64,000 bases of DNA from Planctomycetota bacterium. GTDB lineage: Bacteria; Planctomycetota; UBA1135; GCA-002686595. Below are positions 1-64,000 of this stretch, piece after piece. Position 1 is the first letter of the stretch. Each line of letters opens with the position of its first letter. The translations under genes and the position numbers were made by a program. The stretch spans positions 1 through 64,000 of the forward strand of contig SIAI01000018.1 in the NCBI GenBank assembly GCA_009691855.1. Direction: 5' to 3'. Below the pieces are notes generated by a model. That model was given only the letters and a program-made list of their open reading frames with translations, did not search any database and was not told the DNA's origin.

Positions 1-88
1 CCTGACTCACGCTACCCACTTCGCGCACGAGCTTGACAGCATCGGCCTTCTGCTCGGGAGAATAACTACGGCGCTTCCTGTTCGGCAT
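1..88 (-). CDS. IS3-family transposase OrfA, N-terminal fragment
   Basis: Starting at the ATG at 88-86, the minus strand encodes 29 residues beginning MPNRKRRSYSPEQKADAVKL before the window ends. This is the classic start of IS3/IS911-type OrfA proteins: a basic N-terminus, then S-x-E-x-K-x-x-A-V-x-L-V, the first helix of the helix-turn-helix that binds the IS ends. In complete IS3 elements OrfA is fused to the DDE-domain OrfB by programmed -1 frameshifting; that part cannot be seen here. The gene is cut by the window edge, not demonstrably broken. Confidence 0.8.
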   Translation of the reverse strand, partial: MPNRKRRSYSPEQKADAVKLVREVGSVSQ

Positions 89-148
89 CGGACACATCCT
101 GGCGCATGGCGCGCCATCTGGGGTGTCCACTTTCCGGAGGGAAGGTCA
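1..148 (-). mobile_element. IS3-family insertion sequence, 5' end only (runs off the window)
   Basis: Read on the minus strand, positions 148 to 122 give TGACCTTCCCTCCGGAAAGT followed by GGACACC. This resembles the terminal inverted repeat of IS3-group elements, which begin with TGA and carry a GTGGACAC-like segment. The transposase reading frame starts about 34 nt inside this end and runs off the left edge, so only the promoter-proximal end of the element is visible. The other end, the target duplication and the second orf are outside the window. Family assignment rests on the terminus plus the transposase N-terminus. Confidence 0.7.
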
Positions 149-630
149 CTGCAGCCCGCGCTGAGAGCGCGTCGAAAAATCCGCCGACCTGCAGCGCAGC
201 GCTTCGTCGGCAAAAGCCCGCTCCCAAGGGGCGAAAACACTCCTTCGAAAGCCGGACCCGCAGGGGTCTTGGATTTTCCGACAGCCGCTGAGCCGCTTGC
301 CCGCCGCAGGCAGGCCTGGTCAGGAAAGAACAGGCTGCCCAGGTCCGCTGAGCTTCTATTCGTCGGCCGCCTGCACGGCGAGCAAGACTCCTGGAGTGGC
401 GGAAAGCGCAGCGCGGAGACGCGCAGAGCGCGGAGACTCGCGTAGAAGGAAAGAGCATGGGCCTCCGGCGTTCAGCCTGCTGGAATCCGACGCTCCGGAG
501 GTCTTCCGCCCCGCTCCCCGTTCTTCCTCCGTGGCGCTCCGCGCTCTGCGCGTCTCCGCGCTGCGTTTGGGTTGCGGGCGGCGCACGCGCTGAACGACTT
601 GGTCTTTGGAAGCCGCCCGCGAAGAGCGCT
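149..630. other. Non-coding stretch between IS3 end and first chromosomal gene
   Basis: No convincing gene is seen. Open frames here are arginine/alanine-rich shadows of the GC-rich sequence. It contains the palindromic repeat at 407-565. The segment 149-400 shows no recognisable element. Confidence 0.5.
407..565. repeat. Dispersed palindromic repeat, family A, copy 1
   Basis: Positions 407-435 and 537-565 form a perfect 29-bp inverted repeat (core GCGGAGACGCGCAGAGCGCG). An inner inverted repeat pairs CCTCCGG near 462-468 with CCGGAGG at 495-501. A related structure with the same inner GCCTCCGG/CCGGAGG pair and a shared GTTTGGG-TTGCGGGCGGC tail occurs at 21411-21563, so this is a dispersed family rather than a single terminator. 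It lies just downstream of the gene ending at 631. Confidence 0.75.
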
Positions 631-1956
631 TCAGCGCTTCTTGCAGTACTCGACCCAGCGCTGCTCGAGCTCGGCCAGGGTCACGCCGTAGACCTCTTCC
701 AGCGCGCTCTGGAGCACCTCCGGCTCGTCGCGCTGCAGGCGTCCGATGCGCAGCAGGAAGGTGGGGAAGCGCGACTGGGTCTCCTTGCCCTCGCGCAGGA
801 ACTCGATCAGCAGCGCGGCCTGCTTGTAGAGGTCGCCGGCCTGGTCGCCGCCGGCGGCGTCCTTGTCGCTCGACATCAGCAGGCTCGGGACAGCGATGAA
901 GCGCGCCAGCGGCATGTGCTTCTGCTTCTTCACCTGCCCGGCCACGGCCGAGCGGTCGCCCGGGCGCGAGGACATGTATTCGGCCACGCCCTCCTGGAAC
1001 CACGAGCCGCCGCCACCGAGGCCCAGGCGGTTGGCGAAGATCTGGTGCGTGGCCTCGTGGATGTGCACCGGGTCATTGGGCGCCTCGTACCAGGTGGCGT
1101 AGTAGTCGCGCCAGGCGTGGCCCTTCGAGCGCTTGGCTGCTTCGAGCTCGATCCCGGCGATGCGGCTGTAGAACTCGAAGTATTGATCCGCGGTCTGGAA
1201 CAGGAACACCGGCAAGAGGCGGCGGCCCCCGACCTCGTCGAAGGGATAGGTCTTCTGGATCGTGACGTAGCACTCCTCCATCTTCTTCGCGAACAGCTTG
1301 CCGCCGTCGGAGTTGCTGAGGATGAGGTAGTGCGCCGTGCGTAGCGCGCCCTTGAACTTCTCGTGCGTCGCGCTCGGCGCGTCGTGTTGCCAGCGCGCGA
1401 GCGCTTCGGCATCGCTCCAACGGTGCTCGCGCACCGCGCCGGAGTAGGCGATGCCGTGCTGCAGGAACTCGAGCAGCGCGGGTTCGCCGGCCGCGTCCGG
1501 TGCGGGCGTGGCCTCGAGCGTGATCCAGTAGCCTTGCGTGGGCAGCAGGCCGCCCAGGAGGTAGCGCAGCCCGAGCACCGTGGCCCCGTCGCGCGAGCGC
1601 AGCTCGCTGCGCTCGAAGCTGGCGTAGGCCGCGAAGCCGAAGGGCCCGGCGAGCGCGCGGCGCGCCACCGGATCGTTGCGCGCCTGGTTCGGATCGCTCC
1701 AGAACGACGGGCCCATGTCGAGCACGTCGGCGGGTTCCTCCAGCGCGAACTTCTCCCCGGGCAAGGTGCGCAGCGCGATCTCGACCTGGCTGGTGCCCAG
1801 CATCCCGCGCCAGCGATTCGTGCCCGCGCCGCGCAGGCCCTCGAGCGGCGGCAGGGTGAGCGTCAGCTGCAGCTCGGCCAAGACTACCGTGCGCGCGTCG
1901 GGCGCAGCCGGAGCCTGGAGCACGAGCGGAGCGAGCAGCCAGAGCGGAGAGGCCAT
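631..1956 (-). CDS. Putative secreted zinc metallopeptidase (DUF1570-like, gluzincin)
   Basis: The 441-residue protein starts at the ATG at 1956 and opens with a short hydrophobic signal-like segment (MASPLWLLAPLVLQ), so export is likely. Residues about 300-304 read HEATH, a zinc-binding HExxH motif. The downstream WFQEGVAEY supplies the glutamate expected as third zinc ligand in gluzincins. The first half, about 250 residues, resembles no domain I can name. The family is common in Planctomycetota as secreted peptidases of unknown substrate. The start was chosen because upstream sequence in frame has no plausible start or signal peptide. It ends next to the family A palindrome and probably forms its own transcription unit, 92 nt behind the sugar transferase. 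Confidence 0.65.
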   Translation of the reverse strand: MASPLWLLAPLVLQAPAAPDARTVVLAELQLTLTLPPLEGLRGAGTNRWRGMLGTSQVEIALRTLPGEKFALEEPADVLDMGPSFWSDPNQARNDPVARRALAGPFGFAAYASFERSELRSRDGATVLGLRYLLGGLLPTQGYWITLEATPAPDAAGEPALLEFLQHGIAYSGAVREHRWSDAEALARWQHDAPSATHEKFKGALRTAHYLILSNSDGGKLFAKKMEECYVTIQKTYPFDEVGGRRLLPVFLFQTADQYFEFYSRIAGIELEAAKRSKGHAWRDYYATWYEAPNDPVHIHEATHQIFANRLGLGGGGSWFQEGVAEYMSSRPGDRSAVAGQVKKQKHMPLARFIAVPSLLMSSDKDAAGGDQAGDLYKQAALLIEFLREGKETQSRFPTFLLRIGRLQRDEPEVLQSALEEVYGVTLAELEQRWVEYCKKR

Positions 1957-2048
1957 GCGAGCCGCGAGGATAGGCGCGGCATCCGCTGGAGGGCAACGGC
2001 GAGGTGCGGCGTGACGGGGATCTTGCGCGCGCCGGCCGCGGCCCGCGC

Positions 2049-3659
2049 TCACGTGCCCTTGCGCAGCAGCACGGTCTTCACCGTGTTGAACAGGATCGAG
2101 ACGTCGAACAGGAGCGACTGGTACTTGATGTAGAACAGGTCGTACTGGAGCTTCTGCAGCGCGTCCTCGACCGTGTTCCCGTAGGGGTAGTTGATCTGCG
2201 CCCAGCCCGTCAGCCCGGGCTTCAGGATGTGGCGCTGGTTGTAGTAGGGGATCTTCTGCGCGAGCTCGGCCACGAAGTGCGGGCGCTCGGGGCGCGGGCC
2301 GACCAAGGACATCGAGCCGAGCAGGATGTTGAACAGCTGCGGCAGCTCGTCCAGGCGCGTCTTGCGGATGAAGCGCCCGACCCGGGTGATGCGCGGATCG
2401 TCTTCGCTGGCCCACACCGGCCCGCTGAGTTTCTCGGCGTCGGTGCGCATGCTGCGAAACTTGTAGAGCGTGAACGGCCGGCCGCGCTGGCCCGTGCGCT
2501 CCTGGCGGAAGAGCATCGGGCCCGCCGAATCCAGCCGCACCGCCAGCGCCACCGCCAGCATGACCGGCCAGGCCAGCAGCAGCCCGAGCAGCGCCAAAGA
2601 GAAGTCGCACAGGCGCTTCGCCGCCGCGGCCAGCGGATGCATGTCGAAGCCGCGGTTGAAGATCAGGTACGAGGGCCGCATGGCCTCGGCCGGGATCTTG
2701 CCGGTCATGCGCTCGAAGAAGGACTCGGCCTCCTCCACCAGCACGCCGTCCAGGCGGCATTGCAGCAGCTCGTCCGTCGGCAGGCTGCCGCGGCGCTCCT
2801 CGAACGCCACCACGATGAGGTCGATGGCCAGACGCCGCGCGAGCTCGGGCAGCGGCTCGATCGGGCGCGCCGAGGCCGCGGCCTCTTCCAGGCTCGTGCC
2901 GGGCGCGGGGGAGAGCAGCAGCTTGGTCTCGCTCAGACTCTCGCGCGCGGCCTGGGCATCCTCCGCCGGTTGGCTGGCCTCGAACCAGGGATTGCCCGTG
3001 GGCGCGTTGTCCGGGCCGCCGCGGCGCTCGGTGCGGCGTCGGTCGCGCGGCTCGTCGGAGCGCGCCAGCAGCGCCACCAGCTCGACGCCGGTGTTCTCGC
3101 GCGAGTGGATCTCGTCCATCAGCCGGCGCGCGGCGCGGCCGGTGCCGAGCACCAGCAGCCGTTCGCGGAAGCTCGAGCGGCGCAGGATGAGGTGGAACAG
3201 ATGCCGCCACAGGAACACCAGCAGGAAGGCGGCGAACAGCGCCGAGGTCAGCAGCACGACCGCCTGGGCGAAGGGCACGGCCGGGAACTCGAGCGCGTGC
3301 ACGCCCAGCTTGGTGGCGAACGCCAGGCTGATGATGACCAGCAACACCCCACTGCCGCTGGAGGTCAGGAAGCGCGCCATGCGCTCGAAGCGCGAGCTGG
3401 AGACGCGGAAATCGTAGAGCTCGTTGAAGGCCAGCGTCAGCTGCGCCAGCAGCGCCACCAGCAGCGAGGACGTCGCGACCTTCCAGCGCGCCGTCGCCGG
3501 GTCCAGGCTGTCGAAGGCCAGGAGCTTGGTCGTGGTCTCGCCCGGGCTCCACAGGTGCGACGACATGACTGCCATCACGACCAGCGTGATCAGGAGCATT
3601 TCGCTGCCGATCAGCAGCGCCTTCCGGAAGGGAAGGTAGTGGCGCAGGACGTTCAGCAT
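2049..3659 (-). CDS. Undecaprenyl-phosphate sugar phosphotransferase (exopolysaccharide initiation)
   Basis: The 536-residue membrane protein has about four to five N-terminal transmembrane segments (residues about 12-160), a nucleotide-sugar-dehydratase-like linker, and a C-terminal bacterial sugar transferase domain. The latter begins with another membrane segment and carries [30 protein letters not shown] and the [11 protein letters not shown] signature. Such enzymes transfer a sugar 1-phosphate from a UDP-sugar to undecaprenyl phosphate at the inner membrane, the first step of exopolysaccharide or capsule assembly. The overall plan matches the WbaP/EpsB-like polyprenyl glycosylphosphotransferases, including the group linked to exosortase systems. 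The start ATG at 3659 immediately precedes the hydrophobic segment. No other polysaccharide genes are adjacent, so the pathway is not defined by context. Confidence 0.85.
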
Positions 3660-3864
3660 GCGAGCGCTTCGCCCGGGGGATTGGGCGCAGCGGTCTGCCG
3701 GTGGTGTTGCTCGGAGCCGGCCCGGTGGCACTGCCTTGCGGCTCCGGAGGGAATGTACCTCATTGGACAGAGGGGCTCGGGGTCCGAGGGGAAGACCCTC
3801 CGCGGAAGGGCAAAGATGAGAAGTATCTTCGACCCCGAGCTCGCTGTCGGCTCTCGGGCGAGCC

Positions 3865-4383
3865 TCACAGCGGCCTCCACAGGTCGGGATGGTGGAGGAG
3901 CACGGCGCGGCGGGCGCGGTCGAGCTGCACCTCGGCCAGATCCACGCGCCACTCCGCCCCGCGGGCGAGACCTCGCGCCGCGGCACGCAGGCGTGTCAGG
4001 GAGTCGGCCCCGAGGCGCTGGCCAGGGCGGTGGCGCGGCCCGACGCGGCCGGTCTTCACCTCGACCACGACCAGCACCTCCCCAACCACGAACAGGAGGT
4101 CGAGCTCGGCCCAGCGCGTTGCCAGGCGTCGCGCCAGGAAGCGCCAGCCGCGCGCGCGCAGGCTGAGCTCGACCAGGCGCTCGCCTGCCAGGGCGAAGGC
4201 CGGGACGCGCGGGTCGAGGAGGCGCAGCGCGAGGCGTGGAGCGAAACGCGCGAGCAGTGGGCCCGGCAGCCAGCGCGCCAGGCGCGCCAGCCGCGACTCA
4301 CGCTCGAGAGCGAAGAGGAGCGGCCCCGCGGGGGCTCCAGAGGCCGATGTGAGCGCGAAGTCCTCGCGCCCGCTGGCCCTCAG
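3865..4383 (-). CDS. UPF0102 (YraN-like) predicted endonuclease-fold protein, probable CTG start
   Basis: The C-terminal 110 residues match the UPF0102 pattern: a short helix followed by RARGWRFLARRLATRWAELD and VVVEVKTG, i.e. the D...EVK arrangement of the restriction-endonuclease-like fold. The cellular role of the family is not settled. Compared with usual members (about 120 residues) it carries a roughly 50-residue N-terminal extension. No ATG, GTG or TTG exists in frame between the yajC stop and the domain. A CTG at 4383-4381 overlaps the yajC TGA as CTGA, mirroring the ATGA/GTGA overlaps used elsewhere in this window, so it is proposed as the start. The true start could instead be an internal CTG. 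Confidence 0.6.
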   Translation of the reverse strand: MRASGREDFALTSASGAPAGPLLFALERESRLARLARWLPGPLLARFAPRLALRLLDPRVPAFALAGERLVELSLRARGWRFLARRLATRWAELDLLFVVGEVLVVVEVKTGRVGPRHRPGQRLGADSLTRLRAAARGLARGAEWRVDLAEVQLDRARRAVLLHHPDLWRPL

Positions 4384-4757
4384 GCCTTGCTCGGCTCGGC
4401 CCGCTCCTCGAGCGCCGGATCCTTCTCCGCCTCGACGATGGTCTGCACCGCCGCGCGCGAGAAGCGCATGCGCACGTTGTCCGCCACCTGCAACACCACC
4501 ACTTCGCTGGTGGTCGTCACCACGGTGCCGTACATCCCGCCGGTGGTCATCACCCGATCGCCCTTCTTCAGGGCTTCGAGCATCTGCGTGCGCTGCTTCT
4601 GCTTCTTGCGCTCGGGCAGGATCAGCAGGAAGAAGAACAGCGCGCCGATGCCCAGCATCGGCACCAGCGGTCCGGTCAGCCAGCTGGTGGTGGGCGCGGT
4701 CGTTTCGCCGCTCGGGGGGGCGTCTTGGAACAGAAGGGCGAGGTGGATGGGGGTCAT
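4380..4757 (-). CDS. yajC: Preprotein translocase accessory subunit YajC
   Basis: The 125-residue protein has one transmembrane segment (about residues 30-50, PLVPMLGIGALFFFLLILPE) followed by the YajC hallmark: ERKKQKQ, then LKKGDRVMTTGGMYGTV and a small beta domain. YajC associates with SecDF at the inner membrane and supports Sec-dependent export. The start at 4757 is the only in-frame ATG close to the membrane segment; a longer version would begin inside unrelated sequence. secD and secF are not adjacent here. The stop overlaps the presumed CTG start of the UPF0102 gene, suggesting coupled translation. A TACCCT box lies at 4784-4779, 21 nt before the start. Confidence 0.9.
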   Translation of the reverse strand: MTPIHLALLFQDAPPSGETTAPTTSWLTGPLVPMLGIGALFFFLLILPERKKQKQRTQMLEALKKGDRVMTTGGMYGTVVTTTSEVVVLQVADNVRMRFSRAAVQTIVEAEKDPALEERAEPSKA

Positions 4758-4887
4758 GGTTCGTTGCGAGGGGCGAAGAGGGTACTCGATCGGGGGGACC
4801 CCCTGAAGCTCCGTTCGGCCGGGCTGGCCGCCCGCCCTCGGGTGCCCTACGCTGGTCGATTGGCCCGCCGCCGCCCGCTTTCGCCCC

Positions 4888-5988
4888 ATGAGCGCCCTGC
4901 AACCTCCCCAGAAACGTCCCGCCCGCGCCGTCGTCGCCATGAGCGGCGGGGTCGACAGCTCGGTCGCGGCCTGGATGCTCGCCCGGGAGGGCTACGAGCT
5001 CGTCGGCCTGTTCATGCGGAACGGGGTCCATGGGAGCGAGGAGGAGCTACGCAAGAAGTCGTGCTGCTCGGTCGGAGACGCGCGTGACGCGCGCATGGTT
5101 GCAGCCAGCCTCGGGATTCCGTTCCAGGCCGTGGACCTGAAGGACGAGTTCGGCGCGCTCATCCGCTACTTCCTGGCCGAGTACTCCGCGGGCCGCACGC
5201 CGAATCCCTGCGCGGTGTGCAACCGCGACCTCAAGTTCGGGAAGCTGTTCGGCTTCGCCGACGAGCTCGGCGCCGAGTTCGTGGCCACCGGCCACTACGC
5301 GCGCATCGAACACGAGAGTGGCCGCCCGCACGTCCTGCGCGGCGTGGACCGCGACAAGGATCAGTCCTACCAGCTGTTCTGCGTGCGCGAGGAGAATCTG
5401 CGCCGCACGCTGCTGCCGCTGGGCGGCCTGCAGAAGAGCCGCGTGCGCGCGCTGGCCGGCGAGGCCGGGATCCGCACCGCCGAGAAGCCCGACAGCCAGG
5501 AGATCTGCTTCGTGCCCGGCAACGACTACCGCGCGCTGCTCGACCAGCACGAGGTCGAGCGCCATCCCGGGCGCCTGGTGGACAGCGCGGGCAAGGAGCT
5601 CGGGCGCCACGGGGGCACCGAGCACTTCACCATCGGCCAGCGCCGCGGCCTCGGTGTCGCCGCCGGCGTGCCGCTGTACGTGCTCGAGATCGCGCCGTCG
5701 ACGGGCACGGTCGTGCTGGGCACGGTCGAGGAATGCGGCAGCCGCGCGCTGGTCGCGGGCGAGCTGAACTGGATCGGCTTCGATCCGCCGGCCGGCCCCT
5801 TCCGCGCCGAGGTGCAGGTGCGCTACCGCCACCAGGCCGTGCCGGCGACGATCACCCTCGCCGACGGCGAGGCGCAGGTGGTCTTCGACGAGCCCGAGGC
5901 CGCCGTGGCGCCCGGGCAAGGCGCGGCGCTGTATCACGGCGAGCGCCTGCTGGGCGGCGGCTGGATCGCGCGCACCGAGCGGGTGTAA
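4888..5988 (+). CDS. mnmA: tRNA 2-thiouridine(34) synthase MnmA
   Basis: The 366-residue enzyme thiolates U34 of tRNAs for Lys, Glu and Gln. It shows the PP-loop SGGVDSS at residues 19-25 for ATP, the NPCAVCN segment with catalytic Cys about 108, and SQEICFV with the second catalytic Cys about 200. TIGQRRGLGV and a C-terminal beta-barrel (from about 290) complete the family plan. Length is normal. The start ATG at 4888 follows a TACGCT box at 4848-4853. The downstream VWA gene begins 3 nt after its stop, so the two are probably cotranscribed, although no functional link is obvious. Confidence 0.95.
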   Translation: MSALQPPQKRPARAVVAMSGGVDSSVAAWMLAREGYELVGLFMRNGVHGSEEELRKKSCCSVGDARDARMVAASLGIPFQAVDLKDEFGALIRYFLAEYSAGRTPNPCAVCNRDLKFGKLFGFADELGAEFVATGHYARIEHESGRPHVLRGVDRDKDQSYQLFCVREENLRRTLLPLGGLQKSRVRALAGEAGIRTAEKPDSQEICFVPGNDYRALLDQHEVERHPGRLVDSAGKELGRHGGTEHFTIGQRRGLGVAAGVPLYVLEIAPSTGTVVLGTVEECGSRALVAGELNWIGFDPPAGPFRAEVQVRYRHQAVPATITLADGEAQVVFDEPEAAVAPGQGAALYHGERLLGGGWIARTERV

Positions 5989-5991
5989 CGC

Positions 5992-8460
5992 GTGCGGCGC
6001 GCGTCGAGCCTCCTGTTCGCCGCGGCGGGCGGCGCGTTCCTGCTCGCGGCCGCGCTGCTGTGGCCGCGCGTCGGCGCCAGCGCTGCGCAGGGCCCCACGC
6101 TCGTGCTGGCGCTCGTGGACGCCTCGGCCGACGTGGTGCGCAACGAGGCCTGGCTTCCGTGGGCGCGCGCCGAGCTGCGGCGCGTGGCGCAGGAGGCCGA
6201 GGCCCAGAGTGCCGAGCTGGCGGTGCTCTCCTACGCGGACGGCGTGGCCCTGGCATTCGCGCCCGGCGCGCCGCAGTCCTTCCTGGCGGCGCTCGACGGC
6301 CGCGGCGGCGCGCCCTTCGACCCGGCCGCGGGCCTGGCACGCGGCGCGACGCGCCTGAGGGCTGCGCTGCTCGCGGCCGAGCCGCTCGTCCTCGACCCAC
6401 AACGCCGCGCGGCGCGCGTGCTCCTGCTGGCGCGGCCCAGCTACACCGAGGCCAGCCCGGCGGGGGTGCTCTCGCGCCTTGGCGCGCGCGGCGTCGCGCT
6501 CGAGGTCCGGCCGCCGCCGCGCGCGCCGCAGGCCGACCTCGGGCTACTCGCGCTCGAGCTGCCCGCGCGCGTCGAGCCCGGTGCGCCGCTGGTGGCCCGC
6601 GCGCGCTTCCTGTGGAGCCCCGGCGCGCCGCGCGACGAGCGTGCGACGGTTACGCTCACTCTGGAGCAGGGCGGAGCGCTACAACGCGCGGCGCGCGCGC
6701 TGGCGCTGCCCGCGCAGGGCGGCGAGTTCGAGCTGCCGCTCGCCTTCGGCCGCGCGGATGGAGGCCGCAGCGTGCTGCGCGCGGAAGTCGCGCTCGCCAG
6801 CGGCCCGGACCTGCTGCGCGAGAACGATCGCGCCGCGGCCTCGACGCTGGGCGGTGCCGCGCGCGCGCTCGGCGTGCTCGCGCGCACGGAGCTACGCCAA
6901 AGCGTCGAGGCTTGGCTCGGTCGGCAGGAGCACGCCGGGCTCGAGTTCGTGTACCTCGCGCCCGACGAACTCGGCGCGCACCTGGCCGAGCTCTCCGCGC
7001 TGGTGAGCGTGGACCTCGCGCCGGAGGACTTGCCCGCCGCGCTGGTCGAGGCCTTCGTGCTCCGCGGCGGCGGCTGGCTCGCGACCGGCGGCTGGCGCTT
7101 CCTCGCGCGCTGGACGAGCACCGCTGACGCCGCAGCGCTCGCCGCGCTGCTGCCCTGTGAGCCGCCGAGCCAGAAACTCGCGCCGCGCGACGTGCTACTG
7201 CTGGTGGATGGCTCGGGCAGCATGGAGGGCGCGCCATTCGAGGGCGTGCGCGCGGCGGCCTTGGCGCTGGTCGGCGCGGTGCTGCCGGGCGAGCGTCTGG
7301 CGCTGCGCTTCTTCACGAGCGGCCTGGAACCCGAGCACGTGTTGAAAGAACGCTCTGTGGCCGCGCAGGACGCCGAGGCCGTGCGGCGCGCGGCGCGCGA
7401 GCTCCTCGCGCTGCGCGTGCCCAACGGCACGACGCACCTCCTGCGCTCGTTGCGCGCGCTGCCCGCCGCACCCGCGGGCGTCGAGAATCTGGTGCTCGTG
7501 CTCAGCGACGGGCGCGAGCGTGAGGCCTATGCCGACGAGCAGACCGAAGCCCGCGCGGTGCGGCGCGAGCTCGAGGCACGGCGCACGCAGCTCGCGGTGA
7601 TCGCCGTGGGCGAGGGCAACTTCGCGCTGCTGGCGGCCCTCGCGGGCGGCGCGGAGAACGTGCGCTCGGCGGCCACGCCGGCCGAGTTGGCCACGCTGCT
7701 GCAGCGCGAGCTGGCCGGCGCGCGCGTGAGCGAGGGTGAGCTGGAGCTCACGCGCGGCGCCGCGCCGGCGGGCTCGCTGACGCGCGAGATCCAGGGCGCA
7801 GACGGCACTGCGCTGGCGCCGCTGCGTCGCTATGTGAAGGCCGGCCTGCGTCCGCAGGCCGAGGCGCTGGTGCTCGGCCCGCGGGCCGAACCGGTGCTGG
7901 CCGTGACCCGGGCGGGCCTCGGGCGCAGCGCGTGGTTCGCCGCCCCGCCGGCCAGCGACTGGACGGCGACGGACGGCGCCGAGCTCGCCATCGGCGGACT
8001 GCTGCGCTGGCTCGCGCGCGGCCCGGACGCGCCGCCGCCGCGCGCGCGGCTCGAGGGCCTGCGGGTTTCGGTGAGCGCTCTCGCGGATGGGGAGCCCGAG
8101 CTGAGCGCGCGCGTGCTCGAGACCGTCGACGGGGGCGCGCCGCTCGCGCTGCAGCTCTTCCCGCCGTCTGAGCTCGGGGCCGACGCTCGGCACACGCGCG
8201 TGGGCACGCTCGCGCGCCGGCCGGGGCCCGCTGCCGCGTTGTGCTTCGACACCGCGACGGGCGAGGAGTGCCTGGCGCTCGAAGAGACGCTGCCCGACGA
8301 ATTCTCCGGCCGCGAGCGGCCCGTGCCCTCCGCCTGGCTGCAGGCCTCGACGGCACCGCCACCGGCCCAGGGGCGGCTCGCGCGCTCGCACCCGGCCGGG
8401 CCCTGGGTGCTGGCGCTCGCGCTGCTGCTGCTGCTGGCCGCCGGGCTGGCCCAAAAATAA
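5992..8460 (+). CDS. VWA-domain membrane protein (BatA/BatB-like outline)
   Basis: An 822-residue GTG-start protein with an N-terminal membrane anchor or signal (about residues 5-30), a large extracytoplasmic part, and a C-terminal transmembrane helix (LALALLLLLAAGL, about 805-818). A von Willebrand A domain begins near residue 400 with the MIDAS motif DGSGS (406-410) and continues through NLVLVLSDGRE, so metal-dependent ligand binding is expected. A glutamine-amidotransferase-like region, as seen in related planctomycetal and Bacteroidetes proteins, may precede the VWA part. The GTG start sits 3 nt after the mnmA stop. The substrate or partner is unknown; no MoxR or other Bat genes are adjacent. 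The stop abuts the family B repeat at 8459. Confidence 0.75.
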   Translation: MRRASSLLFAAAGGAFLLAAALLWPRVGASAAQGPTLVLALVDASADVVRNEAWLPWARAELRRVAQEAEAQSAELAVLSYADGVALAFAPGAPQSFLAALDGRGGAPFDPAAGLARGATRLRAALLAAEPLVLDPQRRAARVLLLARPSYTEASPAGVLSRLGARGVALEVRPPPRAPQADLGLLALELPARVEPGAPLVARARFLWSPGAPRDERATVTLTLEQGGALQRAARALALPAQGGEFELPLAFGRADGGRSVLRAEVALASGPDLLRENDRAAASTLGGAARALGVLARTELRQSVEAWLGRQEHAGLEFVYLAPDELGAHLAELSALVSVDLAPEDLPAALVEAFVLRGGGWLATGGWRFLARWTSTADAAALAALLPCEPPSQKLAPRDVLLLVDGSGSMEGAPFEGVRAAALALVGAVLPGERLALRFFTSGLEPEHVLKERSVAAQDAEAVRRAARELLALRVPNGTTHLLRSLRALPAAPAGVENLVLVLSDGREREAYADEQTEARAVRRELEARRTQLAVIAVGEGNFALLAALAGGAENVRSAATPAELATLLQRELAGARVSEGELELTRGAAPAGSLTREIQGADGTALAPLRRYVKAGLRPQAEALVLGPRAEPVLAVTRAGLGRSAWFAAPPASDWTATDGAELAIGGLLRWLARGPDAPPPRARLEGLRVSVSALADGEPELSARVLETVDGGAPLALQLFPPSELGADARHTRVGTLARRPGPAAALCFDTATGEECLALEETLPDEFSGRERPVPSAWLQASTAPPPAQGRLARSHPAGPWVLALALLLLLAAGLAQK

Positions 8461-8624
8461 GCGCTCGGCTCCGCCATGGCGCTGCGCTTCGTCCGGAGTC
8501 ACCGCATCCGCGGTCGTTCTCGGACCTTCGAAATGCTCACGTGAAGGAACCACGCTCCGCTCTAGCCCACGGCTGCGGCGACTCCGCACGACCTGGCCAA
8601 CCCGAGCGCTCCTTCCAGGGCTCG
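8459..8624 (+). repeat. Dispersed MITE-like repeat, family B, diverged copy
   Basis: Read on the plus strand this segment aligns with the reverse complement of 42101-42292. Shared blocks include GCGCTGCGCTTCG, CACCGCATCCGCGG, CCTTCGAAATGCTC, GAACCACG, and CCCACGGCT. The ends (AAGCGCTCGGCT and GAGCGCT-CTTCCAGGG-CTCG) correspond to the eroded terminal inverted repeats of the better copy. It begins on the stop codon of the VWA gene and fills most of the gap before the next gene. Confidence 0.7.
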
Positions 8625-8718
8625 GCGCCGGACGCGGTCAAGGAGTCGGGGACTCCGGTCGATAGACGGCCACGGCGCGAAAGAAATGCGCGCCCCACAA
8701 GTCCCCGAGATCCGGACC

Positions 8719-9339
8719 ATGAGCCGCAAGCACTCCCTGCTCCTTTCCCTGTTCCCGCTCCTGTTCATGGCGGCCTGCTCGAGCAGCGCGCGCAACGTGC
8801 GCGCCGAGGGTCCGCAGTCGCCATGGATTCAGCCCACGCCGCTCCTGGCGCAGCAGATCCAGGACGAAGCTGCGCGCCTGCCCTACAGCCACGGCTTCGA
8901 TCGCCTGGAACAGATCCGCTGGTTCGCCTCGGTGGGCGAGCCCGCTTACCCGCACCTGCTCAAGCTGGCCGTCGATCCGCGCGACGACGTGGCCGCCTCG
9001 GCGCTGGCGTCGCTGGGGGCGACGCTCGACTCGCGCCTGGTGCAGCCGATCCGCGAGCTCTCCTGGGGCGAGGAACGCGTGCACGGCGACCTGGGCCTCG
9101 AGCGCGCGCGCACGCTGGTGCGGCTCGGCGACTGGAGCGAGATCCCGGTGCTGATCGCCGGACTGAAGGACGAGCGCCTGTTCACGCGTTCGCTGTGCAT
9201 GGACGCGCTCAAGGAGGCAACCCACGAAGACCATGGCTTCGACCCGCGCGCCGCGGCTGGCTCGCGCGAGAAGGCCGTGACCGAGTGGGAGAAGTGGTGG
9301 CTCGAGCGCTCGGGCGAGGGCATCCTGCCCGCGAAGTGA
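8719..9339 (+). CDS. HEAT-repeat lipoprotein
   Basis: A 206-residue protein with a lipoprotein signal: positively charged start, hydrophobic stretch and lipobox LFMAAC ending at Cys about 18. HEAT-like helical repeats follow, with pairs such as DDVAASALASLGATLD and ERLFTRSLCMDALKEA. The C-terminus EWEKWWLERSG is shared in style with the HEAT protein ending at 11203 (RAWRDWWEQ), so the two are probably distant relatives. HEAT domains are protein-binding scaffolds; no enzymatic motif is seen. A start 33 nt upstream is possible, but the ATG at 8719 gives a proper signal peptide. Confidence 0.65.
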   Translation: MSRKHSLLLSLFPLLFMAACSSSARNVRAEGPQSPWIQPTPLLAQQIQDEAARLPYSHGFDRLEQIRWFASVGEPAYPHLLKLAVDPRDDVAASALASLGATLDSRLVQPIRELSWGEERVHGDLGLERARTLVRLGDWSEIPVLIAGLKDERLFTRSLCMDALKEATHEDHGFDPRAAAGSREKAVTEWEKWWLERSGEGILPAK

Positions 9340-9369
9340 ACGTGCGCGCCCGCCGTCGCGTGACGGGTT

Positions 9370-9777
9370 CTACTTCTCGCGCAGCCGCTGCGTGAGCGCG
9401 CGGAAGCGCGGCGCTTCCTTCAGGCTGGCGAGGTCCGGATCGTCCAGCAGGTGCGCGAGATCGCGGTACCCAAGAGCCAGGGCGCGCTCGAGCGCGTCCA
9501 GCGCGCGCTCCAGGCGACCCAGCAGGGCCAACGAGCAGGCCAGGTTGTAGTGCACCGTCGGATCCTCGGGCGCGAGCACGGCCAGGCGCTGGTCAGCGGC
9601 CAAGCCCTCCTCGAAGCGGCCCAGGCGCGTCAGCACCGTGGCCAGCTCGGACAGGACCTCTAAGTTCTCGGGATGGCGTGCGTGGGAGCGACCCAGGAAC
9701 TCGGCCTGGAACGCCAGACCGAGCTGCTCCAGCCGCTCCTGCACGTCCGGAGGCAGGGTCAGGACGCCGGTGCTCAT
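9370..9777 (-). CDS. Small TPR-repeat protein
   Basis: The 135-residue cytoplasmic protein consists of about three tetratricopeptide-like helices, best seen in NLEVLSELATVLTRLGRFEE and PTVHYNLACSLALLGRLERA. It ends with DDPDLASLKEAPRFRALTQR, a tail frequent in TPR proteins of the BTAD/TPR_16 kind. It has no signal peptide and no catalytic motif. The ATG at 9777 was chosen because upstream codons in frame encode low-complexity sequence. It converges on the HEAT lipoprotein with a 30-nt gap and diverges from the zinc-ribbon/HEAT gene. Confidence 0.65.
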   Translation of the reverse strand: MSTGVLTLPPDVQERLEQLGLAFQAEFLGRSHARHPENLEVLSELATVLTRLGRFEEGLAADQRLAVLAPEDPTVHYNLACSLALLGRLERALDALERALALGYRDLAHLLDDPDLASLKEAPRFRALTQRLREK

Positions 9778-10075
9778 GCCTCCATGGTCGCGCGCCGGGG
9801 CGGCAAAAGGGAAGGGGCAGGGCGGAGAAAGCGCACGCGCGCAGAGCGGGATCGCTCGCCCCGCCTCGCAGCGGAGACCCTGTGGCCGATCCCGGAGTGG
9901 GGCGCACGAAGGACAAAGAGCGCACGGGCGATGCGGAAGCGCTCGGCTGTGCATGGTGGCCCGGCGCCCGGCGGCCTATGGACGGACGCGGAACTCCGCT
10001 TGCGGGACGGCGGAGCTTCGAGCTGTTCAGGCGACGACTGAGACCGGACACTGGCACCCGTCCCGGCAACGCAAG

Positions 10076-11203
10076 ATGAGCGACAAGGTCATGAACCTGC
10101 ACTTCTGTGATCTGTGCAACGAGTCGATCCCCCAGGCCGACCTGGACCAGGCGCGGGCCGTGCGGCGCGGTGAACGCTTGATCTGCTCCGCTTGCGAGGC
10201 GGCCATGAGCCCCGTTCCGCTGCACTCCCCGCCGGCGGCGATCGGCATGGGCACGGTCGCGCTCCCCAAGCCGGCGCCCGCGCCCAGCGGTGGCTCGTCC
10301 GTGCTTGCCGTGTCGCTGGCTTTCTCTTCGGTGGCGCTGGTGGTCGGTGTGGGTGCCGGCGCGTACCTCTTCTGGCGCCTCGAGCACGAGAGCGCGCGGT
10401 TGTCACAGACCATCTCCGAGGTCGCGCGAGTCGCGCCGGAGCAGGCGCGCACGGTGTCAGCCGCGTTGGCGGAAGAGACGGAGCAGCGCGAGGGCGAGCT
10501 CGTCGCCGTGCGCGCGGAGCTGGCGGGCATGGCGGCGCGAGTGCTGGAGCTCGAGCACGTCAGCGCGGGCCGCGCGGACCTGGAGCGCCGGGTCGGGCGC
10601 CTGGACGAGCGCCTGGCCGCCTCGGACGACCTCTCGGCGCGCGTGGAGCATCAGGCCGGCGCGCTAGATCAGCTGGCCAACACCGTGGCGTCCGAGCTGC
10701 AGGCCGCCGCGACGCGCGCTCGAGAGACGGTGAAGGAGGCTGCGCCGCGCGCCAGCGAGAGCGCCGCGCCCGCGCGCGCGCCCGCCGAGCCGCTTGCCTC
10801 CGGTGGTGCACAGTGGCAGGGCTGGGTCACCGACCTCGCCAGCGCGAACTCGGGCACGCGCTGGCAAGCCGTGCAGTCGCTGGGCATGACCGGCGATCCG
10901 GCCGTGGTCCCGCACCTCGTGCCCATGCTGACGGACGCGGACATCTTCGTGCGCATGGCCGTGTGCCGACACCTCGGCAGCCTGAAGTCGATCGAGGCCA
11001 TCCCGGCCCTGATCGACACGCTGGAGGACGAGGAGGCTTCGGTGCGCGAAGCGGCGCTGGTCGCGCTGCGCGCCATCTCGGGCCAGTCGATCCAGTTCGA
11101 TCCGCTGGCGAAGGACGGCGAGCGCTCGAAGCGCGTGCGCGCCTGGCGCGATTGGTGGGAGCAGGCTTCGAAGGAGCCGGCCAAGGGCAAGGCCAAGGGC
11201 TGA
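10076..11203 (+). CDS. Zinc-ribbon, transmembrane, coiled-coil HEAT-repeat protein
   Basis: The 375-residue protein begins with a two-CxxC zinc ribbon (HFCDLCNESI and ICSACEA, about residues 8-42). A single transmembrane segment follows (SVLAVSLAFSSVALVVGVGA, about 75-100), then a long coiled coil (about 105-220) and a C-terminal HEAT domain with DPAVVPHLVPMLTDADIFVR and EAIPALIDTLEDEEASVREA. It looks like a membrane-tethered scaffold. The first ATG that keeps the zinc ribbon intact is 10076. It has no catalytic motif and its function is unknown. The stop codon sits at the base of the hairpin at 11202-11258. Confidence 0.65.
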   Translation: MSDKVMNLHFCDLCNESIPQADLDQARAVRRGERLICSACEAAMSPVPLHSPPAAIGMGTVALPKPAPAPSGGSSVLAVSLAFSSVALVVGVGAGAYLFWRLEHESARLSQTISEVARVAPEQARTVSAALAEETEQREGELVAVRAELAGMAARVLELEHVSAGRADLERRVGRLDERLAASDDLSARVEHQAGALDQLANTVASELQAAATRARETVKEAAPRASESAAPARAPAEPLASGGAQWQGWVTDLASANSGTRWQAVQSLGMTGDPAVVPHLVPMLTDADIFVRMAVCRHLGSLKSIEAIPALIDTLEDEEASVREAALVALRAISGQSIQFDPLAKDGERSKRVRAWRDWWEQASKEPAKGKAKG

Positions 11204-11258
11204 GCTACTCGGTACGAGAGTCCGCGCGCCGCGCGCGGATTCTCGGGAGTAGTAGCTC
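11202..11258. terminator. Long imperfect hairpin after HEAT gene
   Basis: GAGCTACT at 11202-11209 and AGTAGCTC at 11251-11258 close a long imperfect palindrome whose arms also pair GAGAGTCCGCGC with GCGCGGATTCTC. It begins within the stop codon of the preceding gene. There is no T-run, so it may be a processing or Rho-independent-like barrier rather than a canonical terminator. Confidence 0.4.
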
Positions 11259-11597
11259 CGGCGCCGCGGCGCTCATCAAGCGGCGAAGAGGGGCGGGCCG
11301 TGTGTCGCGCCTGGCCTGGAGGAGGAGTCGCGGGGGAGGGTCTGCCTCCCCCGCCAACAAGAACTCAGCGCGGGCGCATGAGGTCTCATTGGGTTGCGGG
11401 CTTCGCCCGCGCTGAGCCGAGCTCACCGGCACGAACCGTCGGGGGTGGATGGCAACGTGCGGAAGGGTTTTCCGCTTGCGCCCGTGCATGAATCGAACAC
11501 CGCCCGGCGGCGCTTGCGCTAGCATGGGCGTCTCGTGCGCGGCCGGCCAAAGGTGGCTCGGCGCGCCGTTCCCCGCAGGAGCACAGCAGAAAGCCCC
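11259..11597. other. Non-coding gap before isocitrate dehydrogenase
   Basis: No gene is supported. The segment holds a perfect 12-bp inverted repeat (CTCAGCGCGGGC at 11364-11375 with GCCCGCGCTGAG at 11405-11416). The same TTGCGGGC...GCCCGCGCT wording recurs in the tail of the family A repeats. A possible -10-like TAGCAT lies at 11520-11525, 72 nt before the idh start. Confidence 0.4.
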
Positions 11598-12704
11598 ATG
11601 GCGCATCTCGTCACGCTGATCCTTGGCGACGGCACCGGCCCCGAGCTGGCCGCCGTCACGCGCGAAGTCCTGGACGCGACCGGCGTCGCCTTCGAATGGC
11701 ACGAGGCCGAGGCCGGCGTCGATGTCATGGCGACCCACGGGACCCCGCTGCCGGACGCGACCCTCGAGTCCATCCGCCGCACCAAGACCTGCCTGAAGGC
11801 GCCCATCACGACCCCCGTCGGGGTGGGCTTTCGCTCGGTCAACGTCGCGCTGCGCAAGACCTTCGACCTGTACGCCTGCGTGCGCCCGTGCAAGACCTAC
11901 GCCGGCGTGCGTTCGCGCTACACCGGCGTCGACCTGGTCATCTTCCGCGAGAACACCGAGGACCTGTACGCGGGCATCGAGTTCGAGAAGGGCTCGCTGG
12001 GCGCGCACAAGCTCGCGGCGCTGATCGAGGAGCTCTCCAAGGTCAAGATCCGCGGCGACTCCGGCATCTCGATCAAGCCGATCTCCGTCTTCGGCAGCGC
12101 GCGCATCGTCAAGGCGGCCTTCGAGTACGCCGTCAAGCACGGGCGCAAGAAGGTCACCGCGGTCCACAAGTCGAACATCATGAAGTTCTCGGATGGCCTG
12201 TTCCTGGCCACCGCGCGCGAGGTCGCGAAGCGCTACCCGTCGATCCAGTTCGACGACCGCATCGTGGACAACATGTGCATGCAGCTGGTGCAGAACCCGC
12301 AGGACTACGACGTGCTCGTGCTGCCCAACCTCTACGGCGACATCCTCAGCGACCTGTGCGCCGGTCTGGTCGGTGGCCTGGGCGTCGCGCCGGGCGCCAA
12401 CCTGGGCGACGGCGGCATCGCCGTGTTCGAGGCCACGCACGGCTCGGCGCCCAAGTACAAGGGCCAGAACAAGGTCAACCCGACGGCCATGATCCTCTCC
12501 GGCATGCTCATGCTCGAGCACCTCGGCGAGGCCGACGCCGCGCGCCGTCTGGAGCGCGCCGTCTCGAAGGTGATCGCCGAGGGCAAGTCGGTGACCTACG
12601 ACCTCAAGCCCGACCGCAACGACCCGAGCGCGGTGGGCACCAAGGAATTCGGCCAGGCGATCATCGCCGCGCTGGGCAAGTCGCCCGTGGGATCGCGCCG
12701 CTGA
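11598..12704 (+). CDS. NAD(P)-dependent isocitrate/isopropylmalate-type dehydrogenase, probable isocitrate dehydrogenase
   Basis: The 368-residue protein belongs to the beta-decarboxylating dehydrogenase family. It has ILGDGTGPE at the N-terminus, the substrate-binding [20 protein letters not shown] segment, [11 protein letters not shown], the metal-binding [12 protein letters not shown], and the cofactor-site [31 protein letters not shown] and KSNIMK are typical of NAD-type isocitrate dehydrogenases (eukaryotic-like subunit homologues) rather than LeuB. It would oxidise isocitrate to 2-oxoglutarate in the TCA cycle. The ATG at 11598 was preferred over one 63 nt upstream, which adds a basic non-conserved tail. 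No other TCA gene is adjacent. Confidence 0.85.
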
Positions 12705-12842
12705 CAGAGGCCTGCCAGGGTCTCGAAGACTTGCTCGGCCGCCTTGTCCACGGGAGTGGCCTGGGCTCGTCGTCGACTGCGCTCGCTTCCGCCAAGGCAG
12801 CCGTGCTGCGCTGGGGCATGGGCCAGGGTGCTAGGTGCCCCG

Positions 12843-14111
12843 ATGCTCCCGCGCGTGGCCTGGCTGGCCGTTGCACTGCTTCAGCTGGCCGCCTGCGGCC
12901 GGCCAGCCCCCATGGCCCGGCCGACGCTCGATACCGCGCTGCGCGAAAACCCGGCGACCGCGCTGAGCTTCGATTTCGCGCAGGCCAAGCCGACGATCCT
13001 CCCGGCGCACCAGGTCGAGCTTCTGACGCGCTTCGAAGGCGTCACGCGCGGCAACTGTCCCGACGAACTCGAGGACGAGGTGAACACCTTCGAGCATGGG
13101 CTGACTCGGGAGCAGCTCCACGATTCCGGGACCTACTTTCCCAACCATGTCCCGCAGGACTGGAAGCCCTTGCGCACGTGGTATGCAGGCGAAATGCAGG
13201 GCCCGGTGAATCTCCGTTACATCACGATCGACGGAGCGACCTTCGCAATCGGCGCGCTGGCGAACCTCGATGAGCGGACGGGCGACAAGGCGCCGATCGG
13301 ATCCACCCACCCGGGGCGGACCTCCCTCGGCTGGAGTTCGACGGCTGATCCCGCGCACGTCAATTGGATCGAGCGCGACTTCCTGCTGCCCGAGTTCGCG
13401 CAGGTGCTCGCCTTCGACAGCGCGCAACGCGACCACGAGATCGTCGTCGTCTGCGCCGTACCCGAAGGCCTGCGCGAGTACGCATTCGAAGTCCGAGCCG
13501 GCGAACTGGTCGAGACACGCAGGCGCTCCGTCGGTTGGCCCAAGGCCTTCTCTCCGATGCTGCTCGAGGTCGGGCCGGAGCTGCTGCTGTTCTGGTCGGA
13601 GCACACGGCCGAGAGCAGCCGGCCCCCCTCCGGCGGAGTCGCCCGGAGAGTGGCGCGCCTCACCGCAGGCACGTCCGAGTGGTCGGCGCCGGCCACGGTC
13701 ACGATCGATCTCGACAACGCCGGCAATTTCGCCGTTTGCGCGCGTGGTGAGCAGGTGAGCGCCGCGTGGAGCGACAATCGCTTCCTTGCCGTGGGATGGG
13801 AGTCCACCAACGGACGGAAGCTATGCGTCTCGAGGAGCACGGATCACGGCACTTCGTGGTCGGCTCCGGTTCTCCTGCACGACCCCGAGGACAATGGTGT
13901 GGCAGCCGATGGCCGCGTGCTGGTCTACGACGACGGCGTGCGCATCCTGGTCCTGAACGCCGAGGGCACGCCCGTGCAGACGAAGGCAGGCACTGTCGCG
14001 GACACCTTTCTGCTCTCGCGCGATCTCACGCGCTGGGCTCCGGCGCCCGGCCGCATGTTTGGACCCCTCGTCAGCTTGCGCAAGTCGGAGATCGCGCGCT
14101 GGCCCCGCTGA
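12843..14111 (+). CDS. Predicted lipoprotein with sialidase-like (BNR/Asp-box) fold
   Basis: The 422-residue protein has a lipoprotein signal (hydrophobic run then LQLAACG, Cys about 17). The body looks like beta-propeller sequence and contains one clear Asp-box-like motif, STDHGTSW, near residue 340. Asp-boxes are structural turns of sialidase and related propellers; sialidase catalytic residues (Arg triad, Asp, Tyr/Glu) cannot be assigned, so glycosidase activity is not claimed. The ATG at 12843 gives the signal peptide directly; a longer frame from 12744 adds only an Arg-rich tail. It stands alone between idh and the gcvP region. Confidence 0.5.
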   Translation: MLPRVAWLAVALLQLAACGRPAPMARPTLDTALRENPATALSFDFAQAKPTILPAHQVELLTRFEGVTRGNCPDELEDEVNTFEHGLTREQLHDSGTYFPNHVPQDWKPLRTWYAGEMQGPVNLRYITIDGATFAIGALANLDERTGDKAPIGSTHPGRTSLGWSSTADPAHVNWIERDFLLPEFAQVLAFDSAQRDHEIVVVCAVPEGLREYAFEVRAGELVETRRRSVGWPKAFSPMLLEVGPELLLFWSEHTAESSRPPSGGVARRVARLTAGTSEWSAPATVTIDLDNAGNFAVCARGEQVSAAWSDNRFLAVGWESTNGRKLCVSRSTDHGTSWSAPVLLHDPEDNGVAADGRVLVYDDGVRILVLNAEGTPVQTKAGTVADTFLLSRDLTRWAPAPGRMFGPLVSLRKSEIARWPR

Positions 14112-14126
14112 AGCGGCACCGCGCCG

Positions 14127-14291
14127 GGCCGACACTTCGTGCGGGGCCAGCGCGCTGCGCGCCGCGCGGATTTGGGCGGGAGTGCGCGCGCCCACGATTG
14201 CGGCTGAGATGCCCCGGACGGTGAGTGTGCAGGCCAGGGCGAGCCGTGCGGGGCGCAGCGACAGCACACCCGAACGAGCGCGAGCGGCTTG
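14127..14291 (-). pseudogene. C-terminal remnant of an aldo/keto reductase
   Basis: In the minus frame through 14291-14127 the sequence reads ARLALACTLTVRGISAAIVG followed by ARTPAQIRAARSAL. This is the signature end of aldo/keto reductases (LALAWTL-x-P-x-V-x-x-x-IVGARTPEQL), just as in the intact paralogue at 48454-49485. Nothing resembling the (beta/alpha)8 barrel precedes it: the frame upstream is the gcvP stop region. I read it as the leftover 3' end of a deleted gene. It lacks a start and the catalytic tetrad. Confidence 0.5.
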
Positions 14292-14293
14292 GT

Positions 14294-17251
<2,958 letters not shown>

Positions 17252-17383
17252 GCCGAGGCAGCGGTCGAATCGGTGGGGGCGTTGGCAGCGCGCATGTTGG
17301 CTCCCAGCGCGCGGCGGATCCAGCGCGAGCCCGCCGAACCCGCTTCGTACCGCTCTCCCGCACGGATCGCGCCCGGCACCCGC

Positions 17384-17389
17384 TATCCT
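17384..17389 (+). promoter_or_regulatory. Candidate -10 box (GCTATCCT) for M1 peptidase gene
   Basis: TATCCT in the context CGCTATCCTCG lies 8 nt before the ATG at 17398. If used as a -10 element, transcription would start at or within a few nt of the start codon. Similar boxes precede several other genes in the window. Confidence 0.35.
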
Positions 17390-17397
17390 CGCCCGCC

Positions 17398-18885
17398 ATG
17401 AAGGTCCGCATGCTCGGCTCCGTCCTGTCCCTGTTCGTCCTGTGCGCGCCGTCCGGGGCGCAGCAACCCGCCGCCGCTCAGGCCCGCCCGCGCGCGCCGC
17501 AGGCCGGCGCGCTGGAGATCGGCGACCCGTACTTCCCGGGCCTCGGCAACGGCGGCTACGACGTCGAGCACTACACCCTGAGCCTCGACTACGACTTCGA
17601 GGGCGACGAGCTCACGGCCAGCGCAGGAATCCGCGCCACGGCGCTGCACGACCTCGCTAGTTTCTCGCTCGATCTCTATGGCCTCGAGGTCGCCGGCGTG
17701 CGCATCGACGGCCAGGACGCGCGCTTCGAGCGCCCGCCCGTGCCAGCTGGCGCCGACGGCAAGCCGCAGCCGCCCTCGGAGCTCGTGATCACGCCCAGCG
17801 CGCCCATCGCCGCCGGGGCGAGCTTTCAGGCCGAGGTGCGCTACGGCGGCCGGCCCCACGGCCGACCCGACCCGGCTGTGCCCTTCCTGCCCGGCGGAGT
17901 CGGCTGGTTCCGCATGGAGTCGGGCGTGTACGTGGTCTCGGAGTGCATCGGTGCCGGCTCCTGGTTTCCGTGCAACGACCACCCGCGCGACAAGGCCACG
18001 TACTCCTTCCGCATCACGGTCGCCAAGCCCTACACGGTCGCCGCGAACGGCATCCGCACCGAGGTCGTCGAGGCCGGCGAGGCGCGGACCTTCGTGTTCG
18101 AGGCGCGCGATCCGATGGCGAGCTACCTGGCGACGCTGAACATCGCCGAATTCAGCGAGCTCGAGGCCAAGGGCCCGCGCGGCATTCCGGTGGTCATCTA
18201 TCACCCCGTGGACGCCACCCAGGCCGAGCTGGCCGACTTCAAGCGCCAGCCGGAGGTGCTCGAGTTCCTCGAGACCGTCTTCGGGCCCTACCCGTTCGAG
18301 GCCGCGGGCGGCGTGCTCTCATACGAGAAAATTGGTGGCGCCCTGGAGTGCCAGACCCTGCCGGTCTACGGGCGCGGCTCCAACCTGGAGGTGATCGTGC
18401 ACGAGCTCACGCACCAGTGGTTCGGCGACTGCGTCAGCCCGGATCTGTGGCGCGACATGTGGCTGAACGAGGGCTTCGCCAGCTACTCGGAGTGGCTGTG
18501 GACGGAGCACACCGAGGGCAAGGCCGCCTACGAGCAGCTTGCCAAGCGCAGCTACGCCGAGCTGCGCAAGCGCAAGACCGGCGCGCCCTTCGACCCCGGC
18601 GTGGCCCGCGTCTTCAGCGGGCGCGTCTACCAGCGCGGCGCCTTCGTGCTCTACGGCCTGCGCCAGGAAGTCGGTGACGAGAGCTTCTTCCGCATCCTGA
18701 AGACCTGGGTCGAGACGCACAAGAACGGCAACGGCAGCACCGAGGCCTTCGTGACCCACGCCGCAAAGACCGCCGGGCGAGAGTTGCAGCCCTTCTTCGA
18801 CGCCTGGCTGTACGCGGACGTCACGCCCGCGCAGCCCGAGCTCGAGCCGCCGCCTGCCCCGGCCGCGGGCAAGGCCGGCGGGTAG
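17398..18885 (+). CDS. Secreted M1-family zinc aminopeptidase
   Basis: The 495-residue protein has a cleavable signal peptide ([20 protein letters not shown], cleavage near AQQ). The N-terminal beta domain follows, then the catalytic domain with zinc motif [10 protein letters not shown] (HELTH 335-339) and the third ligand in NEGFASY (Glu 358, exactly 18 residues after HELTH). [20 protein letters not shown] matches the family's W-x-P-x-x-D-x-P segment. The exopeptidase GAMEN motif is altered to GALEC around residue 314, which may affect N-terminal amine recognition. It is shorter than classical PepN because the C-terminal helical domain is missing. Periplasmic or extracellular peptide turnover is likely. 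It is followed 36 nt later by mdh. Confidence 0.9.
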
Positions 18886-18905
18886 TAGCGCGGGCGCGCG
18901 CGCGC

Positions 18906-18911
18906 TACCTT
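18906..18911 (+). promoter_or_regulatory. Candidate -10 box (GCTACCTT) for mdh
   Basis: TACCTT ends 10 nt before the mdh ATG. It overlaps the right arm of a small palindrome (GTAGCGCG...CGCGCTAC, 18887-18909) that follows the M1 peptidase stop, so termination and initiation may be interleaved. Confidence 0.3.
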
Positions 18912-18921
18912 CTCGGGCCGC

Positions 18922-19869
18922 ATGAATTCCGCCTCCAAGATCACCGTCGTCGGCGCCGGGCACGTGGGCATGATCACGGCCCAGAAGTGCGCCGAGAAAG
19001 AGCTCGCGCGCGAGGTCGTGCTGATCGACGTGCTCGAGGGCCGCCCGCAGGGCATCGCCCTCGACCTGAACCAGGCCGCGGCCGTGGAGGGCTACGGCAC
19101 GCGCGTCGTCGGCACGAACGACCCGGCGGCCACGGCCGACTCGGACGTGGTCATCGTCACCGCCGGAAAACCGCGCGCGCCGGGCATGAGCCGCTCGGAC
19201 CTCTTGGCCGTGAACGGCAAGATCGTGGAGGCGGTCGCGCGTTACGTGCGCGAGCGCTCGCCCGACGCGATCGTGATCGTGGTCACGAACCCGCTCGACC
19301 CGATGACCGCGCTGATGCGCGCCAAGCTGGCCTTCCCCGCGCGCCGGGTGATCGGCATGGCGGGCGTGCTCGACGCCTCGCGCTTCTCCTGGTTCCTGGC
19401 CGAGAAGCTGGGCGTTTCCGTGGTCGACGTGGACGCGATGGTGCTGGGTGCGCACGGCGACTCGATGGTGCCGCTGCCGCGCGCCTCGGGCGTGAACGGC
19501 GTGTCGGTGACCGAGCTCCTGGACAAGGCCACGATCACGGCCATCGGCGAGCGCACCAAGAACGGCGGGGCCGAGATCGTGAACCTCTTGAAGACCGGCA
19601 GCGCCTTCTTCGCCCCGGCGAGCGCCTCGGTGGCGATGGCCAAGAGCATCCTGCGCGACGAGAAGCGCCTCTTGCCGTGCACCTGCTTGCTGAACGGCGA
19701 GTTCGGCATCGAGGGCGTCTACGTGGGCGTCCCGGCCGTACTCGGGCGCAACGGCGTCGAGAAGATCCACGAGATCCCGCTCGACACCGAGGCGCGCATC
19801 GCGCTGCAGAAGACCGTGGGCGCGATCCAGAAGGACGTCGAGGCGCTGCGGCAGCTGGGCTTGATGTAG
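18922..19869 (+). CDS. mdh: Malate dehydrogenase (LDH-like type)
   Basis: The 315-residue NAD-dependent enzyme interconverts malate and oxaloacetate. It has the Rossmann glycine motif VVGAGHVG at residues 8-15, the NAD-specific acidic residue in VLIDV, the mobile-loop [13 protein letters not shown] with substrate-binding arginines, VTNPLDPMT, and the catalytic histidine in [10 protein letters not shown]. The loop sequence APGMSR fits malate rather than lactate specificity. Length and order match the MDH type 3 group. fumC follows 59 nt downstream, so two consecutive TCA steps are probably cotranscribed. Confidence 0.95.
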
Positions 19870-19928
19870 TCCGCCGGAGCGCCCTGGTTCGCGGGCTGCG
19901 CACAGACGACGAGCAACGGAGACCGACG

Positions 19929-21353
<1,425 letters not shown>

Positions 21354-21410
21354 GCGACTTCTTCCAGAAGTCTGCGCACGGCGCGGGTATTCTCGGAGCA
21401 GAGGAAGGCA

Positions 21411-21563
21411 CACCGCGGAGACGCGGAGAAGAAGCCTAGACGCGGAGAAAGAAAGGGTCAGGGAAGATGGGGCCTCCGGGGCTGCGGCTCTCCGAGAGTC
21501 GACCATCCGGAGGCCAGTTCTTCTTCCTCCGCGAGGCTCCGCGCCCTCCGCGTCTCCGCGGTG
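21411..21563. repeat. Dispersed palindromic repeat, family A, copy 2
   Basis: CACCGCGGAGACGCGGAG at 21411-21428 is perfectly inverted at 21546-21563, with a perfect inner pair GGCCTCCGG (21471-21479) and CCGGAGGCC (21507-21515). It matches copy 1 (407-565) in arm wording, inner pair and the flank GGGTTTGGGGTTTGCGGGCG. It lies in the gap between fumC and a convergent membrane-protein gene. Confidence 0.75.
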
Positions 21564-21648
21564 GGTTTGGGGTTTGCGGGCGGCAGCCCGCGCTAGTCTA
21601 GAACCCCGAGGCTCGCCGTGTTTGGATTGTTGTTCACACTGTGAGCGG

Positions 21649-23064
21649 CTACTGCGGCTCGCGGCCCGCTTGCGCCGGAGCCCTCAGCGCGGGCGTGCGC
21701 GCCAGCACGCACGCCAGCCACAGGGCCACGACGCCCAGTTGCTGCCAGAGCACGCGCCGCGAGGAGAAGCATAAGTTCCAGTTGAGGTCGTGGGGCGCGA
21801 GCAGGTAGACCCCGAGCACGCCTCCGACGAGCAGCCAGGCCAGCAGCGCGAGTCGGCCCGCACTTGCGCTCCACGCCGCGCGCGGCGCCAGGACGCAGGT
21901 GCAGGCCAGCACGGCGAACAAGCCGGCGTGCCAGTCCCACTCCAGGAAGACGATGCGCCCGAGGTAGCGGGCCGCCTCCGCGATGCGCGCGCCGCTGAGT
22001 CGCCCGCCGAGCTGATCGAGGCGCAGGTCGAGCTCGACGTTGTCGAAGCCGAAGTGCGCGTTGAAGGCGTGGGTCGCCGCGACCAGGCCGAACGGCAGCA
22101 GGAACCACAGGAGCGTGCGGTTCGCGAGGCGCGCGCCGAACCCGAGCACGGGCAGCAGCACCATGGCGTACAGCCAGCCCTCGTTCTTGCTCCACACGGT
22201 GAAGGCCAAAGAGAGCGCCGCCAGGCGCAACCAGACCGGCAAGCCCTCCTCGCGCCAGCGCAGCAGGCATTCGACGCTGGCCAGCAGGCCCAGCGCGACA
22301 AGCACGTCGGATCCGGCCGCCGGGGCCAGGCGCAGCCCCTCGCTCGCACGGCCGACGGCGAGCAGCAGGGCGGCCGCCACGGTGGGGCGGACGCGACGGC
22401 GCAGCGTCGCAGCCAGCAAGCACAGGAGCGCCGGCATGGCGAGCTGGATGGGGAAGCGATTCTCCACTTGCAGGATCTGCCCTGCGTGGCTGAAGGCCCA
22501 GACCTGGAGCAGCGGGTTCAAGAGCGGATAGTCGGTGTTGACGCCCTTGAAGACGGTCGAGTCCTCCGCATCGTCGGCGTCGATGCCCTTGAAGGCGCTC
22601 AAGCGCTGCGCATAGTCGGCGCCGAGCGAACCCTGGTCGAAGAGCAGCTTCGCCTTGAGGGCCCAGTTGAAGGATTCGTCGCCGGCACCGAAGGCCACCG
22701 GTTGCTCGGCGGCGAGCATGTCGTCGGCCAGTTGCATGCACAGCAGCAGGGCGAGCACGACCTGCAGCACGCGCTCGTCTCGCGCGGCACGCGGCGCGGT
22801 CCGCGCCGGCGGCGAGCCGGCGTAGAGACGGCACACCAGGGCGAGCAGCAGCAGGGTGGGTACGAGGAAGCGGCTCTCGAGTGGCAGGCCCGCCATGAGC
22901 CAGGCGGCGAGCACCAGCGCGACGGCCAGGTGTCCCGTGAGGTAGGCCAGGGCCAACGCGGCAAGCCGCTCGCCGCCGGGCCAGCCACACAGCCGCAGAA
23001 TCGTCCAGCCGAGGAGCAGCGGGACGAGCAGCAGCGACAGGAGCTCGAGCAGCGACAGCGTCAT
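21649..23064 (-). CDS. Polytopic membrane protein, predicted GT-C-type glycosyltransferase
   Basis: The 471-residue protein has about ten hydrophobic helices. After two to three helices an extracytoplasmic loop carries DESFNWALKAKLL, placed like the acidic catalytic motif of lipid-linked-sugar-dependent GT-C transferases (ArnT/PMT style). A later WSKNEGWLYAMV lies at a membrane boundary. Substrate and acceptor are unknown, and family assignment is by topology only. The ATG at 23064 overlaps the stop of the upstream gene as ATGA, so the two are translationally coupled. No sugar-nucleotide genes are adjacent. Confidence 0.55.
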   Translation of the reverse strand: MTLSLLELLSLLLVPLLLGWTILRLCGWPGGERLAALALAYLTGHLAVALVLAAWLMAGLPLESRFLVPTLLLLALVCRLYAGSPPARTAPRAARDERVLQVVLALLLCMQLADDMLAAEQPVAFGAGDESFNWALKAKLLFDQGSLGADYAQRLSAFKGIDADDAEDSTVFKGVNTDYPLLNPLLQVWAFSHAGQILQVENRFPIQLAMPALLCLLAATLRRRVRPTVAAALLLAVGRASEGLRLAPAAGSDVLVALGLLASVECLLRWREEGLPVWLRLAALSLAFTVWSKNEGWLYAMVLLPVLGFGARLANRTLLWFLLPFGLVAATHAFNAHFGFDNVELDLRLDQLGGRLSGARIAEAARYLGRIVFLEWDWHAGLFAVLACTCVLAPRAAWSASAGRLALLAWLLVGGVLGVYLLAPHDLNWNLCFSSRRVLWQQLGVVALWLACVLARTPALRAPAQAGREPQ

Positions 23065-23552
23065 CGCTCGACGAGCCACAGCTCGATGCGCACGCGGGCC
23101 TCGAGGAGGCGCGCGCGCTGCATCCACGGGGCGCTCGGCTCGCCTTCCGGCGTGAGGACGTAGGTCTGGGCGGGAACTGCGGCCGCATCCTCCGGCGCGA
23201 GCGGCAGCACGACGCGCGGAAAGCACAGCGAGAAGAGCCGGGCCCACAGCCGGTGCACCGCTGCGCGTCCGTCGTACGCCGCGACGTACACGGTGGCCCG
23301 CTGGGGAGTGTGGCGCTCGAGCATGTCGCGCACCGCGATGCCCACCGGCGCCAGGGCGCGCTCGACGCGCTCCTCCGGCGGCAGGCGCACGGCGGCGACG
23401 ATGCGGGCGGGATCGAGGGCGGTGGCCGCGGACGCCAGGGACAGGGTGCTGGCCACGACCCGCCACAGCAGCCAGGCGAGCAGGCACGCCGCCAAACGCG
23501 GTTCGCCACCGTTCGCGAGGAAAGCGAGGCGTCGCGCCACAGTCCGCATCAT
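23061..23552 (-). CDS. Small membrane-anchored protein of unknown function
   Basis: A 163-residue protein with one N-terminal hydrophobic segment (about residues 20-45) and a soluble remainder, presumably extracytoplasmic, containing RATVYVAAYDGRAAVHRLWA and LWARLFSLCFPRVVLPL. No known family is recognised. It overlaps the start of the predicted GT-C gene by 4 bp (ATGA), so it is most likely its accessory partner. It does not resemble a glycosyltransferase itself. Confidence 0.5.
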   Translation of the reverse strand: MMRTVARRLAFLANGGEPRLAACLLAWLLWRVVASTLSLASAATALDPARIVAAVRLPPEERVERALAPVGIAVRDMLERHTPQRATVYVAAYDGRAAVHRLWARLFSLCFPRVVLPLAPEDAAAVPAQTYVLTPEGEPSAPWMQRARLLEARVRIELWLVER

Positions 23553-23597
23553 GACCTGTGCACAGCGCGCGCGGCAAGCCTGCGCGCGCGCCCGCGA

Positions 23598-24515
23598 TCA
23601 GCTCGGCGGTTGCGGTTGCCGCAGCGGCGCCGGTTCCGGGCGCGGTGCGCGGCGTAGCACGACCGAGTCCGTCCCCAGACGCGCGCTGCAGCGCAGCAGC
23701 GTCGCCTGGTAGGAGAGCTCCGCGCGCGCGAAGCCGAGCTCGAGCGCGCGCAGGCGCGCCAGCCACTCGTCCAGCTCACGCGCGATCGCGGGACGCTCGG
23801 GGCCGAAGGCACTCAGGAGTTCCGGGCGCTTCTCACCCAGCGCGCGGCCGAGGCGCGCGACGGTGGGCGAGGTGCGCGTGGTCAGATCGCGCGCCTCGAG
23901 CACGTCGAAGCCGGCCGCGTCCGCGGCCATCGACAGCGCGCCGCGCGTGTGGAACCCGCCCGGGCGCGAGACGAGCGAGGGATGCTGCACGACCTCGTGC
24001 ACGAGCAACTGTCCGCCCGAACGCAGCAGCGTGCGGCACTCGTTCAGCAGCGCGCCGATGTCGGAAAAGTGCGTCAGGACCTCGGTCAAGAGCAGCGCGT
24101 CGAAGCGCGCGCCGCGCGCCCGGCGCGCGAACTCGGTCAGGTCGCTGGCCACGAACTGGGCGCGCGGCGAGCTGGCGCGCGCGCGCGCGTAGGCGATCGA
24201 GGCCGCGCAGGGATCGAGGCCGATCACGCGGTGGCCCTGGGCCGCGAGCAGGTGCACCGCTCCGCCCAGGCCGCAGCCTACGTCCACCACCAGCGAGTTG
24301 CGCTGCAGCAGGCGCGCGCCGCGCAGGATCAGGCGGTCCTGGGCCTCGCGCAGCGAATCGCCGGGCGTCTCGAAGAAGCCGAAGTGATCGTGCTGCGAGC
24401 GCGCCAGGAACTCGTGCAGGCAGCGCGGAGCTGGCAGGGTCGCGAGTTCGCTATTGTTCTCGGGCGCGGGCGTTGCGGCCCGGAGAGGGGCGGAAAAGGG
24501 CGCGTCGAGACTCAT
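23598..24515 (-). CDS. Class I SAM-dependent methyltransferase
   Basis: The 305-residue protein has SAM-binding motif I VVDVGCGLGGAVHLLA, the acidic residue after strand 2 in VIGLDPC, motif II FDALLLTEVLTHF, and motif III with LLRSGGQLLVHEVV. The arrangement resembles the methyltransferase-11 group acting on small molecules or lipids (polyketide/geranyl-type). The N-terminal part HEFLARSQHDHFGFFETPGD is a substrate-lid region. The start ATG at 24515 was chosen as first codon of the conserved stretch; upstream sequence in frame is antisense to other features. The acceptor is unknown. It stands alone, 45 nt upstream of the GT-C pair on the same strand. Confidence 0.8.
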   Translation of the reverse strand: MSLDAPFSAPLRAATPAPENNSELATLPAPRCLHEFLARSQHDHFGFFETPGDSLREAQDRLILRGARLLQRNSLVVDVGCGLGGAVHLLAAQGHRVIGLDPCAASIAYARARASSPRAQFVASDLTEFARRARGARFDALLLTEVLTHFSDIGALLNECRTLLRSGGQLLVHEVVQHPSLVSRPGGFHTRGALSMAADAAGFDVLEARDLTTRTSPTVARLGRALGEKRPELLSAFGPERPAIARELDEWLARLRALELGFARAELSYQATLLRCSARLGTDSVVLRRAPRPEPAPLRQPQPPS

Positions 24516-24555
24516 CAGGGGAGAACCGCTTCTCGCGCACGGCCCAAGGGGGTGA

Positions 24556-24813
24556 ACCGCGGCGAAGGGGGACACGAACTCCGACGCCCGGATCCTAGGC
24601 CACGGCGTGGTCACGGGCAAGAAGGAGCTGGTCGAGTACGTGACCATGCTCGAGACGATCACCGAGCGTGTACGCGCGGGTGTCGAGAAGGGCCAGAGCG
24701 TCGACGCGCTGATGGCTGCCGGGGTGACCAAGGACTTCGACGCGCGCTGGGGGCACTTCGACTTCGTGCCGCCGAAGAACTTCGTGGCTAGCGTGGTGGC
24801 GAGCCTGCGCTGA
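24556..24813 (+). pseudogene. C-terminal remnant of a metallo-beta-lactamase-fold hydrolase
   Basis: From 24556 (just after an in-frame TGA at 24553) an open frame encodes about 85 residues. They include RILGHGVVTGKKELVEY and DFDARWGHFDFVPPKNFV, ending SVVASLR. This is the typical end of periplasmic MBL-fold hydrolases (the xIxGHGPVT motif with the last zinc histidine, then FVxxVYxSL). The HxHxDH domain and most of the protein are absent. A GTG at 24607 could start a 68-residue peptide, but it would begin after the GHG motif. Best read as the 3' end left by a deletion. Confidence 0.6.
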
Positions 24814-24857
24814 GCACAGCTGCGCTCTGCGCGCGCTCCGCCTTCGCTCCGCGGCTC

Positions 24858-24906
24858 AAAGAAAGCACCCCCGCGAACGCCACGCGCCCGCGGGGGTGTT
24901 CTTTTC
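24858..24906. terminator. Strong bidirectional intrinsic terminator
   Basis: CACCCCCGCG (24866-24875) and CGCGGGGGTG (24889-24898) form a perfect 10-bp GC stem with a 13-nt loop. It is flanked by an A-rich run upstream (AAAGAAAG) and a T-rich run downstream (TTCTTTTC), giving U-tracts for both strands. It separates the MBL remnant (plus) from the beta-barrel gene (minus). This is the clearest canonical terminator in the window. Confidence 0.9.
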
Positions 24907-24922
24907 TGCGCTACGCGGCGGC

Positions 24923-25570
24923 CTACAGGCCCCAGCGGAACGCGGCTTCGATCGAGTGCTGCGCGACGTCGATCTCGTCGATCGTGCCGGCCAGCGTGTC
25001 CTCGACCTCGACCGGCTCGGTCTTGAAGAAGCGGTAGCCGAGCTGCACGTCGTAGGAGCCGCCGAAGTTGTACTCGAAGCCCAGGCGCGCCTGGAACGCG
25101 AGGCCATCGCTGTCGTTGGTCTGCAGGCTGCCGCTGTCCCAGGCTTCGTAATGGTTTTCCTTGGCGTAGCCGACGCCCGCGCCACCGTACAGCGCGTACT
25201 GCGGCGTGAAGTGCAAGTGCGCGAGGCCGTTAAACATCAGCGCGAAGGTCTTCGCGTCGTCGTTGACGGCCGAGGGGATCGCCAGCAGGTCTGTCTCGTC
25301 GACCGTGAACGACTGGAAGAAAGCCTCGACCTCGAAGTCGTAGTCGAGGGTCTCGCTGCCGCCGAGGTCCCAACCCAAGGCCATGCCGGTCGAGAAGCCC
25401 GGATCGAAACCGATCGTGCCTCCGGGGACGCCGCTGGCATCTTCGGTGAACACACCACCGAGGCTCAGCTGGAAGTAGTCGGGCCAGTACGAGTCGTTCT
25501 CTTCCTCGCCTTGGGCCCAGGCGCTCGTACCGAGCAGGAGGGTGGCGATCAACAGGGACGGGGTCCGCAT
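24923..25570 (-). CDS. Outer-membrane beta-barrel protein (OmpA/Opa-like porin family)
   Basis: The 215-residue protein has a clear signal peptide (MRTPSLLIATLLLGTSAWAQ, cleavage after AWA). Alternating amphipathic strands typical of small eight-stranded barrels follow: FQLSLGGVF, YALYGGAGVGYAKE, FQARLGFEYNF, YDVQLGYRFFK, and the terminal strand SIEAAFRWGL. The pattern matches the OMP_b-brl group of surface proteins. No OmpA peptidoglycan-binding domain is present. A TTGCCC-16-TACAAT promoter is visible 66-93 nt upstream, and a strong terminator follows the stop, so it is a monocistronic unit. Confidence 0.8.
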   Translation of the reverse strand: MRTPSLLIATLLLGTSAWAQGEEENDSYWPDYFQLSLGGVFTEDASGVPGGTIGFDPGFSTGMALGWDLGGSETLDYDFEVEAFFQSFTVDETDLLAIPSAVNDDAKTFALMFNGLAHLHFTPQYALYGGAGVGYAKENHYEAWDSGSLQTNDSDGLAFQARLGFEYNFGGSYDVQLGYRFFKTEPVEVEDTLAGTIDEIDVAQHSIEAAFRWGL

Positions 25571-25636
25571 GGGGCTCTCGTGAAGCAGGGGGAAGGCGCG
25601 CGTCGCGCCCGTATTTCCGGGGACGGAAGGCGGCAG

Positions 25637-25664
25637 ATTGTAGGGTCGCGCGGGAGGCGGGCAA
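25637..25664 (-). promoter_or_regulatory. Sigma-70-like promoter for the beta-barrel gene
   Basis: On the minus strand TTGCCC (25664-25659) and TACAAT (25642-25637) are separated by 16 nt, a good vegetative promoter. It lies upstream of the ATG at 25570, leaving a leader of about 60 nt. Confidence 0.55.
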
Positions 25665-25764
25665 GGCCGAGCGGGCCGTGCTCGGAGGCGTTCTACCTCA
25701 CCGGCCGGCCCGGGCTACGCATCGGGCGAGCTCGATGGGGGATCCCAAGGCGCTTCCGATCCGC

Positions 25765-25770
25765 TATGCT
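25765..25770 (+). promoter_or_regulatory. Candidate -10 box (GCTATGCT) before the bL34-like gene
   Basis: TATGCT ends 11 nt before the ATG at 25782, the same spacing class as the boxes before mdh and ileS. A start within a few nt of the ATG is implied. Confidence 0.35.
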
Positions 25771-25781
25771 CTTGCGCCCCG

Positions 25782-25907
25782 ATGAAGACCAACACCCGCA
25801 ACAGCACCGCGAAGCACGCCAAGAAGACCGGCTACCGTACGCGCCAGCGCACGGCCGGAGGGCGCAAGGTCAACCGCCGCCAGCGCGCCCGTCACGGGTC
25901 GTTCTGA
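25782..25907 (+). CDS. rpmH: Ribosomal protein bL34-like, 41 residues
   Basis: This very short gene encodes a highly basic 41-residue protein whose core TGYRTRQRTAGGRKVNRRQR lines up with the bL34 consensus (HGFRxRMxTxxGRxVLxxRRxKGR). bL34 lies in the large ribosomal subunit near 23S rRNA domain III. Length is right (44-50 residues is usual). Two positions deviate: Q for the usual M after R, and N in place of VL. rpmH normally neighbours rnpA and dnaA; here it sits alone in front of a YgiQ gene, so it could be a relocated copy or a second paralogue. The symbol is given with that reservation. Confidence 0.7.
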   Translation: MKTNTRNSTAKHAKKTGYRTRQRTAGGRKVNRRQRARHGSF

Positions 25908-25941
25908 GCCGCCGCCCCGGGCCCCGAGCGGCCCTGCGACC

Positions 25942-27840
25942 ATGACCCCGAGGAACGCGCGCGCCCGTCAGGCCCCCTCCGGCCTGGCTCCGTTCCTGCC
26001 GCGCACGCGCGCCGAGATGCGCGCACGGGGCTGGGACGAGCTCGATGTCCTCCTGGTGACGGGCGACGGCTACGTGGATCACCCCTCGTTCGGGGTTGCG
26101 GCCATCGGGCGCCTGCTGGAGGCGCGCGGCTACCGCGTGGGCATCCTCGACGTGCCCGAGCTCGAACCCGACGGCTCGGGCTGGACGCGCCTGCCGACGC
26201 CGAGGCTCTACGTGGGCGTGAGCGCCGGCACCATCGACTCGATGGTCACGAACTACACCGCGGCCAAGAAACCGCGGCGCACGGACGTGTATCGCCCGGG
26301 CGGCAAGACCGGTCGCCCGAATCGCGCCACGATCGCCTACACCGCGCTCGCACGGCACCATTTTCCCGGCGTGCCGGTGGTCATCGGCGGACTCGAGGCC
26401 GGGCCGCGGCGCCTGGCGCACTACGACTACTGGCAGGACGCGCTGCGGCGTTCGATGCTGGTCGACAGCAAGGCCGATCTCCTCGTGTGGGGCATGGCCG
26501 AGCGCCAGGTGCTCGAGATCGCGCGACGCCTCGAGGCGGGCGAGTCGCTGAGCGGCCTCGGCAGCACCTGCGAGATGCTCAAGGAGAGCGAGCTGCCGCC
26601 CGACGCGCGCCGCGTGCCCTCCTACGAGGAGTTGCTCGCCGATCGCAACCTGGAGATCGAGCTGTTCAATGCGGTGCGCGAGGAGAACCACCCCGGCGCG
26701 CGCGTGCTCGCCCAGGCCCACGGGAAGCGCTTCGTGGTGCAGTATCCGCCGCTGCCGCCCTCCTCGCAGGAGGAGGTCGACTCCTACTACGACCTGCCCT
26801 TCCGCCGCGAGTACCACCCCGATCACGAGGCCGCCGGTGGCATCCCCGCGCTCGAGCCCGTGCGCTGGAGCATCAACACGCACCGCGGCTGCATGGCCGA
26901 CTGCTCGTTCTGCTCGATCACCTTCCACCAGGGGCGCTCGATCCAGGGCCGCAGCGAGGAGTCGATCCTGCGCGAGGCCGCCACGCTGACCGCGCACCAC
27001 GACTTCCGCGGCACGATCACCGATGTGGGCGGGCCGACCGCGAACATGTGGGGCCTGGGCTGCAAGCTGCTGGAGAAGGGCGACCCGTGCCTGGGGCGCG
27101 ATTGCCTGACCCCCAACGTGTGCCCGGCGCTGCGCATCGACAAGACCTCCGAGGGCTACCGGCGCCTGCTGGGGCTGGTGCGTGCGCAGCAGGGCGTGAA
27201 GCACGCCTTCGTGAGCTCGGGCATCCGCCACGACCTCTTGCGCTCGAAGACCGGCGAGCTCTTGCCGATCCACCACGACCTCGTCGCGCACCACGTCAGC
27301 GGGCGAATGAAGCTCGCGCCCGAACACGCCGCGCCGGACACGCTGCGCGCGATGAACAAGCCCTCCTTCGACGTCTACGAGGCCTACGAGAAGGACTACA
27401 AGGAAGAGTGCGCCACGGCCGGCAAGGACCAGCACCTGGTGAACTACTTCATCGTCGGCCACCCGGGCACGACGATGCAGGACGCCGTGCTCTTGTTCGA
27501 AAAGCTGCTGGAGCGCAACTACTCGCCCGAGCAGGTGCAGGAGTTCATCCCGCTGCCGATGACGCGCGCCTGCGTGCAGTACGTGACCGGCAAGGACCCG
27601 CTGACGCTGGAAGAGCTGCACGTCCCGCGCGGCGGCCGCGAGCGCCGGCTGCAGAAGGCGCTGGTGCGCTGGAAGGACCCGGCCAACGAGAAGCTGGTGC
27701 TGGAGGCGCTGGAGAAGGCCGGGCGTCTGGATCTGGTGCCGGCGTTCAGGAGCGCGCTGAAGCGCCAGCAGCACGGTCGGCGCGCGGCGCCGCGCGCGGC
27801 GGCCACCAGCGACGACGTCGAGCTCGACACCTGCGGCTGA
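25942..27840 (+). CDS. YgiQ-family radical SAM protein
   Basis: The 632-residue protein has the radical SAM cluster motif CMADCSFC (CxxxCxxC) in the middle (about residues 318-325). This is preceded by the B12-binding-like N-terminal domain and the family signatures LLVTGDGYVDHPSFG and VVIGGLEAGPRRLAHYDYW. It ends with the YgiQ C-terminal region (HYIVGHPGTT-like VNYFIVGHPGT). The [4Fe-4S] cluster would cleave SAM to a 5'-deoxyadenosyl radical; the physiological substrate of YgiQ proteins is not known. Length is within the family range (600-750). The gene begins 34 nt after the bL34-like gene and may be cotranscribed with it. Confidence 0.9.
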   Translation: MTPRNARARQAPSGLAPFLPRTRAEMRARGWDELDVLLVTGDGYVDHPSFGVAAIGRLLEARGYRVGILDVPELEPDGSGWTRLPTPRLYVGVSAGTIDSMVTNYTAAKKPRRTDVYRPGGKTGRPNRATIAYTALARHHFPGVPVVIGGLEAGPRRLAHYDYWQDALRRSMLVDSKADLLVWGMAERQVLEIARRLEAGESLSGLGSTCEMLKESELPPDARRVPSYEELLADRNLEIELFNAVREENHPGARVLAQAHGKRFVVQYPPLPPSSQEEVDSYYDLPFRREYHPDHEAAGGIPALEPVRWSINTHRGCMADCSFCSITFHQGRSIQGRSEESILREAATLTAHHDFRGTITDVGGPTANMWGLGCKLLEKGDPCLGRDCLTPNVCPALRIDKTSEGYRRLLGLVRAQQGVKHAFVSSGIRHDLLRSKTGELLPIHHDLVAHHVSGRMKLAPEHAAPDTLRAMNKPSFDVYEAYEKDYKEECATAGKDQHLVNYFIVGHPGTTMQDAVLLFEKLLERNYSPEQVQEFIPLPMTRACVQYVTGKDPLTLEELHVPRGGRERRLQKALVRWKDPANEKLVLEALEKAGRLDLVPAFRSALKRQQHGRRAAPRAAATSDDVELDTCG

Positions 27841-27904
27841 GGGCGGCTAGGATCGCGTCTGCGATGTGGAGGGGCCTAAGGGGAATCGTGCCGGTGAGGG
27901 GACG

Positions 27905-29884
27905 GTGAGCGACATGTCCTCCGAGAGGCCGTGCGTCGCTCTGCATCCGAACGTGCGCTTCGCGCGTGGCCTGCACCAGGCGGTGCTGTGGCTCGAGCGT
28001 AGGGCGATCCCCGTCCTGGTCGGGCTGACGGTCGCAACGCTGGTGCTGGGCTTCATCGGCGCCTACGGGACGCGTGGGAAGTGCGAGCACGAGCTCGGCT
28101 TCGAAGAGAACCTCACTCCGGCGCGCGCGCTGTACGAGGCGGTCCAGGTGCTGGTCTTCAACTGGCCGGAGAAGGGCGACAACTACTGGATCGTGTGGGC
28201 GCGCGTCGGGGCCGTGTTCACGGGCCTGTTCGGGGCGGCCGAACTCGTGCGGCGCTTCTTCGACCTCCTGCTACAGCGTCTGCTGATCCGTTGGTCTTAC
28301 CGGGGGCACGTCGTCCTGTGCGGGCTCGACGAGGCCACGCTGAGCCTCGGCGCTTCCCTGGTCGAGAGCGGATTTGCGGTGGTGGCGATCACGCCGGGGA
28401 TGAGTCCGTTGGTGACCCGCGCGCGCACGCTCGGAGTGCTCGTGCACCTGGGGGATCCGCTGGATCCGGAGGAGCTCGAGGCCGTGCACGTCGATGGCGC
28501 CAGCTGGGTCGTGGCCATGGGCGGAGACGTGCGCATCCCCGCGGCGGCCCATCGCTGTGGGGCGAAGCACAACTCATCGCTGTGCTGCCTGCTCGCGCAA
28601 CCACGCGACACCTTGCTCGAGCCCCGGCCCATGCTGCTGACGCAGCGCTGGCTGACGGAGAAGCGGATGCCCGTGATCCAGCTGAACGTCCTGGATCGAC
28701 TGGCCGCCTACGTCCTGGCCGAGTCGGGCGTGTTCCGACACGTCTTCGAGTGCGCCACTCAGAAGGAGCTGCGCGCGCGCGCGCCGAGAGTTCGCAGCAT
28801 CCTGATCGTCGGCGAAGGCCTGTTCACCGAGCGGTTGGCGAGCGTGCTCGTGTGGGACGCTTCGGTCGTGTACGCGGGAGTCGCGGAGCGTCAGGTGGTC
28901 GCCGTCACGCTCGTTCACCCGCGCGCCCAGGCTGTGGCCGGCAGTCTGGCGAGGGAACTCGCCACGCGCTTGCCGCCCGAGTTGATCCTGGCCTTGACCC
29001 CGCGGGCATGCGAGAAGCCGTTGGAAGCCGTGCTGGGCGAAAGGGAGTTGCTGCTCGAAGCCGACGAGCCCAGCGCGCGCTTCGACCTCGTGGTCCTGCA
29101 CTTCGGCACGAACGAACGCACCCTGGCCGCCGCGGAGCCGATCGTGCGGCGCCTGTTCGAGAAGCCGTTGCGGCGCCATCCGGTGGTGCTCGCCGTGCTG
29201 GAGGGCGACGACGGGCGCGCGCGTTCGTTGGATGCGCTGGAGATCCAGCCCTGGACGCTCGCACGACAGGCGGGCGCGAGCTCAGGAGGCGTCGAGGGGC
29301 GTGCGCTCTACATGTACGATTGCTGGAAGCGGGTCCTGACCAGCGAACGCCTCCTCGGCCCCCTCGGGGCCACGGATGAGGTGAGGACCGAGGCCGTCGA
29401 GCGCTTGGCTCGGCGCGCGCACCGCGCCTACCGCGATCGGGACCGGAAGGATCCCATGACCGATGGCGAGGCCAGAGCGGACTGGGACAACAAGGACATG
29501 ACGCCCGAGGAGTTCCAAGAGTCGAGCCGTCAGTTCGCGCGCGACATCGAACGCAAGCTGGCCATGCTCGGCTGCTCGCTGCGCTACGTGGGCCATGGGC
29601 GCAGCCCACCCGTGGAGTTCAGCGAGATCGAGATCGAGTGCTTCGCGCGCGCCGAGCACGAGCGCTGGCTGGTCGAGCGCTGGGAACGCGGGTGGCGGAC
29701 CGACGAGCTCGACGCGGTCGCCAAGCGCGTCTCCACCAGCTTGATACCGTGGGACGAGCTCATCGTGGACAAGCAAGACATCGACCGCGAATTCATCCGC
29801 AAGCTGCAGCCGAAGATCCTCGCCCCCGAGGGCTTCGTCGTGGAGCGCTGGCCGAGTGCGCCGCGCGCCATGGGCGAGACCTGA
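27905..29884 (+). CDS. Membrane protein with TrkA-N-like NAD-binding domains and C-terminal RyR domain
   Basis: About 659 residues. Two transmembrane helices flank a loop (about residues 35-55 and 100-120) in a small ion-channel-like arrangement. Then comes a Rossmann TrkA-N/RCK domain (HVVLCGLDEATLSLGASLVE, a GxxxxxG-type nucleotide site), a second degenerate RCK-like unit (SILIVGEGLFTERLA), and a C-terminal RyR (ryanodine-receptor repeat) domain with AEHERWLVERWERGWRTDE and LIPWDELIVDKQDIDREFIR. RCK domains gate channels in response to nucleotides. RyR domains occur in bacteria in predicted nucleotide-signalling contexts. Start uncertain: GTG 27905, ATG 27914 and GTG 27866 are all in frame. 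I favour 27905 because a 14-codon leader frame (27864-27908) ends in a GTGA overlap there. Confidence 0.7.
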   Translation: MSDMSSERPCVALHPNVRFARGLHQAVLWLERRAIPVLVGLTVATLVLGFIGAYGTRGKCEHELGFEENLTPARALYEAVQVLVFNWPEKGDNYWIVWARVGAVFTGLFGAAELVRRFFDLLLQRLLIRWSYRGHVVLCGLDEATLSLGASLVESGFAVVAITPGMSPLVTRARTLGVLVHLGDPLDPEELEAVHVDGASWVVAMGGDVRIPAAAHRCGAKHNSSLCCLLAQPRDTLLEPRPMLLTQRWLTEKRMPVIQLNVLDRLAAYVLAESGVFRHVFECATQKELRARAPRVRSILIVGEGLFTERLASVLVWDASVVYAGVAERQVVAVTLVHPRAQAVAGSLARELATRLPPELILALTPRACEKPLEAVLGERELLLEADEPSARFDLVVLHFGTNERTLAAAEPIVRRLFEKPLRRHPVVLAVLEGDDGRARSLDALEIQPWTLARQAGASSGGVEGRALYMYDCWKRVLTSERLLGPLGATDEVRTEAVERLARRAHRAYRDRDRKDPMTDGEARADWDNKDMTPEEFQESSRQFARDIERKLAMLGCSLRYVGHGRSPPVEFSEIEIECFARAEHERWLVERWERGWRTDELDAVAKRVSTSLIPWDELIVDKQDIDREFIRKLQPKILAPEGFVVERWPSAPRAMGET

Positions 29885-29910
29885 CCTGCATCCTTCCGCC
29901 AGGCGCGAGC

Positions 29911-29962
29911 AGAGAGCGGATTGCGGACAGCGCCTGCGGCGCTAGTCCGCGATGCGCTCTCT
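29911..29962. terminator. Large hairpin between convergent genes
   Basis: AGAGAGCG-GAT-TGCGGAC-AGCGCC (29911-29934) pairs with GGCGCT-A-GTCCGC-GAT-GCGCTCTCT (29938-29962) around a TGC loop, giving more than 20 base pairs with minor bulges. It includes the stop codon of the EF-P-like gene and separates it from the RyR-domain gene. There is no T-run, so its termination activity is inferred from position and symmetry. Confidence 0.5.
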
Positions 29963-30493
29963 GAACTCCAGCGTGATCGGATCGATGCGCACCTTCTCGC
30001 CCGTCGCCACGAGATTCGCCACGCGCACCTTGATGCCGTTGACCAGCATCGCGTCCTTGAGGCCCGAGTTGCCGCCGCCACGGATCGGCGGCGCGGTCTC
30101 CTGGACCTCGACGATCACCGAGGGCGGGGGCGAGATCGAGATCAGCTGGTCGTTGACCATGAAGCCGATGTAGCTGTCGCTGCCCCAGATGAGCGCGTCC
30201 TTGGCGGCCGCGGTCGAGCAGCGGAACTCGCCGCCCTCCTCGTCGTAGAAGACCTCCTCGGGGCCGTCGGAGTAGGAGTGCGAGAGCGTGATCTTCTCGC
30301 TCTCCATGAGCTCGAACTTCGAGTCGCCCTGGAGCTTGAGCTCCTGCAGGCGGCCGGTGAGCAGGTCCTTGAGCGTGATATACACGTACTGCCGCCGGTC
30401 GTTGCGCATGATGCTCCAGTCGTTGACCGTGCACACGCGCCCATCGTGCTGGACGAGGTGGCCTTTGCGGAGATCCAGAGCGTTCATCTGCAT
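29942..30493 (-). CDS. Elongation factor P-like protein with non-canonical tip loop
   Basis: The 183-residue protein has the three-barrel EF-P layout. An N-terminal KOW-like domain (NALDLRKGHLVQHDGRVCTV) is followed by a middle OB domain (SYSDGPEEVFYDEEGG) and a C-terminal OB domain (PPPSVIVEVQETAPPIRGGG...GEKVRIDP). EF-P binds between the ribosomal P and E sites and relieves stalling on polyproline using a modified Lys/Arg at the domain I tip. Here the tip (usually KPGKGxAFV) reads MRNDRRQYV, with no lysine at the modified position. It may be an EfpL/YeiP-like paralogue or a lineage-specific form. The start could be the second Met (30487). TATACT at 30550-30545 may be its -10. Confidence 0.8.
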   Translation of the reverse strand: MQMNALDLRKGHLVQHDGRVCTVNDWSIMRNDRRQYVYITLKDLLTGRLQELKLQGDSKFELMESEKITLSHSYSDGPEEVFYDEEGGEFRCSTAAAKDALIWGSDSYIGFMVNDQLISISPPPSVIVEVQETAPPIRGGGNSGLKDAMLVNGIKVRVANLVATGEKVRIDPITLEFRERIAD

Positions 30494-30673
30494 GACGGTA
30501 GTGCAGCCGGCGGGACGGAACCGCGGCGCCTTTCGAGGGCAAGAAGTATACGGGGAGCCGTCGCGAACGCCACCGGACGGCGGGGGAGAGCGCGGCCAGG
30601 GAGGTCGTCCGCCCCGGGCAGGGTGGGGTTCTGGGCGCGAGAAGACTCGCGCCCCGCAGGCTCGCTCACACGC

Positions 30674-31156
30674 TCAGTGGTGATGCCCGCCCGCGCCGTG
30701 CACGTGGCCGTGGGCGAGCTCTTCGCCGCTGGCGGAGCGCACGTCCACGATCTCGCCCACGAAGTGCAGCTCCATCCCGGCCAGCGGGTGGTTGCCGTCC
30801 AGCGTGACCGTCTGGCCTTCGATCGCGACCACGCTCACGACCATGTCGCCCTGTGGGCCGCGCGCCTGCAGCTCGAGCCCGAGCTCGAGCTCGATGCTGG
30901 GCGGGAGCTGGTTGCGCTCGATCTTCTGCACCAAGCGCTCGTCGCGCTCGCCGTAGCCGTCGACGGCCGCCAGCGTGACGTCGAAGGGCTCACTCTTGCC
31001 GTGCCCTTCGAGACGCGCCTCGAGGCCCGGGATCAGGTTCCCCAGGCCGTGCACGTAGGCCAGCGGCTCGCCGGCGGACGAGCTGTCGAGCACCTGGCCG
31101 TCCGGCGCGGTCAGGGTGTAGTGGATGGAAACGACCGCGTTCTTGGCGACCTTCAT
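30674..31156 (-). CDS. slyD: FKBP-type peptidyl-prolyl isomerase, SlyD type
   Basis: The 160-residue protein has the SlyD plan: an FKBP half (MKVAKNAVVSIHYTLTAPDG, GLGNLIPGLEARLEGHGKSE), an inserted-flap chaperone domain (about residues 68-130), then TVTLDGNHPLAGMELHFVG, and a His-rich metal-binding tail (HGHVHGAGGHHH). It isomerises Xaa-Pro bonds, acts as a chaperone, and binds nickel through the tail. Location is cytoplasmic. It lies 122 nt downstream of the dCTP deaminase gene on the same strand, so it may or may not share its transcript. Confidence 0.9.
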   Translation of the reverse strand: MKVAKNAVVSIHYTLTAPDGQVLDSSSAGEPLAYVHGLGNLIPGLEARLEGHGKSEPFDVTLAAVDGYGERDERLVQKIERNQLPPSIELELGLELQARGPQGDMVVSVVAIEGQTVTLDGNHPLAGMELHFVGEIVDVRSASGEELAHGHVHGAGGHHH

Positions 31157-31278
31157 CGGCGGGAGTCTCGCACGCGTCCGGAAGTGACGCCACGCCCGAG
31201 CGGGGATTTCGCGGGCCGCCGTGGGCGCGGCGAAATCGAGTGCGCGAGCAGGCGCTATGGACGCTGCGCGGCGCGCGC

Positions 31279-32418
31279 TCAGCCGCCCGAGCGGGGGGCG
31301 CGAAAGGCACGCGCCAGGGTCAGGTCTTGGCGCGCATACGACGGTCCGCTGCGGCCTCGACCGTAGGGACGGTCGGGCACGCCGGTGGTGCGGAAGAACT
31401 TCAGGCGGAAGAACACCTGGCCGTCCTCGATCAGGAACGGCAGGTCGTGCGCGCGCACCTCGAGCACGGCCGGCGTGCCGCCCGCGTGGGCCTCGTCCCA
31501 GCCGAAGCCCGCGTCGAAGAAGCCAGCGTAGTTGTTGCGCAGCTCGCCGATGCCCACGTCGACCGGCAGCATCTCGGCCGCGAGATCGGGCGGGATGCGG
31601 ATGCGCTCCCGGCTGGCGAAGAGATAGAAGCGCCCCGGCTCGAGCACGCAGTGCCCGCCCTTGGCGCGCAGCGGCTCCCAGAAGTCCTCGGCCGCGTGCG
31701 CGCCCTGCCTCGCGAAGTCGACGACCGGCGTGGACAGCGCCGCGCGCCAGCCGCAGGGCTCGCGGCCCTCGAGCCCGATGCGCAGCAGGATCCCGCCCTC
31801 GGCGTCGAAGCGCAGCTCGTGCTCGGCGAGCGGTCGTGAGCCCTCGAAGCACAGGGCCTCGCGGTGGTAGCGCACGGCGAGCTCGGTGCGCGTGAGCGCG
31901 CTCTCGCCGCGCGCGAGGCGCACCTGGCACAGCCGGTCTCCGCGCGCGAGGCGCACGGGGAACGAGAGCGGCGCGACCTCGAGCCAGAGTTTTCCTGCGA
32001 AGCCGTTCGGCGCCTCGTCGAAGCGTGGGAAGCCGGGCACGAGCACGCGCGTGAAGAGGTCCGTGCGCCCGGTCGAGCTGCGCGGGTTGAAGCGCGCCAC
32101 GAGGTCGGGCGGCAGCGCCAATTCCTCCTCCAGCGGCACGAGGTAGATCGCGCCGCGCTCCAGCACGCCGCCCGCGCCCTCCAGCGACACGGCCGAGGTC
32201 GAGAGCTCGCCCAGACGCTCCTCGATCGGCACGTGCTCGGGCAGGAAGCCGGCGCGGATGCGGTGCGCGACCGGGCCGAGGCGCAGGTCGAGGCTCGTGG
32301 GTTGCAGCTGCTCACGCGCGAAGGGCGCGGCCCCGGGCGCGAGACGGAGGACGGAGCCGAGCAGCGCGGCGAGCTCGCGGTCGACCAGGATGCCGGCGGG
32401 GGCGGACGAGGAGCTCAC
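31279..32418 (-). CDS. dcd: 2'-deoxycytidine 5'-triphosphate deaminase, duplicated-domain type
   Basis: At 379 residues this is about twice a classical Dcd. It contains two dUTPase/Dcd-type beta folds: the first has LQPTSLDLRLG and ARFNPRSSTGRTDLFTRVLV, the second MLPVDVGIGELRNNYAGFFD and GGTPAVLEVRAHDLPFLIED. The layout is that of the fused DCD family known from Alphaproteobacteria and others. It would deaminate dCTP to dUTP for thymidylate synthesis. The GTG start at 32418 overlaps the upstream hydrolase stop as GTGA, so translation is coupled. The functional tie to two sulfatase-like lipoproteins is not obvious. Confidence 0.85.
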   Translation of the reverse strand: MSSSSAPAGILVDRELAALLGSVLRLAPGAAPFAREQLQPTSLDLRLGPVAHRIRAGFLPEHVPIEERLGELSTSAVSLEGAGGVLERGAIYLVPLEEELALPPDLVARFNPRSSTGRTDLFTRVLVPGFPRFDEAPNGFAGKLWLEVAPLSFPVRLARGDRLCQVRLARGESALTRTELAVRYHREALCFEGSRPLAEHELRFDAEGGILLRIGLEGREPCGWRAALSTPVVDFARQGAHAAEDFWEPLRAKGGHCVLEPGRFYLFASRERIRIPPDLAAEMLPVDVGIGELRNNYAGFFDAGFGWDEAHAGGTPAVLEVRAHDLPFLIEDGQVFFRLKFFRTTGVPDRPYGRGRSGPSYARQDLTLARAFRAPRSGG

Positions 32419-33737
32419 TTCGGTGCCGCGGAGGCCTCGGGTTCCTCGTCGGGCGGGTCGAGCTCGCCGGTGTAGCCGAGCGCGCGCAGGTGCTCGGCCT
32501 CCTCGTCGCTGAGCGCGCCGACCTTCTTGGGCGGCGGGAAGACGCGGCTCGCGTCCAGGCCCTGCGCGTACCACTCGTCGAAGAGCTTGCCGTCGGACAG
32601 GACCACGCCGTGCTTCTCCTTCGGGTCGAGCGCGAGATCGCTGCCGAGGTAGCCGCCGTACATGCCGCGCGCGATCTTGCGCGCGCCGAGGATCGCGTAG
32701 GCGCGCGGCTCGCGCGTGCCGATCACCACGCGCTCGGCGGGCAGCGGGTGCAAGAGCGACAGCCCCGGCAGGCGCGGATCGGCGCGCAGGCCGACGACCT
32801 CCAGCACGGTCGGCACGATGTCGCCGAGGTGCGCGTTCTGCGCCACGCGCTCGCCGGCGCGCAGGCCGTCGGGGTGCTTCACGATCAGCGGCACGTGGAT
32901 GCCCTCGTCCCAGAAGTGGCCGTGGCCGCCGTTGCGCCCGCGCTCGAGCAGGTTCTCGCCGTGGTCGGCGGTGATCACCGTCAGCGTGCGCGCGAGGAGC
33001 CCTCGGCGCTCGAGGTCCGCGAACCACTGCTCCAGCTTGGCGTCCACGTAGCGGATGCCGCCGTCGTACAGCGCGTTCACGGCCTCGCGCTGCACGGCGT
33101 CGTGCGGGTCGAGCTGCCACGAGACGAGCGCGACCTTGGCGGTCGCGCCGGGCTCGAAGAACTCCTGGTACGGTGCGGGCGAGGGGTAGACCGAGTGTTG
33201 CCCGTCGCGGATCGGCCCCTGGTGCACGTCGAACAGGTGGATGAAGAGGAAGTACGGCCGCGACGGGTCCAGCTTGTCGAGCTCCTCCTGCAGGTGCTGC
33301 TCGGCCTCGGCTGCCTCGCCATGGGAGCGAAACACGTCGAAGCCGCGCGCGAAGCCGTGGCGCGCGTTCACCCACACCGGATGGTAGAGCCCGATCGTCT
33401 GGTAGCCCGCGGCGTGCAGGCGCTCGGCGAGGAGCGGGATCTCGTCCGAGAGCGCGCGGTCCTCCTCGGTCACGCCGTGCTGCGACGGATACAAGCCGGT
33501 GAGCATGGTCATGTGCGCGACCAGCGTCCAGGGACAGGGCGAGTAGGCGTGCTCGCACACCAGGCTCTCCTTCCCCAGGCGATCGAGGAACGGACTCGTG
33601 TCGCGCGCATAGCCGTAGAGTCCGAGGTGGTCGGCGCGCAGCGTGTCGAGCGAGACGAGGATCACCGACGGACGCGCGGGCTCGCGCGCGCACGCGACCA
33701 GCGAGAGCAGCGCGAGCAGGCCCGTGGCGCGCCTCAC
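32415..33737 (-). CDS. Alkaline-phosphatase-superfamily (sulfatase-like) lipoprotein hydrolase, Thr-nucleophile type
   Basis: The 440-residue protein has a lipoprotein signal (LLALLSLVACAREP, Cys about 16) followed by the sulfatase metal site VILVSLDTLRADHLGLYGY. It then has CPWTLVAHMTMLTGLYPSQHG and the second metal site VITADHGENLLERG. In formylglycine sulfatases the nucleophile is Cys/Ser in CxPSR ten residues before TG. Here that position is Thr (WTLVAH), so it should not need formylglycine and may cleave phosphodiesters or other esters. It is 55-60% alike by eye to the gene immediately upstream and overlaps it as GTGA. The C-terminus LRALGYTGELD is a typical end for this group. Confidence 0.8.
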   Translation of the reverse strand: MRRATGLLALLSLVACAREPARPSVILVSLDTLRADHLGLYGYARDTSPFLDRLGKESLVCEHAYSPCPWTLVAHMTMLTGLYPSQHGVTEEDRALSDEIPLLAERLHAAGYQTIGLYHPVWVNARHGFARGFDVFRSHGEAAEAEQHLQEELDKLDPSRPYFLFIHLFDVHQGPIRDGQHSVYPSPAPYQEFFEPGATAKVALVSWQLDPHDAVQREAVNALYDGGIRYVDAKLEQWFADLERRGLLARTLTVITADHGENLLERGRNGGHGHFWDEGIHVPLIVKHPDGLRAGERVAQNAHLGDIVPTVLEVVGLRADPRLPGLSLLHPLPAERVVIGTREPRAYAILGARKIARGMYGGYLGSDLALDPKEKHGVVLSDGKLFDEWYAQGLDASRVFPPPKKVGALSDEEAEHLRALGYTGELDPPDEEPEASAAPK

Positions 33738-35050
33738 TTGCCGTCCATCTCGCCGCCGTAGCCGAGCGCGCGCAGCTCGGCCGCGTCCTCGGGCGTGAGC
33801 TCGATCGAGAGCGGGCGATGGAAGGTCCGCGGATCAAGCGCGAGCTGCGCGCGCAGCGCCTGGAACTCCGCCTCGCTCAGCGGCTGCGCGTGCAGCTCGC
33901 CCGGATCGGCGGCGAGGTCGAAGCTGCCCGCGCGCTCGCCGACGCGCACGGCCTTCTCCGGCCAGCGCACCACGAAGTCGATGGGCGGGTTCGCGCCGCC
34001 CAGCACGCGCTCGCGCGCCAGGGGCCCGAGCAGCGAGCGCCCGGGCAGCGCCGGATCGGCGGGCAGGCCGGCGAAGGCGAGCGCGGTAGGCACCACGTCG
34101 ATCAGGTGCGTGACCGCCTCGACGCGCTCGCCGGCGCGCGCGTCGCCCGGCAGGTGCACGAGCAGCGGCACGCGCAGGCCTTCCTGCCACGGGCCGCCGT
34201 GCCCGACCTTGCCGCGCTGGGCCAGCGATTCGCCGTGGTCGGAGGTGACGATCACCAGCGCGTCGTCGAGCCAGTGCTCGCGCTCGAGGCGCTCGAACCA
34301 TTCTCCGAGCGCGGCGTCCACGTGGCGGATGCCCTCGTCGTACAGCGCGGCGAGCGCCTCGCGCTCGGCCGGGTCCGTCACCGTGCGGTGCTGCAGGTCC
34401 TGGTAGGTCTCGCCCGCGAAGCGCTGCGCCGCGCCGGGCACGAACAGCTCCTGGAACGGCGGCGGCGCGGAGTAGACGCTCTTCGGGCGCACGTCCTCGC
34501 GCTCGCCGTGCACGTCGTACAGGTGCACGAAGAGGAACAGGGGACGCTCGCGCGGCACGCGGGCGAGCTCCTCGAACAGGTGTTGCCCGGCCTCTTTCAC
34601 ATCGGCGTGCGCGCGGAAGACGTCGAAGCCGCGCGCGAAGCCGTGGCGGGTGTGTACCCAGCTCGGGTGGTAGAGCCCCAGCGTCGCGAAGCCCGCGCGC
34701 TGGAAGCGCTCGGCCAAGAGCGGCGCGTCCGCGGCCAGGGCCTGATCGCCCTCCAGGACGCCGTGCTGCTCGGGATAGAGACCGGTGAGCATGGTCATGT
34801 GCGCGATCAGCGTCCAGGCGGCCGGAGTGAAGCCGTGCTCGAAGACGAGCGCGCGCTTGGCCCAGGCGTCCAGGAACGGGCTGGTCTCGCGCGCGTAGCC
34901 GTACAACCCGAGGTGATCGGCGCGCAAGGTGTCGATCGAGATCAGGATCACGCGCGGCGCGGGGTGCGCCTCGGAGCAGGCCAGCGGCACGAGGGTGACG
35001 ACGAGCAGGCGCAGGGCGTGGAGCGGAGAGGGCCGAATCACCCTTCCCAC
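33734..35050 (-). CDS. Alkaline-phosphatase-superfamily (sulfatase-like) lipoprotein hydrolase, paralogue
   Basis: A tandem paralogue of the downstream gene. It has a lipoprotein signal (LVVTLVPLACSEA), metal site VILISIDTLRADHLGLYGY, nucleophile region AAWTLIAHMTMLTGLYPEQHG with Thr at the catalytic position, and VIVTSDHGESLAQRG. The end reads LRALGYGGEMDGK. About 438 residues. The start is uncertain: GTG codons at 35050 and 35041 are both in frame; 35041 follows GGGAAGG too closely for a normal ribosome site. The two hydrolases and dcd form a chain with GTGA overlaps. Immediately upstream lies what looks like the tail of a third copy (35037-35129). Confidence 0.75.
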   Translation of the reverse strand: MGRVIRPSPLHALRLLVVTLVPLACSEAHPAPRVILISIDTLRADHLGLYGYARETSPFLDAWAKRALVFEHGFTPAAWTLIAHMTMLTGLYPEQHGVLEGDQALAADAPLLAERFQRAGFATLGLYHPSWVHTRHGFARGFDVFRAHADVKEAGQHLFEELARVPRERPLFLFVHLYDVHGEREDVRPKSVYSAPPPFQELFVPGAAQRFAGETYQDLQHRTVTDPAEREALAALYDEGIRHVDAALGEWFERLEREHWLDDALVIVTSDHGESLAQRGKVGHGGPWQEGLRVPLLVHLPGDARAGERVEAVTHLIDVVPTALAFAGLPADPALPGRSLLGPLARERVLGGANPPIDFVVRWPEKAVRVGERAGSFDLAADPGELHAQPLSEAEFQALRAQLALDPRTFHRPLSIELTPEDAAELRALGYGGEMDGK

Positions 35051-35129
35051 CGTACCCGAGCATGCGCAGCGCGTCGCGCGGTTCGCCCGACAGGGATCCG
35101 AGGTTCCGCGACGCCGCGCAGCGGGCCAC
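35037..35129 (-). pseudogene. Possible C-terminal tail of a third sulfatase-like paralogue
   Basis: In the minus frame through 35129-35037 the residues LSGEPRDALRMLGYGGKGD appear. They mirror the ends of the two adjacent hydrolases (LTPEDAAELRALGYGGEMD and SDEEAEHLRALGYTGELD). The frame overlaps the start of the intact copy exactly where an upstream operon gene would end. Only about 20 residues match, so this is suggestive rather than proven. Confidence 0.35.
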
Positions 35130-35265
35130 GCTCGCCAGCAGCCGGAACCAGGGAGATGCGGGGCACGGTCTCCCCAGCGGCGCTCGCCAGCGTCGCCGCG
35201 ATGAGCATGCACGGCGAAGGGATGCGCATCCGCTGCCGAATCTAGTTGCCGTCGAGGGGCACCGC

Positions 35266-35271
35266 TAGACT
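35266..35271 (+). promoter_or_regulatory. Candidate -10 box (GCTAGACT) for sucCD
   Basis: TAGACT in CCGCTAGACTC lies 35 nt before the sucC ATG. The identical octamer GCTAGACT precedes the hydroxyacid oxidase gene by the same distance (40787-40792), and CCTAGACT precedes ileS. Confidence 0.4.
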
Positions 35272-35306
35272 CTGCGCCCTTCTCGAGAGCCCCCTCCCCA
35301 CGAGCC

Positions 35307-36476
35307 ATGAAGATCCACGAGTTCCAGGCCAAGGAGCTGCTGCGCAAGTTCGGCGCGGCGGTGCCCACCGGCCGCGAGTGCAAGACCGCCGACGAGGCCG
35401 CGGCCGCGTACACCGCGCTCAAGAGCCCGGTGTGCGTGGTCAAGGCGCAGATCCACGCCGGCGGGCGCGGCAAGGCCGGCGGCGTGAAGGTCGTGAAGAG
35501 CGCCGCCGAGGCCAAGGCCGCCGCCGCGGGCATGCTCGGCAAGGTGCTGAAGACCTACCAGACGGGCCCCGCGGGCCAGCTCGTGCGCAGACTGTGGGTC
35601 GAGCAGGGCTGCGAGATCGCCAGCGAGCTGTACGTCGGCATCGCGCTCGACCGCGAGCTGCAGCTGCCGGTGATGATGGTCTCCTCCGAGGGCGGGGTCG
35701 AGATCGAGACCGTGGCCCACGACCACCCCGAGAAGATCCTCAAGCAGGCCTTCTCGCCGGCCAAGGGCCTGGGCGACGCGGAGGCGAAGAAGCTGGCCGC
35801 GGGCATCGGCCTGAAGGGCGCGACGATCGACAAGGGCGCGGCCTTCCTGAAGGCACTTGCCAAGGCCTACGTCGAGCTCGACTGCTCTCTGGCCGAGATC
35901 AACCCGCTGGTCACGACCAAGGCCGGCGACGTGCTGGCGCTGGACGCCAAGATCAACTTCGACTCGAACGCGCTCTTCCGCCACGAGGACGTCGTGGCCC
36001 TGCGCGACCTCGACGAGGAGGACCCCAAGGAGGTCGAGGCCTCGAAGTACGACCTCTCCTACATCGCTCTAGACGGTTCGATCGGCTGCATGGTGAACGG
36101 CGCCGGCCTGGCCATGGCGACGATGGACGTGATCCAGCTCGCCGGCGCCTCGCCCGCGAACTTCCTCGACGTCGGCGGCGGCGCGACCAAGGAGAAGGTC
36201 ACCGAGGCCTTCAAGATCCTGCTCAGCGACAGCAAGGTGAAGGGCGTGCTGGTGAACATCTTCGGCGGGATCATGAAGTGCGACGTGCTCGCCGAGGGCG
36301 TGATCGCGGCCGTGCAGCAGGTCAAGCTCGGCGTGCCGCTGGTGGTGCGCCTCGAGGGCACCAACGTCGAGAAGGGCCGCGCGCTGCTGGAGAAGTCCGG
36401 CCTGCCGATCATCACCGCCACGGACCTCGACGACGCCGCCAAGAAGATCTGCGCAGCCGTGAAGGGAAAGAAGTAG
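35307..36476 (+). CDS. sucC: Succinyl-CoA ligase [ADP/GDP-forming], beta subunit
   Basis: The 389-residue subunit carries an ATP-grasp domain ([15 protein letters not shown] start, [16 protein letters not shown] for nucleotide binding, EINPLV metal site). The CoA-ligase beta domain follows with [11 protein letters not shown] and [17 protein letters not shown]. With SucD it converts succinyl-CoA to succinate with substrate-level phosphorylation in the TCA cycle. Length is normal. sucD begins 2 nt after the stop, so the subunits are cotranslated from one transcript led by the TAGACT box at 35266. Confidence 0.97.
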
Positions 36477-36478
36477 CC

Positions 36479-37402
36479 ATGGCCATCTGGGTCGACGCCA
36501 ATACCAAGGTCCTCTGCCAGGGCTTCACCGGGAAGCACGGCACCTTCCACTCCGAGCAGGCCATCGCCTACGGCACGCAGCTCGTCGGCGGCGTGACGCC
36601 CGGCAAGGCCGGCACGACGCACCTCGCTCGCCCCGTGTTCGACACGGTCAAGGACGCCAAGCAGGCGACCGGCGCCACGGCCAGCGTGATCTACGTGCCG
36701 CCGAAGTTCGCGGCCGCGGCGATCCTCGAGGCGGCCGACGCGGGGCTCGAGCTCGTCGTGTGCATCACCGAGGGCATCCCCGTGCTCGACATGGTCAAGG
36801 TGATGGAGCGCCTGCGCGGCTCCAAGACGCGCCTGATCGGGCCGAACTGCCCGGGCATCATCACGCCGGGCGCGAGCGCGGGCGTGGGCTGCAAGATCGG
36901 CATCATGCCCGGTTACATCCACAAGGCGGGGCGCGTGGGCGTCGTCTCGCGCTCGGGCACGCTTACCTACGAGGCCGTGTGGCAGCTCACCTCGCGCGGC
37001 ATCGGTCAGTCCACGTGCGTGGGCATCGGCGGCGATCCGGTCAACGGCACGAACTTCATCGACTGCCTGAAGGCCTTCAACGCCGACAAGGCGACCGACG
37101 GCATCGTCATGATCGGCGAGATCGGTGGCTCGGCCGAGGAGCAGGCCGCCGAGTACATCCAGTCGCACGTGAAGAAGCCCGTGGTCGGCTTCATCGCCGG
37201 CGTCACCGCGCCTCCCGGCCGCCGCATGGGTCACGCGGGCGCGATCATCTCGGGCGGCAAGGGCACGGCCAAGGAGAAGATCGCCGCGCTCGAGCGCGCC
37301 GGCGTGCACGTGACTCCGAGCCCGGCGCGGCTCGGTGAGACGATGGAGGCCGCGCTGAAGAAGGCGGGACTCCTCGGCGCGCCGGCGGCGGCGCGCAGCT
37401 GA
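36479..37402 (+). CDS. sucD: Succinyl-CoA ligase, alpha subunit
   Basis: The 307-residue subunit starts [20 protein letters not shown] with the CoA-binding glycine region [10 protein letters not shown]. It carries [12 protein letters not shown], the SRSGTLTYE segment, [12 protein letters not shown] and the phosphohistidine His 252 in [14 protein letters not shown]. Together with SucC it forms the succinyl-CoA ligase complex. The ATG lies 2 nt past the sucC stop. Nothing is unusual. A convergent zinc-ribbon gene ends 16 nt downstream. Confidence 0.97.
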
Positions 37403-37418
37403 AGGCCAGGCCCGCCGC

Positions 37419-38729
37419 TCAGCGGCTCGGCTCGAGCCGGACCAAGGCCCATGTGTCGTCGGCCTCGTCGGCGCGCCACTGTGTTCGGAGGCGCCCCTCG
37501 GGCAGCGCGAAGCTCAACACCACCTCCGAAGGACCCTGAGGCTCTACCTCGTGACCCGCCAGCGGCGGGAAGGCCGGGCCGAAGGGGCGCAGCGCCTCGA
37601 GCAAGCGCGCACGGTCGACAGCCCCCGGCACCAGCGCCGCCAGACGCGCGGCGTCGGACGCCGCCCAGGCGGCGGTGAACGCCGACACGGCTCCGTCCAC
37701 GGGCGGGGGCGGGTAGTCCAGGGTCGCCAGGAACCAGGCGTGCCCGTCGCTCTCCCAACGCGTGGCGAGCTTGGTTCCGTCCGCCAGGTCGAACTCGACG
37801 TCCTCGGCCTTCCCATTCATGAAGTACTCGTCGAGTCCGCCGGAGAGGCGGGGGAAGGATGCGCTCCAGCCACGGCTCGCGCTGCGCTTCTCGAGGCGCG
37901 TTCGCTCGAGCGCGCGGCGCTCGCCGACGAAGCAGTCGCTCACCCCGGCGACGTCCGCGCGATTCCAGGCCGCGCTGAAGCGGAGCACCTCGGGCTCCAG
38001 CGGCAGCGGACGCGCGCGGTAGGCGGACACGCCTCCGAGGAGGGCGGCGAGCAGCGGGAGCGCGGTGAGCAGCGCTGCGCGCCGCGTGGCGCGACGGACC
38101 GCGCGCATGCGCAACTCCTCGCCCGTGAGCCCACGCTCGGCGATGCCCATGAGGCGTCGAGACATACACAGCGAGGGGTGCTCGCGAATCAGGCGAGACA
38201 CCCGCGCGGTGGGCAGAACCGACAGCCACAGACCGATCAGGATTGCCTTGCCCAGCCACCCCATCGATCCTCCGGACAGCACTACGACCACCGTGTAGAC
38301 CGTCCCCACGGCCGTCAGGCCGAGGGCGCACGCGAACGGCTGCAGGGCGACGAAGGCCACCCCGACCAAGGACAGCACGAGCAACGCGCTCGCGGTGGCG
38401 AACCGGAGCACGGCCGCCTCCAGCGGGAGCGCGGGGTCCACGATCCCGAGCAGAGCGTAGACGCTGACGCCGAGGAACACGGCGGCGAGCATCCAGAAGA
38501 CGTTGCCGACGAGCTCGATCGCCTCGCTGGCCGCCGCGAGCTCCTTGGCTGCCGCATGGCGCTCCGGCGTGGATTCGGTCGTGGCGGCAGCGCTGTCCTC
38601 GGGGGCCGCACGCACGCTGCCTCCGCACTTGGCGCAAGCGTACGGGCGCCCGCGCGCCGGCACTCGATACTTCGCGCCGCAGGCCTCGCAGCTAGCACGG
38701 TGGCGCGGTGCTTCGCCTTCCATTCCCAT
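37419..38729 (-). CDS. Zinc-ribbon membrane protein of unknown function
   Basis: A 436-residue protein beginning with a CxxC...CxxC zinc ribbon (SCEACGAKYRVP and ACAKCGGSV, about residues 12-37). About four to five transmembrane helices lie between residues 70 and 230 (e.g. VFWMLAAVFLGVSVYALLGI). A soluble C-terminal half has two NTF2-like-looking segments containing FSAAWNRADVAGVSDCFVGE and FTAAWAASDAARLAALVPG, the latter duplication suggesting a repeated domain. No known family is recognised. The start at 38729 follows GAGGGGAGCG; the ATG at 38723 is an alternative. It is convergent with sucD. Confidence 0.55.
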   Translation of the reverse strand: MGMEGEAPRHRASCEACGAKYRVPARGRPYACAKCGGSVRAAPEDSAAATTESTPERHAAAKELAAASEAIELVGNVFWMLAAVFLGVSVYALLGIVDPALPLEAAVLRFATASALLVLSLVGVAFVALQPFACALGLTAVGTVYTVVVVLSGGSMGWLGKAILIGLWLSVLPTARVSRLIREHPSLCMSRRLMGIAERGLTGEELRMRAVRRATRRAALLTALPLLAALLGGVSAYRARPLPLEPEVLRFSAAWNRADVAGVSDCFVGERRALERTRLEKRSASRGWSASFPRLSGGLDEYFMNGKAEDVEFDLADGTKLATRWESDGHAWFLATLDYPPPPVDGAVSAFTAAWAASDAARLAALVPGAVDRARLLEALRPFGPAFPPLAGHEVEPQGPSEVVLSFALPEGRLRTQWRADEADDTWALVRLEPSR

Positions 38730-38809
38730 CGCTCCCCTCACCCTCCCTCTCGGCGGACGCAGCCGAGGGCGCACGACATCCTACCGGGCGCTACGGCAGC
38801 GCGCCGGAC

Positions 38810-40033
<1,224 letters not shown>

Positions 40034-40119
40034 GGGTGCAGAAGGAGACAAGGGGCCCAAGAGGGATACTCGAAGGCCGCCGTGGCGAACAGGGGCCGGG
40101 CGTTCGAGGGCGGTTCGAG

Positions 40120-40683
40120 CTACTCGCCCGGGCCCGAGGCCAGGCCGCCCGAAACCACGAAGGCCAGGACCTCGCTGGCGGGCTTGTCGAGCGGCTGCAC
40201 CCGTGAGCGCGGCACGATCAGGAGGTTGGCGGCGAAGTTGTAGGACTGCGGCAGGTACACGGCCACCTCGTCCGGCATGCCGTAGTCGGAGAGGTCGGGG
40301 CGCGTGACGAAGCCCAGCATGCGGATGCCCGCGGCGATCTCGACCACCACCGGCTGGTCGAAGCGCTTCTTCTGCCCCACGAAGGCCTGGGTCAGGTCCT
40401 TGAGCGAGTTGTAGACGAGTTTCACGAAGGGCACGCGCCCCAGCAGCCGGTCGGAGACGTCGATGGCCTGGGACAGGATGAAGTTCGAGGTCAGCGCGCC
40501 GACCGCGACCACGATCGTGACCACGGCCACGAAGCCCACCCCGGGCGCGACATACTCGGGCAGCGGCAGCAGCTGATCGATGCGCTCGAAGATCCACCAC
40601 AGGAACCACAGCGTCAGCCCGAACGGCGCCAGCACCAGCAGCCCGCGCAGGAAGTACTTCAGCACGATCGAGAGGGGTTTCAT
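40120..40683 (-). CDS. DUF502 family membrane protein
   Basis: The 187-residue protein has two transmembrane helices: LKYFLRGLLVLAPFGLTLWF (about 8-30) and VAVVTIVVAVGALTSNFIL (about 52-72). The DUF502 hallmark RVPFVKLVYNSLKDLTQAFV follows, and then the soluble part with MLGFVTRP and PDEVAVYLPQSYNFAANLLIVPR. The family is widespread and related plant proteins act in membrane trafficking, but the bacterial role is not known. The ATG at 40683 starts the conserved region. It probably shares a transcript with the dipeptidase. Confidence 0.85.
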   Translation of the reverse strand: MKPLSIVLKYFLRGLLVLAPFGLTLWFLWWIFERIDQLLPLPEYVAPGVGFVAVVTIVVAVGALTSNFILSQAIDVSDRLLGRVPFVKLVYNSLKDLTQAFVGQKKRFDQPVVVEIAAGIRMLGFVTRPDLSDYGMPDEVAVYLPQSYNFAANLLIVPRSRVQPLDKPASEVLAFVVSGGLASGPGE

Positions 40684-40786
40684 CACTAGGTTGTGGCCGG
40701 CCGGGCGGAAGTGTCCGAGCGAGGATCGCGCTTGCGGGTGGAAAAGCAAGCCGAGGCGCTCGCTGGGCGCTGGACGGAGGCGGAGC

Positions 40787-40792
40787 TAGACT
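40787..40792 (+). promoter_or_regulatory. Candidate -10 box (GCTAGACT) for hydroxyacid oxidase gene
   Basis: TAGACT in GAGCTAGACTCG lies 35 nt upstream of the ATG at 40828, the same octamer and distance as for sucC. Confidence 0.4.
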
Positions 40793-40827
40793 CGCGCGCG
40801 GCCTGCTCCAGCGAGGCCATCGCCGCC

Positions 40828-42024
40828 ATGCACCTCAACCGACGCCGAGCCTTGCAGAGCGCCGGCTCGCTGCTCGGGGGTCTTGGCCTCGCTTGCGTCA
40901 CGGACCCGCGGCTGCGCGCGGCGCAGCGCGCGGGTGCGACGGGCGCGGATCCGGCCCTGGCCGACGCGGTGAGCCTCGCGGACCTCGAGGCACTCGCGCA
41001 CCAGCGCATGGCGCCGATGGCCTGGGAGTACGTCTCGGGCGGCGCGGCGGACGAGCTCACGCTGCGCTGGAACCGCGAGGCCTACGAGCGCCTGCGCCTG
41101 GACGCGCGGGTTCTGCGCGACGTCAGCCACGTGGACACGCGCATCGAGCTGCTGGGGCGCCAGCTCGCGCACCCGATCCTGCTGGCGCCGAGCGCGCTGC
41201 ATCGGCTGGCGCATCCCGAGGGCGAACTCGCCACGGTGCGCGGCGCGAACGCGGCGCAGGCGCTGATGACCTTGAGCACGATGTCCAGCGAGACGCTCGA
41301 GGACGTGGCCAAGGCCAGCGCGGGCCCGCTGTGGTTCCAGCTCTACGTGCAGAAGGACAAGGGCTACACCGCCGAGCTGGTGCAGCGCGCCGAGGCCGCC
41401 GGCTACGAGGCGCTCGTCGTCACCGTGGACACGCCCGTGGACGGCGCGCGCAATCGCCAGCAGCGCGCCAAGTTCCATCTGCCGCCCGGGGTCGAGATGG
41501 CCAACCTGCGCGGCTTGAAGAGCGCGAGCGGACAGAAGCTCGATACCGAACACGGCGTCTTCGCGAACATCCTGCCGCCGCTCTTGACGTGGAAGGAGAT
41601 CGAGTGGCTGCAGTCGCTCACGCGCCTGCCGGTGCTGCTCAAGGGCATCCTGCATCCCGACGACGCGCGTCTGGCTGCGAAGCAGGGCGTGGCCGGGATC
41701 CTGGTCTCGAACCACGGCGGGCGGAACCTCGACACCGTGCCGGCGACGATCGACGCGTTGCCGCGCGTCGTGGACGCGGTCGGCTCGGAGCTCACCGTGC
41801 TGGTGGACGGTGGCGTCCGCCGTGGGACGGACGTGCTCAAGGCGCTGGCCCTGGGCGCGCGCGCGGTGCTGGTGGGGCGCCCGGTGTTCCACGGGCTCTC
41901 CGCCGGCGGGGCCGAGGGCGTGACGCAGATGCTGTCGATCCTGCGCCACGAGTTAGAGATGGCGCTCGCGCTCAGCGGTCGTGCACGCATCGCCGACGTG
42001 GACCGCACCCTCCTGTTCGGCTGA
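40828..42024 (+). CDS. Tat-exported FMN-dependent alpha-hydroxy acid oxidase/dehydrogenase
   Basis: The 398-residue protein opens with a twin-arginine signal (NRRRALQSAGSLLGGLGLAC), so the folded, FMN-loaded enzyme is likely exported. The (beta/alpha)8 domain follows the lactate/glycolate oxidase family: AWEYVSGGAADELT, ILLAPSALHRLAHPEGELA, WFQLYVQKDKG, LLKGILHPDDARLA (catalytic Lys) and GILVSNHGGRNLDTVPATID (active-site His and Arg), plus LVDGGVRRGTDVLKALALGA for FMN phosphate. It oxidises an L-2-hydroxy acid. An exported member is less usual than cytoplasmic LldD. The ATG at 40828 was chosen because it starts the Tat motif. The Cys near residue 22 could also suggest a lipoprotein. Confidence 0.85.
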   Translation: MHLNRRRALQSAGSLLGGLGLACVTDPRLRAAQRAGATGADPALADAVSLADLEALAHQRMAPMAWEYVSGGAADELTLRWNREAYERLRLDARVLRDVSHVDTRIELLGRQLAHPILLAPSALHRLAHPEGELATVRGANAAQALMTLSTMSSETLEDVAKASAGPLWFQLYVQKDKGYTAELVQRAEAAGYEALVVTVDTPVDGARNRQQRAKFHLPPGVEMANLRGLKSASGQKLDTEHGVFANILPPLLTWKEIEWLQSLTRLPVLLKGILHPDDARLAAKQGVAGILVSNHGGRNLDTVPATIDALPRVVDAVGSELTVLVDGGVRRGTDVLKALALGARAVLVGRPVFHGLSAGGAEGVTQMLSILRHELEMALALSGRARIADVDRTLLFG

Positions 42025-42047
42025 AGCGCAGCGCGCACGAAACGCAA

Positions 42048-42081
42048 GGAGCCCGCTGCCGCGCCGGCGACACCGGGCTCC
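42048..42081 (+). terminator. Hairpin after hydroxyacid oxidase gene
   Basis: GGAGCCCG (42048-42055) pairs with CGGGCTCC (42074-42081) across an 18-nt loop, 24 nt after the stop. There is no T-run; a weak or Rho-assisted terminator is possible. Confidence 0.4.
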
Positions 42082-42100
42082 CCAGTGGAGCGAACTCGCG

Positions 42101-42292
42101 CTAGTCCCAGAACAAGCGCTTGGCTTCTCCAGATCGCCTGGAATCGCCGTAGCCGTGGGCTTTCTCGGGCCTTCGAAAGCGGAACGTGGTTCCTCCACGC
42201 GAGCATTTCGAAGGTTCGAGAAAGGCCGCGGATGCGGTGAGTCCGGGCGAAGCGCAGCGCTCTGGGGAGCCAAGCGCTTGTTCTGGGGCTAG
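42101..42292. repeat. MITE-like palindromic element, family B, full copy
   Basis: A 192-bp non-coding element with near-perfect 25-bp terminal inverted repeats (42101-42125 and 42268-42292, one mismatch), each beginning CTAG. The interior also folds on itself around CCTTCGAA...TTCGAAGG. A diverged copy in the opposite orientation lies at 8459-8624. Small size, lack of coding capacity, terminal repeats and CTAG borders fit a MITE; IS630-family transposases are known to insert at TA within CTAG. The right CTAG is shared with the next element. Confidence 0.75.
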
Positions 42293-42456
42293 TGTTCCTG
42301 CCCCGCAGTAGCACCAACAAGGCGCCGTGATGGATCGGCGCTGGCCAGGCGCGCCGACGACGCGTATGCGCTGCAATACTAGGGAGGAGGCGCAACGCCG
42401 CCAGCGGCGCTTCAGTGCGGCGGATTGTTGGCGCTACTTCGGGGCAGGGACACTAG
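42289..42456. repeat. Second MITE-like palindromic element, sharing a CTAG border with the first
   Basis: A 168-bp element with 29-bp terminal inverted repeats (42289-42317 and 42428-42456, three mismatches), again bounded by CTAG. Its ends differ in sequence from those of its neighbour (TGTTCCTGCCCC versus TCCCAGAACAAG), so it is a different family. The right CTAG supplies the TAG stop codon of the peroxiredoxin gene on the minus strand, so insertion left that protein intact. Confidence 0.7.
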
Positions 42457-43067
42457 CCGTGCATGGCCTTGTGCACCTTGCCGACCATCTCGGGACCGGG
42501 CTTGAGCGTCTTGTCGCCCTTGTCCTTCCACTCGGCGGGGCACACCTCGCCGGGGACGTCCTTGAGGTACACGTTGGCCTTCAGGCGGCGCAGCAGGTCG
42601 TCCATGTTGCGGCCGATGTTGAGCACGTTGATCTCGGAGCTCATCAGCTTGCCCTCGGGGCTGATGATGAAGCTGCCGCGCAACGCCAGGCCGGCGTCGT
42701 TCATGTACACGTTGAACAGCTTGGCGACCTTGCCGGTCGTGTCGGCGCCCATCGAGTACTTCACCCCGGCGAGTTCCTTCTCCTCGCGCTGCCAGGCGAG
42801 GTGCGTGAACTGCGTGTCGCAGCTCACCGTGAGCAGCTTGGCGCCGAGTTTTTCGAACTGCGCCTGACGCTCGGCCAGGGCTGCGAACTCGGTCGCGCAC
42901 ACGAAGGTGAAGTCGGCCGGGTAGAACACCAGCACCGACCACTTTCCGGCCTGCTTGTTGTCCCTGAGGCTGTACTTGCCGAACCCGCCGGTGGTGGGTT
43001 CGAAGGTGGTCATCTCGAACTCGGGCACGTCGGCGCCGACCTGGAGGGGCGTGACTTCTGCGCTCAT
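42453..43067 (-). CDS. 2-Cys peroxiredoxin (AhpC/Prx1 type)
   Basis: The 204-residue enzyme reduces peroxides. The peroxidatic Cys 57 lies in YPADFTFVCATE and the resolving Cys 176 in GEVCPAEW, the arrangement of typical 2-Cys peroxiredoxins. GSFIISPEGKLMSSEINVLNIGR is characteristic of the AhpC group. It is somewhat longer than E. coli AhpC (187) owing to an N-terminal extension. Its reductant is not encoded next to it. The TAG stop coincides with the CTAG border of a MITE-like element. TACACT at 43113-43108 may be its -10, 40 nt upstream. Confidence 0.92.
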   Translation of the reverse strand: MSAEVTPLQVGADVPEFEMTTFEPTTGGFGKYSLRDNKQAGKWSVLVFYPADFTFVCATEFAALAERQAQFEKLGAKLLTVSCDTQFTHLAWQREEKELAGVKYSMGADTTGKVAKLFNVYMNDAGLALRGSFIISPEGKLMSSEINVLNIGRNMDDLLRRLKANVYLKDVPGEVCPAEWKDKGDKTLKPGPEMVGKVHKAMHG

Positions 43068-43173
43068 GGGAATCGAAGGGCTGCGGGTTTGGGAGGGGAA
43101 GGGACGGAGTGTACCGTCACGTCAGCCGCCAATGAAGCGCGGCCCCCGAGCACGGACCAAGCGAGGACGACCC

Positions 43174-43962
43174 ATGGATCTGGGACTGAAGGGCAAGTTG
43201 GCGGCGGTGCTGGCCTCGAGCAGCGGCCTGGGCCAGGCCTCGGCGCGCGCATTGGTGGCCGAGGGCGCGCTGGTGGCGCTGAGCGGCCGCGATCCCGCGC
43301 GCCTCGAGCGCACGCGCCAGGCGCTCGGCGCGGGCGCGAATCTGTTCGCCGGGGCGCTCGACGTGGCCGACCGCGCGGCGCTCGAGGAGCACCTCGCCGC
43401 CGCCGCACAGCACTTCGGGCGGCCGGTGCATATCCTGGTGACCAACGCCGGCGGTCCGCCGGCGGCCACGGCGCTGGAGGTGGACGACGCGGCGCTGCAG
43501 CGCGCCTTCGAGCTCACCCTGCGCTCGGCGATCCACGCCGTGCAGGCCGTGCTGCCGGGGATGCGCGCGGCGCGCTGGGGCCGCATCGTGGCGCTGACCT
43601 CCAGCACCGTGCGCGTGCCGATCGCGACCCTGGTGTACTCGAACACGATGCGCGCCGGTCTGACCGCGTACCTGAAGTCGCTGGCCGGCGAGGTCGCCAA
43701 GGACGGCGTGCTGGTGAACAGCGTGTGCACCGGCGCCTTCGCTACCGAGCGCATCGAGGAGCTGTTCGTGAACCTGGCCAAGAAGAGCGGGCGTAGCGTG
43801 GACGAGGAGCGCATCGAGTACGTGAAGCGCATCCCGCTCGGGCGCCTGGGCAAGCCCGAGGAGTTCGGCGCGCTGGTCGCCTTCCTGTGCTCGGAGCGCT
43901 GCTCGTACCTGAGCGGCGTGGCGCTGGCCTACGACGGCGGCGCGAATCCGGGCCTGCTCTGA
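43174..43962 (+). CDS. Short-chain dehydrogenase/reductase with altered active site
   Basis: The 262-residue Rossmann protein has a nucleotide motif of altered form (LASSSGLGQASARAL in place of TGxxxGIG) and LVTNAGGPP for the NAG motif. The C-terminal GRLGKPEEFGALVAFLCSER and SGVALAYDGG are typical of classical SDRs. The catalytic YxxxK is replaced: Tyr 155 is followed by SNTM, so the lysine position is Met 159, with Arg next. The SNTMR wording is seen in a sub-branch of SDRs annotated as 3-oxoacyl-ACP-reductase-like, where activity is unclear. The start at 43174 excludes a long upstream extension antisense to the peroxiredoxin promoter. Confidence 0.8.
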   Translation: MDLGLKGKLAAVLASSSGLGQASARALVAEGALVALSGRDPARLERTRQALGAGANLFAGALDVADRAALEEHLAAAAQHFGRPVHILVTNAGGPPAATALEVDDAALQRAFELTLRSAIHAVQAVLPGMRAARWGRIVALTSSTVRVPIATLVYSNTMRAGLTAYLKSLAGEVAKDGVLVNSVCTGAFATERIEELFVNLAKKSGRSVDEERIEYVKRIPLGRLGKPEEFGALVAFLCSERCSYLSGVALAYDGGANPGLL

Positions 43963-43981
43963 GCCCAGCTGGGCTCCGGCG

Positions 43982-44509
43982 TCAGCGCAGCTTCGCCAGC
44001 AGCGCCTCGAACTCGACGCGCTCGCCCGCGCCCTCGATGCGGCCGAGCTCATTGCCGTCGCGGTCGAAGAGCAGCGTCACCGGCGGCCCGCCCGGCAGAC
44101 GCAGGCGCGCGTTCAGCGCCTCGAGGTCACCGCTGAAGGCGACCACCGGCAGCTCGTAGCCGTGGCGCTCGACGAAGGCGCCGAGTTGCTCGGCCGTCTT
44201 CACCTGCGCGGGATCGGGCAGGTCGAGCGAGACCGCCACCACGCGCACGCCGCGCGCCGCGAGTTCCTTGTGGAGCTGCACGAGCTCCGGCATCTCCGCC
44301 AGGCACGGCCCTCACCAGGTGGCCCAGAAGTTCACCAGCACGCCCTTCTCGCTGCCGCGCGCGCGCAGCTCGCCGAGCAGCGCGCTCTCGTCCAGCACGG
44401 GCGGTGTCTTCCACTGCCAGGCCGGCGCCGGCGCGCAGGCACCGAGCGGAGCGAGCACCAACGCAGGCAGCGCGAGGACGCAGGCCAGCAGCGCCTTGCG
44501 CAGGCTCAC
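43982..44509 (-). CDS. TlpA/thioredoxin-like lipoprotein with in-frame TGA at the first active-site Cys (candidate selenoprotein)
   Basis: Two adjacent open stretches in one frame join across a single TGA at 44314-44312. The result is a 175-residue thioredoxin-fold protein: N-terminal signal with lipobox-like LAPLGAC, then VLVNFWATW-[TGA]-GPCLAEMPELVQLH, and a normal C-terminal half with the cis-Pro region GGPPVTLLFDRDG. In TlpA-type proteins the site is WCxxC; here codon 66 is TGA where TGC/TGT is expected and Cys 69 is intact. Either the codon is read as selenocysteine (UxxC redox site), or it is a nonsense mutation or sequencing error. A 17-nt hairpin 23 nt downstream fits the general bacterial SECIS layout. 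The GTG start overlaps the upstream redoxin-like stop (GTGA). No sel genes are in the window. Confidence 0.65.
44272..44288 (-). promoter_or_regulatory. Candidate bacterial SECIS hairpin
   Basis: On the transcript, GGAGCU (24-29 nt after the UGA) pairs with AGCUCC (35-40) around a five-base loop CGUGC. It thus has a 6-bp stem and an apical loop with G in the first two positions and a GU, 29 nt from the UGA. These features fall in the range described for bacterial SECIS elements. GAGCTC-like palindromes are common in this GC-rich coding DNA, so chance is possible. Confidence 0.4.
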
Positions 44510-45177
44510 TTCGGCCCGCCGTCCTTCGGCGCGCGCTTCAGCGGACGGCCGGCGGGGATGGTCCAGTTGTACTCGACCTTCTTGCCGGCCAGCACGAGCT
44601 CGAGCGCCGGCACGAGCTTGGGCGTCACCGCCTGGCTCGCCTTGCGCTTCTCGCCCTTCGGATCGTCGTCGATGCCGCCGTGGTAGCGCACGTAGCGGTT
44701 CGCATCCAGCAGGAACACCTGCGCGTTGGTCTTGGCCTGGAAGTCGTCGGCGAGGCGGTTCTCGCGGTCGATCAGGAGCGGCAGCGTCACCTGTTCCTTG
44801 CTCAGCACCTCGCGCATCTTGAGCAGTGGATCGCTGGCGCCGACCAGCTCGTCCTGGTTCGAGTCGACCAGGTAGATGGCCAGCCTGCCCTCGTACTTGT
44901 CCTGCAGTTCGGCCAGCGCGGGCGCGTAGAAGCGCGAGACCGGGTCGCGATAGGACCAGAAGACGACCAGCAGCGCCTTGCCCTCGTTCTCGGCGAAGAG
45001 CTTGTGCTCCTTGCCGTCGAGGTCGGGCAGCACGAGCTCCTCGGTGCGCCCGTCGAGGTGATAGGGCTTGCTCGGCAGCGGCTGCGCGGCCTTCGGCGGC
45101 GCGGCGGGCGGCTTGGGCTCCTGGGGCACGGGATTCGGCGCGGCGAGGAGCAGCAGATACAACAGGGAATCGAGCAC
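44506..45177 (-). CDS. Redoxin-like protein lacking the catalytic cysteine
   Basis: The 223-residue protein has a short hydrophobic N-terminus (LDSLLYLLLLAAPNPVPQ, probable signal) and a thioredoxin/peroxiredoxin-like domain. It contains LVLPDLDGKEHKLFA and LLVVFWSYRDPVSRFYAPAL. In the planctomycetal redoxins this resembles, the segment reads FxSxxCPxSRxYAP, so Asp replaces the usual Cys and no other Cys is present in the domain. A redox role would need a partner. The GTG start at 45177 was chosen over a longer ATG frame that runs into the ileS promoter. Its stop overlaps the start of the TGA-containing TlpA-like gene. TATCCT at 45207-45202 may be its -10. Confidence 0.65.
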   Translation of the reverse strand: MLDSLLYLLLLAAPNPVPQEPKPPAAPPKAAQPLPSKPYHLDGRTEELVLPDLDGKEHKLFAENEGKALLVVFWSYRDPVSRFYAPALAELQDKYEGRLAIYLVDSNQDELVGASDPLLKMREVLSKEQVTLPLLIDRENRLADDFQAKTNAQVFLLDANRYVRYHGGIDDDPKGEKRKASQAVTPKLVPALELVLAGKKVEYNWTIPAGRPLKRAPKDGGPK

Positions 45178-45285
45178 GGTTCGGAACCTCCGGTGCCGCA
45201 GAGGATACGCGGTGGACGCGCGTAGCGCCCGTTCGGGCAAGCGCAGCGGAGGCTCGGCGGCGTGGAGCTGCATGCCCTGCTCACC

Positions 45286-45291
45286 TAGACT
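45286..45291 (+). promoter_or_regulatory. Candidate -10 box (CCTAGACT) for ileS
   Basis: TAGACT ends 10 nt before the ileS ATG, implying a very short or absent leader and hence no room for a T-box. Confidence 0.4.
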
Positions 45292-45301
45292 CGGCAATCC
45301 C

Positions 45302-48300
45302 ATGGCGCGCCCCTACCCCGAAGTCCCCTCCCAGCCCCGCCTCGCCGAGCTCGAGGAGCGCGTGCTCGCCTACTGGAAGGAGCAGGACCTCTTCCGCGCC
45401 TCGGTCGCGAACCGTCCGGCCGGAAAGAACGGCGCCAACGAGTTCGTGTTCTACGACGGGCCGCCGTTTGCCAACGGACTGCCGCACTACGGGCACCTGC
45501 TCACCAGCTACGTCAAGGACATCGTGCCGCGCTACCAGACCATGCGTGGCAAGCGCGTCGAGCGACGCTTCGGCTGGGACTGCCACGGCCTGCCGGCGGA
45601 GATGGAGTCGGAGAAGGAGCTCGGCATCTCCGGGCGCGCCAGGATCACCGAGTACGGCATCGAGCGCTTCAACGCGCATTGCCGCTCGTCGGTGATGAAG
45701 TACACCAAGGAGTGGGAGGGCACGGTCACGCGCGCGGCGCGCTGGGTGGACTTCGCCCACGACTACAAGACCATGGACCTCGCCTACATGGAGAGCGTCA
45801 TGTGGGCCTTCGCCGAGCTCTTCAAGAAGGGCCTCGTCTACGAGAGCTACCGCGTCATGCCCTACTCGTGGGCGGCCGAGACGCCGGTCTCGAACTTCGA
45901 GACGCGCATGGACAACTCGTACCGCGAGCGCCAGGACCCGGCGTTGACGGTGCGCTTCGCGCTGGAGCGCGTGAGCGGCGACACGGCGCCGACGGAGCTG
46001 TGGGCCTGGACGACGACGCCCTGGACCCTGCCTTCGAACCTGGCGCTCGCGGTCGGACCCGAGCTCGAGTACGCGGTGTTCGAGAAGGACGAGAAACGCG
46101 TCGTGCTCGGCGCCAGCGTGCTGGCCAAGTACGAGAAGGAGCTCGCCGGCGCCGTGCGCGTCACGACGCTGAAGGGCCGCGAGCTCGTCGGCCGGCGCTA
46201 CACGCCGCTCTTCCCGTACTTCGCGGGCACGAAGAACGCCTTTCGCGTCCTGGCCGGCGACTTCGTGGACACGAGCGAGGGCACGGGCGTCGTGCACATG
46301 GCGCCCGGCTTCGGCGAGGACGACCAGCGCGTGTGCGCCGAGAACCAGATCGCCATCGTCTGCCCGGTGGACGAGAAGGGCCGCTTCACCGCCGAGGTGC
46401 CCGAGTGGCAGGGCGTGAACGTGTTCGAGGCGAACAAGCCGATCATCGCCGCCTTGAAGCAGCGCAACGTGCTCGTGCGCCACGACACGCTCGTGCACAA
46501 CTACCCGCACTGCTGGCGCACGGACCAGCCGCTGATCTACCGCGCGCTGTCGTCGTGGTACGTGAAGGTCACCGCGATCCGCGAGCAGATGGTGGCGCTC
46601 AACCAGAAGATCCACTGGGTCCCCGAGCACGTGCGCGACGGCCAGTTCGGCAAGTGGCTCGAGGGCGCGCGCGACTGGTCGATCTCGCGCAACCGCTTCT
46701 GGGGCTCGCCGATCCCGGTGTGGCGCAGCCCGTCGGGAAAACTCAAGGTCTTCGGCAGCATCGCCGAGCTCGAGCAGGCCAGTGGCCAGAAGATCACCGA
46801 CCTGCACCGCCCGTTCGTCGACCAGCTCGTCATCCGCGAGGGCGGCGAGGAGTACCGGCGCGTCGAGGAGGTCCTGGACTGCTGGTTCGAGTCGGGCTCG
46901 ATGCCCTTCGCGCAGGTGCACTACCCGTTCGAGAACAAGGAGTGGTTCGAGACCCACGCGCCGGCCGACTTCATCGTCGAGTACGTGGCCCAGACGCGCG
47001 GCTGGTTCTACACGCTGATGGTGCTCTCGACCGCGCTGTTCGGCCGCGAGCCCTTCAAGAACTGCATCTGCCACGGCGTGGTGTTGGACGAGAACGGACT
47101 GAAGCTCTCGAAGCGCCTGAAGAACTTCCGCAGCCCGGAGGAGGTCTTCGCCACGCAGGGCTCGGACGCGCTGCGCTGGTACCTGTGCAGCTCGCCGATC
47201 CTGCGCGGCGGCGACCTCGTCATCGACAAGGACGGCAAGGCGATCGGCGAGATCGTGCGCCTGGTCATCCACCCGATCTGGAACGCGTACAGCTTCTTCG
47301 CGCTGTACGCGAACGCGGACAAGATCCAGGCGAGCGTGCGCAGCGACGCGAGCGGCGTGCTCGACCGCTACATCCTCGCCAAGCTGCGCACGACGGTCGA
47401 GCGCGTCACCGCGGCGATGGACGCCTACGACCTCGCCGGGGCGTGCGCGGAGATCCGCGCGTTCCTCGACGCGCTCAACAACTGGTACATCCGCCGCAGC
47501 CGAGCGCGCTTCTGGCGCGGCGAGCTCGACCAGGACAAGAAGGACGCGTACGACACGCTGTACACCGTGCTGACGACGCTGTGCAGGCTCGCGGCGCCGT
47601 TCCTGCCGTTCGTGACGGAGGAGGTGTATCGCGGGCTGACGGGGGAGAAGAGCGTGCACCTGGCGGACTGGCCGGAGGCGGCGAAGCTGCCAGCGGACGC
47701 GGAGCTCGTGCTCGACATGGATCGAGTCCGCGAGGTGTGCTCGGTGGCGCTGGGGCTGCGCGAGGAGAAGCGCCTGCGCGTGCGCTTGCCGCTGGGCGAG
47801 CTCGTGGTCGCCGCGGAATGGGCGCGCAGCCTGGAACCCTACGCCGAGCTGATCGCCAGCGAGGTGAACATCAAGAACGTGATGTTCTCTCCGCGTCCCG
47901 ATGCGTTCGCGACGCTGCGCTACTCCGTCAACTCGAAGAAGGCGGGCCCGCGTCTCGGCGCGAAGCTCAAGGCCGTGCTCGGCTCGCTCAAGGGGCCCGC
48001 GCCCGAAGTCACGTTGAGCGGCGCCGAGCTCGTCGTGCAGACGGCCGAGGGTGCGATCCGCTTGCTCGAGGGCGAGTGGGAGTCCGCGCTGCAACAACGA
48101 CCGGAGGTCGAGGCGCGCGGTCAGGCGCTCGCACCGCTCGCCGACCGCAAGGCCTTGGTCGCCCTGAACACCCTCGTCACCCCTGAGCTCGAGCGCGAGG
48201 GCCTCGCCCGCGACCTCGTGCGCGTGATCCAGCAAGCGCGGAAGGACGCCAAGCTCAACGTCTCCGACCGTATCCGCCTGCGCGTCTCCGGCGATGCGGC

Positions 48301-48448
48301 GCTCGGCGAGGCGGTGAACGCGCACAAGGACTACATCTGCACCCAGACCCTGGCCAAGCTCGAGCTCGGCCCCCCTGAGGCCGGCATGTTCAGCGCCGAA
48401 GGCGAAGTCGGCGAAACCAAGGCCACCGTCGGCGTCGTGCGCGCCTGA
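45302..48448 (+). CDS. ileS: Isoleucine--tRNA ligase (eukaryotic-like, type 2)
   Basis: The 1048-residue class I synthetase has the HIGH-like motif GLPHYGHLL near residue 60 and the KMSKS-like motif KLSKR at 601-605. Between them lies the editing (CP1) domain with TTPWTLPSNLALAV and GTGVVHMAPGFGEDD. GWDCHGLPAEMESEKELG and the C-terminal arrangement match the long eukaryotic/archaeal-like IleRS2 group, which is often more resistant to mupirocin; that property is not demonstrated here. The ATG at 45302 opens the conserved N-terminus. The aldo/keto reductase gene follows 5 nt downstream, so the two share a transcript. Confidence 0.95.
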   Translation: MARPYPEVPSQPRLAELEERVLAYWKEQDLFRASVANRPAGKNGANEFVFYDGPPFANGLPHYGHLLTSYVKDIVPRYQTMRGKRVERRFGWDCHGLPAEMESEKELGISGRARITEYGIERFNAHCRSSVMKYTKEWEGTVTRAARWVDFAHDYKTMDLAYMESVMWAFAELFKKGLVYESYRVMPYSWAAETPVSNFETRMDNSYRERQDPALTVRFALERVSGDTAPTELWAWTTTPWTLPSNLALAVGPELEYAVFEKDEKRVVLGASVLAKYEKELAGAVRVTTLKGRELVGRRYTPLFPYFAGTKNAFRVLAGDFVDTSEGTGVVHMAPGFGEDDQRVCAENQIAIVCPVDEKGRFTAEVPEWQGVNVFEANKPIIAALKQRNVLVRHDTLVHNYPHCWRTDQPLIYRALSSWYVKVTAIREQMVALNQKIHWVPEHVRDGQFGKWLEGARDWSISRNRFWGSPIPVWRSPSGKLKVFGSIAELEQASGQKITDLHRPFVDQLVIREGGEEYRRVEEVLDCWFESGSMPFAQVHYPFENKEWFETHAPADFIVEYVAQTRGWFYTLMVLSTALFGREPFKNCICHGVVLDENGLKLSKRLKNFRSPEEVFATQGSDALRWYLCSSPILRGGDLVIDKDGKAIGEIVRLVIHPIWNAYSFFALYANADKIQASVRSDASGVLDRYILAKLRTTVERVTAAMDAYDLAGACAEIRAFLDALNNWYIRRSRARFWRGELDQDKKDAYDTLYTVLTTLCRLAAPFLPFVTEEVYRGLTGEKSVHLADWPEAAKLPADAELVLDMDRVREVCSVALGLREEKRLRVRLPLGELVVAAEWARSLEPYAELIASEVNIKNVMFSPRPDAFATLRYSVNSKKAGPRLGAKLKAVLGSLKGPAPEVTLSGAELVVQTAEGAIRLLEGEWESALQQRPEVEARGQALAPLADRKALVALNTLVTPELEREGLARDLVRVIQQARKDAKLNVSDRIRLRVSGDAALGEAVNAHKDYICTQTLAKLELGPPEAGMFSAEGEVGETKATVGVVRA

Positions 48449-48453
48449 CTCCC

Positions 48454-49485
48454 ATGGAATACCGACAACTCGGCGGCTCCGGCCTCAAGGTCCCCGTGCT
48501 CTCCTTCGGCGCCGCGACCTTCGGCGGCGCGGGCGAGTTCTTCAAGGCCTGGGGCGGCAGCGACGTCAAGGAGGCGCAGCGCATCGTCGACCTGTGCCTC
48601 GAGTCCGGGGTGACGATGTTCGACACCGCCGACATCTACTCGCGCGGCCAGTCGGAAGAGATCCTCGGCCAGGCGCTGCGCGGTCGCCGTGATCAGGTGC
48701 TGATCTCGACCAAGGGGACCTTCCGCATGGGCGAGGGCGCGAACGAGGTCGGCTCCTCGCGCTTCCATCTCACGCGCGCGGTCGAGGCCAGCCTCAAGCG
48801 CCTGGGCACCGACTACATCGACCTCTACCAGCTGCACGGCTTCGACGCGCAGACGCCGATCCCCGAGGTGCTCGGCACGCTGGACGAGCTCGTGCGCGCG
48901 GGCAAGATCCGCTACGTCGGCTGCTCGAATTTTTCGGGCTGGCACCTGATGAAGTCGCTCGCGCACTCTGCAGAGCACGGCCTCGCGGGCTACGTCGCGC
49001 ACCAGGCCTACTACTCGCTGATCGGCCGTGAGTACGAGTGGGAGCTGATGCCGCTCGCGCTCGACCAGGGCGTCGGCTGCGTGGTGTGGAGCCCGCTCGG
49101 CTGGGGCCGCCTGACGGGCAAGATCCGCCGCGGGCAACCGCTGCCGCCCAAGAGCCGCCTGCAGAGCCAGGGCGTGATCGACATGGGCCCGCCGGTCGCG
49201 GACGAGTACCTCTATCGCGTCGTTGACGCGCTCGACTCTCTGGCGAAAGAGACGGGCAAGAGCGTGCCGCAGATCGCGCTGAACTGGCTCCTGCAGCGCC
49301 CGACCGTCGCCACCGTGATCCTCGGCGCGCGCAACGAAGCACAACTGCGCGACAACCTCGGCGCCCTTGGCTGGAACCTCACGCCCGAACAGGTCGCACG
49401 CCTCGACGCCGCCAGCGCCACGCCGCTCGCCTACCCCTACTGGCACCAGCGCGGCTTCGCCGAGCGCAATCCGCCGCCGGTGTGA
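48454..49485 (+). CDS. Aldo/keto reductase
   Basis: The 343-residue TIM-barrel oxidoreductase has the catalytic tetrad in place: Asp 57 and Tyr 62 (DTADIY), Lys 87 (ISTKG) and His 128 (YQLHGFD). NADPH-site elements are SPLGWGRLTGK and VILGARNEAQLRDNLGAL. The YRQLGGSGLKVPVLSFG start is typical of the group that includes YghZ-like and YajO-like enzymes. It reduces aldehydes or ketones; the substrate is unknown. It lies 5 nt after ileS. A remnant of another family member lies at 14127-14291. Confidence 0.93.
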   Translation: MEYRQLGGSGLKVPVLSFGAATFGGAGEFFKAWGGSDVKEAQRIVDLCLESGVTMFDTADIYSRGQSEEILGQALRGRRDQVLISTKGTFRMGEGANEVGSSRFHLTRAVEASLKRLGTDYIDLYQLHGFDAQTPIPEVLGTLDELVRAGKIRYVGCSNFSGWHLMKSLAHSAEHGLAGYVAHQAYYSLIGREYEWELMPLALDQGVGCVVWSPLGWGRLTGKIRRGQPLPPKSRLQSQGVIDMGPPVADEYLYRVVDALDSLAKETGKSVPQIALNWLLQRPTVATVILGARNEAQLRDNLGALGWNLTPEQVARLDAASATPLAYPYWHQRGFAERNPPPV

Positions 49486-49598
49486 AGGCGGCTCGTCCCG
49501 GCTAAGCCGGCAAGCGAGGGGCACGAAGGCGCACAGATGCCGGTGCGGACGCTTGAGCCGCGCGCGGCGATCGCCGAACATCGCCGCGAGGCTCTCCA

Positions 49599-51653
49599 TT
49601 GCACTTCAGCCCCTTCCTCGAGGACCTGGCGCTCGTCCTGTGCGTGGCGGCGGTCACCAGCGTCGTGTTCCGCCGGCTGCGCCAGCCGGTGGTGCTCGGG
49701 TACCTCTTGGCCGGGCTGATCGTCGGACCGTACACGCCGATCACGCCCATCGCCGGGCGCGAGAGCCTGGAGACGACCGCCGAGCTGGGCGTGATCTTGG
49801 TCATGTTCTCGATCGGCCTGGAGTTCTCGCTGCGCAAGTTGATGCGCGTCTTCCCGCGCGCCGGGCTGGTGGGGCTGATCGAGATCGGGGCCATGTTCTG
49901 GTTGGGCTACAGCGCCGCACGCCTGCTGGGCTGGAGCGCGCTCGAGTGCCAGTTCGCCGGCGCGATCGTGTCGATCTCGAGCACCATGATCATCGCGCGC
50001 CTGTTCGCCGAGCGCGGGGTCTCGAAGAAGCTGAGCGACCTCGTCCTGGGCGTGCTGGTGATCGAGGACGTGGCCGCGATCCTGATGCTGGCCGTGCTGA
50101 CCGCCCTGGCCGGTGGCGAGGCCCAGACCGAGGGCTTCCTGGCCAATACGGCCGGGCGGCTGACGCTGTTCCTGGTGGCGCTCACCGCGGGCGGGTACCT
50201 GTTCGTGCCGCGCGTGATCCGCGCCGTGGCGCGCCTGGGCAGCCCGGAGACACTGCTGGTCGCCGGCGTCGGGCTGTGCTTCGCCTTCGCGCTGCTGGCC
50301 CAGCGCGCGGGCTATTCGGTGGCGCTGGGCGCGTTCTTGGCCGGCTCGCTGGTCGCCGAATCCGGGCGCGCGCGCCAGCTCGCGGCTTTGATCGCGCCGC
50401 TGCGCGACCTGTTCGCGGCCATGTTCTTCGTCTCGGTCGGTTCGCTGGTCGATCCGACGGCGGTGCTCGAGCACTGGGGCGCGATCGTCGTGTTCTGCGC
50501 GGTGGTCGTGGTGGGCAAGGTGCTCAGCGTTTCGCTGGGCGCCTTCCTCAGCGGCTACGACCCCTCGACCGCGCTGCAGGCCGGCATGAGCATGCCGCAG
50601 ATCGGCGAGTTCTCCTTCATCCTCGCCGGCGTGGGCGTCAGCGCGCACGCGATCTCGCCGGCCCTGGGCGCGGTGGCGGTGAGCGTCTCGGTGGTGACGA
50701 CGTTCCTGACGCCCTGGCTGGTACGCGTTTCTGGCCCATTGGCGCTCTCGATCGAGCACCGTCTGCCCAAGCCCCTGCGCACCTTCGCCTCGCTGTACGC
50801 CTCGTGGCTCGAGGAGCTGCGCCGCGGCAAGCGCGAGAAGCCGCTGCGCTACCAGCTCGTGGGCCACGCGGCCTGGCTGGCGCTGGACGTACTGTGCTTC
50901 GCGGGCGTGGTCATCGGCACCTCGCTGTACCTCGAGCGCCTGGTGTCGGCCTTCGACGAGCTCCTTTCCGTGTCCCACGACTTCGCGCGCACGCTGGTGC
51001 TGTGCGCCTCGGCGCTGGCCTCGCTGCCGTTCCTGATCGGCATCGTGCGCCTGTCGCGCGCGCTGGGGGCCGAGCTCGCCACGGCCGCGCTGCCGCCCCG
51101 GCCCGACGGCATGCCCGACCTCGCCGCGGCGCCGCGGCGCGCCTTCGTGGTCGCGCTGCAGCTGGCGATCGTGATCGTGGTCGGCGGGCCGCTCCTGGCG
51201 CTGACCCAGCCCTTCGTGCCGATCCTGTACCAGGCCGGCGTCGTGCTCAGCGCGCTGGCCGCGCTGGCGTTCTCCTTCTGGCGCCGCGCGAACGACCTCG
51301 AGGCCCACGTGCAGGCCGGCGCGCAGGTGGTGGTCGAGGTCCTGCGCCGCCAGGGCGACAGCGAGGGGCTGACGCTGGAAGACGTGCAGCCGCTCTTGCC
51401 CGGCCTGGGCGAGGTCACGCCCGTGCGTCTCGGGCCGAAGAGTGTCGCGGTCGGCAAGACGCTGGCCGAGCTCGACCTGCGCGCGAAGACCGGCGCCAGC
51501 GTGATCGCCGTGACGCGCGCCCAGGGCGAGGTCATCGCGCCCACCGGGCGCGAGACCCTGCGCGCGCTGGACGTTCTCGCCTTGGCCGGCAGCCGCGCGA
51601 GCGTGCAGGCAGCCTGCAACCTGCTCGAGGCGCACGAAGTGCTGCGCGTGTGA
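49599..51653 (+). CDS. CPA2-family cation:proton antiporter (KefB-type) with RCK-C domain
   Basis: The 684-residue protein has about 12 transmembrane helices in the Na+/H+ exchanger fold (residues 1-400), including GYLLAGLIVGPYTP, the LEFSLRKL segment, SISSTMI and VIEDVAAILML with the ion-site aspartate. A linker with additional helices follows. The last about 80 residues look like an RCK-C/TrkA-C domain (VTPVRLGPKSVAVGKTLAEL, GASVIAVTRAQGEVIAPTG), but no TrkA-N NAD-binding domain is present. It probably exchanges K+ or Na+ for H+ at the inner membrane. The start appears to be TTG (49599); no ATG or GTG is near. It stands alone between the AKR and FG-GAP genes. Confidence 0.88.
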   Translation: MHFSPFLEDLALVLCVAAVTSVVFRRLRQPVVLGYLLAGLIVGPYTPITPIAGRESLETTAELGVILVMFSIGLEFSLRKLMRVFPRAGLVGLIEIGAMFWLGYSAARLLGWSALECQFAGAIVSISSTMIIARLFAERGVSKKLSDLVLGVLVIEDVAAILMLAVLTALAGGEAQTEGFLANTAGRLTLFLVALTAGGYLFVPRVIRAVARLGSPETLLVAGVGLCFAFALLAQRAGYSVALGAFLAGSLVAESGRARQLAALIAPLRDLFAAMFFVSVGSLVDPTAVLEHWGAIVVFCAVVVVGKVLSVSLGAFLSGYDPSTALQAGMSMPQIGEFSFILAGVGVSAHAISPALGAVAVSVSVVTTFLTPWLVRVSGPLALSIEHRLPKPLRTFASLYASWLEELRRGKREKPLRYQLVGHAAWLALDVLCFAGVVIGTSLYLERLVSAFDELLSVSHDFARTLVLCASALASLPFLIGIVRLSRALGAELATAALPPRPDGMPDLAAAPRRAFVVALQLAIVIVVGGPLLALTQPFVPILYQAGVVLSALAALAFSFWRRANDLEAHVQAGAQVVVEVLRRQGDSEGLTLEDVQPLLPGLGEVTPVRLGPKSVAVGKTLAELDLRAKTGASVIAVTRAQGEVIAPTGRETLRALDVLALAGSRASVQAACNLLEAHEVLRV

Positions 51654-51666
51654 GCCTGCGAGAGTC

Positions 51667-53832
51667 CTAGCGGCGCGTGCCCTTGGCCGAGGCGAGCGGC
51701 GCGCCGGCGCGGTAGCGCAGCTCGAGGCAGCGTGCGTCGGTGAGCAGCGGCGCGGCGGCGAAGGCCGCTCCGTCGCACGGGTTGGCGAGCTCGAAGGACA
51801 GTGCGCCGTTCACCGCCAACGGCCCGAAGCCGCTCGTCGCCGGCGAGGCGCGCAGCGCGCTCACGCGGCACAGCACGCGGTAGATGCGCTGCGGCTTGAG
51901 CAGCCAGTCGAGCGCCAGGAAGCTGCGTCGGTTGCGCGGCGCGCTCGCGCGCGACTCGGCGCGCACGAGGCGCGGCGGCTCGCCCGGAGTCACGTCCCAC
52001 AGCTGCACGTTCGCGTCGCAGCGTCCCGCGCCGCTCGGCGTGAGCTGGCCGTCGAGCACCAGCTCGGCCACGCGCGTGGCCGCGTCCACGGGGCGCGTGT
52101 CGAGCTCGAGCCCGACGAACCACGGGCTCGCGGGCGCGGGCTGCAGATCGTCGAGCACCACGCCGGGGGCGGGCAGGACGAGCGCGCCGGTCGAGGAGAG
52201 GTGCGCCGCGAAGGCCGCGCGCGGCGGCACGAGCGCGCCATCGACGAGCACCGCGCCGTCGCGGAACACGGTGATCTCGCGCTCGCTCAGCGTCTCGAGC
52301 TCGAGCTCGCCGAGCACCGGGTTCACGTCGCGGTCGATGCGCAGGATCCCGTTCCCGGCGAGCTCCGGGAAGTCGACCAGCAGATCGAACACGACCCCGC
52401 GCGCCGGCGCGTCCGCATCCGGCCCGCTGGGCAGCGCCAGCGTCAGCGCGTACTCGCTCTGCTGCGAGTAACCGTGCGAGGCGGCCACGAAGCGCCGGCG
52501 CACGAACCCGCTCGTGTCGCCGTGTACGCGCAGCTCGACGGTCGCGCCGAACTCGGTCTCGAGCCCGCGCGCCAGCGTGGCGGACGCGCGCACCGCACGC
52601 ACGCGCAGCGCGACCTTCTGCAGCGCGGGCGTGTCGCTCGTGTAGGTCGTGTTGCGGAAGAAGGCGCTGCGCCCGCTGAAGTTCCCCAGCGCGCAGTCCA
52701 TGTCCCCGTCCTTGTCCCAGTCGCTCCAGGCCGGCTGGCAGAAGTTCAGGAAGCTCTCGTTGATCGAGGTGGTCGCCAGGCGCAGGAACGGCGTGCCGGT
52801 CTCGACCAGCAGGTTGCGGCGGAAGATGGCGGCAGTGGAGAGGTCGAGATCGCCGTCCAGGTCCCAGTCCTCGGCCGAGCAGCCCTCGGTCGCGCCGCTG
52901 GCGGGCGTCTCGAGGCGCTCGCTGGCGTCGAAGAAGGTGCCATCGCCGCGGTTCTCCCACAGCACGTTGCGCCCGCGGTACAGGCACACGAGATCGGGAT
53001 CGCCGTCGAGGTCGTGGTCGAGGAACACCGTGCCCTCGTCGAGCACGTTCGCCAGGGTGATGCCGGTGACGTTGCGCACCAGCTGCAGGAAGCGCGGCGC
53101 GCTGCCGGCGCACACGTTCTGGTACACGGTGTTGTTGGCGAAGCCGTCGGTGTCGCCGTCGCGGTCCACGTCCACGAACTGCGCGCCCTCGGGCCGATTC
53201 ACGTTGTCGGGCACGAACAGGCCGCTCTCCTGGGTGCGCACGGCGAAGCGATAGGCGCCGCCCGGGCCCGTGGGCCCGAGGTTCTCGAGGAACTGGTTGC
53301 CGCCGCTGCCGGGGCTGACGTCGTCGGGATAGGCGGTCAGCCACAGGTCGATGTCGCCGTCCGCATCCACGTCGGCCCAGGCGAAGCTCTCGCCGTACAT
53401 CTGGCAGCTCAGCGTGCCCTCCACGATCGCCGGATCGCCGGCCACCTCCTGGAACACGCCCACGCCGAGGTTGTGCAGCAAGAAGAAGCAGTCGCCGCGC
53501 GGCGAGCAGGCGATGTCCGGCAAACCGTCGTTGTCGTAGTCGCCGCAGGACGCCCCGTAGCGATTCACGATCGGCGGCAGGAACACGTCCAGGTCGGCCA
53601 CGCGCACGAAGGTCGTCCCGCCGAGGTTGCGCCACAGACCGGCGCTGGCGTTCACGTACAGATCGCTCCAGCCGTCACCGTCGTAGTCGAGGAACGACAC
53701 GCCCGCGGAGTTGAACGGATCCACGCCGGGCAGGCGCGTCAGCGGCAGGTCCACAGCGCCTAGCGGCTGGGACCCCGCGAGTGCATGTGCGGCTGGACTC
53801 TGGAGACAGACGAGGACGAGGACGGGCAGCAT
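51667..53832 (-). CDS. Secreted FG-GAP/VCBS-repeat protein with UnbV-like domain
   Basis: The 721-residue protein has a signal peptide (MLPVLVLVCLQSPAAHALA). Some seven FG-GAP-type repeats follow, with calcium-binding DxDxDG loops such as DYDGDGWSDL, DYDNDGLPDI, DVDADGDIDL, DRDGDTDG, DHDLDGDPDL, DLDGDLDL and DKDGDMDC. They form a beta-propeller. After about residue 440 a segment GATVELRVHGDTSGFVRRRF resembles the ASPIC/UnbV module seen with FG-GAP repeats in CRTAC-like proteins. The C-terminal 250 residues are unassigned. It is probably a cell-surface adhesion or binding protein. TAGAAT at 53875-53870 is a plausible -10, divergent from the sigma gene. Confidence 0.8.
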   Translation of the reverse strand: MLPVLVLVCLQSPAAHALAGSQPLGAVDLPLTRLPGVDPFNSAGVSFLDYDGDGWSDLYVNASAGLWRNLGGTTFVRVADLDVFLPPIVNRYGASCGDYDNDGLPDIACSPRGDCFFLLHNLGVGVFQEVAGDPAIVEGTLSCQMYGESFAWADVDADGDIDLWLTAYPDDVSPGSGGNQFLENLGPTGPGGAYRFAVRTQESGLFVPDNVNRPEGAQFVDVDRDGDTDGFANNTVYQNVCAGSAPRFLQLVRNVTGITLANVLDEGTVFLDHDLDGDPDLVCLYRGRNVLWENRGDGTFFDASERLETPASGATEGCSAEDWDLDGDLDLSTAAIFRRNLLVETGTPFLRLATTSINESFLNFCQPAWSDWDKDGDMDCALGNFSGRSAFFRNTTYTSDTPALQKVALRVRAVRASATLARGLETEFGATVELRVHGDTSGFVRRRFVAASHGYSQQSEYALTLALPSGPDADAPARGVVFDLLVDFPELAGNGILRIDRDVNPVLGELELETLSEREITVFRDGAVLVDGALVPPRAAFAAHLSSTGALVLPAPGVVLDDLQPAPASPWFVGLELDTRPVDAATRVAELVLDGQLTPSGAGRCDANVQLWDVTPGEPPRLVRAESRASAPRNRRSFLALDWLLKPQRIYRVLCRVSALRASPATSGFGPLAVNGALSFELANPCDGAAFAAAPLLTDARCLELRYRAGAPLASAKGTRR

Positions 53833-53925
53833 GGGGCTCCTGGCAGGGGGGCGTACCCCATTCTATGTCAGCGCGTGCTGATCCGCCGCCGTGACGCGCG
53901 CCTATCCTCGTGCGCAGGCGCAGGC

Positions 53926-54819
53926 ATGAGCCCCGACGACCTCCAGCGCGACTTTCTGCGCTTCCGCGCGCAGCACGACCCCGCCGCCCTGGCGCGCGTG
54001 TTCGACGCCACCGCCCCAAGCTGCTGCTGATCGCCGCGCAGCTCACGCGCGACGCCTCGGCCGCCGAGGACCAGGTGCAGGCGACGTCTCTGGGCGCGCT
54101 GCGCGCCGCCGCGCGCTACGACGGGAGCCGGCCGCTCCTCGCGTGGCTGGCGGCGATCCTGGCGCACCGCGCCAGCGATCTACGCCGCCGTGCGGGCTTA
54201 CGCGCGACCCGGCCGCTCGAAGAGGCCGCCGGAATGGCCGCGGACGACGATCCGACCCGCGCTGCGGCCGACCACGAGCTCGTCGAGCGGGTCACGAGCG
54301 CGATCGACGCGCTGGCGGAGCCGTACCGCGAGGTGCTCGTGCTGCGCACGGCCTATGGCCTGACGCCGACCGAGATCGCCCACGCCCTCGGCCGCGCGCC
54401 GGGCACGGTGCGCATGCAGCTGGCGCGCGCGTGAGCAGCTCGAGGAGCGCCTGCCGCGCAGCCTCGCGCCGGCGCTGTTCCGCGGCCAAGAGCGCGGCGG
54501 CCTCGGCGCGGTGCGCGCCCATGTCCTGGGCGCGGCGCACGCGGCCGGGACGAAGCTGGCGGCCGGCGCGAGCGCGACGATGCTCGGGCTGCTGCTCACC
54601 GCGGCGCTCGTCGGCGTGGGCTGGTTCGCCTTGAGCGGCGGTGGCTCGGAACGCACTCCCGTCGAAGCCGCGCGGACGGGAGAGAGCGCGCCGACCACGA
54701 GCGCCGAGCAGGAGCGCGAGGCTCCGCCGGCGAGCGGGCAGCGCACGCCGCTCGCGAGCGCGTTCGTGCGCGCAGAGCCGGTCGCGCCCGTCCCCGACGT
54801 GCGGCTCGAGCTGCACTGA
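53926..54819 (+). pseudogene. ECF-type sigma factor with C-terminal membrane extension, disrupted by two frameshifts
   Basis: Three frames together encode one protein. 53926 to about 54016 gives MSPDDLQRDFLRFRAQHDPA (sigma region 2 start). About 54016-54431 gives KLLLIAAQLTRDASAAEDQV through region 4 (AYGLTPTEIAHALGRAPGTV). 54430-54819 gives REQLEERLPRSLAP, a transmembrane helix (TMLGLLLTAALVGVGWFAL) and a tail. The first shift lies in a CCCC run (54013-54016, one base missing), the second in a (GC)n run (54423-54431, two bases missing or one extra); the net effect restores frame. Planctomycetal ECF sigmas often have such anchors. It is either a recent pseudogene or an assembly error in simple runs. 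TATCCT at 53903-53908 may be its -10. Confidence 0.65.
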
Positions 54820-54878
54820 GGCGCACGCCGCGGATGAGGAGAGGGTGCGGCCACGCTCCGCTGCCGACGGGTGAGCCG

Positions 54879-56591
54879 CTATGGCTGGCGATCGTCAGGC
54901 CGATCGAGCACGCGCAGCCAGGGCACGTCGGTGCCGAGCACGGCCTCGAAGAACTGCGCCTGGGTCAGGTCCTTGCGCGTCTCGCTGATCACGTAGGTGC
55001 CGTACGCCTTGCCGCCCATGGCGTACTTGCCGACTGCCACGCCGCCCATGGCGCCGTAGCCCAGTGCGCAGCCGCCGGTGCACAGGTAGCCCATGGCCAG
55101 GCCGCCGAAGGAGAACAGCGCCGCGGCCAGGCCGCCGAACGCGCTCAGGAGGCCGAGCGCGACGCCGCCCCAGGAGAACACGAGACCACAGGACAGGCCG
55201 CCGCAGGTGACCAGGCCGTAGGCGCGCGTGCCCATGGCCAGGCCACCGATGGCCACATCGGGCGAGCACGCGAACCAGCCGCGCGCGACGCGCTTCGAGA
55301 TGCCGCGCGCGCGCGGGCCGTTGATCACGTGCACCAGCGGCCAGCCGAGGAAGGTCCGGTGCGAGCGGTACTCGTAGGGCAGGCCCGAGCTGTAGGCGCG
55401 GAAGCTGGACCAGCCACGGCGCAGCGCGCCGCCCTCGGCCACGCGCGCGGCGGTGGGGAGCGCGGCGACCAGCGCGGCGAAGTCCTGGGCCAGCGCGCGC
55501 GCGTCGGCGTAGCGGCGCTCGCTCTCCCGTGCCATGGCCTTGCGCAGCAGCGCCGCGCCGTCACGCGAGAGGCGCGGCTCGAGCGCGCTCGCGGAGGGCG
55601 GCAGCGCGCTGCGGATCTTCTCGAACACCTCGAGCACGTTCCCGCCCTCGAAGGGACGCACGCCGGTGAGGGCCTCGTAGAAGCACACGCCCAGGCTGTA
55701 GATGTCGGTGCGGTGGTCGACCGCGACGCCGGCCAGCCAGGCCTGCTCGGGCGACATGTAGTAGGGCGTGCCCAGGGTGTCGCCGGTGATGGAGAGCGCC
55801 GGATCGCCGTCCGACTTCGCCAGGCCGAAGTCCACGACCACCGCCGTGCCGTCCTTGCGCAGCAGGATGTTCGAGGGCTTGACGTCGCGGTGCACCACGC
55901 CCTGCTCGTGGGCGCTGGCGAGCGCCTCGGCCACGGGCTGCAGCAGCGCCGCGAGGGCCTGCTCGAGCGTGCGTTCGCGCGCGGCGAGGGCCGCGATGCC
56001 GGCGGCGTGGGCGAGCTCCTCGGCGCTGAAGCGCCGCGCGGCGGCTGGCCCGAGCGCCTCCAGCACGCGCGCCAACGACGGGCCCTCGATGTACTCCATC
56101 GCCAGGTAGTGGAAGCCGCGGTCGCTGCCCACGTCGTGGATCTGCACGATGCCGGCGTGCTTCAGCTTGGCGATGGCCAGCGCCTCGCGCTTGAAGCGAT
56201 CGACGTGCGTGCTCTCCAGCGCCAGTCCCGGACGCAGCACCTTGAGCGCCACCACGCGGCGCAGTTCGGTGTCCTGCGCCAGCCACACCAGCGCCATCCC
56301 GCCGCGCCCGATCTCGCGCACCAGCTTGTAGCGCCCGAGCGTGACCCCGGGCGCGAGCAGGTGCGTCGCGGTGGGCGCGCTCGCCAGGCCGGCCTCGATC
56401 ATCTTCAGACAGCGCTCGAGCCCGGGGCGCGCGGCGGCCGGCACGCGTTCGAGGAAGGCCTGCTTGCGCGGTGCCTTGCCGGCCGCGAGCAGGTCGGAGA
56501 ACTGGGCCACCAGCTCGTCGAGGTGGTCCTCGAGCTCGTGCGGCGCGGGGTCGGGATCGAGCTCGGACTTCGGCGGCAGGGGCGCGCTCAT
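54879..56591 (-). CDS. Ser/Thr protein kinase with glycine-rich GG-repeat membrane tail
   Basis: The 570-residue protein starts with about 75 residues of acidic helical sequence. A complete Hanks kinase domain follows: glycine loop [20 protein letters not shown] lysine, HRDVKPSN with HRD at 234-236, [12 protein letters not shown] and [10 protein letters not shown]. After the kinase, [19 protein letters not shown] leads into about 100 residues of GG-x-A-x-G repeats (e.g. [20 protein letters not shown]) that look like stacked short strands or membrane-associated turns. This tail is recurrent in planctomycetal proteins. The ATG at 56591 overlaps the stop of the ECF sigma gene (ATGA), so kinase and sigma factor form a unit, suggesting kinase control of that sigma. 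Confidence 0.88.
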
Positions 56592-57202
56592 GGAGCTCCA
56601 GGGCGCGAAGCGCCGCGCGATTCGTCGCGCGCGGACGGATTCTCGGCCAGCGCCTCCTGCCAGGCCGCGAGCGCGCGGCGATAGAGCGAGTGCACCGCGC
56701 TGGCCGAGCGCCCCATGCGTCGGCCGGCGTCCTCGGCCGAGAGCCCCTCGAACTGCCGCAGCCCGAGCACGCGCCGGTGTTCCGGGGCGAGCGCCAAGAA
56801 CGCTGCGGCCAGGCCGCGGCTGGTCTCGCCGGCCACGGCTGCGGTGTGCGGCCCAGGACCCCGGGCGGTCGGGGCCTGGCTCCAGGCGGAGCGCTGCAAC
56901 GGCTCCTCGCGCCCCGCGCGCTTCTTGGCGCGCAGCGCGCGCGCCACATCGATCACCGCATGGCGCGCGAGCTGTGCCAGGTAGCGTCCGAGCGCGCCCT
57001 CCCCTGGCTCCCACGGCGGCAGCGCCGCGGGCGGCGCCAGCGCGCGCAGGAAGACCTCCTGCAGCAGGTCGTCGAGCTCGACCCGCGCGCGCACCGCGCG
57101 CCCGGCGAGGTGCGCGCACAGCAGGCGCAGGCGCCGCTCCTGCCCGCTCAGGCGCTCGCCGGTGCACGGCTCTCCCGGATCCTGCGGAGCGGCGGCGCCC
57201 AT
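56588..57202 (-). CDS. ECF-family RNA polymerase sigma factor
   Basis: The 204-residue protein shows sigma region 2 ([15 protein letters not shown] and [20 protein letters not shown]) and region 4 with the helix-turn-helix [20 protein letters not shown] and [14 protein letters not shown]. There is no region 1.1 or 3, as usual for ECF sigmas. The ATG at 57202 is the first in the conserved frame. It overlaps the downstream kinase gene by 4 bp, the organisation of ECF sigma/STK pairs in Planctomycetota. No anti-sigma gene is adjacent, so the kinase is the likely regulator. It is divergent from the GCS2-CBS gene. Confidence 0.88.
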
Positions 57203-57314
57203 CGTCAACGTGAGTGTAGCGGACGCTCCGACGTTCGACGGATGGCATTCGGGGGCCGTCCCGCCTACCCTTTTCCAATCAGGACGACACGCCCCACGGC
57301 GCAAGCACACATTC

Positions 57315-59219
57315 ATGGCCAAGCAGGAGATCCGCGACCGATCCGATCCCGAGAGCATGCGCACCTTCATGAAGGCGCTGCTGGAGGACGTGCACGCGCT
57401 GGAGAAGATGCTGGAGGGCGAGTGGTTCGAGACCGGCGTGCGCCGCATCGGCGCCGAGCAGGAGATGTTCCTGGTCGATCGCGGACTGCGTCCGGCGAAT
57501 CGCGCGCTGACGCTGCTCGAGGAGCTGCCGCGCAATTTCTTCACCACCGAGCTCGGGCAGTTCAACCTGGAACTCAACCTGACGCCGCTGGTGTTCCAGA
57601 AAGACTGTCTGGCGCAGCTGCACAACGAGCTCGACCAGCGCCTGGGCCAGGTGCGCGAGGTGGCCGCGCGCCATGGCGTGCGCATCCTCTTGACCGGCAT
57701 CCTGCCGACGCTGGAGAAGCGCGACCTCGGGCTCGACTCGATGACCCCGATCCCGCGCTACTACCAGCTCAACCAGATCATGCGCAACCTGCGCGGAGGC
57801 GAGTTCCGCACCTACATCAAGGGCCTGGACGAGTTCCAGACCAAGCACGACAACGTGATGCTGGAAGCCTGCAACACGAGCTTCCAGCTGCACTTCCAGG
57901 TTGGGCCCGGCGAGTTCGCGATGCTCTACAACGTGGCTCAGCTGGCGACCGCGCCGGTGCTGGCCGCGGCCGTGAACTCGCCCGTGTTGCTGCGTCACAG
58001 ATTGTGGCACGAGACGCGCGTGGCGCTGTTCCAGCAGTCGGTCGATACGCGCAGCGAGACGCACACCCAGCGCGGTGGCCGCGTGCGCGTCAACTTTGGC
58101 GACCACTGGATCGAGAACTCGATCCTGGAGATCTTCCGCGAGGACGTGGCGCGCTACCGCGTGCTGATCGCCACCGAGCTGGAGGAATCGCCGCTGGCCA
58201 AGCTGGCCCGCGGCGAGGCGCCCGAGCTGAAGGCCCTGCGCCTGCACAACGGCACGATCTACCGCTGGAACCGGCCCTGCTACGGGGTGGTGAACGGCCT
58301 GGCGCACCTGCGCATCGAGGCCCGCGCGCTGCCGGCGGGGCCCAGCGTGCTGGACGAAGTGGCCAACGCGGCATTCTTCTTCGGCTTGATGTGCGCGCTG
58401 TCCGACGAGTACGGGGATCCCAAGGACAAGATGCCCTTCGACGAAGCCAAGACGAACTTCATGGCGGCCGCGCGCTACGGCCTGAATGCGCAGCTGCACT
58501 GGTTCGGGCGCACCGTGGGCGCGGAGGAGCTGATCGTGCAAGAGCTCTTGCCGCTGGCGCGCCGCGGCCTGGCCACGCGCGGCATCGACGGCGCCGACGT
58601 GGACCGCTACCTGGGCGTGATCGAGACGCGCGTGAAGAGCGGGCGCACCGGTTCGCAGTGGATGCTCGACTCGCTCGAGAAGATGGAGGGCCAGGGCCGG
58701 CCCGACGAGCGCTACCGCGCGCTGACGGCCGGGATCCTGGAGCAGCAATGGGCAGGGAAGCCGGTGCACGAGTGGCAGCTGGCGCGGGTCGAGAGCTCGG
58801 CCGACGCGCGCGACAGCTACCGCACCGTGGGCCAGTTCATGTCCACCGACCTCTTCACCGTGCACCCCGAGGACCTGGTAGACCTGGCCGCGAGCGTGAT
58901 GGACTGGGAACATCTGCGCCACGTACCGGTCGAGGACCACGAGGGGCACCTGGTGGGCCTGGTCACGCATCGCCAACTGCTGCGTCAGATCAGCCAGGGC
59001 AAGAGCGGGCACCCGGTGGCGGTGCGCGAGATCATGAAAGCCGATCCGGTGGTGATCTCGCCCGAGACCACCACGCTGGACGCGCTCGACCTGATGCGTG
59101 CTTCGAAGCTCGGCTGCCTGCCGGTGGTGCAGGACGGCAAGCTGGTGGGCCTGGTGACCGAGTCCGACTTCATCGACGTCTCGGCGCGTCTGCTCGACGA
59201 ATGGTTGCGGCAAGACTGA
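57315..59219 (+). CDS. Glutamate-cysteine-ligase-like (GCS2) protein fused to two CBS domains
   Basis: The 634-residue protein has an N-terminal GCS2-type carboxylate-amine ligase domain (about residues 35-480). Visible are GAEQEMFLVDRGLRPANRA, ELGQFNLELNLTPLVF, HDNVMLEACNTSFQLHFQVG and RVNFGDHWIENSILEIFRED. A tandem CBS pair follows (about 510-630): TVGQFMSTDLFTVHPEDLVD and VREIMKADPVVISPETTTLD, each ending in a GLVTxxD-like motif. GCS2 enzymes ligate glutamate to an amine through an acyl phosphate; CBS pairs usually bind adenosine nucleotides, so activity may be energy-regulated. The ATG at 57315 precedes the conserved region. Its 3' end overlaps the aspartoacylase-like gene by 19 nt. Confidence 0.8.
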   Translation: MAKQEIRDRSDPESMRTFMKALLEDVHALEKMLEGEWFETGVRRIGAEQEMFLVDRGLRPANRALTLLEELPRNFFTTELGQFNLELNLTPLVFQKDCLAQLHNELDQRLGQVREVAARHGVRILLTGILPTLEKRDLGLDSMTPIPRYYQLNQIMRNLRGGEFRTYIKGLDEFQTKHDNVMLEACNTSFQLHFQVGPGEFAMLYNVAQLATAPVLAAAVNSPVLLRHRLWHETRVALFQQSVDTRSETHTQRGGRVRVNFGDHWIENSILEIFREDVARYRVLIATELEESPLAKLARGEAPELKALRLHNGTIYRWNRPCYGVVNGLAHLRIEARALPAGPSVLDEVANAAFFFGLMCALSDEYGDPKDKMPFDEAKTNFMAAARYGLNAQLHWFGRTVGAEELIVQELLPLARRGLATRGIDGADVDRYLGVIETRVKSGRTGSQWMLDSLEKMEGQGRPDERYRALTAGILEQQWAGKPVHEWQLARVESSADARDSYRTVGQFMSTDLFTVHPEDLVDLAASVMDWEHLRHVPVEDHEGHLVGLVTHRQLLRQISQGKSGHPVAVREIMKADPVVISPETTTLDALDLMRASKLGCLPVVQDGKLVGLVTESDFIDVSARLLDEWLRQD

Positions 59220-60409
59220 GCTCCAACGCGGTCCAGGGCGGACCGGCCGACCTGCAGGCGCTGCCGCGGGTGCTGGGCGTCCAGCCCGCGCGCGGTGCGG
59301 CGCGCGGGACGCTGCTGTTCGTCGTGGGCGGCGTGCACGGCAACGAGCCGGCCGGCGTGCGCGCGATTCGCAAGGTGTTGGCGGAGATCGAGGCCTATGG
59401 CCTGGTGGTCGAGGGCCGCGTGGTCGGGCTGGTGGGCAACGCCACCGCCCTGGCGCAGGGCAAGCGCTTCCTGGGCACGGACCTGAACCGCCTGTGGACC
59501 GACGCACGCCTAGAAGCATTGCGTAGCGACGAAGTCAGCGCGCGCGAGCCCGAGACGCGCGAGCAGTGCGCGCTACTGGCAGCCTTCGAGGAGCACATCG
59601 CCGCGGGCCCATGGGCGCGCGTGGTGCTGCTCGACCTGCACTCGACCTCGGCCGGGGGCGCGCCCTTCACGATCATCTCGGACACGCTCCAGAACCGGCC
59701 CGTGGCCTTCGCCCTGCCGGTGCCCGTGCTGCTGGGGCTCGAGGAGCGCATCGAGGGCACCTTGCTCTCGTGGTTCGCCGATCAGGGCCACGTGGCGGTG
59801 TGCCTGGAGGGCGGCCAGAACGAGCTGCCCTCGACCGTCGATCACCACGTGGCCGCGCTGTGGCTGACGCTGGTCTCGGCCGGGCTGCTGCGCGCCGCCG
59901 ACGTTCCCGGGCTCGCGGCGCAACGCGCGCGGCTGGAGAACAGCGCGCGCAACCTGCCGGCGGTGGTCGAGCTGCGCTACCGCTTCGCCATCCCCGAGGG
60001 CGCGCTGTTCGAGATGCGCCCGGGCTTCCAGAATTTTCAGCCGGTGCGCCGCGGCGAGGCCCTGGCGCGCATCGATCCGGGCAGCGGCGAGCGCGAGGTG
60101 CAGAGCCCGCTCTCCGGGCGCGTGCTGATGCCGCGCTACCAGGCCCTGGGCGACGATGGCTTCTTCGTCGGGCGCGAGGTGCGCCCGCTGTGGCTCGAGC
60201 TCTCCGGCTGGCTGCGCCGCGCGCGTCTCGGCTGGCTCCTGTTGCTGATGCCGGGCGTCCACCGCGATCCGCTCAAGCACGGCGAGCTGTCCGTGGACCG
60301 GCGTGTCGCGCGCTGGTTCACGGTCGAGATCCTGCACCTGTTCGGCTACCGCTGGCGCACGCGTGAGGGGCGCACGGTGCGCTTCGTGCGCCGCCGGGAC
60401 GCGGTGTGA
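59201..60409 (+). CDS. Succinylglutamate desuccinylase/aspartoacylase-family zinc hydrolase
   Basis: The 402-residue protein has the carboxypeptidase-like AstE/AspA zinc motif VVGGVHGNEPAGVRAI (His and Glu ligands), GTDLNRLW with the substrate Arg, and LLDLHSTSAGGAPF (third ligand His). The catalytic Glu is probably in VCLEGGQNE. A C-terminal beta domain (VQSPLSGRVLMPRY) follows, as in family members. It would remove an acyl or amino-acyl group from an amide. The ATG at 59201 lies 19 nt inside the GCS2-CBS gene, indicating coupling; the two probably act on the same amide-linked metabolite. No RimK-type ATP-grasp gene is adjacent. Confidence 0.82.
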   Translation: MVAARLSSNAVQGGPADLQALPRVLGVQPARGAARGTLLFVVGGVHGNEPAGVRAIRKVLAEIEAYGLVVEGRVVGLVGNATALAQGKRFLGTDLNRLWTDARLEALRSDEVSAREPETREQCALLAAFEEHIAAGPWARVVLLDLHSTSAGGAPFTIISDTLQNRPVAFALPVPVLLGLEERIEGTLLSWFADQGHVAVCLEGGQNELPSTVDHHVAALWLTLVSAGLLRAADVPGLAAQRARLENSARNLPAVVELRYRFAIPEGALFEMRPGFQNFQPVRRGEALARIDPGSGEREVQSPLSGRVLMPRYQALGDDGFFVGREVRPLWLELSGWLRRARLGWLLLLMPGVHRDPLKHGELSVDRRVARWFTVEILHLFGYRWRTREGRTVRFVRRRDAV

Positions 60410-60467
60410 GCTCCGGTGCGGCCGAAGGCGGGGAAGAAGCGCACCCCACGGGCGTCCAGGAAGGCGC

Positions 60468-61454
60468 ATGAGGGTCCTGGTCACCGGCGGCGCGGGCTTC
60501 ATCGGTTCGCACCTCTCCGAGGCGCTGCTGGCGCGGGGCGACGAGGTCCTGTGCCTGGACGATCTCTCGACCGGGCGCGAGGCGAACCTCGAGCTCTGCC
60601 GCGCGCAAACCGGCTTCGAGTTCGTGCGCGGCTCGGTGCTGGACGAGGCCCTGGTGGCGCGCTGCGTGAAGCGCGTAGAGGGCGTGTTCCATCTGGCGGC
60701 GCGCGTCGGCGTGCGGCTGGTGTTGGAGCAGCCCAGCGCCACGCTCGAGACCAACGTGCTCGGCACGCGCCACGTCCTGGCCGCGGCCGCGCGCGCCGGC
60801 GCGCGCGTGCTGTTCGCCTCCAGCTCCGAGGTGTACGGCAGGAACGAGCACCCGCCCTTCGCCGAGGACGATCCGTTGCTGCTGGGCGCGACGAACGAGC
60901 CGCGCTGGAGCTACGCCAGCTCGAAAGCGCTGGGCGAGGGCCTGGCCTTCGCCCACGCGCGCGAGCAGGGCCTGCCCGTCGTGGTGGTGCGCTTCTTCAA
61001 CGTGGTCGGTCCGCGCCAGCGCGGCAGCTACGGCATGGTCGTGCCGCGCTTCGTGCGCGCGGCCCTGGCCGGTGAACCGTTGGAGGTCTACGGCGACGGC
61101 GCGCAGACGCGCTGTTTCTTGCACGTCGCGGACGCGGTCGCGGCGGTGCTTTCCCTGTGGGACGAACCGCGCGCGCGCGGGCAAGTGGTGAACGTGGGCA
61201 GCGCGCGCGAGCTCTCGATCCAGGCCCTGGCCGAGTGCGTGCGCGCCGCCGCGGCCAGCCGCGCCCCGATCGTGCACATGCCCTACCGCGAGGCCTACGG
61301 CATGGCGATGGAGGACTTCCGCCGCCGCGCACCGGAGCTGACGCGCCTCACGGGGCTGATCGGTGCGCGCACGATCCGCGACCTCGAGAGCATCGTGGCC
61401 GAGCTCGTCAGCGCCGGTGCCGCGCAGCCGACCTCGGGCGCCCAGCGGCCCTGA
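60468..61454 (+). CDS. NAD-dependent epimerase/dehydratase (extended SDR)
   Basis: The 328-residue protein starts with the NAD-binding motif VTGGAGFIGSHLSEAL and the acidic residue in CLDDLSTG. It has FHLAARVGVRLV, SSSEVYGR and the catalytic SYASSKALGE (YxxxK), then VVRFFNVVGPRQRG. The order is that of nucleotide-sugar 4-epimerases and UDP-glucuronate decarboxylases. The VYG...P-x-x-E and GPRQ wording favours a UDP-sugar or dTDP-sugar substrate; the exact sugar is not determinable. The ATG at 60468 is preceded by CCAGGAAGG as ribosome site. It lies 58 nt after the AstE-like gene and may be part of the same unit. Confidence 0.9.
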   Translation: MRVLVTGGAGFIGSHLSEALLARGDEVLCLDDLSTGREANLELCRAQTGFEFVRGSVLDEALVARCVKRVEGVFHLAARVGVRLVLEQPSATLETNVLGTRHVLAAAARAGARVLFASSSEVYGRNEHPPFAEDDPLLLGATNEPRWSYASSKALGEGLAFAHAREQGLPVVVVRFFNVVGPRQRGSYGMVVPRFVRAALAGEPLEVYGDGAQTRCFLHVADAVAAVLSLWDEPRARGQVVNVGSARELSIQALAECVRAAAASRAPIVHMPYREAYGMAMEDFRRRAPELTRLTGLIGARTIRDLESIVAELVSAGAAQPTSGAQRP

Positions 61455-61547
61455 GCGTGAGTCTCGGCCTGGGACAGGGCGGCCGAGCGCGCGGCGACTC
61501 GCCGCGGCCCTTTCCCTGAAGCGTGCGCTTTGACGATGCTGTAGGGC

Positions 61548-62387
61548 ATGCTGCGTCGCTCGCTGCGCTTCGCCGGCCTGTTCGGGCTGAGCGCGTGGTT
61601 CCTGCCGCTGGCGCTGGCCTCGCGCCTGCTCGCGCTCTTCGGCCAGCGGCGCGCCGCTCTGCGCCTCGGCGCGGCGACGCAGGGGCGCTGGGCGCGCGCG
61701 ATCCTGCGCGTGTTGAGCATCGAGGTGGTGCTCGAGGGCGCGGCCCCGCACGGCACCTTCGTGGTGGTCGCCAACCACCTCTCCTACCTCGACATCCCCG
61801 TCCTGGCCTCGCTGTTCCCGGGCCGCTTCGTGGCCAAGAGCGAGATCGCCGGCTGGCCGATCCTCGGCCAGCTGGCCACAGCCGTGGGCACGATCTTCGT
61901 CGTGCAGCGGCGCACGCGCGACATGAAGCGCGTCGAGGCCGAGATGGTGGCGACGCTGCAAGCCGGCGTGCCCGTGCTGCTCTTCCCCGAGGGCCACTCC
62001 ACGCGCGGGATCAGCGTCGATCGCCTGCACAGCTCGTTGCTCGGGTGCACCGTGCACGCCGGGAGCCCGTGTCTGGCGGTGAGCCTCGGCTACGAGACCC
62101 CGGGCGACCCCTGGGCTCCGGCGGCGACGGTGTGCTGGTGGGGCGGGATGAGCTTCTGGCGCCACGTCTGGCGGCTAGTGGGGCTCGAACACATCCGCTC
62201 GACCGTGCGCGCCGCTCCGCAGGCCCTGGGCGGACTGGAGCGCAAGGAGCTCGCGCTGCGCCTGCACCAGGAGCTCCTGGCGCGCTTCCAGCCCCTGCGC
62301 CAGCAGCCCATCGCGCCCGACTATCCGTGGCCCGAGCTGTTCACCTCCGGGAGCCTGCCCGAGGGTGGCTCGGACCAGGCTTCGTGA
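61548..62387 (+). CDS. 1-acyl-sn-glycerol-3-phosphate acyltransferase (PlsC family)
   Basis: The 279-residue membrane-bound acyltransferase has an N-terminal hydrophobic segment (about 8-30), the acceptor/catalytic motif NHLSYLD (His 77 to Asp 82, HX4D), FVAKSEIAGWPILG, and the glycerol-phosphate motif FPEGHSTRG. It transfers an acyl chain to a lysophospholipid-type acceptor; PlsC is the classical function, but related enzymes acylate other lipids such as ornithine lipids. The C-terminal 60 residues are charged and less conserved. It is separated by 93 nt from the epimerase gene. Confidence 0.87.
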   Translation: MLRRSLRFAGLFGLSAWFLPLALASRLLALFGQRRAALRLGAATQGRWARAILRVLSIEVVLEGAAPHGTFVVVANHLSYLDIPVLASLFPGRFVAKSEIAGWPILGQLATAVGTIFVVQRRTRDMKRVEAEMVATLQAGVPVLLFPEGHSTRGISVDRLHSSLLGCTVHAGSPCLAVSLGYETPGDPWAPAATVCWWGGMSFWRHVWRLVGLEHIRSTVRAAPQALGGLERKELALRLHQELLARFQPLRQQPIAPDYPWPELFTSGSLPEGGSDQAS

Positions 62388-62519
62388 ACGGCGCGGCGCG
62401 AGCCGCGAAAAAGAATGCCACGGCAGGGCTTTCCAGGCCTTCGTCCGTCCTCTGGAATGAGGAGCGGCAATTCGTCTGCTGCGGACGTTCCGAGACCCCA
62501 GGCTCCTCCTCGACTGCCC

Positions 62520-63875
62520 ATGCGCTGGATCCCCGCCCTCCTCCTGCCCCTGACCCCCGTGTTCTCCTCAGCCCAGCAGGAGCAAGCCGTGCCCGTGATC
62601 TCGGTCGCCGGCCAGGACTTCTACACCTGGCAGCAGTACACGAGCTCGCCGCTCTTCCAGCAGCTCAACCTGCGCTGTGGCACGAAGGCTCCCGGGTCCG
62701 TGCTGGATCGCATGCCGACCTCCGATTGCTCGGCCAGCTCGACCACGATCCAGCCCGAGTACGTGGCCGCGGGCCACACGCTCTATCGCATCCCCGTGGT
62801 CGTGCACATCCTGACGAGCGGCAGCGCCGGCAGCATGTCGGACGCGCGCGTGCGGAGCCAGATCGACGTGCTCAACGAGGACTTCCAGGCCCTGGCGGGA
62901 ACGCTGGGCGAGAACGGCAACGACGCGCGCATCGAGTTCTTCCTGGCCAGCGAGGATCCCAGCGGCAACCCGACCACGGGCATCACGCGCACCAACAACA
63001 CGAACTACTACAACGACAACGGCAGCTACTGGACCACGCTGGCCTGGGACACGACGCGCTACCTGAACATCTACACCAACCTGGCCTCGGGCGCGTTGGG
63101 CTACGTGCCCGACCTGCCGCAGGGTGGAATCGTGGGTTCGAGCTCGGATCGCGTGGTCGTGCTGCACTCGGCCTTCGGCCGCAATGCGCCCATCGGCGCG
63201 CCCTACGATCTGGGACGCAGCGCCACGCACGAGGTCGGGCACTACCTCGGGCTCTACCACACCTTCGACTTCGGCTGCGGCACTTCCGCGTGCTACACGA
63301 GCGGCGACCGCATCTGCGACACCGCCCGCGAGTCGAATCCCGTGTTCGGCTGCCCGGCTACGCACGCCTCCTGCACGGCGAACGATCCGTTCCACAACTA
63401 CATGGACTACTCGGACGACGACTGCATGAGCGAGTTCACACCCGAGCAGGTGAACCGCATGCGCTGCACGCTGTCGAACTGGCGCGTGGACCTGCCCGAG
63501 CCGGCGCTGTGCGGTGTGGCCGCGGCGGTTGTCACGCGCAACGGTGGCCTGAACCTGAACGTGTACACGGCCACGCCCCCGGTCATGGGCGCGACCACCA
63601 CGCTCACCGTGGCGGATGCGACGCACGCGAGCGCGCTCATCGTGGGCCGCGCGGCGCCCGGCAACGTGACGCTGCCGAGCGGCTTCGTGCTGCTCACGAG
63701 CTCGTCCTCGACGCGCTTCTTTTCGCTCTCGCTGCCGCTGCCGCTGGGCAACGCCGTGGTGCCCGTGCCGAGCGACGCCGCGGTGTGCGGCCTGACCGCC
63801 TACACGCAGGCCTTGCTGCTGGGCGGGAGTGCGCTCGCGTTCTCGAACGCGGTGGACCTGACGGCCGGCATCTGA
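62520..63875 (+). CDS. Secreted M43 (pappalysin/cytophagalysin-like) zinc metalloprotease
   Basis: The 451-residue protein has a signal peptide (MRWIPALLLPLTPVFSSAQ) and a pro-like segment. The M43 catalytic domain follows, with HEVGHYLGLYH (237-247, HExxHxxGxxH) preceded by VVVHILT and DVLNEDFQ and followed by the calcium/cysteine-rich NPVFGCPATHASCTANDPFH and the Met-turn YMDYSDDDCM. The last about 100 residues form a beta-rich C-terminal domain ending LTAYTQALLLGGSALAFSNA, which I recall as a recurrent ending of secreted proteins in this lineage. It would degrade extracellular proteins. The start at 62520 gives the signal peptide; an upstream ATG at 62415 adds an unconserved tail. Confidence 0.87.
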   Translation: MRWIPALLLPLTPVFSSAQQEQAVPVISVAGQDFYTWQQYTSSPLFQQLNLRCGTKAPGSVLDRMPTSDCSASSTTIQPEYVAAGHTLYRIPVVVHILTSGSAGSMSDARVRSQIDVLNEDFQALAGTLGENGNDARIEFFLASEDPSGNPTTGITRTNNTNYYNDNGSYWTTLAWDTTRYLNIYTNLASGALGYVPDLPQGGIVGSSSDRVVVLHSAFGRNAPIGAPYDLGRSATHEVGHYLGLYHTFDFGCGTSACYTSGDRICDTARESNPVFGCPATHASCTANDPFHNYMDYSDDDCMSEFTPEQVNRMRCTLSNWRVDLPEPALCGVAAAVVTRNGGLNLNVYTATPPVMGATTTLTVADATHASALIVGRAAPGNVTLPSGFVLLTSSSSTRFFSLSLPLPLGNAVVPVPSDAAVCGLTAYTQALLLGGSALAFSNAVDLTAGI

Positions 63876-63905
63876 GCCCGGCCGGGCGCCGGGCCCTGCG
63901 CGCGA

Positions 63906-64000
63906 TCACTCGCGCGTGAAGGTGTGCACGTACACCGAGCGCCCGAAGGCGCGCACGTCCTCGTGCGCGAAGTCCGCGCGCAGGCGGCGCAGCAGACCGC
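63906..64000 (-). CDS. C-terminal end of an unidentified gene (runs off the window)
   Basis: On the minus strand an open frame enters at 64000 and stops with TGA at 63908-63906. It encodes GLLRRLRADFAHEDVRAFGR and SVYVHTFTRE. Codon pattern (G/C third positions) and the convergent placement against the M43 gene support a real coding end. Too little is visible to name a family. Confidence 0.5.
   Translation of the reverse strand, partial: GLLRRLRADFAHEDVRAFGRSVYVHTFTRE

Follow-up and report, generated by a model that had tools for sequence, protein, structure and literature searches.

A putative selenocysteine-containing TlpA/ResA-like lipoprotein and its redoxin-like operon partner in a Planctomycetota genome

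The locus

The window analysed here is a stretch of 64,000 nt from a Planctomycetota bacterium (positions 1 to 64,000 of contig SIAI01000018.1, assembly GCA_009691855.1). Its minus strand includes a TlpA/ResA-like gene interrupted by a single UGA and, upstream of it, a gene for a redoxin-like protein (Table 1); the stop codon of the latter overlaps the GTG start codon of the former (GTGA, 44509-44506).

Table 1. Features of the TlpA-like locus in the window, and redoxin-like genes with an in-frame TGA in related genomes
Feature	Position	Strand	Remarks
Redoxin-like operon partner, upstream	44506..45303	-	PF00578 E=5e-10
TlpA/ResA-like lipoprotein gene with single in-frame UGA	43982..44509	-	175 aa with UGA read as Sec; GTG start 44509-44507, stop 43984-43982
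Predicted signal peptide, with lipobox-like L-G-A-C (Cys25) at its end	44435..44509	-	sequence inspection
UGA codon, read as putative Sec66, first residue of U-G-P-C active site	44312..44314	-	orthologue column
Candidate bSECIS hairpin, GGAGCU-CGUGC-AGCUCC	44272..44288	-	-7.7 kcal/mol; loop 29 nt after UGA
TGA redoxin, locus L048	2067-2759	-	
Other TGA redoxin loci: L131, L132, L136-L139, L031, L035, L038, L039, L041-L046, L049, L050, L024, L143 (upstream gene)			

Translation of 44509-43982 (-) gives 175 codons with one internal stop, a TGA at codon 66 lying between FWATW and GPC. When this is read through, the protein matches PF00578 (AhpC-TSA, E=1.6e-13) and PF08534 (Redoxin, E=4e-12), with both halves belonging to one thioredoxin-fold domain. 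This bears out the preliminary description of the locus, which had both halves of such a protein intact in a single frame and the TGA at 44314-44312, in W-[TGA]-G-P-C, as their sole interruption. The thioredoxin fold itself is predicted with confidence: AlphaFold, run on the alignment, gave a mean pLDDT of 89.9, with the U66 position beginning the first long helix, and the nearest solved structures are those of ResA, TlpA, CcmG, and related thioredoxins. A CxxC-type motif at the start of this helix and an invariant later Pro are also present. By domain match and fold the protein belongs with the TlpA/ResA-like proteins (PF00578, cd02966-type); it scores below the NCBIfam equivalog/subfamily cut-offs for TlpA (NF047696; 61 vs 230 bits), ResA (NF002854; 58 vs 170 bits), and DsbE (TIGR00385; 39.8 vs 123 bits). 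A hydrophobic N-terminus ending near a Cys, as in the window protein, was found by inspection in most of the orthologues.

One way to read such a frame is as two products, a 65-residue N-terminal peptide stopping at the UGA and a C-terminal piece reinitiated from the ATG at 44293. An open reading frame from this ATG does exist, and Sec insertion ordinarily has to compete with termination, but the ATG is a codon internal to the active-site helix (Met of E-M-P), and a complete thioredoxin fold would be found in neither of the two pieces. Of the alternatives considered here this is the least probable, and the chance that it is correct is very slight.

Selenocysteine machinery

The preliminary description took the codon to be decoded as Sec, a reading that would have been hard to sustain in a genome without sel genes. 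All four (selA, selB, selC, and selD) were found in the genome from which the window comes, a draft assembly of 4.28 Mb in 91 contigs, 91% complete. SelA scores 487.6 bits, and SelB (1.1e-93) is above the curated NCBIfam cut-off; it is full length, reaching the C-terminal ...SRKYLIPLLEHLDASGVTLRQGANRVLRKR, and includes the C-terminal part responsible for SECIS binding in known SelB proteins. The tRNA-Sec scores 73.9 bits and has the anticodon UCA (ARAGORN). SelD (325 bits) is likewise encoded with an in-frame TGA, in DYSDCAGUAAK (G000:C38:110394-111335, locus L010), followed by a bSECIS-type hairpin of 9 bp (-13 kcal/mol) with the loop GUG located 33 nt past the UGA; by its sequence, it is itself a UGA-containing selenoprotein. 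Among 121 related genomes, selA is above the cut-off in 115, so that Sec use is an established trait of this lineage.

Exchange of UGA and Cys at codon 66

In the search of these 121 genomes for orthologues, 47 loci were read. The codon aligned with codon 66 is TGA in 21 of the 47 and TGC or TGT in the remaining 26; TAA and TAG do not occur. Cys or TGA, the two states that the preliminary description suggested looking for, are thus the only ones present, and the in-frame UGA aligns with the redox Cys of its homologues as a Cys/Sec pair. TGA recurs at this very codon, without TAA or TAG, beyond what chance would give. TGA alleles are spread over three families of the order, and a tree of the 47 proteins, whose bootstrap support is not fully settled, requires about four Sec/Cys changes.

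The orthologue from the same genus (genome G001, locus L022) has the same TGA at 55% protein identity; its frame is otherwise intact, so that the further disruptions which might have been expected in a sister genome of a decaying gene are not seen. A tRNA-Sec is also present in this genome, as is a SelD that contains a TGA; neither selA nor selB was found in its assembly, which is 77% complete. Across the orthologues, conservation at the protein level persists past the UGA, with most change at the third codon position.

The residues between the two redox positions differ between the two groups as well. The motif is CxPC in every one of the 26 Cys proteins, but in 12 of the 21 Sec proteins the Pro is replaced by Ser, Thr, or Ala (UxSC and similar; Fisher P=6e-6 for the codon 66-69 motif in the 47 orthologues, uncorrected for relatedness). 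A scan of named genomes with a search pattern that required the Cys-type motif returned only Cys-type matches, from other lineages.

These comparisons bear directly on the possibility that the TGA is a former Cys codon altered by a nonsense mutation, or by a sequencing or assembly error, and that the gene is a pseudogene or an artefact. One base change is all that this would take, and the assembly is a draft in many contigs. Against this, 20 further genomes, that of the same genus among them, have TGA at this codon, with no other disruption and no TAA or TAG, and conservation is kept on both sides of it. Short of an identical error in some 20 assemblies, this explanation is refuted, and it is given very little weight here.

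A putative SECIS hairpin downstream of the UGA

In the published bSECIS model, the loop is 3-9 nt with a G within its first two positions, the stem is 4-16 bp, the distance from UGA to loop is 16-37 nt, and the minimum free energy is at or below -7.5 kcal/mol (PMC13188914). The window hairpin, with a loop of 5 nt (CGUGC, with G at position 2 and U at position 3), a stem of 6 bp, and the distance and energy given in Table 1, falls within all of these limits. The preliminary description had reported this hairpin, with the same stem length, loop, and coordinates, as lying 29 nt after the UGA; the hairpin is as described, and the distance is correct for the start of the loop, but the stem begins at 23 nt.

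Taken alone, the window hairpin is not exceptional and is weak evidence; it is the comparison across orthologues that carries weight. An equally stable bSECIS-type hairpin arises in 17% of synonymous recodings with the codon usage of the window (P=0.17), and the free 60-nt strand after the UGA favours another fold (z -0.79); a 34-nt piece beginning 9 nt past the UGA does fold with the hairpin. The thermodynamics of this single hairpin were accordingly rejected as proof of Sec.

The helix shows 89.5% pairing across 19 distinct UGA orthologues, and its covariation is 0.251 vs 0.119 for shuffled alignments (0/500 as high); two of the stem pairs show C-G/G-C exchange. The same helix is 58.7% paired in 25 Cys orthologues, with no excess of covariation. 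A covarying stem in the UGA orthologues only exceeds chance. Similarly, a contiguous hairpin of bSECIS type with an energy of -5 kcal/mol or lower is found in 19 of 21 UGA genes vs 6 of 26 Cys genes; two closely related UGA orthologues (G069 and G056) have no contiguous hairpin of this type. Relatedness may account for part of this contrast, as no more than about four Sec/Cys changes are needed on the tree.

The coupling of the hairpin to the UGA alleles also bears on the possibility that an unusual tRNA or an altered genetic code has the UGA read as Cys, Trp, or Gly instead of Sec. The residue that aligns with it in relatives is indeed Cys, and selC-like tRNAs charged with Cys occur in some bacteria. 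This coupling, the complete canonical set of SelA, SelB, SelD, and tRNA-Sec in the genome, and the use of UGA as an ordinary stop as well (for example, at 44508-44506, ending the upstream partner) all speak against it, and decoding as another residue seems slightly less probable still than mutation or error.

One Cys orthologue (genome G075, locus L038, match at 1501-1878 (-)) retains a SECIS-like hairpin, CGAUCU-GGUCG-AGGUCG, perhaps left over from an earlier Sec codon, or perhaps by chance.

The redoxin-like operon partner

The two genes form a conserved operon: in 41 of the 47 loci the TlpA gene is immediately preceded by a homologue of the redoxin-like gene. Family members have the motifs FWSxxCP and, near the C-terminus, PYG-C-[SG]-IKR. 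In 21 of the 47 loci (Table 1) the codon for this C-terminal Cys is TGA, giving PYG-U-[SRG]-IK[KR] (KPYG-U-x-IKK). The TGA is usually 4-7 codons ahead of a TAG, TAA, or TGA stop, and the residues past it are conserved. In the genus of the window both conserved Cys/Sec positions of the redoxin have been lost (FWSYRDP for FWSxxCP; PAGRPLKR for PYG[U/C]xIKR), so that only the TlpA partner there retains a catalytic Sec/Cys pair.

A hairpin follows the redoxin TGA too, overlapping or lying past the stop codon in most loci. Its loop is CGUGC, as in the window TlpA hairpin, in 11 of 15 distinct sequences aligned. The MAFFT alignment of this region was gappy, and a loop-anchored alignment was used instead; in this, the helix is 85.9% paired, both sides change in 8 of 9 pairs, and covariation is 0.782 vs 0.221 for shuffled alignments (0/500).

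The states of the two partners (TlpA/redoxin) in the 47 loci are Sec/Sec in 13, Sec/Cys in 2, Cys/Sec in 8, Cys/Cys in 15, and Sec/neither in 3; in the other 6 the redoxin was scored as not found, meaning that there was no redoxin match or no terminal motif. Sec forms of the redoxin occur in other families of the phylum as well (e.g., L153, L156-L158, and L174). It is likely, on these sequence comparisons, that this is a redox operon of two genes whose products have each gained or lost Sec independently, and that the redoxin belongs to an undescribed selenoprotein family (PYG-U-[SRG]-I-K-[KR]) whose SECIS in most cases reaches past the stop codon into intergenic space.

The redoxins of L156, L157, and L158, from another family of the phylum, have EGU[SG]LKRVKR, with a strong GC-rich hairpin past the UGA that here ends ahead of the stop codon.

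Proposed function

The gene is not broken; at its in-frame UGA, Sec is very probably inserted into the active site of an exported thioredoxin-fold protein. The grounds for this are that the codon and the RNA hairpin recur in many relatives carrying the Sec machinery, and that the operon partner is an apparent selenoprotein in many relatives. What is established at the level of sequence is the presence of the Sec machinery, the exchange of UGA and Cys, covariation in the hairpin, and conservation of the gene pair. The sel genes, the exchange, the fit to the bSECIS model, and the covariation lend support to the decoding as Sec first proposed in the preliminary description. That the product is a TlpA/ResA-type lipoprotein thiol-disulfide oxidoreductase, predicted to be exported and to have Sec as its first active-site residue (U66-G-P-C69), is regarded here as close to certain.

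For its synthesis, SelD would produce selenophosphate, and SelA would turn Ser-tRNA-Sec into Sec-tRNA-Sec. At the UGA, the downstream hairpin would bind SelB with GTP and Sec-tRNA-Sec, and the ribosome would insert Sec rather than terminate. The TlpA-like chain would then be exported and lipid-anchored via Cys25. The predicted role as an anchored oxidoreductase, with Sec66 as nucleophile and Cys69 as resolving residue, follows from the fold and the motif: the Sec66 selenolate might attack a substrate disulfide, with resolution by Cys69, if the redox direction is as supposed. The co-encoded redoxin-like protein is a likely partner or substrate.

Relation to known selenoproteins

A table of 119 prokaryotic selenoprotein families and subfamilies (Table 1 of PMC13188914) includes cd02966 UxxC, PF00578 UxxC, and PF08534 UxxC entries. 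UxxC TlpA-like selenoproteins are therefore already in the literature, and the window gene adds to a known type. Among these, the thiol-disulfide isomerase-like selenoprotein (cd02966, UxxC; PMC13188914) is, like the window protein, a predicted selenoprotein with a TlpA-like domain and UxxC; the likeness of this family (representative MGB1650493.1) to the window lipoprotein is drawn only from its description in the table. The Prx-like thiol:disulfide oxidoreductase selenoprotein (PF00578, UxxC/UxxU; PMC13188914) matches in Pfam domain and motif type, again by a table entry, which gives no operon context or lipoprotein form. The UGC-containing TlpA family (NF041054, WAxxUGC_long) shares a ResA-like domain with Sec near the same place, but has UGC rather than UxxC and about twice the length, and the window protein scores 31.9 bits vs its 300-bit cut-off. 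ResA (Bacillus), TlpA (Bradyrhizobium), CcmG, and other CxxC proteins share the fold and the placement of the active site; all of these have Cys where the window protein has putative Sec.

The redoxin is the more novel part. It fits no NCBIfam model (best score 47.5 bits vs a 170-bit cut-off), and its near-C-terminal GUxIK motif is absent from the table of 119 families, a 2026 inventory (PMC13188914); nothing describing this motif as a selenoprotein was found in the open-licence literature, searched as main texts. It may thus represent an undescribed selenoprotein family with near-C-terminal Sec, to which the TlpA locus led, and whose SECIS would lie largely beyond the stop codon. Standard gene calling cuts the TlpA-like gene at its UGA and would miss an active-site selenoprotein. 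Across related genomes, the operon comes as a ready-made set of Sec/Sec, Sec/Cys, Cys/Sec, and Cys/Cys pairs, in which it can be asked why extracytoplasmic redox proteins keep or lose Sec.

A peroxiredoxin (AhpC-type) gene also lies nearby, at 42453-43067 (-) of the window, and one is likewise close to the TlpA gene in two other loci (L029 and L034).
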